Positions 1 to 64,000 of a stretch of DNA of 64,000 bases are shown here, one piece after another (positions within the stretch are counted from its first letter, which is position 1; each line of letters opens with the position of its first letter). Under the pieces are notes generated by a model. That model searched no databases, was not told the origin of the DNA, and saw only the letters and a list, made by a program, of their open reading frames with translations. The DNA comes from Alphaproteobacteria bacterium (GTDB lineage: Bacteria; Pseudomonadota; Alphaproteobacteria; Micropepsales; Micropepsaceae), in contig JAICHV010000002.1 of the NCBI GenBank assembly GCA_025924715.1, positions 1 to 64,000 on the forward strand. Direction: 5' to 3'. The position numbers were made by a program, and so were the translations under genes.

Positions 1-652
1 TCTTGACCACGCCTTCAACGATCTGCTTCTCGTGCAGCGAGGCGACCAGGCTGGTGCGTTCCTCGGCGCGGCGCTCTTCCAGGACGGCGCGGCGCGACAC
101 CACGATATTGCCGCGGCGCCGGTCCATTTTCAGTATCTGGAAAAGCTGGGGCTGGTTCATCAGCGGGCCGACATCGCGCATCGGGCGCACATCGACTTGG
201 CTGCCGGGCAGGAAGGCCACGGCGCCGTCCAGATCGACGGTGAAGCCGCCCTTGACCCGGCCGAAGATCACGCCGGTGACGCGGTCCTGATCGTTGAAGG
301 CCTTTTCCAGCTTGATCCAGCTTTCCTCGCGGCGGGCCTTGTCGCGGCTCAGCACCGCTTCGCCCAGCGCGTTCTCGACCCGCTCCAGATAGACTTCGAC
401 TTCATCGCCGACATTGACGTTGGCCGGGATGCCCGGCATGGCGAATTCCTTGAGGCTGATCCGCCCTTCGGTTTTCAGCCCGACATCGACCATGGCGAAG
501 TCGTTCTCGATGGAAACGATGGTGCCCTTGATGACATTGCCCTCCTGGGGCGACTGGGTCTGGAAGCTTTGTTCCAGCATCGCCGCGAAATCGTCGCGGC
601 TGGGGGCGGCAATGGAAGATTCGGTCTTGGTCTGGGTTGTGGCGCGAGCCAT
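1..652 (-). CDS. rpsA: 30S ribosomal protein S1 (N-terminal part, cut by window edge)
   Basis: S1 binds mRNA on the 30S subunit and helps initiation on structured or SD-poor leaders. The reverse strand translates from an ATG at 652 into a protein opening MARATTQTKTES, with S1-domain phrases such as GNVIKGTIVSIENDFAMVDVG (repeat 1) and VTGVIFGRVKGGFTVDLDG (repeat 2). Only about 217 codons lie inside the window. The ORF track misses it because the stop is outside. An AAGGA stretch lies about 10 bases before the ATG. It sits downstream of aroA and cmk, the usual alphaproteobacterial order. Identity is secure. Confidence 0.95.
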   Translation of the reverse strand, partial: MARATTQTKTESSIAAPSRDDFAAMLEQSFQTQSPQEGNVIKGTIVSIENDFAMVDVGLKTEGRISLKEFAMPGIPANVNVGDEVEVYLERVENALGEAVLSRDKARREESWIKLEKAFNDQDRVTGVIFGRVKGGFTVDLDGAVAFLPGSQVDVRPMRDVGPLMNQPQLFQILKMDRRRGNIVVSRRAVLEERRAEERTSLVASLHEKQIVEGVVK

Positions 653-760
653 ACGGTTTCAGTCCTTACATGTCGTGCATGCCAAATGGCTTTCGCCATC
701 GGTCTTCCCGAACGGTGACATGACCGCCGGGCGGTTGGGTTTTGGATAAAGTAAGCGGGT

Positions 761-780
761 GGCCCGAAAGCCGCCGGGCC
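761..780 (-). terminator. GC-rich hairpin after cmk, possible weak terminator
   Basis: GGCCCG and CGGGCC form a 6-bp stem with an 8-base loop just past the cmk stop. There is no run of T on the minus strand after it, so it may be only a partial terminator or a processing hairpin between cmk and rpsA. Confidence 0.3.
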
Positions 781-783
781 TCC

Positions 784-1458
784 TTAGCCCCTGTGGCGGT
801 CTTTGAGCGCGCCCTCGACCTTTGGAGAAACAAGGGCCAGGGCTGCCGCGAACGCCGCGTCTATACCCAAATCGGAGGTATCGAGCAAGCCGGCGCCGGG
901 GGCCTGGATCAGGGGAGAGACGGCCCGGGTCTTGTCGGCCAGGTCGCGGGCCACAAGTTCCCGCAGCAAGTCGCCTTCATCGCGGACAATGCCCATCGCC
1001 TGTAATTCCTGCCAGCGGCGGTGGGCGCGGATTTCGGGCCGGGCATCGACATAGAGTTTGGCGGTGGCGTCGGGGGCAATGACACTGCCGATATCGCGCC
1101 CATCCATCACCGCGCCGGGGCTGCCCCCCGGCGGGCGGGCCAGGAAGCCGCGCTGGAAATCCAAAAGGGCCGCGCGCACCGCCGGGATCGCGGCAACTTG
1201 CGAGGCGGCCCTGCCGATCACATCGGTGCGGATCGAGGGACCGCCGGCCAGGGTCAGATCGATGGTCTGGGCTCCGCGCAAGGCATCATCGGGATTGTTG
1301 GGATCGCCTTTGGCTTCCAGCACCGCCAGCGCGGTCAGCCGATAGAGCGCCCCGGAATCCAGATGGGCGAAATGAAAATGCGCCGCGAGTTTTTTGGCCA
1401 GCGTGCCTTTGCCTGACGCGGCGGTGCCATCGACGGCGATGACAATAGGTTTGCTCAC
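784..1458 (-). CDS. cmk: cytidylate kinase
   Basis: Phosphorylates CMP/dCMP with ATP in pyrimidine nucleotide supply; cytoplasmic. The protein opens SKPIVIAVDGTAASGKGTLA, where GTAASGKGT is the P-loop, followed by LDSGALYR and MDGRDIGSVIAPDA, both typical of Cmk. I place the start at GTG 1458 because a GGGAGGGGGG ribosome site lies just upstream; this gives 224 residues, normal for the family. The longer ORF to 1524 would add an unconserved extension running back to the aroA stop. It follows aroA directly and precedes rpsA. Confidence 0.95.
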   Translation of the reverse strand: MSKPIVIAVDGTAASGKGTLAKKLAAHFHFAHLDSGALYRLTALAVLEAKGDPNNPDDALRGAQTIDLTLAGGPSIRTDVIGRAASQVAAIPAVRAALLDFQRGFLARPPGGSPGAVMDGRDIGSVIAPDATAKLYVDARPEIRAHRRWQELQAMGIVRDEGDLLRELVARDLADKTRAVSPLIQAPGAGLLDTSDLGIDAAFAAALALVSPKVEGALKDRHRG

Positions 1459-1523
1459 GGTATCCCCCCCTCCCGCCTGGGGAGGGAGCGAATTTCTGCG
1501 TGGGCGTTTGCGGTATGTCGGCA

Positions 1524-2870
1524 TCAGCTCTTCACCCCTTCCAACACCGCACCCAAGGCCCGCATCTTGCCTTCGTAATCGGGGAAGCTTGTCGCGATCA
1601 TGGTCACATCGTCCACCGTCACCGGGTTTTCGCTGGCCAGGCCCATGGTGAGGAAGCTCATGGCGATGCGGTGGTCCAGATGGGTGGCGACCGTGCCGCC
1701 GCCGGGCACTTTGGGCATCCCGCGCACGGTGAGATTGTTGTCGCTTTCATCTGCCTCGACGCCGTTGGCGGCAAGGCCCGCCATGATCGCAGCCAGCCGG
1801 TCGCTTTCCTTCACCCGCAATTCTTCCAGCCCCATCATCACCGTCTGCCCCCGCGCAAACGCCGCGGCGACGGCCAGGATGGGATATTCGTCGATCATGG
1901 ATGGCGCGCGCTCCGCCGGCACGGTCACGCCCTTCAATTGGGAATGCCGCACCGTCAGATCGCCGATCTCCTCGCCGCCGCTGATACGCCGGTCCGTGAT
2001 CTGAATATCGGCGCCCATCTCCAACAAAGTCTGGATCAGCCCGATGCGGCGCGGATTGAGCAGAATGGCCGGCAGCGAAATTTCCGATCCCGGCACGATC
2101 AACCCCGCCACCAGGGCGAAAGCGGCCGAGGATGGATCGCGCGGCACTTCCACCTGGGCCGCCTTCAATCGGATGCCTCCTTGCAGCACGATGGTCTCGC
2201 CCTGCCCCGCCGATCCAACCGTGATCTTGGCCCCGAAAGCGCTCAGCATTTTCTCGGTATGGTCGCGCGTCAGCGCCGCCTGGCTGATGCGGCTGATGCC
2301 ATCGGCGTTCAGCGCCGCCAGCAGCAGCGCCGACTTCACCTGGGCCGAAGCCACCCGCACTTGATAGGTGATCGGTTTGGCGGAGGCGGCGCCATGCAGC
2401 GTCACCGGCATCAGCGCCTTGGGGCCATCGCCTTCGAAGCGGGCGCCAAGCTGGGTCAAAGGTTCGAGCACCCGCGCCATCGGGCGGCTGCGCAGGCTGG
2501 CGTCGCCGGTAAAGATGGCGCGGATCGGCATGCCGGCCACGGCGCCCATCACCAGCCGCGAGCCCGTGCCGGACTTGCCGAAGTCCAGGGGCGCCGCCGG
2601 GGTGGTCCAGCACGCGCCCGTCACGCGCCAGGCGCCCGCGCCTTCCCGGACCAGCACCGCGCCCAGCGCCCGCAGCGCGCCGGCGGTGCTGAGCACGTCT
2701 TCGGATTCCAGCAAGCCCGTGACGGTGGTTTCCCCCGCCGCCATGGCCCCCAGGATCAGAGCCCGCTGGGAAATGGATTTGTCGCCCGGAACCTCAAACA
2801 GGCCCTTGAGAGCGCTAGCCTTTCGGGCACGAAGGGCGCGGGCATCGGGGTTGGCCTGTCCGGGTCGCAT
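1524..2870 (-). CDS. aroA: 3-phosphoshikimate 1-carboxyvinyltransferase (EPSP synthase, class II-like)
   Basis: Joins shikimate-3-phosphate and PEP in the shikimate pathway; cytoplasmic. The 448-residue length and the phrases SAQVKSALLLAALN, TRDHTEKML, APSMIDEYPILAVAAAFA, LEELRVKESDRL and THLDHRIAMSFL match the class II (CP4-like) enzymes. The N-terminal motif reads GDKSISQR where GDKSISHR is usual. The substrate loop reads DFGKSGTGSR; at the place where CP4 carries the Ala linked to glyphosate tolerance this protein has Gly. First gene of the aroA-cmk-rpsA set. Confidence 0.96.
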   Translation of the reverse strand: MRPGQANPDARALRARKASALKGLFEVPGDKSISQRALILGAMAAGETTVTGLLESEDVLSTAGALRALGAVLVREGAGAWRVTGACWTTPAAPLDFGKSGTGSRLVMGAVAGMPIRAIFTGDASLRSRPMARVLEPLTQLGARFEGDGPKALMPVTLHGAASAKPITYQVRVASAQVKSALLLAALNADGISRISQAALTRDHTEKMLSAFGAKITVGSAGQGETIVLQGGIRLKAAQVEVPRDPSSAAFALVAGLIVPGSEISLPAILLNPRRIGLIQTLLEMGADIQITDRRISGGEEIGDLTVRHSQLKGVTVPAERAPSMIDEYPILAVAAAFARGQTVMMGLEELRVKESDRLAAIMAGLAANGVEADESDNNLTVRGMPKVPGGGTVATHLDHRIAMSFLTMGLASENPVTVDDVTMIATSFPDYEGKMRALGAVLEGVKS

Positions 2871-2978
2871 GGAAGGGCTTGGTTACCTTTGACAAGGGGG
2901 ACTTATTTGTTTTGACAAGGGCTTGGGCCCGTGGCAAACGCGCCCCCTCGATAACCTCTTCTTCACGGGAACAGCACC

Positions 2979-3488
2979 TTGGTCAAGGCAGATCTTGGAA
3001 CAAAACGGGCCTGCCCCAGCTGCGCCGCCCGCTTCTACGACCTCACGAAGCGGCCGATCGAATGCCCCAAATGCGGCTACAGCTTTGAGCCGGAGACGCT
3101 TTACAAGCAGCGCCGCGGCCGTCAGCCCGAACCGGTCGCCGATGCCGGCGTGGTCCGCGCCGCCGAGACCGAGGACGAGGACAGCGACGACGAGAACGAG
3201 GACGCTGAGTCCGAGGCCGAAGACGAGGAAGAAGAAACCGTCGAGGAAGCTCCCCTGGTGGTCGCCGCCACCGGCGAAGATGAAGACGAAGCCGCCGAGG
3301 AAGAAGAAGCCGAAGCGGAATCCGGCATGTCGGTGGTCGAAGGCGACGAAGACGTCGCCATCGAGGACATCGAAGTGGAAGACGACGAGGAAGAAGAAGG
3401 CGATGACGGCCTTCTGGCCGAAGTCGAGGACGAAGAAGACGACGTTGCCGGCATCATCGATCCCGGCATCGCCAAGGACGAGAGTTAG
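2979..3488 (+). CDS. FYDLN-type acidic zinc-ribbon protein (TIGR02300-like)
   Basis: Small alphaproteobacterial protein of unknown role. The N-terminus GTKRACPSCAARFYDLTKRP with a later CPKCG gives two CxxC pairs, a likely zinc ribbon, and carries the FYDL signature of the family. From about residue 60 onward the protein is extremely acidic (long Glu/Asp runs), which is also typical. The start is TTG 2979, giving MVKADLGTKR in place of the usual MAKPELGTKR; no other start fits the conserved N-terminus. 169 residues. It is divergent from aroA and lies just before the tRNA-Ala gene. Confidence 0.85.
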   Translation: MVKADLGTKRACPSCAARFYDLTKRPIECPKCGYSFEPETLYKQRRGRQPEPVADAGVVRAAETEDEDSDDENEDAESEAEDEEEETVEEAPLVVAATGEDEDEAAEEEEAEAESGMSVVEGDEDVAIEDIEVEDDEEEEGDDGLLAEVEDEEDDVAGIIDPGIAKDES

Positions 3489-3587
3489 TTTATATTGGTC
3501 GCATTGCCGGACGGAAAACCGCTTCACACTTTTCCTGGCAATGCTCTTGAAGTCCCTGTCCGCGCCCAACGGACAGGTCATTGGCAC

Positions 3588-3663
3588 GGGGCCATAGCTC
3601 AGCTGGGAGAGCGCCTGCATGGCATGCAGGAGGTCAGCGGTTCGATCCCGCTTGGCTCCACCA
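3588..3663 (+). tRNA. tRNA-Ala (GGC anticodon)
   Basis: A 76-nt cloverleaf is readable. The acceptor stem GGGGCCA pairs with TGGCTCC, including the G3:U70 wobble that defines tRNA-Ala. The D arm is GCTCAGCTGGGAGAGC, the anticodon stem CCTGC/GCAGG has loop ATGGCAT (anticodon GGC), the T arm contains GGTTCGATCCC, and the CCA end is encoded. The 3' end is part of a larger inverted repeat (see the next entry). Confidence 0.97.
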
Positions 3664-3697
3664 ATTCCCAGCGCAGCGGGAATTGGTGAGCCAAGCG
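3649..3697. repeat. inverted repeat copying the tRNA-Ala 3' end
   Basis: The last bases of the tRNA plus the flank (CTTGGCTCCACCAATTCCC, 3651-3669) are followed after an 8-base loop by their near-perfect reverse complement (GGGAATTGGTGAGCCAAG, 3678-3695), with one bulged base. Two more CG pairs extend the stem to about 20 bp. It could fold in the pre-tRNA and compete with the acceptor stem, act as a terminator or processing signal, or be a scar of a recombination event. Confidence 0.8.
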
Positions 3698-3901
3698 CCG
3701 AGCGGGCGCTAGCGCCAGCGTAGCGCGCCCGCGAGGGTGGCACCGCCCTTAATTGTAAAACTCCGAATTACTCCCAAACCGCCGAGCGGGCGCTGGGCGG
3801 CTTAGCGACAGCGTCGTGGCCGCGCGTAGCGCGCCCGCGAGGGTGGCGCCGCCCTACATTATAAAATCCCGATTTGCTCCCTGATAGCCGAGCGGTTTTG
3901 C
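3697..3901. repeat. tandem GC-rich palindromic repeat units
   Basis: Two units begin GCCGAGCGGGCGCT and share GTAGCGCGCCCGCGAGGGTGG, CCGCCCT and an AT-rich tail ending CTCCC (about 3697-3775 and 3781-3883). The second carries about 24 extra bases. A third truncated start (GCCGAGCGG) abuts the stop of the next gene at 3902. Each unit is internally palindromic (GCGGGCGC against GCGCGCCCGC). They look like a REP-type interspersed element. Confidence 0.75.
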
Positions 3902-5206
3902 CTAGCACGGCAAGTATTGCACTCTTTCCGCCCGGGAACGGTGCAGCGGGAAAGCGGGCACCGGCTCGAAGCCCGTCAGCGGCGCGCCGGACAGGGCTTT
4001 TCCCAGACCAAACCGTACGCCGCACCCGCGCGCGGTTTGGACCTGGCCCTCGCTGTCGAGTCCGGCCAGGCAAGTAAACCAGGGTCTGTCCTTGGCCCGG
4101 CGCACCAGCATCTGCGCGCCGGCAAGGCTCTTTTGCGGCGTGGCATATTGCGCAATCACCGCCGCGAGGCCGACGGTCGCCAAACTCGCGTCCAGGCTTG
4201 GAATACTGCGCGGGTTGTCGAACTCCACGATCGTGCGCAGGCCCGGCATCTTTAGCATCGCCAGCAGTTCGGCCAGCCGCCCGCTGGGAATGGTGGACGG
4301 CACTTGCTCGATCTTCAGCAGGATCGGGCAAGTCGGCGTGATCTTCAACGCCTTGAGCGCCGTGATGTAGCGAATGCGCGGGGACAGGGTCATCAGGGTG
4401 TCGTGTGAAACGCCGACGGTCAGGCCGCAGACTCCCTGGGCATCGTGGATCTTGCGGCTATATTCGCCGGCCGCGCCCAGCAAGGCGACTTCCAGCTCCA
4501 GCGCATCAAGCTCCCGATGCAAGCCCAAGGCGCGCGTTGCACTTTCGGCCGGCCTGCCATCTGTCCTGGTATAAAGCGCGATCAGGAGAGTCTTGCTTTC
4601 GTTTTTGGCCAGCTCCCAGACCGGAAAAAAGCCGACGGCATATCCACAGGCCGAGGCCAGCTCACACGCTCCCCGCAAGCCGCTTTGGGTCGTGCCGATG
4701 GTTTTGGCCCCGCTCAGTTCGGGCGCGGATCGAAAATGCAGCGTCTCCACGCCGGTCGTGTCGAGCGAGGATATGATCCGGTCCGCCGCCATTGTGGTGA
4801 GCACGGCAATCGGACCGGGCACCGGGCCCACCACGCTTTTGAGCGTGACGTCCTCATCCTGTTCCCCAAACACCAGGGCGCAAACCTGCTTTGCCACGGA
4901 GGCGCAACACAGCACGGCTTCTTCGTGGGAACAGCCGTGAAAGGTCGCGACATAGGCAACCTCGCCGATCCGGATGAAACTGTCCTGCGGTCCCTGCACA
5001 TTGCGCAAGGCCCGCTCGAACAACTGATGAATGAGATCGCGAAGCCGAGGCCATTTCGTGCCCAGCCGTTTTTTGATGGGTATCAAATTCAACAGGTTCA
5101 GCTTGCCGGCGCAGATCTGCATCGCCGCGCTGAGATCGTCTTCGGGACGGGGCTGTTTGCCGCTGGCGACGCGCTCCATCGAAATCGCTTGCTCCCTGCC
5201 GGACAA
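3902..5206 (-). CDS. protein of unknown function, possible degenerate GGDEF/EAL-like architecture
   Basis: I do not recognise this 434-residue protein. No signal peptide or membrane segment is visible, so it is probably cytoplasmic. The first half (about 80-135, FIRIGEVAYVATFHGCSHEEA) has the rhythm of a nucleotidyl-cyclase-like domain but lacks a GGDEF signature. The second half (about 255-390, RIRYITALKALKITPTCPILLKIE) loosely recalls an EAL-type barrel without its catalytic signature. The resemblance is weak and inferred by eye. It ends inside the repeat element and stands alone between the tRNA region and the FadL-like gene. Confidence 0.6.
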   Translation of the reverse strand: MSGREQAISMERVASGKQPRPEDDLSAAMQICAGKLNLLNLIPIKKRLGTKWPRLRDLIHQLFERALRNVQGPQDSFIRIGEVAYVATFHGCSHEEAVLCCASVAKQVCALVFGEQDEDVTLKSVVGPVPGPIAVLTTMAADRIISSLDTTGVETLHFRSAPELSGAKTIGTTQSGLRGACELASACGYAVGFFPVWELAKNESKTLLIALYTRTDGRPAESATRALGLHRELDALELEVALLGAAGEYSRKIHDAQGVCGLTVGVSHDTLMTLSPRIRYITALKALKITPTCPILLKIEQVPSTIPSGRLAELLAMLKMPGLRTIVEFDNPRSIPSLDASLATVGLAAVIAQYATPQKSLAGAQMLVRRAKDRPWFTCLAGLDSEGQVQTARGCGVRFGLGKALSGAPLTGFEPVPAFPLHRSRAERVQYLPC

Positions 5207-5454
5207 CGCAACAACGCCGGCTCAATGCAATTCTATTCTGATGCGCTTGACGTGTGCCCGATGTACACGAGCGAAATTAAAAAATTGCGTAGCAAGGTTC
5301 CGCCGCCGTGGAACTTTGACAGCTGCGCAGATGAAAACCGGCAAGCAACACGCGAAGCCGGCAGCGCACGCACCCGGCGCGTGCGTTGGGAATGGCAAAC
5401 AGCGCATCCAATAGCCATTATGGCTATTGCGGCGGCCGCCGGACGGGCAAGCTT
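5207..5454. other. intergenic region with a perfect hairpin
   Basis: About 250 bases without a gene. AATAGCCA-TTA-TGGCTATT (5410-5428) is a perfect 8-bp hairpin just beyond the stop of the leftward FadL gene. It lacks a T-run, so it may be a weak terminator. The remainder presumably holds the promoter of neither leftward gene except the 3902-5206 one; I see no clear consensus. Confidence 0.4.
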
Positions 5455-6738
5455 TCAATATTTGTAATGGGCCGACAGCGCCAGGATATCGACCGCCACC
5501 GTATAGGCGCCCGACAGCGTGATCGCATGGGTGATCGGGTCCGTGCTGTTGGCGCTGCTGTTCATGTTCGGGCGATCGAGCGCGAAGGAATGGCCATAGG
5601 CGCCGTCCAGCACCATGTGGTCGTTCCATTGATAGGACGCACCCAGCCCCAGCAAATAGCGGTCGCCATCGGGCAGGCTGACGGCGCGGAAGCGGCTGAC
5701 CACCGGGGTCTGGTCCCAGGCAAGCCCGGCTTTGAGCATCCAGGCATCGTCGAGGCGATAGGTACCACCCGCGGCAATCATCCAGCTGTCGCGATACCTC
5801 TCGTCATTGACGAAAGGCTGGTTCTGACTCTGGATTACCACTTGGCGAAATCCGCTCCACTGACTGAACTGTGCGTCGGCCGACAAAGTGAGATCGGGCG
5901 CGATCTGGCTGGTGATGCTGAGGCCCGAGGTCGCCGGCAGCCGCGCCTTGGCGCTGGCAGGGCTGTCGACCAGACCGAGCAGCGGGCTGACGCCGGCAAA
6001 ACTCAACCGGCCCTTGATATCGTGATCGATCGCCGAGCGGTAAGTGAGCCCCAGCCTGGTGTGGTCGTTCCATTGGGCGATGAGACCAAGATTGAACCCG
6101 AAAGCCCAATCATGGGCCTGGAAGCGGTAGATCCCATCCGGCGCCGGGCTTTGGAAGATCACCGCCTGGGGGATGGCGCTGCTGACATCGAGCTTGAGAT
6201 ATTGCATCGAAACGCCGGCGCCCACCGAAAACATGTCATTGATGCGCACGCCCAGGCTGGGATTGATGTCCACGCCCCGGGCCGAAGTCTTCAGGCCCAG
6301 ATAGCGGCCAACCCAATTGGAGTCATAGGAATTGGCGTTGCCGAAGGGCGCGGTGACCGCCATGCCCAGGCCGACATCCTGGTTCAGCTTGAGCACCGCA
6401 TAGATATTGGGCACGGCGGCGCTGAGGCCGCTGTCGCCGCCGTCATCGCCCCCGATCTGCGACCCGCGCAATTGGGCGCTGCCCTTGAAGTGCATCGACG
6501 GCAGGATCACCGCGGCGCCGGCTTCCAGTTCGGACCCGCGCAGCAGCGGCAGGCCGGCCGGATTGGAAAAGGCGGTATTGGCCGCGTCGGCCCGTGAGCC
6601 ATTGCCGGCATAACTGGTCGCAACCGCATCGGCGCTGTTTTCCCGCACCATGAAGCCGGCCGCCAAAGCGGCCTGCGATCCCGCGGCGACGGCCGCCACG
6701 CCCAGTGCGATAGCCAAAAGAAAAGAGTTGCGCCCCAT
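5455..6738 (-). CDS. OmpP1/FadL/TodX family outer-membrane transporter
   Basis: A 14-strand barrel family that passes hydrophobic molecules such as fatty acids across the outer membrane. From ATG 6738 the protein begins with a signal peptide ending SQAALA, then AGFMVRENSADAVATSYAGNGSRADAANTAFSNPAGL, the N-terminal hatch region with the NPAGL motif typical of FadL. The C-terminus ends ALSAHYKY with an aromatic final residue, as for outer-membrane barrels. About 427 residues. The tracked ORF starts at 6792; ATG 6744 or 6738 fits the signal peptide better, and 6738 has a GGATG stretch before it. The substrate is unknown. Confidence 0.88.
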   Translation of the reverse strand: MGRNSFLLAIALGVAAVAAGSQAALAAGFMVRENSADAVATSYAGNGSRADAANTAFSNPAGLPLLRGSELEAGAAVILPSMHFKGSAQLRGSQIGGDDGGDSGLSAAVPNIYAVLKLNQDVGLGMAVTAPFGNANSYDSNWVGRYLGLKTSARGVDINPSLGVRINDMFSVGAGVSMQYLKLDVSSAIPQAVIFQSPAPDGIYRFQAHDWAFGFNLGLIAQWNDHTRLGLTYRSAIDHDIKGRLSFAGVSPLLGLVDSPASAKARLPATSGLSITSQIAPDLTLSADAQFSQWSGFRQVVIQSQNQPFVNDERYRDSWMIAAGGTYRLDDAWMLKAGLAWDQTPVVSRFRAVSLPDGDRYLLGLGASYQWNDHMVLDGAYGHSFALDRPNMNSSANSTDPITHAITLSGAYTVAVDILALSAHYKY

Positions 6739-6883
6739 CGTCATCCAAATTTGAGAGGGGAAAAATCGCCACGATTCCATTCGTCGCGGCAAGTCAATTG
6801 CGCGGCGCGTGAAAGGTTCCCACGGAATTGTCGCGACTGTAAGCGACGTTTACAGCAAGGCGATGCTGCGCTGGTCGAGTGGC

Positions 6884-7369
6884 CTAGTCCGGACAGTCGC
6901 TGCCATAGGCGTTGAAATCCTCGATGCTCATGCGCGCCTGATCGGCGGCCTTTCTGCTCTCGCGCAGATTGACGGCGATGCGGTGGTTCTCGATCGTCAC
7001 CAGCGACGCCGCCAGTACCGTTCCGCCTTGCGCCGCGCGCACCTGCCGGGCCGCCAAAAAATTGCCGATACAGCGGCGAAAGCCATCCGACAGCGCGGCA
7101 TAGCGCTTGGCGGCCGCCATGGCCGCAACCACTTGGGCACGGGTGGCGACATGGCCGTTCACCGCCACAGGCATCACCGGCGCCCAGCAGCCATCCGCGG
7201 CATAGCTGGCCTTGGTCCAGGCGGGATCGGGCCTGCTATCGCCATCGCCCTCGCAGACCGGCGCGAAACGCGATGGGACGGTGGGCGAAGCACCGCGGCC
7301 GGCCACCGCCACCGATCCCAAGGCGCCAAGCGCGATCAGCAGAAGCGTGCCGGCTGCGATCCTATTCAT
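6884..7369 (-). CDS. small secreted protein of unknown function
   Basis: 161 residues with an N-terminal signal (MNRIAAGTLLLIALGALGSVAVAG) and a mature domain holding four cysteines (PVCEGDGD, DGCWAPV, RRCIGNF, SDCPD), consistent with disulfides in the periplasm. No family recognised. It lies 9 bases after the stop of the leftward NHL-repeat gene, so the two are probably co-transcribed. Confidence 0.7.
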   Translation of the reverse strand: MNRIAAGTLLLIALGALGSVAVAGRGASPTVPSRFAPVCEGDGDSRPDPAWTKASYAADGCWAPVMPVAVNGHVATRAQVVAAMAAAKRYAALSDGFRRCIGNFLAARQVRAAQGGTVLAASLVTIENHRIAVNLRESRKAADQARMSIEDFNAYGSDCPD

Positions 7370-7378
7370 GGCCGCCCG

Positions 7379-8686
7379 TTATGGATTGATAAGGCTGCCG
7401 CCGACCACATGCTGCTTGATCAGCGAGCTCAGCGGAACCAAGCCTTTATAGATGAATTTCTGCACCCGCTGCCCGCGATAGGTCTCGGTGGTGTAGATAT
7501 TGCCCTTGGAGTCCGTGACGATGCTGTGCACCGCATAGAACTGGCCGGGCTGCCGTCCGCCGCCGCCGAACCAATACAGCTCTTTCATGGTCTGCCGGTC
7601 GAAGACATGGATGGTCTGGTTGCTGCCGTCGGAAATATACATGAATTTTTGCTGCGGATCGCGGCTGAAGGCGATCTCCCACACCGAGCCGTCGCCCTTG
7701 GTCTTGGGCGCGAGCGCGTATTGCTTGACGTAAGTCCCGTCGAATTTGAACACCTGAATGCGGTTGTTGGTGCGATCGCAGACATAAATCAGCCCGTCAT
7801 TCGAAGGCTGAGCGCAATGCACCGGATTGCCGAATTGCGGCGAGTCCACATTGTAATGCGGTATCGGCTCGTCGCTGGGCGGCTTGCCATAGGCGCCCCA
7901 CATCCGCTTCAGCTTCATCGTCACCGGGTCCCACACCGAAACGCGGTGATTGCCATAGCCATCGGCGGCGACCAGTTCATTGGTGCCGGGCAGGAAGCGC
8001 ATCTGGGCAACGCCGCGCACATTCTCGGTGTCGAGGCTGCCCTTGCTGCCATTGGCATGGCCGATCTCGCCCAGGAATTTTCCCGTCGGGCTGAGCTTGA
8101 GGACGAAGCTGTCGTGATAGGTGCCGATTTCGCCGCCGCCTTCGCCCCGCATGGGCGCCGGTGCCGGCGCCGCACCGCGCGCGCCGCGCCCCGCAGCGGC
8201 GAATTGCTCGGCGCTTCCCGGCGCCGCCGCGCTGGGCTGGCCCGCGCCATTGGCGCCGATCCAGACATTGCCGTCCTTATCGACGGTGATGCCGTGATTG
8301 GAGGTCGGCCAATCATGGCCTTCGACCCGGCCGAAATGATTGATCAGATTGCCGGCAGGATTGAATTCCAGCACATCGGGCGCCGCCGTGCAGCAATCGG
8401 CCTCGCCCCTGGTGGCGTAGGATTCCTTCTGCTCCAGCGAGGCGGGACGGTGAATGATCCAGATATTGTCATGCGCATCGACCGAAGCCCCGATGGTCTG
8501 GCCGATGATCCAATGATTGGGCAAGGGCTTGGGCCAAAGGGGATCGACTTCGAATTTGGGCACCATGATGTCGCCGGCCGCTTGCGCCTGGGCCGGACGG
8601 TTCGCGACCAGGGGGCCGGCGGCCAGCCCCAGCGCGAGGGTGATCAGCGAAACGCAGGACAACAAATGTTGACGGCGGAATTTCAT
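7379..8686 (-). CDS. secreted NHL-repeat six-bladed beta-propeller protein
   Basis: A signal peptide (about 1-35, ending PAQAQA) is followed by propeller blades with the NHL rhythm: HGITVDKDGNVWIG, LVAADGYGNHRVSVWD, LIYVCDRTNNRIQVFK, FMYISDGSNQTIHVFD and HSIVTDSKGNIYTTE. Such proteins resemble the peptidyl-hydroxyglycine amidating lyase fold, but an enzymatic role cannot be claimed. There is a low-complexity Gly/Ala/Pro insertion near 155-195. I start at ATG 8686 because GGGGAGAG lies just upstream; the tracked start at 8902 adds an implausible basic leader. 435 residues. Confidence 0.85.
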   Translation of the reverse strand: MKFRRQHLLSCVSLITLALGLAAGPLVANRPAQAQAAGDIMVPKFEVDPLWPKPLPNHWIIGQTIGASVDAHDNIWIIHRPASLEQKESYATRGEADCCTAAPDVLEFNPAGNLINHFGRVEGHDWPTSNHGITVDKDGNVWIGANGAGQPSAAAPGSAEQFAAAGRGARGAAPAPAPMRGEGGGEIGTYHDSFVLKLSPTGKFLGEIGHANGSKGSLDTENVRGVAQMRFLPGTNELVAADGYGNHRVSVWDPVTMKLKRMWGAYGKPPSDEPIPHYNVDSPQFGNPVHCAQPSNDGLIYVCDRTNNRIQVFKFDGTYVKQYALAPKTKGDGSVWEIAFSRDPQQKFMYISDGSNQTIHVFDRQTMKELYWFGGGGRQPGQFYAVHSIVTDSKGNIYTTETYRGQRVQKFIYKGLVPLSSLIKQHVVGGSLINP

Positions 8687-8838
8687 GGCGCTCTCCCCAG
8701 CATGTGTTTTTCTACGGCGGGATGTTACACCGGACCCGGGCCGCCGCCCATCGCCCGGAACCTGAAAGGGAACAATTTCCCGCGCCGCGACACAATTCCA
8801 ACAAGACAAGCTGGCAGATGCGGCCTTAAGCTTGGTTT

Positions 8839-10350
8839 TTGCTCCCGGACTATACTTTGACAGCTTTTCTCGACGCCCGCTCCCTCCCCGCCGGCACCTC
8901 ACTTACCCCCGATCTTGCCATCGTGGGCGGCGGCCCTGCCGGCATCGCCCTCGCTCTGTCCCTGGCCGATAGCGGCCATGACATCCTGCTGTTGGAATCG
9001 GGGGGCCGGGCCTTCGATTCGCTCACCCAGGCCATGTACCGGGGCAGCGAAAGCGGAATTTCCTATGTGGCGCTGGACAGCGGCAGGCTGCGCTTCCTGG
9101 GCGGCAGCAGCAATCATTGGGGCGGCTGGTGCCGCCCCCTGGATGCGATCGATTTCGAGCGCCGCGACTGGATCCCCGCTTCGGGATGGCCCTTCGGTAT
9201 CGAGGAATTGAAGCCCTATTTCCCCCGCGCCCAGGAGCTGGTCGAGGCCGGCCCCTGGCTTTATGACAGCGCCGCGCCCGAACTGGCAGCCGCGGGAACG
9301 GTGCTGCCGCTGGCGCCGGGCGGCATTTACACCAGCTGGTTTCAATTCTCCAAAACCCGCGACAGCGTGCTGCCGACCTATTTCGGTCATCGTTATGGCG
9401 ACGATCTGAAACGCGCCGCCAAGATCACGCCCCTGCTCCACGCCAATGTCACGGCGCTGCGCCTGGCGCCCGGTGGCGCGCATGTGCAGCGGCTGGATGT
9501 CGCCACCCTGACCGGCAACCATCTGACCGTGACACCGCGCTTTACGGTGCTGGCCTGCGGGGCGATGGAAAATGCACGGCTGCTGCTGGCCTCGAACGAC
9601 GTGATCAAACCGGGCATCGGCAATCAGAACGATCTGGTCGGACGTTATTTCGCCGATCATCCGACGCCGCGCGAAGTGGCCACTCTGGTGCTGTTCGATG
9701 GCGGCCTGGCGCCTTTTTATGTCAACAACACGCCGCTCAAGAATGGCGCGATCGTGCTCGCGGCGCTTTCGCCCCATGCCCAGTTCGCCCGCAGCCAGCG
9801 CGTGGCGGGTTCGCTCACCACGGTGGAAAATCCGGTGGAGCTGGACGAATTGGGGACCGCCGCGGTGGTCGCCACCTCCCAGGCGCTGGGCGTGGACGCC
9901 AGCAACGCCAAGGCCTGGTCGCTGGGCTGCGGCATGGAATTGATGCCCGATCCCGACCGGCGCTTGACCCTGACCGGCGAGAAAGATGCCTTGGGTTTGC
10001 CGCGTCTGAAACTGGAGATGCGGATCAGCGATGCCGACTTCGCGCAATACCGGCGGACCCTGGTCGAGCTGGGCCGGCAATTGCTGGCAGCGCGGCTAGG
10101 CATGGTGCGGATCAATCCTCACGACCCGCACCAGGCGATGGATTGGGGCAATCATCATCTGGGAACCACCCGCATGAGCGAGGATCCCAAAAACGGCGTG
10201 GTCGATGCGCAGGCGCGGGTGCATGGTGTGGACAATCTCTATGTCGCCGGCAGTTCGGTGTTTCCCACTTATGGCTCGTCCAATCCCACCATGAATCTGA
10301 TCGCCTTGACCTTGCGTCTGGGCGATCATCTCAAAAAGGCGATGGCATGA
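8839..10350 (+). CDS. GMC-family FAD-dependent oxidoreductase
   Basis: Oxidises an alcohol or sugar with FAD. The N-terminal dinucleotide fold reads LAIVGGGPAGIALALSLA with ESGG after it. RFLGGSSNHWGGWC covers the FAD-attachment region, and the C-terminus has HHLGTTRM and YGSSNPTMNLIALTLRL, the conserved GMC end. There is no signal peptide. The start is uncertain: TTG 8839 and TTG 8857 are both in frame, with no strong ribosome site. The next gene overlaps by ATGA and encodes a Tat-signal partner, so the pair probably makes a periplasmic dehydrogenase resembling gluconate or fructose dehydrogenases. Substrate unknown. Confidence 0.9.
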   Translation: MLPDYTLTAFLDARSLPAGTSLTPDLAIVGGGPAGIALALSLADSGHDILLLESGGRAFDSLTQAMYRGSESGISYVALDSGRLRFLGGSSNHWGGWCRPLDAIDFERRDWIPASGWPFGIEELKPYFPRAQELVEAGPWLYDSAAPELAAAGTVLPLAPGGIYTSWFQFSKTRDSVLPTYFGHRYGDDLKRAAKITPLLHANVTALRLAPGGAHVQRLDVATLTGNHLTVTPRFTVLACGAMENARLLLASNDVIKPGIGNQNDLVGRYFADHPTPREVATLVLFDGGLAPFYVNNTPLKNGAIVLAALSPHAQFARSQRVAGSLTTVENPVELDELGTAAVVATSQALGVDASNAKAWSLGCGMELMPDPDRRLTLTGEKDALGLPRLKLEMRISDADFAQYRRTLVELGRQLLAARLGMVRINPHDPHQAMDWGNHHLGTTRMSEDPKNGVVDAQARVHGVDNLYVAGSSVFPTYGSSNPTMNLIALTLRLGDHLKKAMA

Positions 10351-10703
10351 GCGCGGTTTCGCGGCGGCTGACGATCGGCGGTCTGGCAGCGGCATTGCTG
10401 GCGGCGGGCGGCGCGGTGTGGACCCTGCATCCGTTCCGCAAGACCTATGCGCCCACGCCTTACGACGATCTTCTTGGGCAAGTGATGGACCGCCAAGCCG
10501 CGGCCAAGCTGGGCGCGGCGGTGGCCAAGAGCCGCCCGGGATTGACGCCGGCCAGCCTCGCCGCCCAGCTGCGCCGGCCCGGTCAAACGCTTAAGGCGCG
10601 CGCCGGCCGCGATGCGGCGGAAAACCGCCTGATCGAGGCTGAGGGGTGGGTTTTGCCGCAAAGCGTGGGACTTTATGCGGCCCTGGCGGCCCAGTTCGGC
10701 TGA
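10347..10703 (+). CDS. Tat-signal small subunit accompanying the GMC oxidoreductase
   Basis: 118 residues starting MSAVSRRLTIGGLAAALLAAGG, a twin-arginine signal. The mature part (YDDLLGQVMDRQAAAKLGAAV) is short and mostly helical, as in the small subunits that carry GMC dehydrogenases through the Tat pathway. The start ATG overlaps the stop of the oxidoreductase (ATGA), so translation is coupled. No cytochrome subunit follows. The longer tracked ORF from 10143 is an artefact that runs back into the upstream gene. Confidence 0.75.
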   Translation: MSAVSRRLTIGGLAAALLAAGGAVWTLHPFRKTYAPTPYDDLLGQVMDRQAAAKLGAAVAKSRPGLTPASLAAQLRRPGQTLKARAGRDAAENRLIEAEGWVLPQSVGLYAALAAQFG

Positions 10704-10812
10704 GGCTTCATCTTTCGTAAACCATGTTGCTTAAACCCACCGCAATCGCTGCTCTTTAGATTCCGCTCCTGCGAGGGGGGTGGCCGCTTCGCTCTGCTTG
10801 CGAAGGTGGTCC

Positions 10813-13800
10813 GTGCCGGTTTCCTATCTGTCCAACGCCCAGATCGCCGGCTTGCCGGGCTATGCGCTGCGCAACCTGACCGCGAGCCAGATCGGCACGC
10901 TCAGCGCCACCCAGATCGGCGCCATCAGCACCAGCGGCATCAACGCCTTGGCCGACACCCAGGTGACGGCGCTGTCGACCACACAGTTGACCGGCCTCAC
11001 CACCACCCAGATTCCCAATTTCGTGCCGTCGATCCAATTCGACACGGCGCAATTGCTGGCGTTGAGCGCGGCCCAGGTCGGCGCGATGAGCGCCGGTCAA
11101 TTGGGCGCGATGGATTCCACGCACCTGTCCGTTCTCAGCACCGCCCAGTTCGGCGCCCTCAATCCGATCAATTTCGCCGGCTTCAGCGCCACCCAGGTGG
11201 CCGGGCTCGCCACCACCCAGATCGGCAGTCTGTCGGCCACCAAGCTGGGCAATTTCTCCGCCACCGAGATCGCCGAATTCACCGCCACCCAACTCGCCAG
11301 CCTGGCCGTTCCCAATGTCCGGGTGCTGACCTCCAGCGATTTCGCCGCCCTGAATGACACCCAGATCCAGGCCTTCACCACGACGCAGATTCAGGGGCTG
11401 ATCCTGGGGCAACTGAGAAGTCTCAGCGCCACAGATTTCGCCCGGCTGACACCGGCCCAGGCGGGGGCCCTGACCGCCTCGCAGCTCGGCGCGGCGCCGG
11501 TCACCAGCTTGAATGCATTGGACGCGACGCAAATCCAGGCGCTGGGCGATACCCAGCTGGTCGGCCTCACCACCACCCAGGTCGCCGGGCTGTCCACCAC
11601 CAGTTTCGGCGCTTTCACCGCCACCCAGGTGGGCGATCTCAGCGCCGTGCAATTCGGCGCGCTCTCGGCCGCCAATGCGGCTTTGCTGACCTCGACGGAA
11701 TTTTCCGCGCTCAGCACCACCAAGATTCAGGCGATGAGCACGGCGCAGATCGCCGGGCTGAGCGCAGCGGCCGTGGCGGCGATGGCGACCACCCAGATCG
11801 CCGCCTTGCTCAAGACACAAGTCGCCGCCCTCAGCACCACCAGCATGGGGCAATTTGATACCACCCAGCTTGGCGCCTTCAGCGCCACCCAGATCGGCGC
11901 TCTCACCAACAGCGAAATTTCGGCAATTTCCGGAACCGAGCTTTCCGTCCTCACCACCACCCAGCTTGGCGGCCTGAGCACCACCCAAATCCAGGGCCTT
12001 GCGGCCGGCGATATCGCCAGGCTGGCCGCCAGCCAGATTTCCGCATTGGCGGGGACGCAAATTCGCGCCTTCACCAGCACCGGCTTGAACGTTTTTGCCG
12101 ATACCCAGATTCAGGCGCTGAGCACCACCCAATTGGCCAGCCTCACCACCGGGCAGACCGGCGCCCTGGCCGATACGGTCTTCGCGGCTTTGAGCACCAC
12201 CCAGTTCGACAATTTCGCCACCACCCAGATCGCCGCCCTCTCCACCACCAATGCCGCCCAGTTCAGCGCCGGTGAAGTGCTGGGCCTGACCACTACTCAA
12301 ATCGGCGCCCTGGCCACCACCCAGATCGCGGCGCTGAACACGCTGGCCGCCGGCGCGCTGGCGACCACCCAGATCGCAAAATTGTCGTCCAGCCAGCTCG
12401 GCGCCCTCACCACCACCAGCATCGGACAATGGAACACCACCCAGGTGCAGGCTTTGACGCCGACCCAGATCGGCGCGCTCTCCAACAGCGATCTGTCCGC
12501 GATTGTCGATCTGACCGGGTTGACCACCACCCAGATCGGCGGCCTCACCACCACCCAGGTTCGCGGCTTGGCGGCGGGCGATGCCGGCACGCTGGCGACC
12601 ACCCAGCTCGCGGCATTCTCGGCCGCCCAGATCGGCGCCCTGACCACCACCAATCTCAATCTGCTGAGCGGCGCGCAAATCGAAAGCCTGGATGCCACTC
12701 AGTTGGCGAGCGGGTTGACCACCACCCAGGCCGCCAATCTGGCCGATACCAGCTTCGCCTATCTCACCGCCAGCCAAGTGGATGCCTTGGCCGGCAACCA
12801 GCTTGCCGCGCTCTCCACCACCAATGCCGGATCGCTCAGCGCCGCCGAGGTGGTAGGGCTCACCACCACGCAGGTCACGGCCCTGGCGACCACACAGATT
12901 TCCGCTTTGAGCGCCACCGCGGCGGGCGCCTTCACCACCACCCAGATCGCCAATCTCGCCGGCACCCAGCTCACCGCCCTTACAAGCACCAACATCGGGC
13001 AGTGGAACACCACCCAGGTGCAGGCGCTGGACGCGGCGCAGATCGGCTTGCTCTCGAACGCCGATCTTTCGGCAATCGTCGATCTTTCCGGTCTCACCAC
13101 GACACAGATTGGCGGCTTGGTGACGACGCAGCTGCAAGGCCTGGGATCGGCCGATGCCGGCCAGCTCGCCACCACCCAGCTCGCCGCCCTCGTCTCCACC
13201 CAGATCGGCGCGCTCAGCAGCACCACACTCAATACGCTGAGCGGCGCGCAGCTTCAGGCGCTGGATGTCGTGCAATTGGCGAGCGGTCTCACCACCACCC
13301 AAGCCGCGGCCTTGGCCGACACATCGTTCGCGGGTCTGAGTGCGGCGCAAGTGGACGCCTTCAGCACCAGCCAGCTCGCCGCCCTTTCCACCACCAATGC
13401 CGCGCAGTTGACCGGCACCGAAATCTCGGCGCTGACCACCACTCAGACCGGCGCCCTGGCGACGACGCAGATCGCGGTCTTAAACGCCAATGCCGCGGCC
13501 GCCCTGACCACCACCCAGATCGCCAATCTGGCGCTGACCCAAATCGGCGCCTTGACCGTTACCACCATCGGCCAATGGGGCAGCACTCAGGTGCAGGCCA
13601 TGAGCCCCGCGCAAATCGGCATTCTTTCCAATGCGGATTTGTCGGCGCTGGATCTGTCCGTCCTCACCACCACGCAAATCACCGGCCTGGCCGCCACCCA
13701 GCTTCAAGGGCTCAGCACCGGCGATGTGGGCGAATTGGTCACCACCCAGCTTGGCACTTTGGTCGCCAGCCAGATCGGCGCGTTTGGCAGCGCCAATCTG

Positions 13801-15213
13801 AATGCGCTCAGCAGCACCCAGCTTCAGGCCTTGGATGTCACCCAATTCGCCGGCGGTCTGACCACAACGGAAGCAGCTGCCCTGGCCGATACCAGCTTTG
13901 CCGGTCTCAGCGCGGCGCAAGTGGACGCGCTCGGCATCGGTCAGCTTGGCGCGCTGTCCACCACCAATATGGCCCAGTTCGGCGCCGGCGCCTTTGCCAG
14001 CCTGACCACCACGCAACTGGGCGCCTTCTCCGCAGACCAGATCGCGGCTCTGGGCGCCACCGCCAGCGCCGCCCTGGCCACCACCCAGATCGCCAGTCTG
14101 ACGCCGACCCAGCTCAGCGGCCTCAGCATCACCAGCATAGGCCTGCTGGACGTCACGCAGCTTCAGGCCTTCAGCCCGACCCAGATCGGACTGCTCTCGA
14201 ACACCGATTTGTCGGCGATCGCGGCGACCGAATTGTCGGCGCTGACCACCAGCCAGATCGGCGGGCTGACCACCACCCAAGTGCAGAATCTTTCCACCAG
14301 TGACTTCGCCAATCTGGTGACGACGCAGATCGACGCTTTCACGCCGGCGCAGATCGGCGCGCTCAGCACCACCAATCTGTGGACCCTGGACGACACCCAG
14401 ATCGGCAATCTCAGCACCACCCAGATCGGCGGCATCGCCGCGACCCAGCTCGCCAATCTGGACAGCGGCGATTTCGCCAAGCTGGCGACCACCCAGATCG
14501 CCGTGCTCAGTGCAACCCAATTCGCCGTCTTGCCTTATGCCGATCTGCTCTCGTTGGCCGATACCCAGATCCAAGCGCTCAGCACCACGCAAATCCAGGG
14601 CTGGAACACCACCGTGATTGGCGCCTTGACCGGCACCGATTTCGCCAGGTTGGCCGATACCCAAGTGGCCGCGCTGACCGCGGCACAGCTTGGCAGCCTG
14701 TCCAATGCCAATCTGGCCAGCCTCAGCACCACCGCCTTCAGCGCTTATAGCGCCACCCAGATCGGCGGCTTGCTGCCGTTCCAGTTGCATGCGTTGAACG
14801 CGACCGAGTTCTCCGCCCTGACCGACACCCAGTTCGCCGCCTTGTCGGCGCTGCAGCTCGGCAGCCTCACCACCACCAATCTGGAAACGCTCAGCGCCAC
14901 CCAAGTGGCGGCATTCAGCGTCACTCAGATCGGCGGCGTCACAGCCGGCCAGATGAACGGCTTCGATTCCACCTTCTTCAATGAACTGACGGCTACCGAG
15001 ATCGGAGCCTTGTCCAGCGCCGCCGTCGCCGCCATCGCCACCACCATCATCAACGGGCTTGATCCCACCCAGCTTCAATCGCTGAGCGTGGCCCAGATCC
15101 CCGCCCTTACCACCACGCAGATCTCCAGTCTCACCACCACCTTGGTGAACGCATTGACGCCGGCGCAGCAGGCGGCCTTGACGCCGGAACAGGTGCAGGC
15201 GCTGCCCGCCTAA
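10813..15213 (+). CDS. giant octapeptide-repeat protein (LTTTQIGA-type repeats)
   Basis: About 1,466 residues made almost entirely of tandem 8-residue units with consensus L-[ST]-[TA]-[TS]-Q-[IVL]-x-[AG], roughly 180 copies. The start is GTG 10813 with an AAGGTGG site just before it, giving MPVSYLSNAQIAG; the tracked ATG at 10780 lacks such a site. I see no cysteine, only a handful of lysines, and no signal peptide or membrane segment. Within the array a unit of about 190 residues is itself repeated, marked by LADTSFAGLSAAQVDA. The end, LTPAQQAALTPEQVQALPA, reads like capped helix turns. Leu at position 1 and Ile/Val at position 6 imply a regular solenoid. A surface, filament or ice/adhesion role is possible but unproven. 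Confidence 0.85.
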   Translation: MPVSYLSNAQIAGLPGYALRNLTASQIGTLSATQIGAISTSGINALADTQVTALSTTQLTGLTTTQIPNFVPSIQFDTAQLLALSAAQVGAMSAGQLGAMDSTHLSVLSTAQFGALNPINFAGFSATQVAGLATTQIGSLSATKLGNFSATEIAEFTATQLASLAVPNVRVLTSSDFAALNDTQIQAFTTTQIQGLILGQLRSLSATDFARLTPAQAGALTASQLGAAPVTSLNALDATQIQALGDTQLVGLTTTQVAGLSTTSFGAFTATQVGDLSAVQFGALSAANAALLTSTEFSALSTTKIQAMSTAQIAGLSAAAVAAMATTQIAALLKTQVAALSTTSMGQFDTTQLGAFSATQIGALTNSEISAISGTELSVLTTTQLGGLSTTQIQGLAAGDIARLAASQISALAGTQIRAFTSTGLNVFADTQIQALSTTQLASLTTGQTGALADTVFAALSTTQFDNFATTQIAALSTTNAAQFSAGEVLGLTTTQIGALATTQIAALNTLAAGALATTQIAKLSSSQLGALTTTSIGQWNTTQVQALTPTQIGALSNSDLSAIVDLTGLTTTQIGGLTTTQVRGLAAGDAGTLATTQLAAFSAAQIGALTTTNLNLLSGAQIESLDATQLASGLTTTQAANLADTSFAYLTASQVDALAGNQLAALSTTNAGSLSAAEVVGLTTTQVTALATTQISALSATAAGAFTTTQIANLAGTQLTALTSTNIGQWNTTQVQALDAAQIGLLSNADLSAIVDLSGLTTTQIGGLVTTQLQGLGSADAGQLATTQLAALVSTQIGALSSTTLNTLSGAQLQALDVVQLASGLTTTQAAALADTSFAGLSAAQVDAFSTSQLAALSTTNAAQLTGTEISALTTTQTGALATTQIAVLNANAAAALTTTQIANLALTQIGALTVTTIGQWGSTQVQAMSPAQIGILSNADLSALDLSVLTTTQITGLAATQLQGLSTGDVGELVTTQLGTLVASQIGAFGSANLNALSSTQLQALDVTQFAGGLTTTEAAALADTSFAGLSAAQVDALGIGQLGALSTTNMAQFGAGAFASLTTTQLGAFSADQIAALGATASAALATTQIASLTPTQLSGLSITSIGLLDVTQLQAFSPTQIGLLSNTDLSAIAATELSALTTSQIGGLTTTQVQNLSTSDFANLVTTQIDAFTPAQIGALSTTNLWTLDDTQIGNLSTTQIGGIAATQLANLDSGDFAKLATTQIAVLSATQFAVLPYADLLSLADTQIQALSTTQIQGWNTTVIGALTGTDFARLADTQVAALTAAQLGSLSNANLASLSTTAFSAYSATQIGGLLPFQLHALNATEFSALTDTQFAALSALQLGSLTTTNLETLSATQVAAFSVTQIGGVTAGQMNGFDSTFFNELTATEIGALSSAAVAAIATTIINGLDPTQLQSLSVAQIPALTTTQISSLTTTLVNALTPAQQAALTPEQVQALPA
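12166..14450 (+). repeat. about 573-bp higher-order repeats inside the octapeptide gene
   Basis: The landmark CTGGCCGAT (codons LAD) before [TS]-[VS]-FA occurs at 12166, 12739, 13312 and 13882, spacings of 573, 573 and 570 bp. Between landmarks the order of variant octapeptides is kept (for example IGQWNTTQVQA, then NADLSAIVDL, then the LxSGLTTTQA block). The copies differ at many third positions, so the duplications are old or under drift. The fourth copy becomes degenerate after about 14.2 kb. Confidence 0.8.
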
Positions 15214-15223
15214 CACCGCAATT

Positions 15224-16231
15224 TCAATTTTGCGGCGGGAACAAAACGCCGGGCACTTTAAGCTCGAACCCGAACGGCATCAGCGCGTTGAGGGTCGCAA
15301 GCTTGAGGCAAGCCGGAATGGCCGGCAGCGGCTGCGTGTCCTCGATGGCCTGGTTGACCCGATCTTCCAGCAAAAACAGATCCTGGCGCGAGCCCAAAGG
15401 GACTGTCATCTTGCCGTCGCGCGTTGCCGCGACCGTGGACGGGATATCGAAGACCAGGCGGTCCGGTTCCAACGCGCCAGCGGCATCGGCCTGCAAGGTA
15501 CCGGCGGCAAGAGGCACCATGTCGGGAGTCTTGTCGGAAGTTTGAGTCACCACCTCATAATTCCACTGATTGGCGGCAACACGGGTGAAGGTGAACGTAA
15601 ACGGGATTTGCCGGCCATTATTGGCGGCGATGCGGTAAGTCCGCATCGTCCGGCTGCCCGCCACCGCATGGACCAACACTTTGCCCGCCGGGTTGGAAAC
15701 AAAATGCAAGGTGATCACGCCTTGGATGTTTTTTTCCTGCGCCGCATCGGGGTAGCGCGCGTAGCGCTCGATCGCGCGATGCACACGCTCTTTATAGGCG
15801 TCGATGGTCTCGCAATTGGGATCTGGCGGCGGTTTGGGCGCAGCGGCGGTGCGTATGCCCTGGCCGCCATTGCCGTCGCCGCCACCGCCTGCCGATGACG
15901 GCATCACCCCTTGCGGCGTGCCGGACAGCGCGCTCTGCGGGGCGGGCGCGATGTCGATTTGCGGCGGCGCCAGATCGGACGGCTTGGGCGCCACCAGTTT
16001 GGGAATGGGAAGCGGCAAAGGAGGGCTTTTGTGTTCTTTCAAAAGCGCCAGCTCCACCGGCTTTTGGGCCGGAATTGGCAAGGACTGCTCGCGCAGGCCC
16101 AGAACAATCAGGACACCCAGCACCAGGTGAAGCAACACGACGAGGGCGCCGGCCCCCAGCTTCTTTCCCCATGCGGATGGACCGGGCGCGAAACGCTCGG
16201 GGGAGAGGCGGTTCTTATCAATTGGCGACAT
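15224..16231 (-). CDS. TonB-like protein with an insertion in its C-terminal domain
   Basis: The protein has a short cytoplasmic N-terminus, one membrane anchor (LGAGALVVLLHLVLGVLIVLGL) and a Pro-rich linker (PPLPLPIPKLVAPKPSDLAPPQ). The start of a TonB C-terminal domain follows (YKERVHRAIERYARYPDAAQ, then GVITLHFVSNPAGKVLVHAV). Instead of continuing, about 105 residues of unknown sequence (RTMRTYRI to LGSRQDLF) intervene before a segment that could be the last helix and strand (RVNQAIEDTQPLPAIP to FGFEL). Start at ATG 16231; the tracked start is a TTG. It is convergent with the octapeptide-repeat gene, 10 bases apart. Confidence 0.75.
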   Translation of the reverse strand: MSPIDKNRLSPERFAPGPSAWGKKLGAGALVVLLHLVLGVLIVLGLREQSLPIPAQKPVELALLKEHKSPPLPLPIPKLVAPKPSDLAPPQIDIAPAPQSALSGTPQGVMPSSAGGGGDGNGGQGIRTAAAPKPPPDPNCETIDAYKERVHRAIERYARYPDAAQEKNIQGVITLHFVSNPAGKVLVHAVAGSRTMRTYRIAANNGRQIPFTFTFTRVAANQWNYEVVTQTSDKTPDMVPLAAGTLQADAAGALEPDRLVFDIPSTVAATRDGKMTVPLGSRQDLFLLEDRVNQAIEDTQPLPAIPACLKLATLNALMPFGFELKVPGVLFPPQN

Positions 16232-16284
16232 CGGCAATCCCAAGCCCTAACCCGCGATGCGACGCTGCCCGGAGCGCAGATTAC

Positions 16285-17973
16285 CTATATTCGCACGGGA
16301 TCAACAAGCCTGGCCGGTATCAATCCGCGCAGCGAATTTCCGAAATAGAGTTCGCCTTCAAGATCGCACGCGCGAAGCACCGCTTCCTCGCATCGGCCTT
16401 GCGCGATCAGCTCGGCCCGCAACCTGCCATCCAGCACGCCACAGGCCAGCGGCGGGGTCAGGAGTTTTCCGCTGCGTTTGACGAAGACGTTGCTGCGGGA
16501 CCCCTCCGTCACCCCGCCTTCGTCATTGAGGAAAACCACTTCATCGGTGCCCAGCCGGGCCGCTTCGCTGTCGTAAAGATCGCGCCAACTGGTCTTGTGC
16601 CGATAAAAAATATCCTGGCGCGCGATGCGTTCGGGCGAAAGCGCGTAAGTCCAATGCGGCGGAGCCTGCGGCAGGGGCGCGGCGGTGGCGCGGTGAACGC
16701 CCACCTCGTCCAGCGTCAATCGCACCCGCAAGATCCCTTGGCCGTTCTGAACCGCCGCATCCAGCGCCCGGCGCGCCGCGGCATCGTTGAAGTTGAACCC
16801 GAACACAGGCGCCGATGCCGCCATCCGGGCGAGATGGCTTTCCAGCCGGACAAAGCCTCTGTCGAAGCGCAGAGTCTCAATCAATTCCAGCTTGCGGCGT
16901 CCGGCTTCGAAAAAACGTCCCTTGAGCAGGCATTCGGCATATTCGCCGCCGGCTGTTGAATCCTGCACCACCCCGCCGCCAAGGCCGAGTACGCCCTGGC
17001 CGCCGGCAATGGTGATGGTGCGGATAGCGACATTGAAGCGCGCCGAACCATCGGGCGCGAAAAAGCCGATCCCGCCGCAATAGGCGCCGCGCGGACTGGA
17101 TTCCAACGCCCGCAAAATCTCCATGGCGCGAATTTTCGGCGCGCCGGTCACCGAGCCGCAGGGAAACAGCGCCCGCAGAATATCGGCGATGGTGGAGCCC
17201 CGGCGCAGCTTCGCGATCACCGTCGAGACCATGGCGTGCAGCGTTGGATAAGTCTGGACTTCGAACAGATCGCGCACCGCCACCGAACCGGTCTGCGCAA
17301 TCCGGCTCAAATCGTTGCGGATCAGATCGACGATCATCAAATTCTCCGCCCGGTCCTTGGCCGAGTTCGCCAGCATCTCCGCGCCCCGCTCCAGCGGCGC
17401 GGTGCCTTTCATCGGCCGCGCGGTCAGCGCCCCATCCGGCGCCAGATCGAAGAACAATTCCGGCGACAGGCTGAGGATGTGCTTCGCGCCATCATCTATG
17501 TACGCGCAATGCGGCGCGGCGCCGGCATCGCGCAGCCGGCGATAAAAGCCGTAAGCATCGCCGGCAAAGGCAAAGCGCGCCCGGAAGCTGAGATTGGCCT
17601 GATAGATGTCGCCGCTCGCAATCGCCTCTTTCACCTGCGCAAAGGCGCGGCCATAAGCGGGCTCGTCCCAGTCGGGGCACAGCGGCCCGGCATAGGCGCG
17701 GCTCTCGACATCGGGCCGCTCCTCGGTGGGGCCCGAGAACACGCCAAAACACAGCAGCGGACCACCATCCGCCGGCATCAGGGGCGCCAGCCGGGGTTCC
17801 ATGGCATATCCAAGCTCATATCCCAGCCAGCCGGCCAGCCAATGGCCTTGGGCGCGGGCCTCCTCCAGCGCGGCCAGGGCCCCGGGCACCTCCTCCGGGC
17901 GGTCCGCCCGGATCAGCCGCAGGGGCTGATGGAAGGCCAGGCCGGCTTGCGCATCGTCCAAAACAACCCACAT
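16285..17973 (-). CDS. pabB: aminodeoxychorismate synthase component I fused to aminodeoxychorismate lyase (PabB-PabC)
   Basis: Makes 4-amino-4-deoxychorismate and then p-aminobenzoate for folate synthesis. Residues about 1-345 are the chorismate-binding PabB part, with ARPMKGTAPL, whose Lys is the PabB hallmark, KDRAENLMIVDLIRNDLSRI and PCGSVTGAPKIRAMEI. Residues about 350-562 are a class IV aminotransferase/lyase part (RHKTSWRDLYD with the PLP lysine, EVVFLNDEGGVTEGSRSN, LACGVLDGRLRAELI). The start at ATG 17973 follows a GAAGGG site; the tracked 706-residue ORF is over-extended. Bifunctional fusions of this kind are common in bacteria. Confidence 0.92.
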   Translation of the reverse strand: MWVVLDDAQAGLAFHQPLRLIRADRPEEVPGALAALEEARAQGHWLAGWLGYELGYAMEPRLAPLMPADGGPLLCFGVFSGPTEERPDVESRAYAGPLCPDWDEPAYGRAFAQVKEAIASGDIYQANLSFRARFAFAGDAYGFYRRLRDAGAAPHCAYIDDGAKHILSLSPELFFDLAPDGALTARPMKGTAPLERGAEMLANSAKDRAENLMIVDLIRNDLSRIAQTGSVAVRDLFEVQTYPTLHAMVSTVIAKLRRGSTIADILRALFPCGSVTGAPKIRAMEILRALESSPRGAYCGGIGFFAPDGSARFNVAIRTITIAGGQGVLGLGGGVVQDSTAGGEYAECLLKGRFFEAGRRKLELIETLRFDRGFVRLESHLARMAASAPVFGFNFNDAAARRALDAAVQNGQGILRVRLTLDEVGVHRATAAPLPQAPPHWTYALSPERIARQDIFYRHKTSWRDLYDSEAARLGTDEVVFLNDEGGVTEGSRSNVFVKRSGKLLTPPLACGVLDGRLRAELIAQGRCEEAVLRACDLEGELYFGNSLRGLIPARLVDPVRI

Positions 17974-18035
17974 GACGCCCTTCTGCCTGCCCGGCGGGGC
18001 TCTGTGCAACCCGCTCTGCCGAATGGTTGCTAACC

Positions 18036-18064
18036 CTTGAATGACGCCGGCGTCATCCCCATTT
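18036..18064 (+). promoter_or_regulatory. sigma-32 (RpoH)-like promoter of the small heat-shock operon
   Basis: CTTGAA (18036-18041), a 15-base spacer and CCCCATTT (18057-18064) match the heat-shock sigma consensus (CTTGAA and CCCCATNT) very closely. The spacer is a perfect palindrome with the last A of the -35 (ATGACGCCGGCGTCAT, 18041-18056), which could bind an additional regulator. It lies about 60 bases before the hsp20 start codon. Confidence 0.7.
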
Positions 18065-18088
18065 CCAGTACTCGGTGCCCTGGAGGGG

Positions 18089-18121
18089 CCGATCCCCGCG
18101 CTGCTCGAAAGGAGGGCTCGG
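18089..18121 (+). promoter_or_regulatory. candidate ROSE-type RNA thermometer over the hsp20 ribosome site
   Basis: An outer stem CCGA/TCGG encloses TGCTC-GAAAG-GAGGG. TGCTC can pair with the Shine-Dalgarno GAGGG through U.G, G.G, C-G, U-A and C-G, the arrangement described for ROSE elements, where UYGCU faces the ribosome site. The start codon follows at 18124. The fold is by eye; an alternative GGGG/CCCC pairing exists just upstream. Confidence 0.5.
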
Positions 18122-18123
18122 AT

Positions 18124-18549
18124 ATGACCCGTGGACTGTTGAACAGCCCATTTTTGCTGGGCTTTGACCATCTCGAAAAGCTGCTGGAGCGCAACGCCAA
18201 AAGCGCCGGCGACGCCTATCCGCCCTACAATATCGAGGAATTGCCGGGCGGGCCGCAAAGCGGCTTGCGCATCACTTTGGCGGTGGCCGGCTTCGCCAAG
18301 GACGAGATTTCTGTCACCGTCGAGGACCGCCAATTGGTGATCCGCGGCAAGCAGATTGAGGCCGGCGACAAAACGTTCCTGCACCGCGGCATCGCGGCGC
18401 GACAATTTTTGCGGTCCTTTGTCCTGGCCGATGGCATCGAAGTCAAATCAGCCGCGTTGGAAAACGGATTGCTTAAAATTGATTTGGTACGCCCGGACAT
18501 CAAACCCAGTGTACGGGTCGTGGATATCAAGAATGGAGGCCTACAATGA
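18124..18549 (+). CDS. Hsp20 family small heat-shock protein (IbpA/HspH-like)
   Basis: A holdase that binds unfolding proteins in the cytoplasm. The 141-residue protein has an alpha-crystallin domain (about 35-130: YNIEELP, LRITLAVAGFAKDEISVTVEDRQLVIRG, FLHRGIAARQFLRSFVLADGIEV, ALENGLLKIDLVRP) with the conserved A-x-x-x-n-G-v-L signature. The start ATG 18124 has GGAGGG 8 bases before it. The leader shows a sigma-32-like promoter and a possible RNA thermometer, so control at both transcription and translation is likely. It overlaps the next gene by ATGA. Confidence 0.93.
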   Translation: MTRGLLNSPFLLGFDHLEKLLERNAKSAGDAYPPYNIEELPGGPQSGLRITLAVAGFAKDEISVTVEDRQLVIRGKQIEAGDKTFLHRGIAARQFLRSFVLADGIEVKSAALENGLLKIDLVRPDIKPSVRVVDIKNGGLQ

Positions 18550-18791
18550 CCGATCGTTTCGAAGCAGAGGGTAATATGGCGGGAATGGGGCGCATCGCCT
18601 ACATCAAGCCCACCGACAGCGAGGAAGCGCATCGTCTTGGCCTCCTGCCCGAGAATATCGATCTACCCCAGGGCATGAAGCTCTATGTCCTGCATGCCGA
18701 GGACGGCAGCGTCCTGGGGTACACCGACGCCTGGGCCAGCGCCTATGGCGCGGCGGTGCAGAACGAATTGACGCCGATGAGCGTGCACTGA
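18546..18791 (+). CDS. DUF1150 family protein
   Basis: 81 residues; the line GRIAYIKPTDSEEA, then LGLLPENIDLPQGMKLYVLHAEDGSVLG, matches the DUF1150 family often found beside small heat-shock genes in alphaproteobacteria. Its start overlaps the hsp20 stop (ATGA), indicating translational coupling. Function unknown. A strong terminator follows. Confidence 0.88.
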   Translation: MTDRFEAEGNMAGMGRIAYIKPTDSEEAHRLGLLPENIDLPQGMKLYVLHAEDGSVLGYTDAWASAYGAAVQNELTPMSVH

Positions 18792-18816
18792 CGACGTCAC
18801 ATCTTGCAAAAAGACC

Positions 18817-18847
18817 AAAAGGCCGGAAGCATCGCTTCCGGCCTTTT
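18817..18847 (+). terminator. Rho-independent terminator of the hsp20-DUF1150 operon
   Basis: AAGGCCGGAAGC-ATC-GCTTCCGGCCTT is a 12-bp perfect hairpin with A before and a T-run after it, 26 bases past the DUF1150 stop. Confidence 0.93.
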
Positions 18848-18871
18848 TCGTTGTCAGGATCGGAGACCGAC

Positions 18872-19639
18872 ATGCGTTGGATCGTCACCAGTTTCGCCGT
18901 CTTGCTGCTGAGCGCCACAGCCGGAGCGGCCCAAGAGGCGGCCACGCCGCCCGCCGAACAGGCGCCGCCGGCGGCACCCTCCAATCCGCCTATGGTGGGG
19001 CCGCAAATCCTGATCAGCACCTCGATGGGCGATATGACGCTGCAGCTCGATCCCGTGCATGCGCCCAAAAGCGTCGCCAATATCCTGCGTTATGTGAAGG
19101 AGAAGCATTATGACGGCACCGTGGTCTACCGGGTGGTCAAAGGCTTCATCATCCAGATGGGAAGCTGGGACGCCAATGTGAAAGGCCGGCCGGGGCATGC
19201 TCCGATTGTGTTCGAAGGCGCCAATGGGCTTTCCAATCTGCGCGGCACCGTCGCCTTGGCCCATGCCGAGGATCCCAACAGCGCGGGCGCCGATTTCTTC
19301 ATCAACATGTCCGACAACACCGCGCTCAATCATGTCGAGGGCGATCCCGAAAAGATCGGCTATACCGTATTCGGCCAGGTGATTTCGGGCATGGATGTCG
19401 CCGATGCGATTTCTGTGGTGCCGGTGGGCGATCACGGCCCGATGCCGGGGGCGGCGCCGGTCGATCCGGTCACGATCAAGAAAGTCAGCCTATTGCCCAG
19501 TGAGGAATGGCACGCCGGGTGCAAGGCCGGCGCGATTCCCGCCAGCGCCTGCGAAGCGGCGATGGTGCTGCCGCCTGATAAACCGGCACCGGGGCGCGCT
19601 ACGCCGCCTGGCTCGACGAGCCGCCGGTCTGGTCGGTGA
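18872..19639 (+). CDS. secreted cyclophilin-type peptidyl-prolyl isomerase
   Basis: Catalyses Pro cis/trans isomerisation in the periplasm. A signal peptide (MRWIVTSFAVLLLSATAGAAQ) and a Pro/Ala linker precede the cyclophilin domain (about 45-210): ISTSMGDMTLQLDPVHAPKSVANILRYV, VVYRVVKGFIIQMG with the catalytic Arg, GTVALAHAEDPNSAGADFFINM and GYTVFGQVISGMDV. A C-terminal tail has two Cys (HAGCKAG, SACEAA). Start ATG 18872 by the signal peptide and a GGAG upstream; 255 residues. Its last 41 bases overlap the end of convergent ptsN. Confidence 0.92.
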   Translation: MRWIVTSFAVLLLSATAGAAQEAATPPAEQAPPAAPSNPPMVGPQILISTSMGDMTLQLDPVHAPKSVANILRYVKEKHYDGTVVYRVVKGFIIQMGSWDANVKGRPGHAPIVFEGANGLSNLRGTVALAHAEDPNSAGADFFINMSDNTALNHVEGDPEKIGYTVFGQVISGMDVADAISVVPVGDHGPMPGAAPVDPVTIKKVSLLPSEEWHAGCKAGAIPASACEAAMVLPPDKPAPGRATPPGSTSRRSGR

Positions 19640-20072
19640 GAATGGCGTAAATCGCTTCGGCACTTTTGGCCGCGCGCAGTTTTTCGCAGGTGCCCTGGTG
19701 GCGCAGCAGACGCGAGACCCGCGCCAGGGCCTTGAGGTGATCGGCGCCGGCGCTTTCCGGGGCCAGCAGCATGAACACCAGATCAACCGGCTGGCTGTCC
19801 ACCGCCTCGTAATCGATGCCGTTCTCCAGCCGCGCGAAGACGCCGGTGATGGCGGTGACCCCTTCCATGCGGCCATGGGGAATGGCGATGCCGGAACCCA
19901 CGCCGGTGGTGCCCAGGCGCTCGCGTTCCATCAAGGTCTCGAAGATGCGCTTTTCCGGCAGCCGCGTCAGGACATGGGCGCGCCCTGAAAGTTCCTGGAG
20001 CAATTGCTTCTTGGTCTGGGCCTTGAGCGCGGCAAGCACGGCATCGGGGGCAAGCAGGTCGGAAATATTCAT
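19599..20072 (-). CDS. ptsN: PTS IIA-like nitrogen-regulatory protein PtsN
   Basis: EIIA-Ntr, phosphorylated on a His by NPr and regulating nitrogen, potassium and envelope functions. 157 residues starting MNISDLLAPDAVLAAL; the phospho-acceptor is His66 in GIAIPHGR, followed by GVTAITGVFARLENGIDYEAVDSQPVDLVFMLLAP, typical of the family. ATG 20072 is preferred over the ATG two codons earlier because AAGGA lies 6 bases before it. Downstream of rpoN, as usual; the hpf gene often found between them is not present here. Confidence 0.95.
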   Translation of the reverse strand: MNISDLLAPDAVLAALKAQTKKQLLQELSGRAHVLTRLPEKRIFETLMERERLGTTGVGSGIAIPHGRMEGVTAITGVFARLENGIDYEAVDSQPVDLVFMLLAPESAGADHLKALARVSRLLRHQGTCEKLRAAKSAEAIYAILTDQTGGSSSQAA

Positions 20073-20250
20073 CAACATTCCTTGGGAAGGCCGCGTCCAA
20101 CTGGTCTTTACGTTGTTGCGGAGCGGTCTGGCTTGGCGTGTCCGGAAACGTTCCGGCCGCGACGATAGGCCCCAAAAAGCGGCGGGTTCATAGGCCCAAG
20201 ATTTGTGAAAGTCAACGCCGCCGAACGGGGGCGGCAAAGGCCGCGAAAAT

Positions 20251-21774
20251 TCAGCGAAACGCGGCGCCGCCGCCCTCGCCCGATTTGAGCCGCCGGCGTT
20301 CCACCGACGAGGGGATTCGCAGGGCGTCGCGATATTTTGCGACCGTGCGGCGGGCAATGTTCACGCCGTCCGCGGTGAGCAGCGCGACGATGCGGTCGTC
20401 GGAGAGAATCTCGTCCCCCTGCTCATTTTCGATCATCTCGCGGATGCGGTCGCGCACCGCCTCGGCACTGTGCGATTCCGCGCCGTTCACCGATTGGATC
20501 GAGGCGGTGAAGAAATATTTGAGTTCGAACACCCCGCGCGGCGTGGCGATATATTTGTTGGAGGTGACGCGGCTGACCGTCGATTCATGCATCTGGATGG
20601 CGTCGGCGATGGTGCGCAGATTGAGGGGGCGCAGATGGCGCACGCCATAGGTGAGGAAGGCGTCCTGCTGGCGCACGATCTCGGTGGAGACTTTCAGGAT
20701 GGTGCGGGCGCGCTGGTCCAGACTCTTGACCAGCCAATTGGCGTTGTTGAAACAGTCGGTGAGGTAATTCTTGGCTTCCTTGTCGCGCGCGCCCTTGGCG
20801 ACTTGCGCATAATAACGCGAATTGACCAACAGCCGCGGCAAGGTGTCGGAATTCAGCTCCACCAGCCAGCCGCCGTCGGGTCCCACGCGCACGAAAACGT
20901 CCGGCACCACCGGCTGTACCGGTTCGGAGCCGAAATTGAGGCCGGGGCGCGGATTGAGGGCGCGGATTTCGCCGATCATCTCGGCGATATCCTCGGCATC
21001 GACGCCGCAAAGGGCGGTGAGCTGGCTCATGTCGCGGCGCGCCACCAGATCGAGCCGGGTGAGCAGCGCCGCCATCGCCGGATCGAGCCGGTCCTTGGCC
21101 TTGAGCTGGATCCCTAAGCATTCGGCGATATCACGCGCCGCCACGCCGACCGGATCGAAGCCCTGGAGCACGCCCAGCACCCGCGCCACCACGTCGACCT
21201 CGCAGCCGAGCCGCTGGGCCAGTTCCGCAAGATCGGCGCGCAGATAGCCGGCCTCGTCCACCGCGTCGATCAGGGTGAGGCAGATCAGCCGGTCCTCGCC
21301 GCTCAGGGCGGCGATGGCAAGCTGTTCTTCCAGATGATCCTTGAGGGACCCGCCGCCCGCGACCGAGGATTCCAGCATGTCCTCATCGCCTTCGAAACGG
21401 CCGGAGGATTTGACGGTGGTCCAATCGGTCAGCGGCTGCTGCGTGCCAGCAGCGGCCTGCGGAGCATCGCCGCCGTCATACATGTTGTCATGGGCGCTGG
21501 AATCCAGATCGGCGACCTTGGAGAAATCCTCCCGCGCCAGGGATTCGTCGGCCCGTTCACTGGGGGCGGCCTCGCGTTCGACCACCTCGCGCTCGCCATC
21601 CGGTTTGGCGGCGCTCTCATCGCGCTCGAGCAAGGGATTGCGCTCGAGCTCGGACTCGCAATAGTCGGAGAGTTCGATATTGGACAATTGCAGCAGCTTG
21701 ATCGCCTGCTGCAATTGGGGGGTCATGACCAGGGACTGGCCCTGCCGGATTTCCAGTCTCTGTCCGACCGCCAT
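20251..21774 (-). CDS. rpoN: RNA polymerase sigma-54 factor
   Basis: Directs polymerase to -24/-12 promoters that need an AAA+ activator. 507 residues. Region I begins RLEIRQGQSLVMTPQLQQAIKLLQLSNIELSDY, with an acidic region II. The core-binding and DNA-binding parts include LRTIADAIQMHESTVSRVTSNKYI and the RpoN box ARRTVAKYRDALRI. It sits 9 bases after lptB in the lpt-rpoN-ptsN gene order. Confidence 0.97.
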   Translation of the reverse strand: MAVGQRLEIRQGQSLVMTPQLQQAIKLLQLSNIELSDYCESELERNPLLERDESAAKPDGEREVVEREAAPSERADESLAREDFSKVADLDSSAHDNMYDGGDAPQAAAGTQQPLTDWTTVKSSGRFEGDEDMLESSVAGGGSLKDHLEEQLAIAALSGEDRLICLTLIDAVDEAGYLRADLAELAQRLGCEVDVVARVLGVLQGFDPVGVAARDIAECLGIQLKAKDRLDPAMAALLTRLDLVARRDMSQLTALCGVDAEDIAEMIGEIRALNPRPGLNFGSEPVQPVVPDVFVRVGPDGGWLVELNSDTLPRLLVNSRYYAQVAKGARDKEAKNYLTDCFNNANWLVKSLDQRARTILKVSTEIVRQQDAFLTYGVRHLRPLNLRTIADAIQMHESTVSRVTSNKYIATPRGVFELKYFFTASIQSVNGAESHSAEAVRDRIREMIENEQGDEILSDDRIVALLTADGVNIARRTVAKYRDALRIPSSVERRRLKSGEGGGAAFR

Positions 21775-21783
21775 GGGAAGGGC

Positions 21784-22581
21784 CTACAGCGAGAACTTTT
21801 CGCCGAGATAGACGCGGCGGACATCCCGATCGCTAACGATATCGGCCGGGGTGCCTTCGCGCAGCACATGGCCGTCATGAAGAATATAGGCGCGGTCGAT
21901 CATCTCCAGCGCATCGCGCACATTGTGGTCGGTGATCAGCACGCCGATGCCGCGGTCCTTCAGATGCATCACCAGGTCGCGGATTTCGCTGACCGCGATG
22001 GGGTCGATGCCGGCCAGCGGTTCGTCCAGCAACACGTAAGAGGGATGGGTCGCCAAGGCGCGGGCGATTTCCACGCGCCGGCGTTCGCCGCCCGACAGCG
22101 CGATGGCGGGCGTGTTGCGCACATGGGTGATGCCGAATTCCGCCAGCAGAGCCTCGACCGCGGCCTCCAGCCGGGCGGGATCGGGCTCGAGCAATTCGGC
22201 GGTAGCGCGGATATTCTGTTCGGCGGTGAGGCCGCGAAAGATCGAGGCCTCTTGCGGCAGATAGCCGATGCCCATGCGGGCGCGCCGGTACATCGGCAAA
22301 GAGGTGACGTCATGGCCGTCGACCTCGATGGTGCCGCTGTCGGCGGCGATCAGGCCCGAGATGATGTAGAAACAGGTGGTCTTGCCGGCGCCATTGGGGC
22401 CGAGCAGGCCGACCACTTCGCCGCGCTTGACGTTGAGGCTGACCGACCGCACCACCGGGCGCTTTTTGAAGCTTTTGCCGATGCGGGTGACGACCAACCC
22501 GCGGCCGCCGTCGATCACGCGGGGCCTACTGCCGGTTTCCCGGGCTGTTTCGCTGGAATCCTGGTCGTTCTCAAAGCTCAT
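21784..22581 (-). CDS. lptB: LPS export ABC transporter ATP-binding protein
   Basis: ATPase of the LptB2FG complex that extracts lipopolysaccharide from the inner membrane. Walker A GLLGPNGAGKTT, signature LSGGERRRVEIARAL, Walker B YVLLDEPLAGIDP and the switch His (LITDHNVRDAL) are all present. An N-terminal extension of about 25 residues precedes the usual start of the family; an internal start is possible. 265 residues, between lptA and rpoN. Confidence 0.96.
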   Translation of the reverse strand: MSFENDQDSSETARETGSRPRVIDGGRGLVVTRIGKSFKKRPVVRSVSLNVKRGEVVGLLGPNGAGKTTCFYIISGLIAADSGTIEVDGHDVTSLPMYRRARMGIGYLPQEASIFRGLTAEQNIRATAELLEPDPARLEAAVEALLAEFGITHVRNTPAIALSGGERRRVEIARALATHPSYVLLDEPLAGIDPIAVSEIRDLVMHLKDRGIGVLITDHNVRDALEMIDRAYILHDGHVLREGTPADIVSDRDVRRVYLGEKFSL

Positions 22582-22615
22582 ACAAAAATCATGCCTGTTC
22601 GTGTTTAAGAAAGCC

Positions 22616-23116
22616 CTAATTGTCCTTGGGCGGCGGCGGGGTCAGGACCATATGCACCCGGCCGTCAGTCGATCCGGGGGCGGAAGGCTTGGAATCCACC
22701 TGGGCGATCCCGGTGGCCAGATTGTAGGTGCCATGGGTGCCGCTCAGCACATTCTTGTCATGCTTGAGCACGACATGGCCTTCCAGGGTGATGAGCTTCT
22801 TGGGCACGTCATAGACGCCGCTATCGCCGCTGGCGATGCCGGATTTTTGCGACACCACCACGACATGGCCGGTGGCGGTGATCTTGTCGGGCTGTTTGGC
22901 GACATAAGTGACGTGTACGATATCGGTGCGCATCTTCATGTCGCAGGAGCTGACCACGACATTGCCGGAAAGCACGCCGGTATTGTCCTTTTCGTTGGCA
23001 GTGACCTTGTCGGCATCGACGCTGATCTCGCAATTGCCCTTGAGCGGCGCCGGCGCGGCCGCAATGGCGGTGCTCCAGGCGGCGAAGATCGACACAGCCA
23101 GCAAAAGTTTTTTCAT
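22616..23116 (-). CDS. lptA: LptA/OstA-like periplasmic LPS transport protein
   Basis: Forms the periplasmic bridge for lipopolysaccharide. A signal peptide (MKKLLLAVSIFAAWSTAIAA) precedes the OstA-type jelly-roll strands (ISVDADKVTANEKDNTGVLSGNVVVSSCDMKMRT, IASGDSGVYDVPKKLITLEGHVVL). Two Cys are present (GNCEIS, SSCDMK). The start overlaps the lptC stop by four bases (ATGA). 166 residues. Confidence 0.92.
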   Translation of the reverse strand: MKKLLLAVSIFAAWSTAIAAAPAPLKGNCEISVDADKVTANEKDNTGVLSGNVVVSSCDMKMRTDIVHVTYVAKQPDKITATGHVVVVSQKSGIASGDSGVYDVPKKLITLEGHVVLKHDKNVLSGTHGTYNLATGIAQVDSKPSAPGSTDGRVHMVLTPPPPKDN

Positions 23117-23766
23117 TTTCTTCCTCCCGTCATCACCATATGGACATGACCTTGCAGCGTCAGAACGCCCTGCCCGCGGTCATAATGAAACTGGTCCGCT
23201 CGCAAGGTGCCGGAAGGTCCCTGTCCGGTCACCGTTGCATGGCCATGGACCACGCCGCGATTGAGATCCACCGACGCCTCGCTGGTGTGCAGTTCATAGC
23301 CGGAATCGGAGAAAACACTGATGCCGCCGCCCACCTCCAGCTTGCCCGCTGCCATGTCGACCCAGCCGCGCGCGGCATTGGCGTTCAGCCAGCCGCCCTT
23401 GTCCAAGGCCAAGTCGGCCTCCACCTTGGTCAGCCGCGCCTGTTTGGGATTCTTGGCATCCTGGGTCGCCGCCTCTGCCGTGATCACGAAGGGATGGCCC
23501 TTGCCGTCCACGCCGGTGAGGCGCGGCTTGGTCATGGTAAGATCGTTCTTCAGGATGCCCAGCTTTTCATAAGTCATCGACAACCGGGTGGGCTGGCGCT
23601 GCACGAAAAAGAAGGCCAGCACGGCGACGATGATGGCGAAAGCGGCGGTGGGCAGAGCCCGCTTCATGATGCCGACGAATTGGGTATAGCGCAGCGCCTC
23701 CAGCGCGGTCGAGCGGGCCCTGGCCGACCAGTCATGACGGATATCCAGGCGCGGCGATGGCTTCAT
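23113..23766 (-). CDS. lptC: LPS export protein LptC (DUF1239-like)
   Basis: A bitopic inner-membrane protein linking LptB2FG to LptA. One membrane span near residues 35-55 (ALPTAAFAIIVAVLAFFFV) is followed by a periplasmic domain with KNDLTMTKPRLTGVDGKGHPFVITAEAATQD, characteristic of alphaproteobacterial LptC. Overlaps kdsD upstream (ATGA) and lptA downstream. 217 residues. Confidence 0.92.
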   Translation of the reverse strand: MKPSPRLDIRHDWSARARSTALEALRYTQFVGIMKRALPTAAFAIIVAVLAFFFVQRQPTRLSMTYEKLGILKNDLTMTKPRLTGVDGKGHPFVITAEAATQDAKNPKQARLTKVEADLALDKGGWLNANAARGWVDMAAGKLEVGGGISVFSDSGYELHTSEASVDLNRGVVHGHATVTGQGPSGTLRADQFHYDRGQGVLTLQGHVHMVMTGGRK

Positions 23767-24791
23767 TGCAGCCCCGCACTCAGGCAGTCATGGATATGCA
23801 GCACGCCGACCGGCAGGCGGCCGGCGTCATCCGCATCCAGCACGAATAATTGGGTGATCTTCATTTCGTTCATCAGCGCCAGGGCTTCGGCGGCGAGTTG
23901 GCCGGGATGGGCGATCTTGGGGCTGCGGCTCATCACTTGCGCCGCGGTGCGGGCCTTCAGATCGCTGTCGATATGGCGGCGGACATCGCCATCGGTGACG
24001 ATGCCGATCAAGGCGCCCGACGCATCGACGACGCCGACACAGCCCAGACGCCCCGACGCCATGGTAAGCAGCACATCGGCCATCACGCTGTTCTCGCGCG
24101 CCAGCGGCAATTCCGCGCCGGTATGCATCAAATCCGAGACCCGGATCAGGGCGCGGCCCAAACTGCCGCCGGGATGGAAATCGCGATATTGGTCGGAGGA
24201 AAATCCTTTGCGCTCCATCAGCGCCACCGCCAGCGCATCGCCCAGGCTCAGCATCATGGTGGTGGAGGTGGTAGGCGCCAGACCCATGGGACAGGCTTCG
24301 GGCGCGCGGGGCAGCAGCAGACCGACATCGGCCGCCTGCATCAACGTGGACTGCGGATTGCTGGCGATGCCGATCAAGGGAATACGGCAGCGCTTGGCAT
24401 AGGTGATGAGATTGGACAGCTCCGCCGTCTCCCCGCCCCAGGACAGCATCACCAGCACATCGTCGCGGGTGACGGCGCCAAGATCGCCATGGCTGGCTTC
24501 GGCGGGATGGACGAAATAGGCGGGCGTGCCGGTGGACGACAGGGTGGCGGCGATCTTGCGGGCGATGTGACCGGACTTGCCCATGCCGCTGACGATCACG
24601 CGGCCGCTTTTGCCGTTTTCCTGCGCCGCCAATATCACGTCCAGGGCGCGGATGAATTGCCCATCCAAGGCGGCAGCCAGGGCGGTCAAAGCGTCGCTGG
24701 CCTGGGAGAGCACCCGCTGGGCGGCAGCCAGGTCATCCTTGGCCTGGGCTTCGGATGTCACCGGCTGGAGATGGGTCTTGCGCGGCGCCAT
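23763..24791 (-). CDS. kdsD: arabinose-5-phosphate isomerase (KdsD/KpsF)
   Basis: Interconverts ribulose-5-P and arabinose-5-P for KDO synthesis. The SIS domain (about 30-170) carries VIVSGMGKSGHIARKIAATLSSTGTPA and HPAEASHGDLGAV. Two CBS domains follow (VSDLMHTGAELPL with IGIVTDGDVRRH; VMSRSPKIAHP with LFVLDADD). ATG 24791 gives 342 residues; the longer ORF from 24887 adds unconserved sequence. Its place at the head of the lptC-lptA-lptB chain ties LPS core synthesis to LPS export. Confidence 0.95.
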   Translation of the reverse strand: MAPRKTHLQPVTSEAQAKDDLAAAQRVLSQASDALTALAAALDGQFIRALDVILAAQENGKSGRVIVSGMGKSGHIARKIAATLSSTGTPAYFVHPAEASHGDLGAVTRDDVLVMLSWGGETAELSNLITYAKRCRIPLIGIASNPQSTLMQAADVGLLLPRAPEACPMGLAPTTSTTMMLSLGDALAVALMERKGFSSDQYRDFHPGGSLGRALIRVSDLMHTGAELPLARENSVMADVLLTMASGRLGCVGVVDASGALIGIVTDGDVRRHIDSDLKARTAAQVMSRSPKIAHPGQLAAEALALMNEMKITQLFVLDADDAGRLPVGVLHIHDCLSAGLQ

Positions 24792-24946
24792 ATAAGCCTT
24801 TGAAGGTTTGTTTCTTTTTGCAAGGCTGCGGCTTTGGACCAAAGTCGGCGGCAGCCTTAAGCGAATATCGTGCCAAGTTTGGCCCAACCCGCCCCCTGGT
24901 TCAAGCGCCCTTTCGCAGCTGCGGTAAACATTGGGGCGGGACGGAT

Positions 24947-25085
24947 GACGCCCTCAGGACGCAAAAGACCCGCGCCCAATGGGTATCCCGGCGCGAGGGA
25001 TTTTGTGGCCTGAGCAGGAGCGTCGCGCGCAGCGTGCGTGAGCACGTGAGCACGCGCGACGCCCTCAGGACGCAAAAGACCCGCG
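24947..25085. repeat. pair of 28-bp direct repeats downstream of rnd
   Basis: GACGCCCTCAGGACGCAAAA plus GACCCGCG occurs at 24947-24974 and again at 25058-25085, the second ending 1 base before the rnd stop codon. The 83 bases between contain GCGCGCAGCGTGCGTGAGCA, itself partly palindromic. I read them as an interspersed repeat family or a duplicated transcription-end element in the 295-base gap between rnd and kdsD. Confidence 0.75.
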
Positions 25086-25086
25086 G

Positions 25087-25698
25087 CTAATGCGCGAAGA
25101 TGTCGATCTCTTCCCAGCCGGCCAGATCCAATTCGGCGCGGGCGGGCAGGAAGTTGAAGCAGGCTTGCGCCAGATGGGTGCGGCCCTCGCGCGCCAGCAT
25201 GGTGTCGAGCGCGGTCTTCAAGGCGTGCAGATGGGCGACGTCGCTGGCGGCATAGGCGAGCTGCTTTTCGGTGAGTTCGGCGGCGCCCCAATCGGAGCTT
25301 TGCTGTTCCTTGGACAGTTCGATGCCCAGCAATTCGCGCACCAGATCCTTGAGACCATGACGGTCGGTATAGGTGCGCACCAGCTTGGAGGCGATCTTGG
25401 TGCAATAGACCGGCTTGCAGTCGACCTTCAGATAGCGCCGGAACATGGCGATATCGAAACGGGCGAAGTGAAACAGCTTGGTGACGGCGGGATCGGCCAG
25501 CATGCGGCGCAGATTGGGGGCAGCATATTCGCCGGCGGCGAATTGCACCGCATGGCAGACCCCGTCGCCCGCCGACAACTGCGCCAGGCAGAGCCGGTCG
25601 CGATAGGGATTGAGCCCCAGGGTTTCTGTATCGATCGCCACCAGCGGACCGAGGGACAGACCATCCGGCAGATCGCCCTTGTGTAACTTTATTTTCAT
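25087..25698 (-). CDS. rnd: ribonuclease D-like 3'-5' exonuclease
   Basis: A DEDDy exonuclease trimming RNA 3' ends. The motifs are VAIDTETLGLNPYRDRLCL (Exo I), FHFARFDIAMFRRYL (Exo II) and QLAYAASDVAHLHAL (Exo III with Tyr). At 203 residues it is the short alphaproteobacterial form lacking HRDC domains. Start ATG 25698 with AAGGCGAC before it; the 306-residue tracked ORF is over-extended. Confidence 0.93.
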   Translation of the reverse strand: MKIKLHKGDLPDGLSLGPLVAIDTETLGLNPYRDRLCLAQLSAGDGVCHAVQFAAGEYAAPNLRRMLADPAVTKLFHFARFDIAMFRRYLKVDCKPVYCTKIASKLVRTYTDRHGLKDLVRELLGIELSKEQQSSDWGAAELTEKQLAYAASDVAHLHALKTALDTMLAREGRTHLAQACFNFLPARAELDLAGWEEIDIFAH

Positions 25699-25800
25699 CG
25701 AGTCGCCTTGTTGCCGGCAGAATAAGGGGCTCTGTCCGGCAATGCCAGTGTAGGGACGCAGTGTAGCGACAGAGCGCGTGATTTGCCGTAAAAATGGGAT

Positions 25801-26484
25801 ATGAGCGCGAACACCGCCACGCGATGGCAGGACGGCAGGGGCTTTGCCGTGTCGGTCCTGCTGCACTTGGCCGCCGCGTTTCTGTTCCTGTGGTGGCACA
25901 GGGGTCATCAGGCGCCTGCCGCTCCGGTATTGCCGGCCATGAATGTGGACCTGGTGGCCCAGCCTCAAATGGCGCCGGGTCCCGCGGGCGGTTCGCCGGC
26001 CCAGCATCGCGCCGCGGTCCGCACCGCGCCGGTGATCCTGGGGCAGCGGCCCAAAGCGGTGACTCCCGCGCCCGATGCATTGGAAGCGCGCATCGCCGGG
26101 CTGGCCACCCTGACCGCCCCGTCCGGCGTCCTTGGCACGCCCGACAATGAAGGCGCGGGGGGCGGGGCGGGGGCCGGCGGCGGTTATGCGCTGGCCGATT
26201 ATGTGCGGGCGCAGATTCTGCGGCGCTGGTGGCCGGCGCTTTCGGACGGCGCCTCGGCCGGCATGCCGGTGGCGCTGAAACTGACCATGAGCCGCACCGG
26301 GGTCTTGTCGAATATCCGCATCCTGGATCAGGTCCGTTTCAACACCGACAAGGTCTTTCGCGGCATGGCGCTGAGCGCGCGCAATGCCGCGCTCAATGCT
26401 TCCCCCATCGCATTGCCGCCGGGGCGCTATGAGGCGATGACGGAAATCAGCATCACCCTGGATCCGCGCGCGGTGCTGCGCTGA
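25801..26484 (+). CDS. TonB/TolA-like envelope protein
   Basis: 227 residues: a single membrane anchor (GFAVSVLLHLAAAFLFLWW), a Pro/Ala-rich linker, a Gly-rich patch (GAGGGAGAGGG) and a C-terminal domain YVRAQILRRWWPALSDGASAGMPVALKLTMSRTGVLSNIRILD, which follows the TonB/TolA pattern of an amphipathic helix, strand and second strand. It may energise an outer-membrane receptor or act as a TolA-like stabiliser. It stands alone, divergent from rnd and convergent with the SUMF1-fold gene (end to end). Confidence 0.7.
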   Translation: MSANTATRWQDGRGFAVSVLLHLAAAFLFLWWHRGHQAPAAPVLPAMNVDLVAQPQMAPGPAGGSPAQHRAAVRTAPVILGQRPKAVTPAPDALEARIAGLATLTAPSGVLGTPDNEGAGGGAGAGGGYALADYVRAQILRRWWPALSDGASAGMPVALKLTMSRTGVLSNIRILDQVRFNTDKVFRGMALSARNAALNASPIALPPGRYEAMTEISITLDPRAVLR

Positions 26485-27360
26485 TCAGGGCAGGCTTCGC
26501 GCCACGCGAAATCCCGCCAGGCTGGAGTAATCATAATCCCCGTCGCCCCCGGCGCCGCTGCGGGCGGCAGAGCGGATGAAGATCGGCACATTGTTCCAGG
26601 CGCCGCCGCGCAGGACATATTTCGCGCAAGGCTGCGCCGTCCAGGCGCTGCCGTCGGCCGGCGCGCCGACATAAGAAGGATGCCAGCAATCCGCCGTCCA
26701 TTCCCAGGCATTGCCCAGCATGCCGACCACGCCGAACGGATTGGCGGCAAAGGCATCGACGGGGCCCAGCAGGTGATTGTCGAAAGGCGAGCCGCAGCCA
26801 TTGCAATTGGCATTGCCGCTGCCGATGGCGTCGCCCCACCAGCGCGCGGTGCTCGTGCCGGCACGGGCGGCATATTCCCATTCCGCCTCGCTGGGCAACC
26901 GATAAGGCGTGCCGCTGATGCCGGGATGGGCGGCCTTAACCTGCTGGTTCAGCCAGGCGACATAGGCCAGCGCGTCGGTATGGTCTAAGCACACCGCCGG
27001 CCAGCGCGGCGGCTCGTTTTGCGATGGCGGATAGGCCAGGCCCCGCGGGCCTTGATGCCAGCCCAGTTCCAGGGTCGGGTTGCAAGGTTTGGGCTGATAG
27101 CCCCTGCCGCGCAGGAAGGCGAGAAATTCGTCGCTGGTCACCGGATATTTTCCCAGTGCGAAAGCCTTCACGCTCACCACATGCTGGGGGCCTTCGGAAT
27201 CGAAGCGGCCGGGCTCATGCGCCGGGCTGCCCATGAGGACCTTTCCCGCTCCGATCGCCACCATCTGGGGACAATCGGCGCATTCGCGGAATTCCTCCGC
27301 CGCCATGGCGCCGCCGCACCAGGTCAGCAGCAGACCGAGCGCCCAAATGCGAAGGCTCAT
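26485..27360 (-). CDS. secreted SUMF1/FGE-fold protein without the FGE cysteines
   Basis: 291 residues with a signal peptide (ALGLLLTWCGGAMA). The formylglycine-generating-enzyme fold is clear from VLMGSPAHEPGRFDSEGPQHVV, ALGKYPVTSDEFLAFL, YRLPSEAEWEYAARAGT, NAWEWTADCWHPSY, LRGGAWNN and AGFRVAR. The catalytic Cys pair of true FGE enzymes, near the C-terminal Arg-Gly-Gly segment, is absent (RGGAWNNVPIFIRSAAR). So a carbohydrate- or protein-binding/processing role is more likely than sulfatase activation. The start overlaps the response-regulator stop (ATGA). Confidence 0.85.
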   Translation of the reverse strand: MSLRIWALGLLLTWCGGAMAAEEFRECADCPQMVAIGAGKVLMGSPAHEPGRFDSEGPQHVVSVKAFALGKYPVTSDEFLAFLRGRGYQPKPCNPTLELGWHQGPRGLAYPPSQNEPPRWPAVCLDHTDALAYVAWLNQQVKAAHPGISGTPYRLPSEAEWEYAARAGTSTARWWGDAIGSGNANCNGCGSPFDNHLLGPVDAFAANPFGVVGMLGNAWEWTADCWHPSYVGAPADGSAWTAQPCAKYVLRGGAWNNVPIFIRSAARSGAGGDGDYDYSSLAGFRVARSLP

Positions 27361-27719
27361 GGACCCAGCACCAGCCGCTCGCAGGCTTGCAGCAACAGCC
27401 GCACATCGATGGGCTTGCTCAGAAAGGCACTATTGGCCACCTGCCGTGCCGGGTCGATCGGATTGGCGCTGACATAGATCACCGGCATGGTGGAATGAAA
27501 TTTGCGCGCCTCTTCGGCCACGTCCCAGCCATCCATCGCCCCGGGCAGACGAATATCGGTGATCAGAAAATCGGCATGTTCCAGCCGTGTGATCGCGTCC
27601 GCGCCGTTGGCGGCTTCCAGTACGCGCCAACCCGCGCGGCCAAGTTCTTCCGCCAGCTCCATCCGCAGAAGAAACTCGTCCTCGACCACCAGTCCCAGGA
27701 AATCTTTACGCTCGCGCAT
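27357..27719 (-). CDS. single-domain response regulator
   Basis: A CheY-like receiver of about 120 residues with no output domain: LVVEDEFLLRMELAEEL (acidic pocket), LITDIRLPGAMDG (phospho-acceptor Asp), PVIYVSA (Thr/Ser position) and FLSKPID (Lys). In-frame ATGs lie at 27737, 27731 and 27719; I choose 27719 because an EcfG-like promoter would begin transcription about where the others lie. It is divergent from the HWE kinase, which is the probable phosphate source, and its stop overlaps the SUMF1-fold start. Confidence 0.85.
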   Translation of the reverse strand: MRERKDFLGLVVEDEFLLRMELAEELGRAGWRVLEAANGADAITRLEHADFLITDIRLPGAMDGWDVAEEARKFHSTMPVIYVSANPIDPARQVANSAFLSKPIDVRLLLQACERLVLGP

Positions 27720-27743
27720 CGCACCGCCCATAGCCATGACGCC

Positions 27744-27802
27744 AACCGCGAGCGGCAGTTTTCGTTCCCTATTGTACGGAACCAACCCGATCCCTGGGCG
27801 TT
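27744..27802. promoter_or_regulatory. divergent EcfG-like promoters between the response regulator and the HWE kinase
   Basis: On the plus strand GGAAC (27778-27782), 16 bases, CGTT (27799-27802), pointing at the kinase. On the minus strand GGAAC (27768-27764), 16 bases, GGTT (27747-27744), pointing at the response regulator. The alphaproteobacterial general-stress sigma EcfG recognises GGAAC-N16/17-CGTT. The match is by eye; the minus-strand -10 is off by one base. Confidence 0.5.
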
Positions 27803-27972
27803 GGTCTGTGGGGGATGTTCGCCGGGCTCCAAGGCAATGACCGAAAAACGAGAATTTTGCCTTTGCGCGTCGGAACTTAATCCCCATACGCCATTTTGAC
27901 CCCCTTCACACGCCGCTGGCAAGGGAGAGCCGCGTTGGGGCGGGGTAAACTGCGAAAGATGAAAGATCGGGG

Positions 27973-29325
27973 ATGAGCGCCGCTGCAGAATTGATGCCCT
28001 TGCTGACCCAGGCGCCTGCCGAAGCCCTGCTGCGTGCCTTGCCGGTGGCGGTCTATACCACCGATCCCGACGGCTATATCACCTTCTACAACCAGGCGGC
28101 GGCGGAGTTCTGGGGCCGCGCCCCGGTGCTGGGCGAGGAACGCTGGTGCGGCTCGTACCGCCTTTATTGGCCCGATGGGCAGCCCCTGCCCCTGAGCGAA
28201 TGTCCCATGGCGACGGCGCTGAAGTCGGGCGAGGCGGTGCGCAATGTGGAAGCGATCATGGAGCGGCCCGATGGCAGCCGGGCGACCTTCCTGCCCTTTC
28301 CCACGCCGCTGTTCGATCCGGCCGGCCGGCTGACCGGCGGCATCAACATGCTGGTCGACATTACCGAGCGCCAGCACATCGACGAGATGAAAGAGCATTT
28401 CAGCGCCATCGTCGCATCGTCGGACGACGCCATCATCTCGAAAAACCTGGACGGCATCATCCGCAGCTGGAATCAGGGCGCCGAGCGGGTGTTCGGCTAT
28501 ACGCCGGAGGAAGCGATCGGGCGGCATGTCTCGATTCTGATTCCGGCCGATCGGCTGGACGAGGAGCCCGGCATCATTGAGCGCATCCGACGCGGTATCC
28601 GCATCCACCATTACGAGACCAAGCGCCAGCGCAAGGATGGCAGCCTGATCGATATCTCGCTCACGGTTTCGCCGATCAAGAATTCCCGGGGGGACGTGAT
28701 CGGCGCCTCGAAAATCGCCCGCGACATCACCGAACGCAAACGCGCCGAGGAAACCAAGGAGCTGCTGCTGCAGGAGATCAAGCACCGCGTCAAGAACACG
28801 CTGGGCACGGTGCAGGCGATCGCCTCGCAGACCTTCCGCGATGCTCCGCCCCAGGAGCGCGAGGCCTTCACCGCAAGGCTGCGGGCGCTTTCGGCGGCGC
28901 ATGATCTTCTCACCCAACGCGATTTCGATCAGGTCTCGGCCCGGCAAATGACCGCCCGCGCGCTGGCCCCGTTCCAGGAGAATCGCGCCGAACGGATTCA
29001 CATGCGCGGGGACGACATCATCCTCAACGCCAATCAAGGCCTGTTGCTGGCGATGGCGATCCATGAACTGGCGACCAATGCGGTCAAATATGGCGCCCTT
29101 TGCAATGAAACCGGCGAGGTCCATGTCGATTGGCAGATCGGCGAGGAAAGCGGCCGGCGTCTGGTCTTTCACTGGCGCGAAAGCGGCGGTCCCCCCGTCA
29201 CCTTGCCCAGCCGCAAAGGCTTTGGCTCCATGCTGCTGGAACGGGCGCTGCAGCAGGAACAGGGCGGCTCTCGGATCACCTATGCGCCCACCGGCGTGCA
29301 TTGCACCCTGGAAATGAAACTCTAG
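27973..29325 (+). CDS. HWE-family sensor histidine kinase with two PAS domains
   Basis: 450 residues, no membrane segment, so a soluble sensor. PAS 1 is about 20-135 (LPVAVYTTDPDGYITFYNQAAAEFWG, ending MLVDITERQ). PAS 2 is about 145-255 (DDAIISKNLDGIIRSWNQGAERVFGYTPEEAIG, ending ARDITERKRAEE). The kinase core has His271 in EIKHRVKNTLGTVQAIASQTF, MAIHELATNAVKYGAL (N box) and FHWRESGG, the W-x-E that names the family. In alphaproteobacteria these kinases often feed the general stress response; the EcfG-like promoter here supports that, but no PhyR or NepR is in the window. Confidence 0.93.
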   Translation: MSAAAELMPLLTQAPAEALLRALPVAVYTTDPDGYITFYNQAAAEFWGRAPVLGEERWCGSYRLYWPDGQPLPLSECPMATALKSGEAVRNVEAIMERPDGSRATFLPFPTPLFDPAGRLTGGINMLVDITERQHIDEMKEHFSAIVASSDDAIISKNLDGIIRSWNQGAERVFGYTPEEAIGRHVSILIPADRLDEEPGIIERIRRGIRIHHYETKRQRKDGSLIDISLTVSPIKNSRGDVIGASKIARDITERKRAEETKELLLQEIKHRVKNTLGTVQAIASQTFRDAPPQEREAFTARLRALSAAHDLLTQRDFDQVSARQMTARALAPFQENRAERIHMRGDDIILNANQGLLLAMAIHELATNAVKYGALCNETGEVHVDWQIGEESGRRLVFHWRESGGPPVTLPSRKGFGSMLLERALQQEQGGSRITYAPTGVHCTLEMKL

Positions 29326-29385
29326 AGTCTTGCGAGCGGCGTCTCGGCGGGATAAGGGATCCGCGGCAGCGGAAAACTTTGCTTC

Positions 29386-29763
29386 ATGACCGACGCGCTG
29401 ATCCCGCCCGAGCTCCAGGCCTTTGTCCTGGACAATATCGACAGCGTCGCCGAATTGGAGGCGCTTTTGCTGCTTCACAAATATCCGGAGCAGGACTGGC
29501 CGCTGCCGGCGGCGGCCCAGCGGCTTTACATCGACGAAGCGGCGGCGGCCCAGGTGCTGGCGCGGCTATCGTCGCGGGGGCTTTGTTCCGGCGGCGCGGC
29601 GGGCTACCGCATCGTCCACGCCGATCCCGCCGGCGTTGCTCTGATCGATGCGCTGGCCCAGGCCTATGCCCGCTATCTGATCCCCGTTACCAATCTGATT
29701 CACGACAAGCCTTCCCGCATCCAGCAATTCGCCGACGCCTTCAAATTCCGAAAGGACAAATAG
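29386..29763 (+). CDS. protein of unknown function, possible winged-helix
   Basis: 125 residues: PPELQAFVLDNIDSVAELEALLLLHKYPEQDWPLPAAAQRLYIDEAAAAQVLARLSSRGL looks like a small helical DNA-binding-type domain (helix-helix-helix with a following hairpin), but no family is certain. It starts 61 bases after the HWE kinase and ends one base before a small membrane protein, so all four genes to 30288 could be one transcript. Confidence 0.65.
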   Translation: MTDALIPPELQAFVLDNIDSVAELEALLLLHKYPEQDWPLPAAAQRLYIDEAAAAQVLARLSSRGLCSGGAAGYRIVHADPAGVALIDALAQAYARYLIPVTNLIHDKPSRIQQFADAFKFRKDK

Positions 29764-29764
29764 A

Positions 29765-30022
29765 ATGGCCGCGACGATTTATTTCCTCTGCGCGCTCGTG
29801 GCTTCAATCTGCGCCGCTTTGCTTTTGCGCGCCTATCAGCGGCAACATTATCGCCTGCTGCTGTGGAGCGGGCTGTGCTTCGCCGGCCTCACGCTCAACA
29901 ACATTCTGCTGGTCGCGGACAAGATTTTCCTTCCCGAGACGGACCTTACGGTCTGGCGCACATTGGTCGCCCTGATGTCGCTCGGCGTGCTTCTCTTCGG
30001 CCTGATCTGGGATGCCAACTGA
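29765..30022 (+). CDS. DUF5985-like small membrane protein (first copy)
   Basis: 85 residues with three hydrophobic helices (IYFLCALVASICAALLLRAY, LLLWSGLCFAGLTLNNILLVAD, WRTLVALMSLGVLLFGLIWD). Its stop overlaps the start of a second, related small membrane protein (TGATG). Function unknown; pairs of this kind probably form one membrane unit. Confidence 0.75.
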   Translation: MAATIYFLCALVASICAALLLRAYQRQHYRLLLWSGLCFAGLTLNNILLVADKIFLPETDLTVWRTLVALMSLGVLLFGLIWDAN

Positions 30023-30288
30023 TGGTGCTGCTGCGAACATTGTTGGCGGGGGCGGTGTCGATGGCGGCGCTGGTGGCGGCGCTGTTTTTCCTGCGCTTCT
30101 GGCTGCGCACCCGCGACCGCTTTTTCCTGCTGTTTTCGGTCGCCTTCGCCATTTATGCGGCCAGCCAGTTCATCCTGGGGATCGCCGATGTCTCGGAATT
30201 CGAGCCCTTTTATTATCTGCCGCGGCTGGTGACCTTTGCCTTGATCGTGGTGGCGGTGGTCGACAAGAACCGCGCAAACCGGGGCTGA
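30022..30288 (+). CDS. DUF5985-like small membrane protein (second copy)
   Basis: 88 residues, three hydrophobic helices (TLLAGAVSMAALVAALFFLRFWL, FFLLFSVAFAIYAASQFILGI, LVTFALIVVAVVDKN). The middle phrase RTRDRFFLLFSVAF parallels RQHYRLLLWSGLCF in the preceding protein, so the two are probably diverged duplicates. Translational coupling through TGATG. Too embedded for the tracked longer ORFs (29863 and 30012) to be real. Confidence 0.75.
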   Translation: MVLLRTLLAGAVSMAALVAALFFLRFWLRTRDRFFLLFSVAFAIYAASQFILGIADVSEFEPFYYLPRLVTFALIVVAVVDKNRANRG

Positions 30289-30356
30289 AGCCGGACGATT
30301 TGCGCAAGGCCGGCTTTGGCCCTAGCGTCCCCGCCGCCATCGAGCCGGGGATTCCC

Positions 30357-31019
30357 ATGCGTCTTTTTCTCACCGCGTCATTCGCCAGCCTTCTCCTCGC
30401 CGCGCCCGTCCTGGCGCAAGGCGTCCCGGGCCCCGCCTCCCCGCCCATTGCCGGCACGGTCAAATCCTTTGACGGCAAGACGCTGGAGGTGAGCGCCACC
30501 GGCGGCGCGGCCCTTAGCGTGGCCGTGACGCCCGCCACCCGCATCACCCTGACCGTTCCCAAGACCGTGGCGGACATCAAGCCGGGCGATTTCATCGCTT
30601 CCGGCGGCACCCGCGGTCCGGACGGTGTGCTGCGGGCCAATGAGATCCGCATCTTTTCCGCGCCCGGCGGCGAAGGCCAGTTTCCCATGGCCCAGCCCGG
30701 CCAGACCATGACCAACGCCACGGTCACCCAAGTGATGACCGACGCCACGGTCAAACAGGTGGGCGGCGGCAAGGCGCCCGTGATCAAGCTCAGCTTTCAT
30801 GGCGCCGGCGCGCCCGGCTCGGCCAATTGCACGGGCCGGTCGGCGGATGCCCCGGGCGGCGCCGGAAAAGGATGTGTCGGCGAGACCGAATTCGAAGTCC
30901 CCGCCAATGTCAAAGTGGTGGCGCAGCTTCCCGGCGATGCTTCAATGCTGAAGCCCGGCGCCAAGGTCAGTGTCGGCGCAGCCAATGGCCAGGCCACCCG
31001 CATCACGATCTCGCAATAG
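30357..31019 (+). CDS. secreted protein with DUF5666-like OB-type segment
   Basis: 220 residues; the signal peptide MRLFLTASFASLLLAAPVLAQ is clear, which sets the start at ATG 30357. The mature part contains GTVKSFDGKTLEVSATGGAALSVAVTPATRITL and KPGDFIASGGTRGPDGVLRANEIRIF, the pattern of DUF5666/YgiW-like small beta domains, and later KPGAKVSVGAANGQATRITI, a second such unit. Two Cys frame a Gly-rich loop (ANCTGRS, GKGCVGE). Role unknown. Confidence 0.75.
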   Translation: MRLFLTASFASLLLAAPVLAQGVPGPASPPIAGTVKSFDGKTLEVSATGGAALSVAVTPATRITLTVPKTVADIKPGDFIASGGTRGPDGVLRANEIRIFSAPGGEGQFPMAQPGQTMTNATVTQVMTDATVKQVGGGKAPVIKLSFHGAGAPGSANCTGRSADAPGGAGKGCVGETEFEVPANVKVVAQLPGDASMLKPGAKVSVGAANGQATRITISQ

Positions 31020-31029
31020 CCTCGCGGCG

Positions 31030-31179
31030 TCAGTGCCGCTTGAAATATTGCACGTCGCGTTCGTGCTTTTGCGCCGCCGCGCGTGATTTGAAGGTGCCCA
31101 GATTGCGGCGCTTGCCGGTCTTGGGATTTTTCTTACGGGAGTAGAGCCGGTATTCGCCCGAGGCGAGTTTGCGGATCAT
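31030..31179 (-). CDS. small basic protein (49 aa) absent from the ORF track
   Basis: Reading the minus strand from ATG 31179 gives MIRKLASGEYRLYSRKKNPK, then TGKRRNLGTFKSRAAAQKHERDVQYFKRH and a TGA at 31032-31030. It is very basic, and the text is of a type I recall as a conserved unnamed small protein in many proteobacteria. The gap to the PQQ dehydrogenase stop is 12 bases, so it may be the last gene of that transcript. Possibly an RNA- or ribosome-binding protein, by charge only. Confidence 0.75.
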   Translation of the reverse strand: MIRKLASGEYRLYSRKKNPKTGKRRNLGTFKSRAAAQKHERDVQYFKRH

Positions 31180-31191
31180 GGTTTGCGGTCC

Positions 31192-32949
31192 TTATCGCAG
31201 TGCGAAGGTATACAGCGCATTTCCGCACTGGACACTGACATATTGTTTTTTGCCGATCATGTAAGTGATCGGACCGGCGGCAACCGACGGGCCGAGATTG
31301 GTTTCGAACAGCAATTTGCCGCTCCGGCTATCCAAGGCGACGAACTGGCCGTCCCGTCCACCGACGAACAACATGTTGGAAGCCGTGGTCAGGATACCGC
31401 CTTCGGGAGAAGCGGCCGATAACCGGAAGGTCCATTTGCGTTTCAGGGTCCGCGGATCCCAGGCCACGACCGAGCCGAACACATCGTCGCCGGGCTGCAC
31501 TTGACGCAAGGGCCCGGTGCCTTCGAAATTCTGGCCGGCCGCGAATTCCGGCGGCGCCACGTTCTTGCGATAGGTGCCGGACGTGTTCTCCCAAGTGGTG
31601 ATGTAAAACAGACCGGTCTCGGGACTGTAGGAGGGATTGTACCAGTTGGTCGCGCCCTGATTGCCGGGATAAACCAAGGTGCCTTGCTCGGTCGGCAAGA
31701 TTCCGGGCGTGCGGATCGGCCGTCCCTTGTCGTCAAAGCTCTGAACCCAGTTCGTCTTGGCGAAGGGCTTGGCGGTTATGAATTCCCCGGTGACCCGATC
31801 CAGCGCGTAAGTCACGCCGCTGCGATTGGCCCAGAGCATGACCTTCCGAGGCCGCCCCTGCAGCGTGATATCCGCCAGCACCGGCACCTGGGTGGAATCC
31901 CAATCGAATTCGTCATGGGGCGAGAACTGATAATGCCATTTCAGCGTGCCGGTGTCGGCGTCCAGCGCGATCACCGATGAGGCGTAAAGATTGTCCCCCA
32001 GACGGTTGTCGCCGTTGTAATCCGGACCGGCATTTCCCGTGCCCCAAAAGGTGAGATTGGTATCCGGGTCGAAGGAGCCGGTCACCCAAATCGGGGCGCC
32101 GCCATGCAGATAGGAATCATTGGGCTTGCCGTCCTTGCCCGCCCAAGTCTCGTAACCGGCTTCCCCGGGCCCGGGGACGGTGTTGAATTTCCAAACCTGT
32201 TTTCCGGTGTTCACGTCATAGGCAGCCAGAAATCCCCGCACGCCATGCTCGCCGCCCGCCACCCCCGTCAGCACCTTGTCGTGAATGACCAAAGGCGCGA
32301 CCGTCATGGCATATTGCTGCTGTTCGTCGGCGACCTGGGTCGACCAGATCTCCTTACCGGTCTTGGCATCGATGGCGATGAGCTTGGAATCCAGTCCCGC
32401 CAGGAAAAGCTTGCCGTCGAGAATGGCCAGGCCCCGCGTGACGTTCCCGCAGCAGGGGTTTCGCGTGCCGGTGACCGGCTTATGGGAATATTGCCAAATG
32501 AATTTTCCCGTCGCGGCGTTGAGCGCGATGACATCGTTGGGACTTTGGACCGTGTACATGATGCCGTCGACCACCAAGGGCGTGGTTTCGTTCTTGTCCA
32601 GGGAGCGCGACTGGTAGACCCATTTCAGCGCCAAAGTCTTCGCGTTCGCGGGCGTGATCTGCTTCAAGGCGCTGTGGCGGCGGCCGGTATAATCGCCCGA
32701 ATAGGTCAGCCAATTCTGGGGCTCCTGACTGGCGTGCAGGATCCGTTCAAACGGAACCGGCGTGACATCTGCGCCGCGGTTCGGCGGGTCGCCGCGCCCT
32801 TGCGCGCCGGGTGCCGCCCTGGGGGCGTCGGGAGCGGCAGCGGCCCCTGGCGCGGCCGGAGCGCCGCCGCCCTGCGCCTGGGTTTTCAACGTGCCAAGCA
32901 TCGCGGTGGTGGCAATCAAAGCCGTGAACAGGACAGCAGATTTCTTCAT
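31192..32949 (-). CDS. PQQ-dependent methanol/ethanol-type dehydrogenase, lanthanide-type signature
   Basis: Periplasmic quinoprotein alcohol dehydrogenase: signal peptide (MKKSAVLFTALIATTAMLGTLKTQAQ), a Pro/Ala linker, then an eight-bladed PQQ propeller. NPCCGN has the adjacent Cys pair that forms a ring over PQQ; blade ends carry W motifs (YSGDYTGRRHS, WKFNTVPG, LKWHYQFSPHDEFDWDS). The catalytic-Asp region reads D-W-D: the second Asp, two residues on, marks lanthanide-dependent (XoxF/PedH-type) enzymes, where calcium types have Ala. Start ATG 32949 with AAGGAG upstream; 585 residues. No cytochrome or pqq gene is nearby. Confidence 0.9.
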   Translation of the reverse strand: MKKSAVLFTALIATTAMLGTLKTQAQGGGAPAAPGAAAAPDAPRAAPGAQGRGDPPNRGADVTPVPFERILHASQEPQNWLTYSGDYTGRRHSALKQITPANAKTLALKWVYQSRSLDKNETTPLVVDGIMYTVQSPNDVIALNAATGKFIWQYSHKPVTGTRNPCCGNVTRGLAILDGKLFLAGLDSKLIAIDAKTGKEIWSTQVADEQQQYAMTVAPLVIHDKVLTGVAGGEHGVRGFLAAYDVNTGKQVWKFNTVPGPGEAGYETWAGKDGKPNDSYLHGGAPIWVTGSFDPDTNLTFWGTGNAGPDYNGDNRLGDNLYASSVIALDADTGTLKWHYQFSPHDEFDWDSTQVPVLADITLQGRPRKVMLWANRSGVTYALDRVTGEFITAKPFAKTNWVQSFDDKGRPIRTPGILPTEQGTLVYPGNQGATNWYNPSYSPETGLFYITTWENTSGTYRKNVAPPEFAAGQNFEGTGPLRQVQPGDDVFGSVVAWDPRTLKRKWTFRLSAASPEGGILTTASNMLFVGGRDGQFVALDSRSGKLLFETNLGPSVAAGPITYMIGKKQYVSVQCGNALYTFALR

Positions 32950-34012
32950 AAGGACAACTCCTTGGACCAAGCCCCCGTGGCCGGTAGTTGAACTCTAAAG
33001 TTTTTGCGTCAAAGCGTTTTGCTGATGGTGCGCGCAATCGCGCGGCGGCGCCGAGGCGGAATCGTAATTCACATGGCCCCACCGGCGCAATACCGGCGCG
33101 AGTCGCGACGACCATGTTGCACTGCGGCGCTCTTCAAATAGCCCAGTCGAAGGAGCGGCCGATGGCTTTTTGTTCGACCAGCCGGCTTCGGAAAATATCT
33201 GCTCATGTACCTTTTGCGCCACCGAGATGATGCGCATGAATGTCAGCACGGGACCGACCGCACGCAGGTTTTGCCCATCATGCAATAAGCCGCATCCAAA
33301 ACCGCAACGCGATGTCCGGCTGATCGCAGGAGGAACCCGGCGCCAAGCCCCCCCGCGGCCTTGCGGCGGCGGACCAGATGGCGGAAATTCCAAGGACATC
33401 CACGGCGGGCTGGCAAACTCCCTATATAAGCGGGGGCGAAACGCGCGTCACCGAGCCGAAGTTAAGAATATCTCTGTTTGTCAATATGTTAGGTGCCATA
33501 GTGATCCTTCTGATCGAACAGTAAGCTATACGTAAGCCCACGTCTGCGGCTGACACTAAAGCCAAGCCTCGCGCCGCCTCCCCGTCTTCTGGAGTCCACC
33601 CGGGCGCCTCCATGACAGCCCGCAGCCACGCGGAAAGTGGGTATCGCAGTGGGTACGCGGAAAAGCGGGTATCACCCATAGACGTCTGTAGAACAGCCAC
33701 AATGTTAGCGCGAACGGCTGGCTCCGAAGCCCCAAAGCGCGGCCGATTTGAAGAAATCGTATCCGCGGGTATCGCAGTGGGTATCTCAAATTGAGGTATC
33801 CACATATCGCAGAAGCGCCCCACTGCCCGTGCCAGGTGAGGGCTTACACACATCATCGCGGAGTTCCCGAAAATAATAATCATTGGCGTGTTGTCCACCG
33901 GTGTCTACCGATGTGCAAAACGTCGATAGAATAACGACTAAATGTATTTTTGGTCTTGGCATTCGGAGCGAGACGTCTTTGAATAAGCGGGTACTGATTT
34001 GCCGAGACCGCG
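32950..34012. other. gene-poor stretch before the integrase, with repeated GGGTATC motifs
   Basis: About 1.06 kb with no convincing gene; the short ORFs here (33170-33535 +, 33422-33898 -) look random. GGGTATCGCAGTGGGTA occurs at 33639-33655 and 33767-33783, with further GGGTATC-like words at about 33669 and 33778 and an inverted GAGGTATCC near 33794. Such iterated words next to a P4-type integrase are likely arm-type binding sites or part of an attachment region. Base composition becomes less GC-rich from about 33.4 kb. Confidence 0.6.
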
Positions 34013-35272
34013 ATGCCGCTCACAAACACAGCGATTCAAAACGCGAAGCCATCTGGGAAGCCCTACAAACTTTCCGATGGGAACGGCCTGTGGCTGGAAG
34101 TGCGGTCGAGCGGCGTAAAACTCTGGCGGTATCGCTATCGGATCGGCGGCAAGGAGAACGTGTTCGCCATCGGAGAATTCTGCAACGGCAAGCACCCTGC
34201 GCATATTTCGCTGGAAGCGGCGCGGCGCGCCCGAGATGAAGCCAGGGAACTCGTGCGAAAAGGCATTCATCCCTCACACAATCGGCAAGCCAAAGTACGA
34301 GATCAGGTCCGCAGCAACGGGAACACTTTTAAAGCCATCGCAGAGGAGTGGATTGCCAGGAAGTCTCCCAACTGGGTACCGAAGACCAAGGACCAGATCG
34401 TCCACGTCTTTAAGACTGACGTATTTCCAAGCATCGGCTCCCTCCCGATCACCGCTGTTACGCCTCCGGATATCCTGAAAATTCTTAATTCGGTAAATGA
34501 ACGGGGCGCCAACACGTTCGCTCATCTTATCAGACAGTGGGTTTCAGCAGTTTTCCGGTTTGCTATCGCAACCCTTCGTGCCGACAACGACCCAGCTGCC
34601 CCCCTTCAAGGGGCCATCATTCGCAACAAAACAAAACATTGCAGGGCCCTTTCTCGCGACGAACTAAAAGAGCTTTTAAACGCACTTCATACTTATGGCG
34701 GGGAGCCCGGCACCCTATTTGCGCTTCAACTCATATTGCTCACATTCGCCCGCACTATCGAGTTGCGCGCTGCAAAATGGGAAGAGTTTGACTTCAAGAA
34801 AGCGGAATGGCGTGTACCAGCCCAGCGCATGAAAATGCGCGAAGAACACGTTATCCCGCTTTCCCGCCAAGCAGTGGCGATTCTAAGGGCCCTGTATGTC
34901 ATCAATGGTCACCGGGAATACCTGTTTCCAAACCGCCGAGACCCCAAGCGCTATATCACTGCCACGACCTTGAATCGAGCTTTGGAGAGAATGGGCTTTT
35001 TAGGACAAGGTTCGATCGGTTTTTCTGCTCATGGTTTCCGGGCGACCGCTTCGACTATGTTGAACGAATCGGGATTTAGATCCGACGTGATTGAAAAGCA
35101 GTTGGCCCACCAGGAGCGTAACAAAGTTCGCGCAAGCTATAACCATGCCAGCTATATGGATGAGCGTCGGGTGATGATGCAGGTCTGGGCTGACATGATC
35201 GATGAAATTTCTGGCGAAACGTCCAATAACACGCTGGCGTTCGTACAATCGCTCACTTACCAGCCAGCCTAA
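34013..35272 (+). CDS. P4-type tyrosine recombinase / integrase
   Basis: Site-specific recombinase of integrative elements. 419 residues: the N-terminal DUF4102-like arm-binding domain (LTNTAIQNAKPSGKPYKLSDGNGLWLEVRSSGVKLWRYRYR), a SAM-like core-binding domain (about 105-185) and a catalytic domain. The catalytic residues are visible as Arg in FARTIELRAAKW, His/Arg in SAHGFRATAST, His in QLAHQERN and the Tyr in RASYNHASYMDERR. It appears intact. It marks the left side of the metal-resistance island; no right-hand junction is in the window. Confidence 0.93.
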   Translation: MPLTNTAIQNAKPSGKPYKLSDGNGLWLEVRSSGVKLWRYRYRIGGKENVFAIGEFCNGKHPAHISLEAARRARDEARELVRKGIHPSHNRQAKVRDQVRSNGNTFKAIAEEWIARKSPNWVPKTKDQIVHVFKTDVFPSIGSLPITAVTPPDILKILNSVNERGANTFAHLIRQWVSAVFRFAIATLRADNDPAAPLQGAIIRNKTKHCRALSRDELKELLNALHTYGGEPGTLFALQLILLTFARTIELRAAKWEEFDFKKAEWRVPAQRMKMREEHVIPLSRQAVAILRALYVINGHREYLFPNRRDPKRYITATTLNRALERMGFLGQGSIGFSAHGFRATASTMLNESGFRSDVIEKQLAHQERNKVRASYNHASYMDERRVMMQVWADMIDEISGETSNNTLAFVQSLTYQPA

Positions 35273-35442
35273 TTCTAGATTGATAGCGGGAATGTTCTCA
35301 AACTTGGCTACCTAACAATCACCCCACATTTTACCATCTCATGACATATCGGGCGAGCAGACGCCCTTCGAAGCTAGCGTGGTTGATTTCCGCACCTCGG
35401 TGCGATCAACAGTTGTCACGCAATGTTAGTTTGCAATGCGAG

Positions 35443-36105
35443 TTATACCGTCTTGCTCGCTCGACGCCGCTGGTATCCAGCAAGCTGCAAAAGAGCAGTG
35501 ATCATAACTGCCACGATGGCCGTGCCAAGAAACGGAAGCGTCTGGCTTTCTATGCCTTTTTGATAAGTGAATGTATGCACGGCAGTTAGAGCGAAGCAAA
35601 CATAGTTCCACCGCTGAAGCTGTTTCCAACCCGATGTGCCCAATTTGCGGAGCGAAGCATCGTTTGACGTGGCAAGGAGCGCCAGCAGGACAAAGCTCGC
35701 TATTAGGCCAGTATAGTTCGCGAACCCAAAGAGGTCGTGACGCACAGGCAAAAAATGCTTCTGCTGCCAATTCTCGTAGATGTAATAAAGCCAGGGCCGC
35801 CCGCGCAGATGCACACATTGCCCAACGACGACGTGAAATAAGCCGGCAATACCTGCCCAGATTCCGATGTCGCGCCGAAAATCCATCGAAACCGCCAATC
35901 GATCACCCGCAATGATTTTTAGAGGACCGATCAGAAGCGTAGCGGAGAGCAGCACTAGTGCCGGATACGCACTGGAAAAACTGAGCCGAGTCAGCACATC
36001 GGGAAAAGACCGGGTGACGTAAAGCGCGTATCCGCTGGCCAAAATAGCCAAGCCAATAGGAAGATGATGCCGCGAAAGGCGGCGCGATAGACGGCGGGAG
36101 ATCAT
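35443..36105 (-). CDS. ferric-reductase-like transmembrane protein
   Basis: 220 residues with about six hydrophobic helices. The His residues typical of heme-binding ferric-reductase/MsrQ-like domains are present: GIAGLFHVVVGQCVHLRG in one helix and FALTAVHTFTYQKG in another. A role in passing electrons across the membrane, perhaps for copper or methionine-sulfoxide redox, is inferred. Last gene of the leftward cnrYXH-like/copAB operon, 45 bases after the YcnI-like gene. Confidence 0.78.
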   Translation of the reverse strand: MISRRLSRRLSRHHLPIGLAILASGYALYVTRSFPDVLTRLSFSSAYPALVLLSATLLIGPLKIIAGDRLAVSMDFRRDIGIWAGIAGLFHVVVGQCVHLRGRPWLYYIYENWQQKHFLPVRHDLFGFANYTGLIASFVLLALLATSNDASLRKLGTSGWKQLQRWNYVCFALTAVHTFTYQKGIESQTLPFLGTAIVAVMITALLQLAGYQRRRASKTV

Positions 36106-36150
36106 GACAGCCTGGTCCTGAGATTGCTTTTCGGTCGGCTACAGGACCAA

Positions 36151-36615
36151 TCAGGGCGCTGTAAGCAGCTTGGTCACAGAAGCGGGCCGCTTGCTGCCGG
36201 GGGCGTCAACCCAATCGGCTGTGGTCCCATCAGCAAAGAATTGATGCGCCTTCCAGGAGAGCTCCACGCCCCCCTGCGGATTGCGCGCGGTAAAGCCATA
36301 TATGCGCGCCCATCCGGGCAGTATCTCTCCGCGCCAGGTGATAATCGAAGTTCCCGCCTCGCCTTTACTCACATCATAGGGCTTGCCTGCATCATCGACG
36401 GACACAAGTTCGACGCCTTGCGGTAGAACCAGCTCAACCTTTGTGGTCGTCACCTTGCCTTCCGTCGGGACGGTCACTTTATAGCTCTCCGTCGCGCCCA
36501 ATTTCGATTCCGCAGGCATCACGCGAACATGCGCGCTCGCTACGGTCGCTGCGAGTACCGTGGCGCTAGCCAACACAAGGCCCGCGACCTGGGCACGCCA
36601 TGTATATGAACTCAT
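36151..36615 (-). CDS. YcnI-like (DUF1775) periplasmic copper-associated protein
   Basis: 154 residues. The signal peptide ends at VASA, leaving a mature N-terminal His (HVRVMPAESKLGATESYKVTVPTE), which in YcnI-type proteins helps bind Cu(II). Later KVELVLPQGVELVSV and ISTITW-like text (GTSIITWRGEILPGWARIYGFTARNP) fit DUF1775. The C-terminal membrane anchor of longer relatives is missing. Located between copB and the ferric-reductase-like gene. Confidence 0.88.
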   Translation of the reverse strand: MSSYTWRAQVAGLVLASATVLAATVASAHVRVMPAESKLGATESYKVTVPTEGKVTTTKVELVLPQGVELVSVDDAGKPYDVSKGEAGTSIITWRGEILPGWARIYGFTARNPQGGVELSWKAHQFFADGTTADWVDAPGSKRPASVTKLLTAP

Positions 36616-36634
36616 GCCTTCTCCCCTTTTTTGG

Positions 36635-37390
36635 TTAAAACCACACTCTCACGCCGGCGCTGAATCGCAAGTTCGATGCGTGGTCTCCAGCAAGCCGCGC
36701 CAAGCGCGCGGTATCGCCAAACTTGTTCTCATAAGTGACACCTATATAGGGCGCCAATTTGCGTGTGATCTCATAGCGGAGTCGCAGACCTGTATCGAGA
36801 TCGGCGAGACCGGCGCCGATCATGCGCCGAGGGTCATCTTTGGAATAGAAGTTCATCTCTATTTGCGGCTGCAGTATCAAGGTCTGCGTCAAAAGCAGAT
36901 CGTAATTGCCTTCCAGCTTGCCGGCCAGGTGGCCACGGTCGCTCACATAACCCGTGGCGGAGACATGGAAAAAGAGCGGCGCCAGACCCTCGATCCCAAA
37001 GGCGGCCCAACCGCGACCGGGGGCAGAGTCGAGATCGTAGCGAAGCCCACCTTGGACATTAAAATAAGTGCTGATGGGGCGTGCGTATAGGATTTCCTGA
37101 TCGCCTTCTTCCATCACGCCCTTGGTAACCGTGCCCTCGGTCTTGAGCACGACCCGGTTCATATCGGTTCCGGCCCAGCCTTCACCCTCCCAGCGAAAGC
37201 TGCCGTCACGGCCAAAACGGCCTTCGAGCTGATCGAGGAGGAGATGATAAAAGACATGTTCATCATCCACCGGCGCGCCGAATGGCGCGGCAGCAGACGG
37301 ACCGCCCATCGTCATCTGGGCTTGGGCGGGTGCTGCGAACAATAGCGATGTAAGGCCGGCGAAGACTACCGCAAGAGGCAAGGTCTTCAT
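36635..37390 (-). CDS. copB: copper resistance protein B (outer membrane)
   Basis: 251 residues after ATG 37390, which overlaps the copA stop (ATGA). Signal peptide ending APAQA, a short Met-rich tract (QMTMGGPSAA), then the CopB barrel text: DEHVFYHLLLDQLEGRFGRDGSFRWEGEGWAGTDMNRVVLKTEG, YARPISTYFNVQGGLRYD, GDHASNLRFSAGVRVWF with a terminal Phe. CopB binds copper and may pass it out; usually paired with copA as here. The Met-rich region is much shorter than in the Pseudomonas protein. Confidence 0.93.
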   Translation of the reverse strand: MKTLPLAVVFAGLTSLLFAAPAQAQMTMGGPSAAAPFGAPVDDEHVFYHLLLDQLEGRFGRDGSFRWEGEGWAGTDMNRVVLKTEGTVTKGVMEEGDQEILYARPISTYFNVQGGLRYDLDSAPGRGWAAFGIEGLAPLFFHVSATGYVSDRGHLAGKLEGNYDLLLTQTLILQPQIEMNFYSKDDPRRMIGAGLADLDTGLRLRYEITRKLAPYIGVTYENKFGDTARLARLAGDHASNLRFSAGVRVWF

Positions 37391-39273
37391 GCCACCACCA
37401 CGGTCCGGAACATGCCCATCTCCATGTGGTAAAGGAGATGGCAATGGAATGCCCAATAACCAGGGGTATCTGCCGTGAATACGACATTCACCCGCTCGCC
37501 TGGTTTTATGTTGATGGTGTGCTTGGAAGGCATCGCATCTTGCCCATTTTCCACCTGGAAGAAAAACCCGTGCAGATGGATGGGGTGCTCCATCATCGTG
37601 TCATTGATCAGCGCAAAACGTATGCGCTCGCCCAATTTGACATGAATGGGCTCAGCCTCCGAGAATTTCTTACCATCAAAGCCCCAAGTCCAGCGCTCCA
37701 TATTGCCCGTCAAATGAAACTGCAATTCGCGCGTGGGAGGTGAGGCGTCTGCCGTCTTGAGGGCAGCAAGCAGCGCATAGGTAAGGACATTGCGACCGTT
37801 GCCGTCGAGGCCTGTACCCGCTTCCTTTTGCCGATCCTTGGTTTCCATCGCTACATTGTCTACGGCGGGCTGACCCTGCATCATCTTGGGATCGACGCCA
37901 TCAGCATTGCTTGACGGCACCTCGGCCTTGCGAATGCCCGGCATATTGGCCATGTCCGCATCCGACATGCCCGGCATCTTCATCCCGGGCATACTGTCCA
38001 TCTTCATCCCCGGCATATCCTGATGCGCCGGACCCGACATGTTCATGCCGGGCATATCGGCATGGCTATCCTTCATGCCTGGCATTCCGGGCATATCTAT
38101 ACCGGACATACCGCCCATCGACATTCCGCTCATGCCGGCCATGTCGTTCATGCCCATATCGGTCATGGTGCGCATGGGTCTCGCGTCCATTGTTGGAATA
38201 GCCGCTGCCAAACCGGCCCGTGTCGCAAGCGTGGCGCGCGCATAGCCGCTGCGGTCCTGCGCCTGCGCGAAGATCGTGTAAGCCTCAAGCTCCTCTGGCG
38301 TGACGATTGCGTCGTAGGTTTCCGCCACGCCAATCCGAAATTCATCAACGAACACGGGTTGAACATCGCCGCCGTCCGCTTGCACGATTTTCATGGGCAA
38401 TCCGGGAATACGAACATCGAAGGTCGACATCGAAGAGCCATTGATGAACCGCAGGCGTATTTTCTCGCCACGATTGAAGAGCCCCGTCCAGTTCGCGGCC
38501 GGCGGCTGACCGTTGATGAGAAAGGTGTAGGTGGAGCCGGTCACATCCATGATGTCGGTCGGACTCATGCGCATCTTGCCCCACATCAGCCTGTCGGCCA
38601 GGGTTGCGGATAGCCCCTGCCGCCTGGAATCGGCAATGAAGGTGCCGAGTGTGCGCTGGCCGTAATTGTAGTAGTCGCCCTGTTGCTTGAGATTGGACAC
38701 GACCGTCATGGGATCTTCGTCGGTCCAGTCCGAGAGCATCACGACATAATCGCGATCATAGGCGTAGGTTTCTTTGGCCTTGGGCTCAAAGATGAGCGGG
38801 CCGTAGAGGCCCGTCTGCTCCTGCATGCCGCTATGGCTGTGATACCAATATGTGCCGCCTTGGACGATCGGGAAACGGTACGTGAAGGTTTCACCCGGCA
38901 TGATCCCTTTGAAGGTCAGGCCAGGCACGCCGTCCATATTGTTGGGCAGGCGAACGCCGTGCCAGTGAATCGAGGTCGGCTCATTGAGCCGGTTGGTGAC
39001 GTTGATCGTCGCCATTTCGCCTTCCCGAAACCGAAGGATGGGCGCGGGGACGGACCCGTTCACGGCCGTCGCTGTGCGGGCGCGCCCGGTAACATTGATC
39101 GGCACGGAGCCGATTGTGAGGTTCAGCTGATTGCCAGTCAGGGTTTGTTGGGTCTCCGTTGCTGCCGCGCGGCCCGCAAACGCAAAAAGGCTCGCCGCGC
39201 CGGTTCCAGCAAGGGCAATGCCCTCGACAAAGCGCCTGCGGGTCAACGGAGAAGGCGGTATGGCGTGTTTCAA
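37387..39273 (-). CDS. copA: copper resistance multicopper oxidase CopA
   Basis: Periplasmic Cu(I) oxidase and copper sequestering protein. 628 residues. Twin-arginine signal (TRRRFVEGIALAGTGAASLFAF); cupredoxin domain 1 with SIHWHGVRLP and YWYHSHSGMQ; domain 3 with HPIHLHGFFFQ and WAFHCHLLYHMEMGM, supplying all type 1-3 copper ligands. Between residues about 370 and 455 is a long Met-rich stretch of MPGM/MGGMSG repeats, typical of CopA/PcoA. Follows the ECF sigma gene by 45 bases. Confidence 0.97.
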   Translation of the reverse strand: MKHAIPPSPLTRRRFVEGIALAGTGAASLFAFAGRAAATETQQTLTGNQLNLTIGSVPINVTGRARTATAVNGSVPAPILRFREGEMATINVTNRLNEPTSIHWHGVRLPNNMDGVPGLTFKGIMPGETFTYRFPIVQGGTYWYHSHSGMQEQTGLYGPLIFEPKAKETYAYDRDYVVMLSDWTDEDPMTVVSNLKQQGDYYNYGQRTLGTFIADSRRQGLSATLADRLMWGKMRMSPTDIMDVTGSTYTFLINGQPPAANWTGLFNRGEKIRLRFINGSSMSTFDVRIPGLPMKIVQADGGDVQPVFVDEFRIGVAETYDAIVTPEELEAYTIFAQAQDRSGYARATLATRAGLAAAIPTMDARPMRTMTDMGMNDMAGMSGMSMGGMSGIDMPGMPGMKDSHADMPGMNMSGPAHQDMPGMKMDSMPGMKMPGMSDADMANMPGIRKAEVPSSNADGVDPKMMQGQPAVDNVAMETKDRQKEAGTGLDGNGRNVLTYALLAALKTADASPPTRELQFHLTGNMERWTWGFDGKKFSEAEPIHVKLGERIRFALINDTMMEHPIHLHGFFFQVENGQDAMPSKHTINIKPGERVNVVFTADTPGYWAFHCHLLYHMEMGMFRTVVVA

Positions 39274-39318
39274 CGAGTCCCCCGGGGCGGATCACGAGGA
39301 GATACGCATCGTCCCTCG

Positions 39319-39897
39319 TCACCCCTCTCCGGAATCTGACCCTAAATCCGATAAAATCTTCTTTCGCGCCCTATAAAGGCGCATTTCAATGGCTTTCGGG
39401 GTGGTGCCGAGTTCCCGAGCCGCCTCAATGTGAGAAAGCCCGCTCACAGTGGTGAGCAACACTGGCTCTTTGTAAAACGAGGAGAGCCGGCTGATGGCCT
39501 TGTCCAGCCGGCTCAAGCGTTCGGATTCGGCATCCTGCGCATCGATGTCCTCGCCAGGGATGGCAGGCTCGCCGCCCCGTGTTTCTGCCGCGAACGCTTT
39601 CAAGATCAGATTGCGGACTTTTTGCCGCCGCGCAAAGTCGCGGCATTTGTTGAGAGCAATGACCCGCAGCCATGACAGAAACGGTCGTTCGGGATCGTAT
39701 CTGGCCAGACCCGTCCACGCCGACACGAAACAGTTTTGCAAAATGTCATAGGCGTCATCGCCTTGGCCTACATAGCGGCGTACAAAACGATAAATGCCGC
39801 CCTTATGGCGCCGCACCAGGAACTCAAAAGCCTCGCGATCTCCGCCTTTGGCGGCAGTGGCGATCTGTTCATCAGAATCTGCCTCGCCAAACCTCAC
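39319..39897 (-). CDS. ECF-family RNA polymerase sigma factor (CnrH-like by position)
   Basis: 192 residues. Sigma-2 region (FEFLVRRHKGGIYRFVRRYVGQGDDAYDILQNCFVSAW, RPFLSWLRVIALNKCRDFAR) and sigma-4 region (LTTVSGLSHIEAARELGTTPKAIEMRLYRARKKI) are complete. The start overlaps the end of the CnrX-like gene (ATGA), and copA follows. By analogy with cnrYXH of Cupriavidus, the sigma factor is held by the membrane anti-sigma Y until the periplasmic sensor X binds metal. The family assignment is sure; the metal is inferred from copA/copB. Confidence 0.9.
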   Translation of the reverse strand: MRFGEADSDEQIATAAKGGDREAFEFLVRRHKGGIYRFVRRYVGQGDDAYDILQNCFVSAWTGLARYDPERPFLSWLRVIALNKCRDFARRQKVRNLILKAFAAETRGGEPAIPGEDIDAQDAESERLSRLDKAISRLSSFYKEPVLLTTVSGLSHIEAARELGTTPKAIEMRLYRARKKILSDLGSDSGEG

Positions 39898-40334
39898 GGC
39901 CGCTCGGCGCCGAGCGTCTTATCGACAGAGGAATCGAACAATTTGGCCTGTTCCGGCGTCAATACCGAGCGCATGGCGAGTACATGTTTCACAGTACGAA
40001 CCTGTAGCGCCGCCATCGCGGTGTGAAAGCGGTGAACGGCCCGCTCGATTTCAGCGCTGTCGGGCTTGGCCTCGGTCAGGGCGCGCGCGAGCTCTTTGTT
40101 GGCGGCCCGCATTTCGGTTTGATACGCCGAACGATCTTTGGCAAAGGTGCTCTCAAGCTGGCCGATTTGCGTTTCTTGGTCGCTGGTCAGGTTCAGGTCG
40201 CGGTGCAGAACCGTATCCAGATCGTCCTGCCCTGTGGCGCGATGCAATCCATACTCGACCCCCGCCCACCCGGCCAAACCGCCAGCGAGGGCGGTCACAA
40301 GCAGCATCGCGAGAAACATCCGCCAATTCATCAT
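39894..40334 (-). CDS. CnrX-like periplasmic metal sensor
   Basis: 146 residues: one N-terminal membrane helix (MFLAMLLVTALAGGLAGWAGV) and a four-helix hooked-hairpin domain (DLNLTSDQETQIGQLESTFAKDRSAYQTEMRAANKELARAL, ALQVRTVKHVLAMRSVLTPEQAKLF) closely matching the CnrX/Spy-like sensor style. His44, Glu61, His117 and Met121 fall at the spacing of CnrX ligands H46, E63, H119 and M123 (constant offset of two, ligands from memory). The position of CnrX H42 is Asp40. Overlaps both neighbours (ATGA, TGATG). Confidence 0.82.
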   Translation of the reverse strand: MMNWRMFLAMLLVTALAGGLAGWAGVEYGLHRATGQDDLDTVLHRDLNLTSDQETQIGQLESTFAKDRSAYQTEMRAANKELARALTEAKPDSAEIERAVHRFHTAMAALQVRTVKHVLAMRSVLTPEQAKLFDSSVDKTLGAERP

Positions 40335-40603
40335 CAATGCGACCCAAGCAGGAGATGGGAGGGCGCGAGATTTTCCTCCGCGACAAATGCAGCAGGTTGT
40401 GACACGTGCGCGGCTACAGCCGCGCCGGTGGCAGCGCTTGCGATAACCGCCAGCGCAAGAACGAGCCCCTGCCACGATGCCAGCAGCCGACCCGCCGCCT
40501 GCAACGCCTGGAGATGACGTTCGCGGCGCCAGACATCGGATTCAAGTCCGTCCAGATTGACGCGATCCCGCGCGTTCAGCCGGGAAATGTCCTTTTCAAG
40601 CAT
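40334..40603 (-). CDS. small membrane anti-sigma protein (CnrY-like by position)
   Basis: 89 residues from ATG 40603: a charged cytoplasmic N-terminal half (MLEKDISRLNARDRVNLDGLESDVWRRE) that would bind the sigma factor, one membrane helix (GLVLALAVIASAATGAAVAA) and a short periplasmic tail. The sequence similarity to CnrY is not obvious, but such anti-sigmas are poorly conserved. The order Y-X-H, the topology and the overlaps support the role. The tracked longer start at 40735 extends into the promoter region. Confidence 0.72.
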   Translation of the reverse strand: MLEKDISRLNARDRVNLDGLESDVWRRERHLQALQAAGRLLASWQGLVLALAVIASAATGAAVAAHVSQPAAFVAEENLAPSHLLLGSH

Positions 40604-40808
40604 ATCGGTGTTCCAAATTAACGCCCTCTGATACGCACTGGGCTTTTCTAACCCTCTCCAAGCGACTTGATCTGCAAATTGGCTCAAAGCACTGCATTGT
40701 CTAACATATTCGCCATTTTCCAACCAGATGTGCAACCGAGGTGTTTCTTAGGGAGGGATCAGCCGACCTGCAGCGTATTGAATGCTGTAACCCTCAAGGG
40801 ATCTACCC
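40604..40808. promoter_or_regulatory. divergent promoter region between the sigma/copAB operon and copCD
   Basis: 205 AT-richer bases separate the two divergent operons. I see an SD-like AAGGGA before copC and GGAA before the anti-sigma start. TGTAACCC (about 40784) resembles some ECF -35 elements but lies too near the copC start to serve it. No firm promoter can be assigned. Confidence 0.4.
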
Positions 40809-41177
40809 ATGACATTTTCAAAGTCTCTAGCGGCCACCATCCTGATGTGCGGGACGCTTGCGGTCTCTTCAGGCGTGGCCTTTGCCCATGCCGCCCTGGT
40901 TCAGTCGGACCCCGCGCCGAATAGCACCGTTGCGACACCCAAGGCGATCAAACTGACGTTCAGCGAGAAACTGACTCCCGCCTTCTCGGGCTTCGAACTC
41001 TCCATGAGCGATGGCATGACCATGAAGGTTGCCACCAAACTGTCCGACGACGGCAAAAGCCTTATTGGCACGCCGGCCGGATCGTTCATGTCCGGCGCCT
41101 ACAAAATCGCTTGGCACGCGACGTCCGCCGACGATGGCCATCGCATGGATGGATCGCTGATGTTCAAGGTCAAATGA
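40809..41177 (+). CDS. copC: copper resistance protein CopC
   Basis: Periplasmic copper carrier of 122 residues. The signal peptide ends GVAFA, giving a mature N-terminal His (HAALVQSDPAPNSTV), a Cu(II) ligand; later WHATSADDGHRMDGSLMF supplies the other conserved His and the last strand. The internal text KAIKLTFSEKLTPAFSGFELS is standard. The Met-rich Cu(I) loop of Pseudomonas CopC is weak (SMSDGMTMK). Its stop overlaps the copD start. Confidence 0.96.
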   Translation: MTFSKSLAATILMCGTLAVSSGVAFAHAALVQSDPAPNSTVATPKAIKLTFSEKLTPAFSGFELSMSDGMTMKVATKLSDDGKSLIGTPAGSFMSGAYKIAWHATSADDGHRMDGSLMFKVK

Positions 41178-42103
41178 TTTTGACCGATTTTTTGGTCATA
41201 GCCTCGCGTTTTGTTGAGTATGGTGGAGCGATGATCCTGTTCGGGTCATCGCTTTTTCTTCTTTACAGCCACCCTTTTGCGGCACCAATTTCGCCGGCGG
41301 GCCCCGTTCGCGTGAAGTACCTCCTCATTTGCGGAGCACTTGGACTTTTCATCGCCACCGCCCTTGGCTTTCTGGCACAGACGGCAGGCTTGGCCGGATC
41401 GTTCGGAGCCGCGATAGCGCCCGACACGCTCAAAGCCGTTCTAGGAATGAATTTTGGTCCCTCCAGCCTCATACGGCTGTTGGCTGCCGTGATCGCAATT
41501 GTCGCTTCCCTATGGGCACGGCCAGGCCGCGGCCTCTGGCTCCTATGCTGCCTTTGCGGAGCTGTCGCTTGCGCAAGCTTTTCCTGGATGGGGCATGGCG
41601 CGGCCACGGAGGGTCCGGGACGGCTGCTGCATCTGGCCGGTGATATTTTGCACAGCCTGGCAGCCGCTGGCTGGATCGGTGCTCTGGCTGTCTTTTGCGT
41701 GCTGCTTGTCACGCCGTCTCAATCGGCTCCTGAGCAGAAAGCGCTGTGCGCGTCACTCGCCCAGTTTTCCGGAGTGGGCACCGCACTGGTCATCATTATT
41801 GTCGGGTCGGGACTGATCAACAGCTTCTTTCTGGTCGGCTGGAATCCGACCTCCATAGCGCATAGCCGGTATGGCCAGGTTCTCGCCGCCAAATTGATCC
41901 TTTTCGCCATCATGCTGGCGCTCGCGGCCGCGAACCGCTTTCGGAATACGCCCTCCCTGGCCTTGGCGCTGGACAATAGGTCGTCTGCAGCGACAGAGGT
42001 GGCGCGCCTGCGCAAAAGCATTTTTTCCGAAACTATCACCGCTTTTGGTGTGCTCGCGCTCGTAAGCTGGCTCGGCACGCTGGCGCCGGTGACGGCGCAA
42101 TAA
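41174..42103 (+). CDS. copD: copper resistance inner-membrane protein CopD
   Basis: 309 residues with about eight membrane helices. Motifs: ASRFVEYGGAMILFGSSLF at the start, ASFSWMGHGAATEGPGRLLHLAGDILHSLAAAGWIGALAVF with conserved His in the middle, and GSGLINSFFLVGW. Believed to move copper delivered by CopC into the cytoplasm. The start overlaps the copC stop (ATGA). Confidence 0.95.
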   Translation: MILTDFLVIASRFVEYGGAMILFGSSLFLLYSHPFAAPISPAGPVRVKYLLICGALGLFIATALGFLAQTAGLAGSFGAAIAPDTLKAVLGMNFGPSSLIRLLAAVIAIVASLWARPGRGLWLLCCLCGAVACASFSWMGHGAATEGPGRLLHLAGDILHSLAAAGWIGALAVFCVLLVTPSQSAPEQKALCASLAQFSGVGTALVIIIVGSGLINSFFLVGWNPTSIAHSRYGQVLAAKLILFAIMLALAAANRFRNTPSLALALDNRSSAATEVARLRKSIFSETITAFGVLALVSWLGTLAPVTAQ

Positions 42104-42187
42104 CGCATTTTCAAGGACATAAGACGGAGCTATCTGCGTTCACGCTGAGCGCCAATCCTAGACCCATCCCCCAAGAAGGATACGACT

Positions 42188-42652
42188 ATGCAGCCTTCCG
42201 ATCACAAAACGGCGATGTATCGGCGCTTCGCCGTAATGATGGTGTTGTCGTTCGCCCTGATGTTTGCATTCATGTATGCGATGGTAGATAGCCTGGCCAA
42301 TGTCTATCCCAACCTGAACCAAGCCTATATGGCCGGCCTCATGGTTGCGCCGATGGCCATCCTGGAACTGCTTCTTATGGGGGGCATGTATCCCAAAAAG
42401 AAATGGAATGTAGTCATCATTGGCTTGGCGGCCTTGTTCCTGCTTTTGTGTTGGGTCGGCATTCGCGAACAGGCGGCGATTACCAACAAATCGTTTTTGC
42501 GGTCCATGATCCCGCATCACGCCGGGGCAATCCTGATGTGCAACAAAGCTCCGATAACCGATGTGGAGCTTCGTAAGCTGTGCAGCAATATTGTAAAATC
42601 TCAACAGCAGGAGATCGACCAGATGAAGGGCATGCTTCAGCGCCTGAAGTGA
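42188..42652 (+). CDS. membrane protein with a DUF305-like C-terminus
   Basis: 154 residues: three N-terminal membrane helices (FAVMMVLSFALMFAFMYAMV, AYMAGLMVAPMAILELLLM, WNVVIIGLAALFLLLCWVG) and a C-terminal four-helix-type segment KSFLRSMIPHHAGAILMCNKAPITDVELRKLC with the HH-x-x-x-x-x-MC motif typical of DUF305 copper-associated proteins. An AAGAAGGA ribosome site precedes the ATG. Follows copD by 84 bases and ends just before a terminator. Confidence 0.85.
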   Translation: MQPSDHKTAMYRRFAVMMVLSFALMFAFMYAMVDSLANVYPNLNQAYMAGLMVAPMAILELLLMGGMYPKKKWNVVIIGLAALFLLLCWVGIREQAAITNKSFLRSMIPHHAGAILMCNKAPITDVELRKLCSNIVKSQQQEIDQMKGMLQRLK

Positions 42653-42660
42653 AGGACTAA

Positions 42661-42687
42661 CCCGTCTTAGTTGGGACGGGCCTTTTT
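42661..42687 (+). terminator. Rho-independent terminator of the copCD-DUF305 unit
   Basis: CCCGTC and GACGGG form a 6-bp stem with an 8-base loop, followed by CCTTTTT. It starts 8 bases after the DUF305 stop and overlaps the last codons of the convergent 42667-42936 gene. Confidence 0.85.
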
Positions 42688-42936
42688 CAGCCCTTGCATT
42701 TTCTTCACCCGGTGAAAAAGCCGCATGCTCGCAATATCGGCACTGACAAATTGGGAAGACTGTGCGCCGTGTGTGTGCAGCAGGACATTGGCGTGAGCCG
42801 TGGCAGCAGCATATTCGCCGTAAGCGGTCCTAAATTCATCGCTCTGGGCCGGGTTGACTGCCTTGGTTATGGGAGCCTCATCTGGCATGCCTCCGTGCAG
42901 CCGGGCAAAGACTCTATGCAGGTTCAACAGCTTCAT
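42667..42936 (-). CDS. small protein of unknown function, co-operonic with csoR
   Basis: 89 residues, soluble and slightly basic (MKLLNLHRVFARLHGGMPDEA, then YGEYAAATAHANVLLHTHGAQ). Several His and Met could bind metal, but no motif is known to me. The start overlaps the csoR stop (ATGA), so co-translation with the repressor is likely. Confidence 0.65.
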   Translation of the reverse strand: MKLLNLHRVFARLHGGMPDEAPITKAVNPAQSDEFRTAYGEYAAATAHANVLLHTHGAQSSQFVSADIASMRLFHRVKKMQGLKKARPN

Positions 42937-43208
42937 CGCGCCGCTCTTTCAAGAAGCTCGATGAGTTCTGCCGCTTTTTTGCGTTGTTCGCCGGCATCGC
43001 CGCTGACAATGGCGCCCTCGATGCAATGACCCATATGCTCCTTAAGCATCTGCGATTCCACACGTACCAGCGCCGCGCGGATCGCTTGCGTCTGTGTCAG
43101 AACATCAATGCAGTAGCGCTCGTCCTCAATCATCCCGATGACGCCGCGGACCTGGCCTTCGATACGGCTGAGACGTTTTAAGGTCGATACCTTGATGTCT
43201 TTGCGCAT
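42933..43208 (-). CDS. csoR: CsoR/RcnR-family metal-sensing repressor
   Basis: 91-residue all-helical tetrameric repressor. Cys33, His58 and Cys62 (RYCIDVL, KEHMGHC) reproduce the C-H-C Cu(I) fingerprint of CsoR with the exact spacing of the Mycobacterium protein (C36, H61, C65; from memory). KRLSRIEGQVRGVIGMIEDERYC is the usual N-terminal DNA-contacting helix. Start at ATG 43208; the tracked start lies past the operator and cannot be right. Divergent from the Cys-rich protein and copper ATPase over a 44-bp gap with a palindrome. Confidence 0.93.
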   Translation of the reverse strand: MRKDIKVSTLKRLSRIEGQVRGVIGMIEDERYCIDVLTQTQAIRAALVRVESQMLKEHMGHCIEGAIVSGDAGEQRKKAAELIELLERAAR

Positions 43209-43216
43209 GCTTCCTA

Positions 43217-43235
43217 TATACCCCCATAGGGTATA
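43217..43235. promoter_or_regulatory. CsoR-type operator palindrome
   Basis: TATACCC-CCATA-GGGTATA, a perfect 7-bp inverted repeat around a 5-base centre, matches the TACCC/GGGTA style of CsoR/RcnR-family operators. It sits in the middle of the 44-bp divergent gap, so one bound tetramer could shut both directions. Confidence 0.85.
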
Positions 43236-43252
43236 GAAAACAAGAGGTGACC

Positions 43253-43456
43253 ATGACGGACACAAATCGGTCCAGCGGCGCATGTTGCGGCGGGACGAGT
43301 AAAACGGCACAAGGCGAACCGCACCAGCCTAGCGCAAAGCCAAATGGAGGCAGTGGGTGCGGTTGCGGCGACTCGAAAAAAACCGCCTCGGAGGTTTCTG
43401 TCCTTAAGCCGTTTACGGCGGAAAAAGCTGACGGCGGGTGCTGCGGTGGCAAGTGA
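43253..43456 (+). CDS. Cys-rich metallothionein-like mini-protein
   Basis: 67 residues with three Cys pairs: ACCGGT (11-12), GCGCGD (36 and 38) and GGCCGGK (63-64), plus Ser/Lys/Gly-rich linkers. AGAGGTGACC precedes ATG 43253; the tracked GTG at 43247 is less likely. The composition suggests copper buffering or delivery to the ATPase whose reading frame overlaps its last 11 bases. No established family recognised. Confidence 0.75.
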
Positions 43457-45848
43457 AGCCAACGAACATTCTTGCGACCACGGCGCCAAGCCCAATCAGA
43501 GCGCCAGCGGCACCGGAGCGGTAGATCCGCTGACAGACCCTGTCTGCGGTATGCGCGTCGATCCGGCAACAGCGAAGCATCGCGCCGACCATGGCGGCGA
43601 TACCTATTTTTTCTGCAGCGGGGGGTGCCGCGAGAAATTTCTCGCGGACCCTGACAAGTACATTGGCAAAGCCGATCAAGCTAACGCCTCACGTCACCAT
43701 CACGGCACCGGTCAAGAAGCCGGGCCGGGAGATGCGGACGTGATCTACACCTGCCCTATGCATCCGCAGATTCGGCAAAAGGGGCCTGGGCATTGCCCGA
43801 TCTGCGGCATGGCACTGGAACCAGTCAACGCGGCCGATGCGGACGGGCCAAATCCCGAACTTATCGATATGTCGCGCCGATTCTGGGTTGGACTGGCTTT
43901 GGCGCTGCCGGTGTTCGTCTTGGAAATGGGCGGACATCTGTTCGATCTGCATCACCTGATCGCGCCGCAGATTTCCGTCTGGGTTCAATTCGTGCTGAGC
44001 ACGCCCGTTGTTCTGTGGGCAGGCTGGCCGTTCTTTGTCCGGGGTTGGGCCTCGCTGGTAAACCGCTCGCTCAACATGTTCACCTTGATCGCGCTGGGCA
44101 TCGGCACAGCCTATGGCTACAGCGTGATCGCAACGCTTGCGCCAGGTATTTTTCCCACCACGCTGCGTATGGATGGGATGGTGCCGGTCTATTACGAGGC
44201 CGCTGCTGTCATCACCGTTTTGGTGCTGCTGGGACAGGTTTTCGAATTGCGAGCCCGTGCCGGGACGGGCAGCGCTATCCGCGCCTTGCTGAACTTGGCG
44301 CCCCCGCGGGCCTTCCGGCTGCGCGACGATGGCGGGGAGGACGACGTGTCCCTGGACGCGGTGCAGGTGGGCGACCGTCTTCGGGTAAAGCCGGGCGGTC
44401 GTGTGCCGGTGGATGGCACTGTGATCGAAGGCGCGAGTTCGGTCGATGAATCGATAGTGACAGGTGAATCCCTGTCCGTGGAAAAGGAAGCTGGCGCCAA
44501 GCTGATTGGTGGCACCGTGAATGGCACCGGTGTGCTCGTTATGCGCGCGGATAAGATCGGAAGCGACACGGTTTTGGCGCGCATCGTCGCGATGGTTTCG
44601 GACGCGCAGCGAAGCCGCGCTCCAATTCAAAGGCTGGCCGATCAGGTTTCGGGCTGGTTCGTGCCTGCAGTTATCGCGGTGGCGGTGCTTTCTTTTGCTG
44701 GCTGGATGTTTTGGGGACCGCAGCCAGCCTTCGCCAATGCGCTGGTGGCGGCAGTGTCGGTGGTCATCATCGCCTGCCCCTGTGCGCTAGGTCTCGCAAC
44801 ACCGATGTCTATCATGGTGGGCGTCGGTAAGGGCGCGGGCGCCGGCATCCTTATCAAAAATGCGGAAGCGCTGGAGCGTTTCGAGAAGGTCGATACCCTG
44901 GTGGTGGACAAGACCGGCACGCTCACCGAAGGCCGGCCGCGGTTGACCGCTATTGTGCCGGCGGAGGGTTTTGACGAAGGACGGATACTTTCATTGGCCG
45001 CAAGCCTGGAACGGTCCAGTGAACATCCCTTGGCGGCGGCTATATTGACGGCCGCAAAGGATCGAAAGGCTCCGCTATACGATGTGGCGGATTTTCGGTC
45101 GATTACCGGCAAGGGTATCTCCGGCACCGTGGATGGCAAGCAGGTCGCTGTCGGAACGGCGCAGTTGCTGAAAGATCTGAGCGTCGATTCGGCCGCGATG
45201 GATGCGCGTGCTGATGAGCTGCGGCGTGATGGCGCCACGGCAATGTTCCTGGCGGTGGATGGGCATATTGCCGGTATTCTCGCCATCGCCGATCCGATCA
45301 AATCAACGACACTGGCCGCCCTCACTCAGCTGCGGGCCAAAAACATCCGCATCGTGATGCTGACCGGGGATAACCGCACCACGGCGGAAGCTGTGGCCGC
45401 TACGCTTGGGATCAAGGAGATCGAGGCCGGCATTTTGCCAGATGGCAAAAACGCTGTGATACGCAGATTGCGGAGCGAAGGCCGCATCGTCGCGATGGCA
45501 GGTGACGGGGTCAACGATGCCCCCGCTTTGGCTGAAGCGGATATCGGCATCGCGATGGGAACCGGCACCGACGTCGCCATTGAAAGTGCTGGTGTAACGC
45601 TGGTCAAGGGCGATCTGGCCGGGATTGCACGTGCGCAAGCCTTGAGCCGAGCCACGATGAACAACATCCGCCAGAATCTTGTGCTCGCCTTTGTCTATAA
45701 CGTGATCGGGATACCGATCGCGGCGGGCGCGCTCTATCCGGCCTTCGGCCTTTTGCTCAGCCCGGTTATCGCAGCGGGGGCGATGAGCCTCAGCTCGGTA
45801 TCGGTGATTGCCAATGCCCTGCGTTTGCGTTGGACGGCGCTGGATTAG
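43446..45848 (+). CDS. P1B-type copper-exporting ATPase with YHS and heavy-metal-binding N-terminal domains
   Basis: Exports Cu(I) using ATP. About 800 residues from GTG 43446. N-terminal YHS domain ([35 protein letters not shown]), a His-rich linker, then an HMBD ([26 protein letters not shown]) in place of the usual HMA domain. Core: [17 protein letters not shown] (CPC), [31 protein letters not shown] and [11 protein letters not shown]. The last helices have [13 protein letters not shown] and SLSSVSV, the YN/SS signature of Cu(I) ATPases. The tracked start at 43344 is antisense in frame to the Cys-rich gene and unlikely. Confidence 0.95.
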
Positions 45849-45945
45849 CGGGCGGTCCGGGGTGTCCAGCGGCCCAAACTCACGAATTGTTCACCCGGTT
45901 GGGCCATCCTTGATCCACCCGGTTCCGGCGTATAGGGTTCGGATC

Positions 45946-46329
45946 ATGTTTGCGCATCGTTTTGGAAAGCAAATTGCGGCCTTCGCTCTCGCGCTGGGGA
46001 TTTTTCTCAGCGGCGTTGGACCGTCTTGGGCTGTTCCTGCCGGTAGCGATAGTTCCATGCCTGGCATGGCGATGGCGATGTCCGATATGGACATGTCTTC
46101 GAACTGCGCTGCGATGGAAAAATCATCGCCGGGTAAGCACATGCCTTGCAAAGGCGGCGATAGTTCCTGTGCCGTTTGCGCGGCCTGCGCTGTGAATGTC
46201 GGTGTGCCGCAAGGTTTCTTGCCAGTGACATTGCTCTATCACGGTCATATCCGGGCGGTTTCGCGCGAGGCGGATCGCAGCTCCGTGGCAACCCCTCCCC
46301 CACTTCCTCCTCCCATCTTGCGCGTCTAG
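45946..46329 (+). CDS. small secreted Met/Cys-rich protein (DUF2946-like)
   Basis: 127 residues. Signal peptide (FGKQIAAFALALGIFLSGVGPSWA), a Met-rich stretch (MPGMAMAMSDMDMSSN) and a Cys cluster (HMPCKGGDSSCAVCAACAVN), then a Pro-rich end. This resembles the DUF2946-type periplasmic proteins of copper clusters. Copper binding is probable from composition only. Start by the signal peptide; the tracked start at 45808 lies in the ATPase. Confidence 0.7.
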   Translation: MFAHRFGKQIAAFALALGIFLSGVGPSWAVPAGSDSSMPGMAMAMSDMDMSSNCAAMEKSSPGKHMPCKGGDSSCAVCAACAVNVGVPQGFLPVTLLYHGHIRAVSREADRSSVATPPPLPPPILRV

Positions 46330-46436
46330 GAAGCGAAACCGCTCGCAAAGCGCGGGCGTGATCGCTTGTTTGTTCGCCAGGGTTCGCGCTTTTGCGCGTC
46401 CAGCGAACGCCCTTTCCTATGGCTCAAGCATTCAGC

Positions 46437-46454
46437 CTCACGCCTTCGCGTGAG
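46437..46454 (+). promoter_or_regulatory. hairpin just before the FixH-like gene ribosome site
   Basis: CTCACGC-CTTC-GCGTGAG is a perfect 7-bp stem with a 4-base loop, ending 2 bases before the AGGAGG of the next gene. It may protect the message or affect its translation. A second imperfect hairpin (GTTCGCC to GCGAAC) lies about 40 bases upstream. Confidence 0.55.
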
Positions 46455-46468
46455 CAGGAGGATTTCCC

Positions 46469-46936
46469 GTGAATACCAGCATGACCAATCGGCACGTTTA
46501 TCGCGCCGTGATTCCCGCAATAGTGATTTTGGTGATTGCCGCGGCCGCGCCCGCGCCCGCGCGCGCGCAAGGCACGGACATGGCCATGAAGGGGTCGGGT
46601 GCGATGGCCACTATGGGCTATCGCTATGAACTGGCCGGGCCAGTCCAGACCAGCGCTGGCAAAAGCACGGTATCGGTGCGCCTGGTGCATGAGGGCAAGC
46701 CGGTCTCCGGCGCGATCATCATCCAGTCCCGCGCCGATATGGGGCCGATAGGCATGACCGCTATGACAGCGCCGATCAGGCCGCTGGGCGAGAAGCCGCC
46801 AGGCACCTACCGCTTTGAAGTCTCCAACGGTCCGGTGTGGAACAAGCCGGACAACTGGGCGCTCAGCTTCTCTGCAAAGGTCCAGGGCGTCGCCCAGACT
46901 GTCAGCGGAAGCGTCACCGTCAAGCTCGCGCCCTGA
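46469..46936 (+). CDS. FixH/YtkA-like periplasmic protein
   Basis: 155 residues from GTG 46469, which has AGGAGG 7 bases before it. Signal peptide ending APARAQ, a Met-containing linker (TDMAMKGSGAMATMG), then a single beta-sandwich: YRYELAGPVQTSAGKSTVSVRLVHEGKPVSGAIIIQSRADM and PPGTYRFEVSNGPVWNKPDNWALSFSAKV, typical of YtkA/FixH-like domains found beside CusBA systems. Probably a copper-binding accessory protein. Confidence 0.8.
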   Translation: MNTSMTNRHVYRAVIPAIVILVIAAAAPAPARAQGTDMAMKGSGAMATMGYRYELAGPVQTSAGKSTVSVRLVHEGKPVSGAIIIQSRADMGPIGMTAMTAPIRPLGEKPPGTYRFEVSNGPVWNKPDNWALSFSAKVQGVAQTVSGSVTVKLAP

Positions 46937-47011
46937 CGCACAGGTCTCGCGCATCGTCCGGCCTAATGCCGGCCGGTGCGCGGCCGATGCGGGTTCACAA
47001 GGAGACAGATC

Positions 47012-48463
47012 GTGCAAACAACTCGCGTTCAAGCCATTGCGCTCACCCTGGCGGCTATTGGTCTTTTGGCTGCCGGCGCTGGGGCCGGTTATTGGCTCCG
47101 GCCGTCTGCTCCCAAGGCGGCGGCGGCGGCGCCTGCGACGGCCACGTCGGCTGCGGTGGCCCCTCCCGCAGATCGAACACCGATTTATTACCAAGACCCC
47201 GATGGCAAGGCCGATTATTCCCAGACGCCAAAGAAGACGGCGGACGGGCGCGACTATAAGGCGGTCTATGCGGATGCAAGCACTGCCGCAGACCCGAAGC
47301 CTGCCGGCAAAGGCAAGATTCTCTACTATCGCAATCCAATGGGCCTTCCCGACACGTCCCTCGTGCCGAAAAAGGATTCCATGGGGATGGACTATATCCC
47401 GGTCCATGACGGCGAGGACGAATCCGGGGTCGTCACCGTGAGTCCGGCGCGCATGCAGATGCTGGGCGTCCGGACTGTGCCGGTTCAGACCACGGAGAGT
47501 GTTCCCCATACCGTACAGGCCGCAGGAACTGTTCAGCCTGCCGAAAACAGCATCGCGGTCGTCAACACCAAATTTGACGGCTTTGTCGAGAAGCTGTTTG
47601 TCGCCACCACCGGCCAGGCAGTGCGCGCAGGGCAGCCATTGGCACAGGTATGGGTCCAAACACCTGATGTGACGACCAGGATGGGGCCTGACATCGTCAC
47701 CCGCGAGGTCGATTACATCGTAGCGATGCAGCAACATGACGACGCTGCGATGGCGCGCGCCCTGCAAAATCTTCGTAATTACGGAATTCCCGACTCCGCA
47801 ATTGCCGAAATTCGTCGTACCGGCCAGGCGACGCGGTCAATCACCGTATCGGCGCCGTTCAGCGGCACCATCACCGAAAAGCCAGCGATCGTAGGAATGC
47901 GGTTCAATACCGGCGATCCGCTCTTCAAGATTGCGGACCTGTCCCAGGTATGGGTCATGGCCGATGTGCCCGAACAGGATCTGGGCGTAATCCGAAAGGG
48001 CCAATCCGCCCATGTGACGTTCGTGGCCTTTCCGGGACGCAGTTTCACCGGCACGGTCGATTTCATCTATCCCGCCCTTACGGCAAATACCCGCACCGGG
48101 CAGGTCCGTATCATACTATCCAACAAAGATGGATTGCTGCGTGCGTCCATGTATGCGGCCGTTTCGATTGATGCCGCCGCCGCCGATTCCGGACCCGTCC
48201 TGCTCGTGCCAGACTCCGCGATCATCGACAGCGGAACCGCGCAGGTCGTCTTAATTGCCAAAGGCCAGGGCCGGTTTGAACCCCGTCCTGTCCACATCGG
48301 TGCTCGCGGCAACGGAACCACGCAGATTCTCGGCGGGCTCAAACCGGGCGAGCAGGTGGTGGTGGGTGCCAACTTCCTGATCGATGCCGAAAGCAACCTG
48401 CGGGCCGCCTTGCAGACCTTTACGGCAGACAAGGACAAAGCCGCCACGGGAGGCACACCGTGA
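47012..48463 (+). CDS. cusB: CusB-type RND periplasmic adaptor with two heavy-metal-binding segments
   Basis: Membrane-fusion subunit of a copper/silver efflux pump. 483 residues from GTG 47012 (AAGGAGA upstream). An N-terminal membrane anchor is followed by two YYxxPxG segments (IYYQDPDGKADYSQTPKKTADGRDYK; ILYYRNPMGLPDTSLVPKKDSMGMDYIPV), the second a standard HMBD. The lipoyl/hairpin and barrel parts include VQAAGTVQPAENSIAVVNTKFDGFVEKLFV and KIADLSQVWVMADVPEQDL. The stop overlaps the cusA start. Confidence 0.93.
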   Translation: MQTTRVQAIALTLAAIGLLAAGAGAGYWLRPSAPKAAAAAPATATSAAVAPPADRTPIYYQDPDGKADYSQTPKKTADGRDYKAVYADASTAADPKPAGKGKILYYRNPMGLPDTSLVPKKDSMGMDYIPVHDGEDESGVVTVSPARMQMLGVRTVPVQTTESVPHTVQAAGTVQPAENSIAVVNTKFDGFVEKLFVATTGQAVRAGQPLAQVWVQTPDVTTRMGPDIVTREVDYIVAMQQHDDAAMARALQNLRNYGIPDSAIAEIRRTGQATRSITVSAPFSGTITEKPAIVGMRFNTGDPLFKIADLSQVWVMADVPEQDLGVIRKGQSAHVTFVAFPGRSFTGTVDFIYPALTANTRTGQVRIILSNKDGLLRASMYAAVSIDAAAADSGPVLLVPDSAIIDSGTAQVVLIAKGQGRFEPRPVHIGARGNGTTQILGGLKPGEQVVVGANFLIDAESNLRAALQTFTADKDKAATGGTP

Positions 48464-51400
48464 TCGCCCGGATTATCGAACTATCTGCCCGCAACCGCAT
48501 AGTCATCCTGCTGATGACCTTGGTGGTGATAGCAGTGGGAATCTGGGCCATCCTCGCCACCCCGCTCGATGCCATTCCCGATCTCTCCGATCCGCAAGTG
48601 ATCGTCTACACCGAATATGCCGGCGAGGCCCCCCAGGTGGTCGAGGATCAGGTCACCTATCCGCTGACCACGGCGCTTTTGGCGGTCCCGAAATCCAAGG
48701 TCGTGCGCGGGTTCTCCTTTTTCGGCGTTTCATTCGTCTATGTCGTGTTCGAGGACGGCACCGATATTTACTGGGCGCGCAGTCGCGTTCTGGAATACCT
48801 CAATTTCGCCCAGAAAAAGCTACCGGCTGGGGTGACACCGTCGCTGGGGCCGGATGCGACCGGCGTGGGCTGGGTGTTCGAATATGCCGTGATCGGAACC
48901 CAGCGCACTCTCGCCGAGCTACGCTCCATCCAGGACTGGTTTGTTCGGTTTCAGCTCACCAAGGCCGGGGGTGTGGCGGAAGTCGCCAGTCTCGGCGGGT
49001 TCGTCAAGCAGTACCAGGTGGTGGTCGATCCCACAAAGTTGCGGGCCTTTGGTATCCCCCTGTCACAGGTCACAGGCGCCATCCGTGCCAGCAATGCGGA
49101 TGTCGGTGGCAGCACCATCGAGATGAGCGAACGCGAATATATGGTACGCGGCCGAGGTTATCTCAAAGGTATCGGCGATCTGGAAAACATCGTCCTCAAG
49201 AGCGCGGGCGGCACGCCTGTCCTGGTCAAAGACGTGGCGCGCGTGGAACTGGGGCCTGAAGAGCGCCGGGGATTGGCGGAGCTCAACGGCCAAGGCGAAG
49301 TCGCCGCCGGCATCGTGTTGCAACGCGACGGTGAAAATGCCCTCAACGTGATCAAGAACGTCAAGCAGAAGATCGCCGAAATCGCCGGAAGCCTGCCCAA
49401 AGGCGTTTCGATTCTACCTGTCTATGACCGCTCCAATCTCATTTATCGCGCCATCGACACACTCAAGCATACCCTAATCGAGGAAAGCATCATCATTGCG
49501 CTTGTCTGCATGGTGTTCCTCTTGCATGTCCGTAGCGCCCTAGTCGCCATCATCATGCTGCCGGTCGGCGTTTTGATGGCGTTTATCGTGATGCATGCCA
49601 TTGGCATCAGTTCGAACATCATGAGCCTGGGCGGCATCGCCATCTCTGCCGGCGCCATGGTGGACGCAGCGATTGTGATGATCGAGAACGCTCACAAAAA
49701 ATTGGAACGAGCCGGGCCGAACGATTCCCGAATCGACATTCTCATCAAAGCGGCCATGGAAGTGGGGCCCGCCCTATTCTTCAGCCTGCTGGTTATCACC
49801 GTGTCTTTCCTGCCAGTCTTCACCCTGGAAGAGCAGGAAGGGCGATTGTTCAAGCCTCTCGTCTACACTCACACCTTCGCGCTGGCCGCCGCGGCGCTGC
49901 TATCGGTGACCCTGGCGCCGGTGCTGATGATCCTTTTTGTCCGTGGCCGGATTCTGCCGGAACGGAAAAACCCGGTGAACCGTGCATTGATCTGGGCATA
50001 TCGCCCCATCATCGATGGAGTGTTACGGCACCGCAAACTGACCATCGTCCTCGCTGTTTTAGCGCTCGCGGTCTCTGTTTATCCAGTCACCAAAATCGGT
50101 AGTGAGTTCATGCCCACCTTGAACGAAGGCACGCTGCTGTACATGCCGGTCAGCCTGCCCAGCATGTCGATCACCAAAGCTGCTCAGCTGATCCAGTTAC
50201 AGGACCGGATCATCAAGAGCTTTCCCGAGGTAGAGTCCGTATTCGGCAAGGCCGGCCGGGCAGGAACCGCCACCGATCCGGCCCCAGTGGAGATGTTTGA
50301 GACCGTCATCAACCTCAAGCCTGAAGAGACCTGGCCCAAAGGCATGACCGGAGACAAGCTGGTCGCGGACATGAATCAGGCGCTGATGTTTCCGGGTGTC
50401 AGCAACGCCTGGACCATGCCGATCAAGGCGCGCATTGACATGCTTTCGACGGGCATCCGCACCCCCGTCGGCGTCAAGGTCTATGGCCCTGACCTGGCCC
50501 AGATCGACCGTCTTTCCAAGAAGATCGAGGCCGTCGTGCGCAAAGTACCAGGGACAACCAGCGCCTTCGCGGAGAGGGTGTTGGGCGGCTACTACCTCAA
50601 CATCGAACCTGACCGTGCCGCCCTCGCCCGCTACGGCCTTTCCATTGACGATGTCCAGAACGTCGTGCGGACCGCGCTCGGCGGCGAAATGGTGACCGAG
50701 ACCGTCGAAGGCCGGGAGCGCTACGGCGTCACTGTCCGGTATCCGCGGGATTTCCGCGATGACCCCAGCGCCATCGCGCGCGAGGTGCTGGTCAACGCAC
50801 CCGACGGTACGTCCATCCCGCTGGGACAGGTCGCCTCCGTCCGGATTGCCCAGGGACCGCCCTCCATACGCACCGAGAATGCTCAGCTCGTGGATTACAT
50901 CTATGTCGACATGCAGGGGCGTGACCTTGGCGGCTATGTCAACGAAGCCCGAAAGGCCGTGGCGGATCAGGTTGCGATGCCGCCGGGCTATCACGTCGAA
51001 TGGAGCGGGCAATTTGAGTATCTCCAGCGCGCGGCCAATCGCCTCAAAACCGTCGTCCCGGTGACGTTGCTAGTGATCATCCTGCTGCTCTACATGAATT
51101 TCCGGCGCCTGACGGAGACCTTTATCGTGATGCTATCGGTGCCGTTCGCGCTGACTGGAGGTTTCTGGCTCATGTATTGGATGGGGTTCAATATGAGCGT
51201 CGCGGTCGCGGTTGGCTTTATCGCCCTCGCCGGTGTTGCGGCAGAAACCGGTGTGGTCATGTTGATCTATCTCGACAACGCGCTGTCGGCCCTAATTGCC
51301 CAGCGCAAAGTGGAAGGCCGCGATTTTACCACGAAGGATTTGTATCAGGCAATCATGGAAGGAGCGGTTGAGCGAGTGCGGCCTAAAATGATGACTGTTG

Positions 51401-51591
51401 TTGCCATCATGGCCAGCCTTCTGCCCATCCTTTGGAGTACCGGAACAGGGTCCGAGGTCATGAAGCGCATTGCCGTACCGCTGGTCGGCGGGATGTTATC
51501 GTCCACGGTCCTTACCTTGATCGTTATTCCGGTGATCTACGCGATCGTCAAAGGCCGCAATTTGAAACTGGCGCCACGAGTCAGCGTCTAA
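48460..51591 (+). CDS. cusA: CusA-type heavy-metal RND efflux transporter
   Basis: 1,043-residue inner-membrane proton antiporter. Text: IIELSARNRIVILLMTLVVIAVGIWAI, PDLSDPQVIVYTEY, ISAGAMVDAAIVMIENAHKKLE (the helix 4 signature of the Cu/Ag group HME4), GSEFMPTLNEGTLLYMPVSLPSMS with a Met-rich stretch, and a C-terminal VPLVGGMLSSTVLTLIVIPVIYAIVKGR. No outer-membrane CusC gene follows; the only such gene in the window is at 60063. GTG start 48460 overlaps the cusB stop. Confidence 0.95.
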   Translation: MIARIIELSARNRIVILLMTLVVIAVGIWAILATPLDAIPDLSDPQVIVYTEYAGEAPQVVEDQVTYPLTTALLAVPKSKVVRGFSFFGVSFVYVVFEDGTDIYWARSRVLEYLNFAQKKLPAGVTPSLGPDATGVGWVFEYAVIGTQRTLAELRSIQDWFVRFQLTKAGGVAEVASLGGFVKQYQVVVDPTKLRAFGIPLSQVTGAIRASNADVGGSTIEMSEREYMVRGRGYLKGIGDLENIVLKSAGGTPVLVKDVARVELGPEERRGLAELNGQGEVAAGIVLQRDGENALNVIKNVKQKIAEIAGSLPKGVSILPVYDRSNLIYRAIDTLKHTLIEESIIIALVCMVFLLHVRSALVAIIMLPVGVLMAFIVMHAIGISSNIMSLGGIAISAGAMVDAAIVMIENAHKKLERAGPNDSRIDILIKAAMEVGPALFFSLLVITVSFLPVFTLEEQEGRLFKPLVYTHTFALAAAALLSVTLAPVLMILFVRGRILPERKNPVNRALIWAYRPIIDGVLRHRKLTIVLAVLALAVSVYPVTKIGSEFMPTLNEGTLLYMPVSLPSMSITKAAQLIQLQDRIIKSFPEVESVFGKAGRAGTATDPAPVEMFETVINLKPEETWPKGMTGDKLVADMNQALMFPGVSNAWTMPIKARIDMLSTGIRTPVGVKVYGPDLAQIDRLSKKIEAVVRKVPGTTSAFAERVLGGYYLNIEPDRAALARYGLSIDDVQNVVRTALGGEMVTETVEGRERYGVTVRYPRDFRDDPSAIAREVLVNAPDGTSIPLGQVASVRIAQGPPSIRTENAQLVDYIYVDMQGRDLGGYVNEARKAVADQVAMPPGYHVEWSGQFEYLQRAANRLKTVVPVTLLVIILLLYMNFRRLTETFIVMLSVPFALTGGFWLMYWMGFNMSVAVAVGFIALAGVAAETGVVMLIYLDNALSALIAQRKVEGRDFTTKDLYQAIMEGAVERVRPKMMTVVAIMASLLPILWSTGTGSEVMKRIAVPLVGGMLSSTVLTLIVIPVIYAIVKGRNLKLAPRVSV

Positions 51592-51626
51592 GGGCGCCCT
51601 GGCCCGAAAATTTGCGTTGCAGGCCC

Positions 51627-51664
51627 TTAGCAAGTCTGCTAAGTCGCCATAGCAATTCTGCTAA
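51627..51664. promoter_or_regulatory. paired operators upstream of the XRE-His regulator
   Basis: TTAGCA-AGTC-TGCTAA (51627-51642, perfect 6-bp arms) and ATAGCA-ATTC-TGCTAA (51649-51664, near-perfect) have centres 22 bp apart, two helical turns, so two dimers could bind on one face. The second ends 7 bases before the start ATG of the XRE gene, overlapping its ribosome site region (AAGGTGACC), consistent with autorepression. Confidence 0.85.
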
Positions 51665-51671
51665 GGTGACC

Positions 51672-52007
51672 ATGACGGCTCTTCGCAAAGCGCGCAAACA
51701 GAACAATGCAGATGTCATTGCGGCACAATGTTCGCGTGTGCTGCTGGGCCTTCGCAAACATACCGGCGAAACCCAAGCGCAGGTCGCCAAGCGGCTTCGC
51801 ATGACCGAGTCTATGATTTCGCGGCTGGAAAGCGGCACCCATGTTCCCAGCCTCAAAACGCTGTGTCGTATAGCCGATGCTTTCGACAGGGAGCTGGAAA
51901 TCGCTTTCCACGAGCATGAACATACCCATGCTGACGGAACCCGCCATTCCCACCCCCATCATCACCTTGATCCCGATCATCGGCACACACATGGAGACAA
52001 AAAATGA
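51672..52007 (+). CDS. XRE-family regulator with a His-rich metal-binding tail
   Basis: 111 residues. The helix-turn-helix is about 20-75 (LLGLRKHTGETQAQVAKRLRMTESMISRLESGTHVPSLKTLCRIADAF). It is followed by a tail with about 14 His in 40 residues (HEHEHTHADGTRHSHPHHHLDPDHRHTHGDKK). I infer a metal-responsive repressor of the downstream exporter; the tail resembles His stretches of Ni/Co/Zn proteins. Its stop overlaps the exporter start (ATGA). ATG 51672 is set by the operator/ribosome-site layout; the longer ORF is upstream noise. Confidence 0.85.
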   Translation: MTALRKARKQNNADVIAAQCSRVLLGLRKHTGETQAQVAKRLRMTESMISRLESGTHVPSLKTLCRIADAFDRELEIAFHEHEHTHADGTRHSHPHHHLDPDHRHTHGDKK

Positions 52008-52669
52008 TCCAGCCCGCAGAATGGCTCCTGATCGGCGCGGTGGGCACTGTCGGCGTCCTCCACACCATGGTTCCGGATCACTGGGCGCCGATAACATTGC
52101 TAGCCCGTCAGCGCGGATGGTCGCGAGGACAAACCGCACGCGCCGCACTCGGCGCGGGAACTGGCCACGTTGTCTCTACCCTACTTTTGGGATTGCTTGT
52201 CTGGGGGGCCGGTGTCGCTGTCGCCGCGAAGTTCGGCCACTGGATTGAAATCCTCTCCAGTATCGCGCTGATCAGTTTTGGGCTGTGGATTGCTGTTTCT
52301 GGCTGGCGCGAAATGGTCGCGGAACGCGACCATGAACAGGCGCACACCCATGGGCACGCCCACAGTCACGATCATGATCCGACGGCTAAAGGCCAAAGAA
52401 CCGCGTTACTTCTGATTGTGGGTTCCTCGCCCATGATTGAAGGGCTCCCCGCCTTCTTCGCGGCAGGCAAATATGGAATTGGGCTGATTGTGACCATGTC
52501 ACTCGTCTTTGCGGCCGCCACTATCGCAACGTATGTCGCGCTGTGCGTGGGATCAGTCGCAGGTCTACAGCGCGTTTCGCTCGGGCCGCTGGAAAAATAC
52601 GGCGAAGTCCTGAGCGGCCTGTTTATCGCTGCGGTGGGCGTTATCTTTTGGATATGGCCGATCCTTTGA
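52004..52669 (+). CDS. NicO-like nickel/cobalt exporter-type membrane protein
   Basis: 221 residues with six predicted helices. The N-terminal helix has GVLHTMVPDHWAPITLLAR, an HxxxPDHW motif like the His-Asp motif of NicO/RcnA exporters. The central loop is His-rich (DHEQAHTHGHAHSHDHD), as in RcnA. Later SSPMIEGLPAFFAAGKYG. Probably exports a divalent cation. Translationally coupled to the XRE-His regulator. The metal (Ni, Co, or Zn) is not determinable from sequence. Confidence 0.82.
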   Translation: MIQPAEWLLIGAVGTVGVLHTMVPDHWAPITLLARQRGWSRGQTARAALGAGTGHVVSTLLLGLLVWGAGVAVAAKFGHWIEILSSIALISFGLWIAVSGWREMVAERDHEQAHTHGHAHSHDHDPTAKGQRTALLLIVGSSPMIEGLPAFFAAGKYGIGLIVTMSLVFAAATIATYVALCVGSVAGLQRVSLGPLEKYGEVLSGLFIAAVGVIFWIWPIL

Positions 52670-52723
52670 TACCCATGTGCAGCAATACAGTGATCTGTGC
52701 CAAGACTGTTCGGAGGTAACAAG

Positions 52724-53872
52724 ATGCTGCCTGAGAAGCGTCATACCTGGTTAATTATCGTCGCACTGGTTATCGTCGCCGCGGGGAGCGGCTTTGGCAT
52801 TGCGCGTTGGACCGGACAGCCCCTCCCAACCCCCACTGCCGCTCCCGCGCCAGTGGGGCCGGCGACACTGAAAATCGATTTCAAGGAGATTGCCGCTGCG
52901 GGGATCGTTGTCGAGCCGGCTGTTGGTGGAAATCTGAATGCTGAAATACTAGCTCCAGCGACGACGGCGGCGCAGCCTAATGGCGTTGCCACCCTGACCG
53001 CCCACGCCGAAGGGATAATCTCGCGCCTCAACAAGCGGCTGGGTGATCCGGTCAGGGCGGGCGAGGTACTGGCAGTTGTGGACAGCAAGGATGCGGCGCA
53101 GATTGCGTCTGACCGCGCTAGCGCGGAAGCAAGAGCCGTGTTAGCGCGTCGGATCGCAGAGCAGGAAGACTCGCTTTTCCAGCAGGGGGCAACCTCAAAA
53201 CGATCACTGCAAACGGCACAGGCGAGCCTCGCGGCAGCAGAGGCGGATACCCAGCGCGCCCGAAATGCCGCAGCCACCGTCAATCTCGCATCGGACGGCC
53301 ACTCTGTTGCGGTGATTAGCCCCCTGTCCGGCCGTATAACCGCGCAGACAGCGGCGTTGGGTGCCTATGTCCGAACGGAAACGGAGCTGTTCCGAATCTC
53401 CGATCCCCGCCTGGTCCAAGTCGAGGTCCAGCTGGCCGCCATCGACGCTGCGCGTGTACAACCGGGCGATCCGGCAATCTTGATGTTGCCCAATGGTGCC
53501 ACCGCCAGGGCGGTCGTGCGATCCGTCACGCCCGCGCTCGATCCCCAGACCAAAACCCAGACCGCTGTGCTGTCGGTGCCGGACGGCCTTCCCCTGGCCC
53601 CCGGCCAAACCTTGCAAGTCCGCATCAGTCTCAAAAGCACTGCGGCGACCGGAATTATCCTTCCCGAGGAAGCCGTGCAGATGATCGATGGCCGCGACGC
53701 AGTATTCGCGCGAACCAACAACGGTTTTATCGTTCGCCATGTAGCGGTTGGATCGCGTGGCGCGGGGCGCGCTTCAATTATATCTGGATTGCAGCCGGGC
53801 GAGCAGATTGCCACCCGCAACGCTTTTCTGCTGAAGGCCGAGCTTGGTAAAGGCGGTGAGGACGAGGAATGA
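52724..53872 (+). CDS. czcB: CzcB-type RND periplasmic adaptor
   Basis: 382 residues with an N-terminal anchor (TWLIIVALVIVAAGSGFGIARW), a barrel-sandwich with paired lipoyl halves (AHAEGIISRLNKRLGDPVRAGEVLAVVDSKD; VISPLSGRITAQTAALGAYV), a helical hairpin (about 135-190) and a beta-barrel (VQLAAIDAARVQPGDPAILMLPNG). CGGAGG-type ribosome site before ATG 52724. Stop overlaps the czcA start. Confidence 0.92.
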   Translation: MLPEKRHTWLIIVALVIVAAGSGFGIARWTGQPLPTPTAAPAPVGPATLKIDFKEIAAAGIVVEPAVGGNLNAEILAPATTAAQPNGVATLTAHAEGIISRLNKRLGDPVRAGEVLAVVDSKDAAQIASDRASAEARAVLARRIAEQEDSLFQQGATSKRSLQTAQASLAAAEADTQRARNAAATVNLASDGHSVAVISPLSGRITAQTAALGAYVRTETELFRISDPRLVQVEVQLAAIDAARVQPGDPAILMLPNGATARAVVRSVTPALDPQTKTQTAVLSVPDGLPLAPGQTLQVRISLKSTAATGIILPEEAVQMIDGRDAVFARTNNGFIVRHVAVGSRGAGRASIISGLQPGEQIATRNAFLLKAELGKGGEDEE

Positions 53873-56800
53873 TCGCGAAGATCATATCCTTCTCGGTCCG
53901 GGCACGGTGGGTCATCTTGGTCCTGACCCTGATAGCTGCAGGCGCAGGTGTGTGGCAGGCCCTGCTGTTGCCTATCGACGTGACTCCGGACATCACTAAC
54001 AAGCAAGTCCAGATCAATACGGTGATCCCCACCTTGTCGCCGGTGGAGGTCGAGAAGCGCGTCACTTACCCCATTGAAACAGCGCTGACCGGCCTGGACG
54101 GCGTAGAAAGCACGCGCTCTTTCTCGCGCAATGGCTTTTCGCAAGTCACTGCCGTCTTCAAGGAAGATACCGATCTCTACTTTATGCGCCAACGGGTGCT
54201 TGAACGGCTAGGTCAGGCGCGGCCCGACTTGCCGGCCGGCGCAGATCCACAAATGGGGCCCGTATCCACAGGGCTTGGCGAAGTGTTCCATTACGATGTG
54301 GAATTCAAGCACCCTGATGGTAAAGGCGCGGACGTTAAGGACGGAAAACCAGGTTGGCAAAGTGATGGCAGCTACCTCACAGATGAAGGGGAAAAGCTGA
54401 CCGACCACTTGGCGCAGATGGCGTATTTGCGCACGGTGCAGGACTGGATCGTTCGGCCCCAGCTTCGCGCCGTTGCGGGCCTGGCAGATGTCGATTCGCT
54501 GGGCGGCTATGTGAAGCAGTATGTCGTAGAGCCCGATTCCGCCAAACTTGCCTCCTTTGGCGTCTCCTATACGGATTTGGCGGATGCGCTGGAGAAAGCC
54601 AATCTTTCGGTTGGGGCAGATTTTATCCAGCGATCAGGGGAAGCCTATCTCGTCCGTGGCGATGGCCGCCTGCATAGCGCCGATCAGATCGGCCGCGCTA
54701 TTGTGGCCAGCCGCAATGGAGTGCCGGTCGCGGTGCGCGATCTCGCTACCGTTAGGATCGGCGGCGAGCTGCGGCGGGGCGCCGCGAGCCATGATGGGCA
54801 CGAAACCGTCATCGGCAGCGCGTTGATGCTGGTGGGTGCCAACAGCCGGATCGTCGCGAAAGCGGTGGGCGACCGGCTGCAAGAGATCAGCCATACCATG
54901 CCCAACGACATAGCCCTTGTCCCGTTGCTGGATCGGTCGCAACTCGTCGTCGCCACCATCTCGACAGTGGGGCGCAACCTTGCGGAAGGCGCATTGCTGG
55001 TCATTGCGGTCTTGTTCGTCCTCCTGGGTAACTGGCGTGCGGCGCTGATCGCCACATTGGTCATCCCGCTCGCCATGTTGATGAGCGCCATCGGCATGAA
55101 TGGGCTCCATATTTCCGGCAACCTGATGAGCCTTGGCGCGCTAGATTTCGGGTTGATTATCGACGGTGCCGTAATCATCGTGGAAAACAATCTGCGCCGC
55201 CATGCCGAGCGACAGGCGCGGGAGGGCCGTCAACTCAATAGGGACGAACGTCTGGAGGAAGTTGTCCAATCTTCCCAGGAAATGGTCCGCCCAACCGTCT
55301 ATGGCCAGATCATTATTTTCTTGGTGTTCCTGCCTTGCCTGACCTTTCAGGGCGTCGAAGGCAAGATGTTCTCGCCCATGGTCATCACGCTTATGTTGGC
55401 GTTGGCCAGTGCGTTTGTACTGTCCCTTACCTTCGTCCCCGCCATGGTCGCGCTGTTGCTGACCGGACATGTCAATGAGGAAGAAGTTAAGGTCATTCGC
55501 AAAGCCAAGGCGCTATACGAACCCTGGCTTCATCGCGCCATTGCCCGGCCATGGCCTTTCATCGGCGCGGCGTTCGGTACATTCGCCGTCGCTCTCATAG
55601 TCTTCATGTTTGTCGGACGTGAATTTATGCCGACTTTGGATGAGCAGAATCTGAACCTGTCCTCGGTCCGTATTCCCTCGACTTCCATAGACCAGTCTCT
55701 TGCGATCGACCTGCCGCTGGAGCGAAACGTCTTGGCTTTGCCGGAAGTCCTCACCACCTACTCCAAAGCTGGCACTGCCAGCTTGGCTGCCGATCCTATG
55801 CCGCCAAACGCTTCGGACAACTATGTCATCCTGAAGCCGAAAAGTGAGTGGCCCACAGGGATTACGACAAAAGACCAGGTGATCGAGCGCATCCGAGCCA
55901 AGACCGAACATATGGTCGGTAACAACTATGATGTGACACAGCCCATCGAGATGCGTTTCAATGAATTGATCGGCGGCGTGCGCAGTGATGTTGCGGTGAA
56001 GGTCTATGGCGATAATCTCAACGCCATGAACAACAGCGCTCAGCAGATCGCGGCTTTGCTGCAGAAGGTTCCGGGGGCAGCCGATGTGCGGGTGGCCCAG
56101 ACCCGCGGATTCCCGACCTTCGATATCCGTTTCGACCGCGATGCCATCAGTCGATATGGCCTGACCATGAAAGATGTGGCGGACACAATCTCGACCGCTA
56201 TGGGCGGGCGCGCGGCCGGGCAGATTTTTGAGGGAGACCGGCGTTTCGATGTTGTGGTTCGGCTGGCCAATGCCCAACGCAGCGATGTGGATGCGCTAGG
56301 CGCCCTACCCGTGATGTTACCAAGCCCATTGCTTTCTCCAGGCGTGGAAGGTACGCCCGAAGCGTCGGTCCCGCTGAGCCGGCTGGTCAGTTTTCGCTTT
56401 TCGGAAGGCCTCAATGAAGTCAGCCGCGACAATGGCCGTCGCCGCATTTACGTTGAAGCCAACGTAAAGGGTAACGACTTGGGCTCCTTCGTGACAGAGG
56501 CCCAGAAGCGCATCGGCAAGGAAGTAAAACTGCCTCCCGGCATGACGATAGAATGGGGTGGTCAATACCAAAATCTTCAGGCGGCCACCGCACGACTTGT
56601 TATCCTGGTGCCGATCTGTTTGGCGATGATATTTGGTGTTCTCTATATGGCGTTAGGCGAGGCTACCCTGGCGGCCTTGGTGTTTACTGCCGTTCCCATG
56701 GCATTGGCCGGCGGCGTGTTTGCCATCGCGCTGCGAGGCATCCCCTTTTCGGTCTCGACGGCCGTAGGCTTCATCGCTGTTTCTGGTGTAGCCGTGTTGA

Positions 56801-57105
56801 ATGGCCTGGTCCTGATTTCCGCAATGAGACGCCGGCAGGAGATGGGCCACGGACTCGATGTTTCCATCGTGGAAGGAGCTATGGAACGCGTGCGGCCTGT
56901 GCTGATGACCGCCCTAGTCGCATCGCTCGGCTTCGTTCCGATGGCGATTGCGACCGGCACCGGTGCCGAAGTACAGCGTCCGCTTGCAACAGTCGTGATT
57001 GGCGGGCTCATCACTTCGACCGCGCTTACGTTGTTCGTTCTGCCTGCCATCTGTCATTTGGTCATGCGAAGGCGTAAATCTGCACTTCCAATGGAAGTCA
57101 CATAA
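53869..57105 (+). CDS. czcA: CzcA-type heavy-metal RND efflux transporter
   Basis: 1,078 residues. Helix 4 reads LDFGLIIDGAVIIVENNLRRHAER, the DFGx3DGAx3VEN signature of the Co/Zn/Cd group (HME1). ARWVILVLTLIAAGAGVWQALLLPIDVTPDITNKQVQI and TYPIETALTGLDGVESTRSFSRNGFSQVTAVF are typical CzcA. No partner outer-membrane protein is adjacent. Overlaps czcB (ATGA); a lipoprotein gene starts directly after its stop. Confidence 0.95.
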   Translation: MIAKIISFSVRARWVILVLTLIAAGAGVWQALLLPIDVTPDITNKQVQINTVIPTLSPVEVEKRVTYPIETALTGLDGVESTRSFSRNGFSQVTAVFKEDTDLYFMRQRVLERLGQARPDLPAGADPQMGPVSTGLGEVFHYDVEFKHPDGKGADVKDGKPGWQSDGSYLTDEGEKLTDHLAQMAYLRTVQDWIVRPQLRAVAGLADVDSLGGYVKQYVVEPDSAKLASFGVSYTDLADALEKANLSVGADFIQRSGEAYLVRGDGRLHSADQIGRAIVASRNGVPVAVRDLATVRIGGELRRGAASHDGHETVIGSALMLVGANSRIVAKAVGDRLQEISHTMPNDIALVPLLDRSQLVVATISTVGRNLAEGALLVIAVLFVLLGNWRAALIATLVIPLAMLMSAIGMNGLHISGNLMSLGALDFGLIIDGAVIIVENNLRRHAERQAREGRQLNRDERLEEVVQSSQEMVRPTVYGQIIIFLVFLPCLTFQGVEGKMFSPMVITLMLALASAFVLSLTFVPAMVALLLTGHVNEEEVKVIRKAKALYEPWLHRAIARPWPFIGAAFGTFAVALIVFMFVGREFMPTLDEQNLNLSSVRIPSTSIDQSLAIDLPLERNVLALPEVLTTYSKAGTASLAADPMPPNASDNYVILKPKSEWPTGITTKDQVIERIRAKTEHMVGNNYDVTQPIEMRFNELIGGVRSDVAVKVYGDNLNAMNNSAQQIAALLQKVPGAADVRVAQTRGFPTFDIRFDRDAISRYGLTMKDVADTISTAMGGRAAGQIFEGDRRFDVVVRLANAQRSDVDALGALPVMLPSPLLSPGVEGTPEASVPLSRLVSFRFSEGLNEVSRDNGRRRIYVEANVKGNDLGSFVTEAQKRIGKEVKLPPGMTIEWGGQYQNLQAATARLVILVPICLAMIFGVLYMALGEATLAALVFTAVPMALAGGVFAIALRGIPFSVSTAVGFIAVSGVAVLNGLVLISAMRRRQEMGHGLDVSIVEGAMERVRPVLMTALVASLGFVPMAIATGTGAEVQRPLATVVIGGLITSTALTLFVLPAICHLVMRRRKSALPMEVT

Positions 57106-57402
57106 ATGCGCTGGTCTTGCCACGCCCCAGCCGCAGTTGTGGCCCTTCTCTTTCTTGCGGGTTGTTCACGTCCGGCCCAACATGAAGTCGATGCCTGCAA
57201 ACAGACCGCAATTCGCGAAGGCGCGGGTCACCAGCTTAACGATGACGACGTTGGTGAACTAACAGAGGCTTGCATGGCCGCGAAGGGCTTCGCCCTAAGA
57301 GAAACCGGCAAGCGTTGCCCGGACAACGTCGCGACCGCCACCAATCCAGGCTGTTATTATCGAGATAATTTCCTGGGGCGCGTGAGCACTACATTTTGGT
57401 AG
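57106..57402 (+). CDS. small lipoprotein of unknown function
   Basis: 98 residues; signal with a lipobox (VALLFLAGC) and four further cysteines (VDACKQT, TEACMAA, KRCPDN, PGCYYRD). The phrase LTEACMAAKGFAL recalls small proteins with paired Cys helices, but no family is certain. It starts immediately after the czcA stop, so it belongs to that transcript. Confidence 0.7.
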   Translation: MRWSCHAPAAVVALLFLAGCSRPAQHEVDACKQTAIREGAGHQLNDDDVGELTEACMAAKGFALRETGKRCPDNVATATNPGCYYRDNFLGRVSTTFW

Positions 57403-57463
57403 TCAGTTGAACAACCTCTTGAAAACTCTTTCTCAATATCCAACAAGGAGTGGCGATGATCTG

Positions 57464-58825
57464 TTATGGGAACTTCAGTTCAACTCGAAGTCCAGGAGTG
57501 TTGTTTTCCAAGCTTAAACGAATTTCGTGTAGCGCTGCGATCGCCGCGACGAGAGCCAGCCCCAAACCCGAACCCGGCATGTTGCGGCTCCGGTCAAGAC
57601 GATAAAAGCGCGCCAATACCTTCGATCGCTCACTGTCCGGAATACCCGGGCCGTTATCGGAGATACTGGCTATCACCTGACCATTCACCGAAGATAGGGT
57701 GCTATTAATTTGAGTACCTGGCGGCGTATGGCCGAGCGCATTATCGATCAGGTTGGTGAACATCTGTGCCAGTAATTCGCCGTCTCCTTGAACGGAAATA
57801 TCTGCCATGTGATCGGCTACCAACACTTTCTGCAGATCTTCCGCAACCGGCTGGTAGGCCAAATAGACCCTGTTCATAATCTCGCTCAAATCGACCACGC
57901 CGAAGCGCTGGCGCCCGATCCCCCCCTCCAACGAACCGATGCGCAGCAGCGCTCTAAATATCGTAAGGATATTGTCTGTCTGGGCGATTGCCAGCTCCAC
58001 TCCGGCATCGTAGTTCTCGATCGAGCTGGACTCGCGCGTGGCCTCAAGGTGTTGCCGAAGGCGACTCAAAGGTGTACGGAGATCGTGCGCTATATCCGTC
58101 GAGACTTGCCGCATTCCTTCCATGAGCGCTCCAATTCTATCCAACATTCGGTTTAGATTGGCCGACAGGGCGTCGAATTCAGGACTCATTCCGATTGTGG
58201 GTAAGCGCTCAGCTAGATTGCCCTCCATAATGCGCGAAACTGATTCATTGACGCGGTCCAATCGCCGCATAAAAAGGCCACCGATTACAAAACCTCCTAC
58301 CAGCGCGAAAAGCGAAATTCCGGCCCCACTCCAGATAGTGAACAGGTTTAGTCTGTGCCGAAGCTCCTGCACATCGTAGGCGTCGGTAGCGATGACAAGC
58401 AAACTCCCGTCGCTCAAGCGCGTCCCGAAACTTTTCAGTTGTTCAATGCCGCCCTCCCGATCGGTACCGACATCATCGTCAGCGATCAAAACGGTACCCC
58501 AGCCTAGCCCCGCCCTACCGCCGCCAAGATCGTTGACCAATATCTTGCCGTCTGCGTCTTCGAACAGGTAACGGAACTGCTGCTCCCGAGCCGAATGGCG
58601 GTGCCGTTGAATCGCCGTGAGCAAGGCCTTACGGCCACCTTCACGATCTTCGGTGGAAAGTACCGCTGCTTCACTTTGCAGGCTGCCTGCAATTGCTTCC
58701 TGCGCATAGCGGGAGATAGAGCTCTCGACCGTCCATAACAATATCAGCGAACCCGCCGCAAAAAGGAGAGCGAGCAACGAAGCAAAGCGAAACGCTCCGC
58801 TGCGAAATATTTCAGCCCGCCGCAT
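57464..58825 (-). CDS. HAMP-containing sensor histidine kinase
   Basis: 453 residues with two membrane helices (ASLLALLFAAGSLILLW near 15-32 and WSGAGISLFALVGGFVIGGLF near 165-186) enclosing a periplasmic domain of about 130 residues. HAMP follows (RRLDRVNESVSRIMEGNL), then HisKA with His247 (DIAHDLRTPLSRLRQHLE) and HATPase (FTNLIDNALGHTPPG, ISDNGPGIPDSE, GSGLGLALV). Overlaps the response-regulator end by 14 bases. Likely metal sensing from context, but the sensor domain has no clear metal motif. Confidence 0.92.
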   Translation of the reverse strand: MRRAEIFRSGAFRFASLLALLFAAGSLILLWTVESSISRYAQEAIAGSLQSEAAVLSTEDREGGRKALLTAIQRHRHSAREQQFRYLFEDADGKILVNDLGGGRAGLGWGTVLIADDDVGTDREGGIEQLKSFGTRLSDGSLLVIATDAYDVQELRHRLNLFTIWSGAGISLFALVGGFVIGGLFMRRLDRVNESVSRIMEGNLAERLPTIGMSPEFDALSANLNRMLDRIGALMEGMRQVSTDIAHDLRTPLSRLRQHLEATRESSSIENYDAGVELAIAQTDNILTIFRALLRIGSLEGGIGRQRFGVVDLSEIMNRVYLAYQPVAEDLQKVLVADHMADISVQGDGELLAQMFTNLIDNALGHTPPGTQINSTLSSVNGQVIASISDNGPGIPDSERSKVLARFYRLDRSRNMPGSGLGLALVAAIAALHEIRLSLENNTPGLRVELKFP

Positions 58826-59489
58826 TGATCCGGTATCCCGCCCCCCGAATAGTATGAATCAACTCCTGGCCGAAGCCACGGTCCACTTTGGAGCGCAAAC
58901 GGCTCATGTGGCTTTCTATGACGTTGGTGTTGGGATCAAAATGAAACGACCACACATTCTCCAACAGCATCGTGCGCGTTACGACTTCGCCGGCGTGTCG
59001 CATGAGGTACTCCAGGAGTTTGAATTCCTGCGCCTGAAGATCAATTAATCGATTTCCGCGCCGCACTGTTCGTTTGACCAGATCAACCTCCAAGTCGGCG
59101 ATGCGCAAAACTGTCACTACATCGGAGACCGGCTGGCGCCTGCCAAGGGCATTAACACGTGCCAAGAACTCAATCGCGGCGAACGGCTTCACAAGATAGT
59201 CGTCTGCGCCCGCATCCAGCCCCTCCACCCGGTCATTCACCCCGTCCATTGCAGTCAGAAATAGTGCCGGCGTCCGAATCCCCGCCGCGCGCAACGCTTT
59301 CAACACACCGAGTCCCTCAATGCCGGAAACCATCCGATCGAGGATCAGAACGGAATATGCATTGCTTGATCCAAGAAAAATCGCGTCTTGACCGGTTGCG
59401 CAGGTGTCCACGACATGGCCAGCGGCGGTGAGAGCGCGCTCAAGATGGGTCCGTGTTGTCTCATCGTCTTCCAGCAACAGGAGCTTCAC
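58812..59489 (-). CDS. OmpR-family response regulator
   Basis: 225 residues. Receiver with LLLEDDETTRTHLE, phospho-acceptor Asp51 (SVLILDRMVSG), TAMDG and DDYLVKPF. Winged-helix output with VLRIADLEVDLVKRTVRRGNRLIDLQAQEFKLLEYLMRHAGEVVTRTMLLENVW and HIRGAGYRI-type ending (HTIRGAGYRINA). First gene of the leftward two-component operon and divergent from the PepSY gene and the third RND system, its likely targets. Confidence 0.95.
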   Translation of the reverse strand: MKLLLLEDDETTRTHLERALTAAGHVVDTCATGQDAIFLGSSNAYSVLILDRMVSGIEGLGVLKALRAAGIRTPALFLTAMDGVNDRVEGLDAGADDYLVKPFAAIEFLARVNALGRRQPVSDVVTVLRIADLEVDLVKRTVRRGNRLIDLQAQEFKLLEYLMRHAGEVVTRTMLLENVWSFHFDPNTNVIESHMSRLRSKVDRGFGQELIHTIRGAGYRINAAG

Positions 59490-59623
59490 ATCGTTACCTA
59501 GCGATCTGAGAAACAGGACGAAGGAACTCTAATCTAAACCGCGCGTTCGCGCGGTAGGGCAAGTTGGGAATAGCTAATGTTCGGGTCATCTCCGCTCCAA
59601 TCGGCAGGGCCTATATGCCTATA

Positions 59624-59638
59624 GGAGCATTCTGCTCC
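59624..59638. promoter_or_regulatory. palindrome in the divergent response-regulator/PepSY gap
   Basis: GGAGCA-TTC-TGCTCC is a perfect 6-bp inverted repeat just before the ribosome site (GGAG, 59641-59644) of the PepSY gene. CTATATGCCTATAGG directly upstream is a second, AT-rich near-palindrome. Either could be a binding site for the neighbouring response regulator or an mRNA hairpin. Confidence 0.5.
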
Positions 59639-59653
59639 TTGGAGTGTAATATC

Positions 59654-59968
59654 ATGAAAATCACCACCACTGTCATTGCGTTGGCGGCGATTGCCGCTGG
59701 TACTTCCGCCTACGCGCAGGCCGCGCATCCCCTGAAAGGCGCAGAACTCGCGCCGATGGCCCATGTGACTCTGGCAGACGCCCGGGCCGTCGGCCTGAAA
59801 GCGCGGCCGGGTACCATTGTTGACCAGGAATTGGAAAAGGAATCCGGCGGCAGTGGCCTCCGCTATTCCTTCGACATCAAGAGCGCCGGAAAAGTTTATG
59901 AGGTAGGTGTCGACGCCAAGACCGGACGTGTGCTGGAAAACGGCGCGGAAGGAAAGAATCCCGACTGA
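59654..59968 (+). CDS. PepSY-domain periplasmic protein
   Basis: 104 residues: signal peptide ending TSAYAQ, then a PepSY unit (HVTLADARAVGLKARPGTIVDQELEKESGGSGLRYSFDIKSAGKVYEVGVDAKTGRVLEN). Small PepSY proteins often sit beside metal-responsive two-component systems and may inhibit a protease or modulate the sensor. ATG 59654 by the signal peptide. Confidence 0.88.
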   Translation: MKITTTVIALAAIAAGTSAYAQAAHPLKGAELAPMAHVTLADARAVGLKARPGTIVDQELEKESGGSGLRYSFDIKSAGKVYEVGVDAKTGRVLENGAEGKNPD

Positions 59969-60062
59969 TCATACGATGTTCAACCCCCGGCTGCCGAAGA
60001 TAAGTCCGCGCCTCCAAAACCACGGACCTTCTGCGGCTGGGGGCACACGCATCAAGACCTGT

Positions 60063-61415
60063 ATGATGGCAGGCCGCCGCGTCTTCTTCAGTGCGACGGC
60101 CTGTTCATTCTTACTGGCAGCCTGTGCGCAATATACGCCTCTTCCCCTCGCGACCAGCGCGCCTCTTGCCAGTTCCCTAACGGAACAAAATACGAAGTCC
60201 GGCGTGCTCGCGCCACTGACCGTGCCCCAGGTGGTCGCCCTGGCCCTTGAGCGCAATCCAGATTTGCGGGCTCTTCGAGCGCGGCACGGTATCGCCCAAT
60301 CCCAATTGCTTCAGGCAGGCGTCCTGCCCAATCCCTCCTTGTCGGGATCTTTTTTACCATTGTTGTCAGGGATCGGGAGCGTACCCGCTTGGACAATCAG
60401 CTTAACTCAAGATATCAAGCCGCTGATAACCTATCGTTCGAAGGTGCGCGGCGCCGAATATTCTGCCCAGCAGGTGGACGCGGAAATCCTGTGGCAGGAG
60501 TGGCTAATAGCGGGACAGGCGCGGCAATTGGCAGTCGACCTGATTGAAGGCGCGAGAACCCGCCCGTTACTTGAACAAGAATACGAATTGTTATCCCGAC
60601 GTAACGCTATATTGCAAAATGCTCTCGTGGCGGGCAACGTCACGTTAGTCACGGCTGCACCGACATTGGTGGCACTGCAAGCGGCCCGCACCAGTCTGGA
60701 TGCGCTCGACCAGCGCCAACTTCATTCACAGCACCAATTGAACGCTTTGCTCGGACTGGCGCCAAGTGCCATGCTGCCCCTGGCCAGCAGTGTCGATCTG
60801 CCGCCCTTTGATCCGGACGCTATCAGGGCACAACTCGCCAGCCTTCCAGACCGTCGTCCGGATATGTTGGCACTTCGACTCGGCTATGCCGCTCAGGATG
60901 AAGCGGTACATGAGCAGATTCTCGCACAGTTCCCCGACCTGGTGCTCGGCGCCAATGCCAATAGCGATAACGCTCGGGTAATCAATGGCGGACCACAAGC
61001 CACAATCGGATTGCCCATATTCGATCGCAATCAGGGCAATGTCGCGATTGCACGTGCGACGCGCGCGCAGCTAAACGCCGCCTATTCAGCCCGGTTGGCG
61101 GCAGTGACAGGCGAGGTAGGCGGATTGCTTCGGGAGATGGAGCAACTATCAGCTCAGCTGGCCGTGGTACGCACCGACCTCCCCGCGGCCCGATTGGCCG
61201 CGACAAGAGCTGCAGCCGCGTTTGGCGCTTCGAACCTCGACGAACGGAGCTATGTCGATCTTCTCACCAACAGCTTCACTAAGGAGCAAGAAGTGATGAG
61301 CCTTGAACTAGCGCTGCTCGATCGGCAAGTCGCTCTGCAGACATTGGTTGGGGCCGACCTGCCGAGCGTTGACACATTGTCCCCTATGGCCAGCGATAGG
61401 ACAGCCCAGCAATGA
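60063..61415 (+). CDS. TolC/CusC-like outer-membrane efflux lipoprotein
   Basis: Outer-membrane factor of a tripartite pump. From ATG 60063 the protein opens MMAGRRVFFSATACSFLLAACAQ with a lipobox (LLAAC), so I prefer this to ATG 59976. Two OEP repeats are visible: LTVPQVVALALERNPDLRALRARHGIAQSQLLQAGVLPNPSLS, and the second half ILAQFPDLVLGANANSDN with IGLPIFDRNQGNVAIARATRAQLNAAYSARLAAVTGEV. About 450 residues. The only outer-membrane factor in the island portion seen, so it may serve more than one pump. Overlaps the adaptor start (ATGA). Confidence 0.88.
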   Translation: MMAGRRVFFSATACSFLLAACAQYTPLPLATSAPLASSLTEQNTKSGVLAPLTVPQVVALALERNPDLRALRARHGIAQSQLLQAGVLPNPSLSGSFLPLLSGIGSVPAWTISLTQDIKPLITYRSKVRGAEYSAQQVDAEILWQEWLIAGQARQLAVDLIEGARTRPLLEQEYELLSRRNAILQNALVAGNVTLVTAAPTLVALQAARTSLDALDQRQLHSQHQLNALLGLAPSAMLPLASSVDLPPFDPDAIRAQLASLPDRRPDMLALRLGYAAQDEAVHEQILAQFPDLVLGANANSDNARVINGGPQATIGLPIFDRNQGNVAIARATRAQLNAAYSARLAAVTGEVGGLLREMEQLSAQLAVVRTDLPAARLAATRAAAAFGASNLDERSYVDLLTNSFTKEQEVMSLELALLDRQVALQTLVGADLPSVDTLSPMASDRTAQQ

Positions 61416-62440
61416 GATCGGCGTGCACAATCCTAGTGACGCTCATGCTGTTGACCGGCTGCGGCCCATCCTCTGACCCTGCGCCCAGTCCCCCCAGTGT
61501 GCTCGTAACCACCGCAGCGGCCGTGCGGGGGAGTTTGCCGGATATTCTCACCGCTTATGGCAGTGCGGCGCCCTCGCTCAGTGGTTCCCAAACGCTCAGC
61601 GTACAGCAAGCCGGCCAAGTTACGCGCCTCAATGCAACCCCCAACGCGACGGTACACAGGGGCCAGACCTTAGTCGTATTCACCGTTGATCCGGCGTCTC
61701 TCAGCGCATATCGCCAAGCCGTAAGCGCCCTGGCGGCGGCGCAGAAGCAGCGCGACACAACCGCCCAATTGCTCGCGCAGCAGTTGGCGACGCGGGATCA
61801 ACTTACGCAAGCCGATAAGGCTGTCTCGGACGCAGCGGCAGCACTTGATGCATTGCGGCAGATCGGCGGTGGCGAGGCTGTGCGTTTTTTAAAGGCGCCA
61901 TTCGATGGAATTGTCTCGGCGATCTCCGTCGCCCAAGGCGATAGAACGCAACCTGGCGCAGCGCTGGTTACTGTGGCCAATGGCAGTGAAATCGTCGCCA
62001 CCGTGGGTGTCGATCCCTCCGTCCGCGCTAGTGTGCGTGCGGGCCAATCCGCAGAACTGAATCGATTGAGCGGCGGCCCACCGGTCGCGGGGCATGTAAT
62101 TCGCGTCGATAGCGCCCTCAATCCCAAAACACGGCAGATCAATGTTGATATCGCGATTGCGGAAGGCGGATTGTTGCCTGGCGAAGCGTTGCGCGCCGGC
62201 ATACGGATCGGCAACGTGCCGGGCTGGATGGTCCCCCATCGTGCTGTGGTGACCTCTGACAACGGCGCTCACCTATATCAGATATCGGCCGGAAAGGCCG
62301 TTGCGGTTCCAGTGACGGTCAGTCTGACTGGCTTGCAAATGGATGTCGTCCAGGGTTCGCTCAACCAGAGCCGCCGGCTGATCGTTGACGGCGCCTACCA
62401 AGTCCAGGATGGCGACGCGGTCCGCGTGGCGGGTCGCTAA
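61412..62440 (+). CDS. RND periplasmic adaptor lipoprotein
   Basis: 342 residues with a lipobox (TLMLLTGCGPS), lipoyl halves (TLSVQQAGQVTRLNATPNATVHRGQTLVVF; FLKAPFDGIVSAISVAQGDRTQPGAALVTV), a short hairpin (about 95-140) and a barrel (VDSALNPKTRQINVDIAIAEGGLLPGEALRAGI). No metal-binding motif. It lies between the outer-membrane factor and the RND permease with overlaps on both sides. Confidence 0.9.
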   Translation: MRSACTILVTLMLLTGCGPSSDPAPSPPSVLVTTAAAVRGSLPDILTAYGSAAPSLSGSQTLSVQQAGQVTRLNATPNATVHRGQTLVVFTVDPASLSAYRQAVSALAAAQKQRDTTAQLLAQQLATRDQLTQADKAVSDAAAALDALRQIGGGEAVRFLKAPFDGIVSAISVAQGDRTQPGAALVTVANGSEIVATVGVDPSVRASVRAGQSAELNRLSGGPPVAGHVIRVDSALNPKTRQINVDIAIAEGGLLPGEALRAGIRIGNVPGWMVPHRAVVTSDNGAHLYQISAGKAVAVPVTVSLTGLQMDVVQGSLNQSRRLIVDGAYQVQDGDAVRVAGR

Positions 62441-64000
62441 TGTCTTTCACCACGCTATTGGGCTCGCAGTCTCGCGCATTTGTCACAATCGCCCTCGCCG
62501 CAACGTTGGCAGGCCTTGTCGCAGCAATCTCACTTCCCATTGGATTATTTCCGCAGGTGGCGTTTCCTCGCGTGGTGGTCGATCTGGATGCTGGGAGCCG
62601 GCCGGCCGATCAGACCGCTCTGCTCATAACCCGTCCCGTGGAAGAGGCGATCCGGGCTGTCCCAGGCGTGCAAGACGTGCGTTCGGAAACCACCCGCGGC
62701 TCGGCTCAGATATCGATTGATTTCGGTTGGGGTCGCGACATGGTCGCGAGCACCCTCCTCGTCGATAGTGCCGTAGCCCGGGCAGTCGGAGGGCTGCCAG
62801 CTGGCACTTCCTACAATGTACGACGAATGGATCCGACGGTCTTTCCGATCATTTCATACGCGCTGCTTTCTGACACGACCTCGCCGGTCGCTCTGCAGGA
62901 CCTTGCACGCTACCAGATCACGCCATTGCTGTCGGCAATCCCCGGTCTCGCGCGTGTCAGCGTCCAGGGTGGCGATACCGCCGAGGTTGAAGTACTCGCC
63001 GATCCCCACCGGTTGAGCGCCTATGGCCTGGCGCTCAGCGATGTCGCAACAGCCATTCGTAACGCCAATGTACTCAGCGCAGTGGGACAAGTGCAGGATC
63101 GTGGCCGTTTGTCGCTCGTCTTAGCCGACCGCACTGTAACCAATGCAGCGAACGTTGGTGCCATTGTGGTACGCGCCGACCCAGCAGGCGTGGTGCGCGT
63201 TAGCGATTTGGCCACAGTGCAGCTCGGCGTTGTTCCGAAGTGGCAACGCATCGTTGAGGACGGCAAGCCAGCTGTCCTGTTCAATATCTATGAGCAACCA
63301 GATGGCAATGCCGTTCAAGTTGCTCACACCGTTGCGCAGAAGTTGCTGGCCTTCAAGTTGCCACCGGGTGTGCGTCTGGTGAATTGGTACGACCAAAGCG
63401 AACTCGTCACCCAATCAGTAGCCAGCGTCCGCGATGCGGTGGTGATGGGATTGCTACTGGCAGCGGCGGTTCTGTTCGTCTTTCTTCGCAACTGGCGGGT
63501 CACGCTCGTTGCGATAATTGTGGTTCCAGCAACCCTGGCCACCACCGTACTGGTGCTGAGCATGCTGGGCATGAGCTTTAACATTATGACGCTAGGAGGC
63601 ATTGCGGCGGCCGTAGGATTGCTGATCGACGATGTGATCGTTATGATTGAGCACATCGCTCGGCGCGCCGGCGTTCTCGGATCGGATGGCCGGCCAGCGG
63701 GAGAAGCCAGCGTGCTTCCGGCAGCTCGCGAATTCATGGCGCCTTTGACCGGTTCAAGTCTGGCAACCTTGATTGTATTCCTCCCGCTCAGCTTCCTGAC
63801 GGGCGTTACCGGAGCCTTTTCCAAGGCGCTGTCGGTCACAATGGCGGCGGCCCTAGCCATATCTTGGGCGATGGCTGCGTTCGTGGTGCCGCTTCTGGCC
63901 TCTGGCCTCGTGGATTTCAAGAAGTGGCATGACCCGGGGGCTGCGGGAAAGGGCTGGCTCGCTCGGCACCATGACGATGCACTCGACTCGCTGACAGAGC
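62440..64000 (+). CDS. RND efflux permease (N-terminal half, cut by window edge)
   Basis: About 520 codons before the window end; the ORF track omits it because it has no stop here. TAATG overlap with the adaptor. Text: FVTIALAATLAGLVAAISLPIGLFPQVAFPRVVVDLDAGSRPADQT, VEEAIRAVPGVQDVRSETTRGSAQISIDF and helix 4 IAAAVGLLIDDVIVMIEHIARRAG. The LLIDD helix resembles the multidrug (HAE-type) rather than the CzcA/CusA groups, so the substrate may not be a metal. A long Leu/Val-rich helix set follows to the edge. Confidence 0.93.
   Translation, partial: MSFTTLLGSQSRAFVTIALAATLAGLVAAISLPIGLFPQVAFPRVVVDLDAGSRPADQTALLITRPVEEAIRAVPGVQDVRSETTRGSAQISIDFGWGRDMVASTLLVDSAVARAVGGLPAGTSYNVRRMDPTVFPIISYALLSDTTSPVALQDLARYQITPLLSAIPGLARVSVQGGDTAEVEVLADPHRLSAYGLALSDVATAIRNANVLSAVGQVQDRGRLSLVLADRTVTNAANVGAIVVRADPAGVVRVSDLATVQLGVVPKWQRIVEDGKPAVLFNIYEQPDGNAVQVAHTVAQKLLAFKLPPGVRLVNWYDQSELVTQSVASVRDAVVMGLLLAAAVLFVFLRNWRVTLVAIIVVPATLATTVLVLSMLGMSFNIMTLGGIAAAVGLLIDDVIVMIEHIARRAGVLGSDGRPAGEASVLPAAREFMAPLTGSSLATLIVFLPLSFLTGVTGAFSKALSVTMAAALAISWAMAAFVVPLLASGLVDFKKWHDPGAAGKGWLARHHDDALDSLTE

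Follow-up and report, generated by a model that had tools for sequence, protein, structure and literature searches.

A His-tailed XRE-family regulator with twin start-codon operators as a candidate metal-responsive repressor of RcnA-related exporter genes in Alphaproteobacteria

The stretch of DNA analysed here, 64,000 nucleotides in length and called the window below, carries a small regulator gene that runs directly into a gene for a membrane exporter. The regulator gene (51672..52007, +) starts with an ATG at 51672, stops at 52005-52007 and encodes 111 amino acids. Its HTH_3 domain, at about residues 27-76 (51750..51899, +), scores 43.1 bits against PF01381, for which the gathering cut-off is 23, and this places the protein in the XRE family; PF02583 (Trns_repr_metal, the RcnR/CsoR family) gave no match on it, and the families that it did match were all of the HTH type. 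Directly behind this domain, a few residues at most after the final helix of the HTH, begins a His-rich tail (residues 79-111; 51906..52004, +; FHEHEHTHADGTRHSHPHHHLDPDHRHTHGDKK) with 12 His in 33 residues. The sequence-only reading had seen the helix-turn-helix domain and the His-rich tail in one protein, which is borne out, and had counted about 14 His in the tail, a figure that belongs to the whole protein. As a control for the tail, we looked at 29 other XRE-type hits from 61 related genomes, and the richest 30-residue stretch among them held 4 His. The predicted structure is poor and unusable (mean pLDDT 57.5), with the tail at low confidence and its end unstructured. We regard the gene product as a candidate for a metal-responsive autorepressor.

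Two palindromes lie just before the start codon. Operator 1 (CTTAGCAAGTCTGCTAAG; 51626..51643) is a perfect CTTAGCA-AGTC-TGCTAAG, matching at 14 of 14 half-site bases, and the same motif occurs upstream of four homologues; operator 2 (CATAGCAATTCTGCTAAG; 51648..51665), 22 bp from operator 1, reads CATAGCA-ATTC-TGCTAAG and has one mismatch (13/14 half-site bases). The pair and its 22-bp start-to-start spacing had been noticed earlier and hold, with the correction that each site spans 18 bp (7-4-7, consensus CTTAGCA-N4-TGCTAAG) and not 16. From the end of operator 2 to the regulator ATG there are 6 bp, and what we read as the likely ribosome-binding sequence, AAGGTGA (51663..51669, +), overlaps the end of this operator. 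No other site in the whole 64-kb window comes within one mismatch of the consensus, and 100 shuffles yielded none; in the rest of the 3.7-Mb genome the best other sites have two mismatches and are no commoner than those of a reversed-pattern control. A scan with the consensus promoter found no sigma-70-like site at the operators.

The exporter gene (52004..52669, +; 221 aa) opens at an ATG, position 52004, that lies within an ATGA shared with the regulator stop, and its product has a second His-rich loop with 7 His by sequence count (residues 105-130; 52316..52393, +; the stretch 116-141 of the structure model is of low confidence); both the overlap and the loop had been claimed from the letters, and rightly. 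How near the protein stands to NicO is a more delicate matter. It gave no match to PF03824 up to E 0.1 and 25.4 bits against NF007454, whose cut-off is 195, and because these scores lie under the curated NicO and RcnA cut-offs we call it a distant relative only. When the insert-free exporter subfamily was aligned to RcnA with hhalign, the result was 97.6% over 215 columns, which indicates remote homology over the membrane part, and a control with a His-rich CDF protein gave 55.9% over 16 columns. By these profiles the window exporter is a distant relative of RcnA/NicO and not a member; the earlier label "NicO-like" therefore stands as a remote profile relationship to RcnA and fails at the Pfam and NCBIfam thresholds. 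The structure model is of moderate quality (mean pLDDT 73.6), and Foldseek found no match for it in the PDB up to E 0.001. With RcnA/NicO (PF03824, NF007454) it shares the position of a paired-His motif near the start (LHxxxPxH), the His loop and, in the long forms, an insert; it differs in the motif itself, LHTxVPDHWxPI in the window-type subfamily as against LHGLEPGHSKT, and in the SSPMxEGxPAFFAA found in the second half. A plasmid search with the window exporter gave no match, and the longer homologue in L034 then tied the family to plasmid RcnA (29% over 361 columns with RcnA of an Enterobacter ludwigii plasmid, E 2e-31). The inserted domain of the long forms, present also in long plasmid RcnA, is absent from E. 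coli RcnA and from the window exporter. It sits within the His loop (L033:6336-7346, L034:1702-2682 and L064:1360-2469), follows the pattern LSIFExGxPPxFRL...ESxxxIPEPHxF...GHxHxYxxxFxEHxHDH, is common to the long RcnA of enterobacterial plasmids and the long forms of the window-type exporter family, and had no clear Pfam match. Another exporter-like family with a long His loop (FHTAIPTHWLPF; L076, L077, L078 and L080, in genomes G810, G799, G034 and G803) is remote kin of the window exporter.

The cassette is probably part of a metal-resistance genomic island. On its upstream side, a CusA/CzcA-type RND pump (TIGR00914; 48460..51591, +) ends 80 bp before the regulator start, in an order that recurs in L033; on its downstream side, about 55 bp beyond the exporter, begins the gene for a CzcB-type adaptor, an RND membrane-fusion protein (52724-53872, +), and after it comes a second pump, of the CzcA type (TIGR00914; 53869-57105, +). 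With RND genes so close on both sides, the exporter may not be the only target of the regulator, or transcription may reach the regulator from upstream, and the sequence-only description of a self-contained cassette was too strong. Judged by RND signature motifs, the upstream pump would presumably belong to the Cu/Ag type (GAMVDAAIVMIENAHK), and its downstream counterpart to the divalent-metal type (DFGLIIDGAVIIVEN). As side observations on this half of the window (32000-64000), the G+C content, about 0.64 up to roughly 32 kb, is lower beyond that point, at 0.56-0.61, a phage-type integrase gene (34013-35272) is followed by a multicopper oxidase (37387-39273) and a P-type ATPase for heavy metals, which has YHS and HMBD domains (43344-45848), and the same stretch includes an outer-membrane efflux gene at 59907 and a two-component system (57464-59489, -) as well as the two RND pump sets.

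Together with the window protein, four further homologues at 54-75% identity (L033, L034, L085 and L031) make up a set of five regulators. Scanning genome contigs gave full-length proteins in L033 and L034, 70% and 75% identical to the window regulator, which were taken as the same records as G808:C456 and G803:C56 and counted once each; a family search over 96 genomes recovered the window, L033 and L034 and added L085 (genome G782, another genus; 71% identical); and L031, on a Sphingobium yanoikuyae plasmid, is 54-56% identical. Samples of the class (385 genomes) and of the phylum (398 genomes) yielded, beyond the window's own, only generic XRE proteins at about 53 bits with no His tail, and a scan of viral contigs with the regulator alignment found no relative. 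One further family (164 genomes) gave no match, which is uninformative because no positive control was present there. The sample is small, with five homologues, two of which come from metagenome assemblies of the same genus and one of which has no exporter.

Within this set the tail is remarkably constant. Its core, FHxHxHxHxDGTRHxHxHxH, is kept in all five proteins, and the spacing of the His core right after the last HTH helix is fixed throughout, even in the protein without an exporter. For the tail, pS was 0.83-1.24, which is near saturation, and pN 0.07-0.15 over the six pairs among four homologues, with pN as low as that of the HTH; synonymous sites near saturation combined with low pN indicate that the tail is under purifying selection. 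A homologue that stands beside an exporter and lacks the tail was looked for, and every full-length homologue proved to be tailed. As for the same combination next to an exporter elsewhere, which the sequence-only reading had proposed to search for, the regulator gene runs straight into an exporter gene, sharing 4 nt with it, in three of the four homologues.

The putative operator, too, recurs at the start codon in 5/5 loci, perfect in the window, L034 and L031 and with one mismatch at best in L033 and L085. Twin sites stand just before the start codon in L033 (CTTCGCACATTTGCTAAG and CTTTGCATCTTTGCTAAG), L034 (CTTAGCACCTTTGCTAAG and CTTTCCAATTTTGCGAAG) and L085 (CTTAGCAGATTTGCTAAT and CTTTGCAAATTTGCTAAG), each pair spaced at 23 bp as against 22 bp in the window, and L031 has a single perfect site (CTTAGCAATTTTGCTAAG) 8 bp before the start. 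Exporter relatives without the His-tailed regulator had no such site, and exact matches to the operator, found in 5 of 288 other genomes of the class, were in no case beside a gene of this kind; since the exact matches elsewhere do not lie beside such a gene, we read the motif as travelling with the regulator and not with the exporter. There is thus strong comparative evidence that the palindromes are the regulator's own operators, to which the protein would be expected to bind. In the S. yanoikuyae plasmids (L031:5495-6366, and L032), where the tailed XRE regulator occurs without an exporter, the single perfect operator sits between the regulator and a divergent fdxA, and downstream of the regulator lie genes for a GAF protein and for aldehyde and alcohol dehydrogenases. 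This arrangement weighs against a general tie to metal export, as do the sub-threshold scores of the window exporter and its want of a match among solved structures.

The partner genes overlap the regulator stop by 4 nt (ATGA or GTGA) in the window, L033, L034 and L085, and belong to one exporter subfamily in the first three loci, with the LHTxVPDHWxPI motif, the His loop and the SSPMxEGxPAFFAA stretch. The partner in L085 is an unmistakable RcnA (399.8 bits against NF007454, cut-off 195; 119.7 bits against PF03824), and just downstream of it, on the other strand, are the cobalt-uptake genes for CbiO and CbiQ. Comparison at the level of sequence therefore establishes a family of tailed regulators with putative operators at the start codon and, in four loci, a 4-nt overlap with genes for RcnA-class exporters. 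The pairing of a metal regulator with an exporter, as it had been suggested for the window, is strengthened by this true RcnA beside CbiO/CbiQ. Linkage to Ni/Co transport genes is found in L085, and in the window it runs only through distant similarity. The CbiO-type ATPase beside the pair in L085 (L085:8322-9239, -) has an insertion with HGHSHDDGSG inside its ATP-binding domain.

From all this we infer repression, the kind of metal and a sensing role of the tail, and we consider it likely that the protein acts on the regulator-exporter operon as an autoregulated repressor, which plays the part of RcnR before an RcnA-class exporter, though built on an unrelated fold, and would be relieved by metal through its His tail. 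In such a mechanism, two dimers would sit on the two palindromes, 22-23 bp apart and facing almost the same side of the helix; this distance is about two helical turns, which suggests dimers side by side. The bound dimers would cover the promoter and ribosome-binding region and block both genes, and the position of the operators, in the gap that separates the start codon from the upstream gene and with overlap onto the ribosome-binding sequence, does favour repression. When cytoplasmic Ni(II) or Co(II), or less likely Zn or Cu, rises, the ion would bind the His tail next to the HTH, its obvious site on the protein, and weaken operator binding, and the exporter would be made, perhaps with its own His loop helping to load the ion. 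Release of the repressor by metal would be the expected direction because an exporter operon should be induced by the ion that it exports.

Which ion this might be is the point at which the strongest rival enters, in that the system may be metal-responsive and yet have Zn/Cd or Cu as its cognate metal, as for the flanking RND pumps, and control czcB-czcA as much as the exporter. The position of the exporter between two TIGR00914 pumps, with the P-type ATPase and the multicopper oxidase on the same stretch, makes Zn, Cd or Cu possible in the window genome, and the short distance to the czcB-like gene argues in the same direction. However, L034 and L085 hold the pair with no adjoining RND pump, and the RcnA of L085 beside CbiO/CbiQ favours Ni or Co, so we hold this variant to be unlikely, if still the most serious of the alternatives. 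Slightly less probable still is a reading that keeps the same repressor and operators and makes the tail a metal buffer or store, the signal being sensed elsewhere (at Cys20 and nearby residues, through another ligand, or by loss of the protein). Storage or buffering of metal by a His-rich tail need not involve sensing, and His-rich tails and loops are common as metal stores; the tail was predicted with low confidence and an unstructured end, and Cys20 is present in 5/5 proteins. Against it, a His core fixed in its spacing in every protein, even the exporter-less one, is more than a loose store needs. That the protein is an ordinary XRE regulator of the HigA/HipB antitoxin type, with an incidental tail and a coincidental neighbour, is very improbable, for although antitoxins and phage repressors come nearest to it by sequence, among family models and solved structures alike, there is no adjacent toxin gene, the neighbours are exporters and RND pumps, tail and operator occur in 5/5 and the exporter overlap in four loci, and a tail of this kind is missing from all 29 generic XRE hits.

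The likely metal-relieved repressor has a close functional parallel in RcnR-RcnA of E. coli, where a cytoplasmic repressor likewise stands before a Ni/Co exporter with a His loop and has a pair of operators, each of the form TACT-G6-N-AGTA; the L085 homologue is itself coupled to a true RcnA. RcnR, however, is an all-helical protein of the RcnR/CsoR family, encoded divergently to rcnA in E. coli, whereas the present regulator is an XRE protein with a His tail, encoded by the first gene of its operon and provided with the operator CTTAGCA-N4-TGCTAAG. The alphaproteobacterial Co/Ni system DmeR-DmeF resembles it in having the gene for a metal repressor directly before that for an exporter, but its repressor DmeR is an RcnR/CsoR-family protein and its exporter DmeF one of the CDF type. 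With XRE proteins of the HigA/HipB/Cro type it shares the HTH_3 domain and palindromes at its own promoter, the best solved match by sequence being a HigA antitoxin; unlike them, it has no toxin partner and carries a His tail instead of a ligand or oligomerisation domain. A 2019 review of nickel regulators covers NikR, RcnR, InrS, DmeR, NmtR, KmtR, NimR and Nur, and, of the seven main families of bacterial metalloregulators, credits five with nickel regulators (NikR, RcnR/CsoR, ArsR, MerR and Fur), with no mention of XRE. In the open literature, to which our search was confined, we found no precedent for an XRE protein with nickel, RcnA, metalloregulation or a His-rich terminus. One paper that mentions an XRE regulator was rejected as a precedent, since it names XRE only near an insertion element. 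The type of system, a repressor plus an exporter, is known, and the type of sensor appears to be new; as its relatives keep the tail, the operators and mostly the kind of neighbour, the regulator probably represents a new type of metal-sensing switch. If so, a DNA-binding domain of the phage-repressor type joined to a His tail would represent a different and very simple design for sensing metal, and could serve as a compact part for metal biosensors.

It is instructive, finally, to see which regulators accompany exporters of these types elsewhere. RcnA, by the threshold used, was present in 8 genomes of a sample of 152 from the class, and in 5 of these 8 alphaproteobacterial genomes a gene of the RcnR/CsoR family lies within 1.5 kb of it. 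In two same-genus genomes, a CsoR-family gene and a CDF exporter gene are followed by a relative of the window exporter, and the other members of the genus that we examined had no His-tailed XRE gene close to their exporter relatives. With RcnR/CsoR-type genes at these exporters elsewhere, the tailed XRE protein stands in the place of the usual Ni/Co repressor, and regulator exchange is thereby brought into view, as the same exporter types are found behind either an RcnR/CsoR-type or a His-tailed XRE regulator. We would go further only tentatively, and at somewhat less than even confidence, to propose a new structural class of Ni/Co-sensing repressor, in which an XRE HTH with a flexible C-terminal His tail as its sensor would have replaced RcnR/DmeR at RcnA-class exporters in some Alphaproteobacteria, bringing with it a portable CTTAGCA-N4-TGCTAAG twin operator. 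The CsoR-led units of the two same-genus genomes (L047:142-2484 and L046:813-3137) deserve a note of their own: their CDF exporter has a His-rich N-terminus, their relative of the window exporter is a long one, and the three genes together look like a dmeRF operon to which a third gene has been added.
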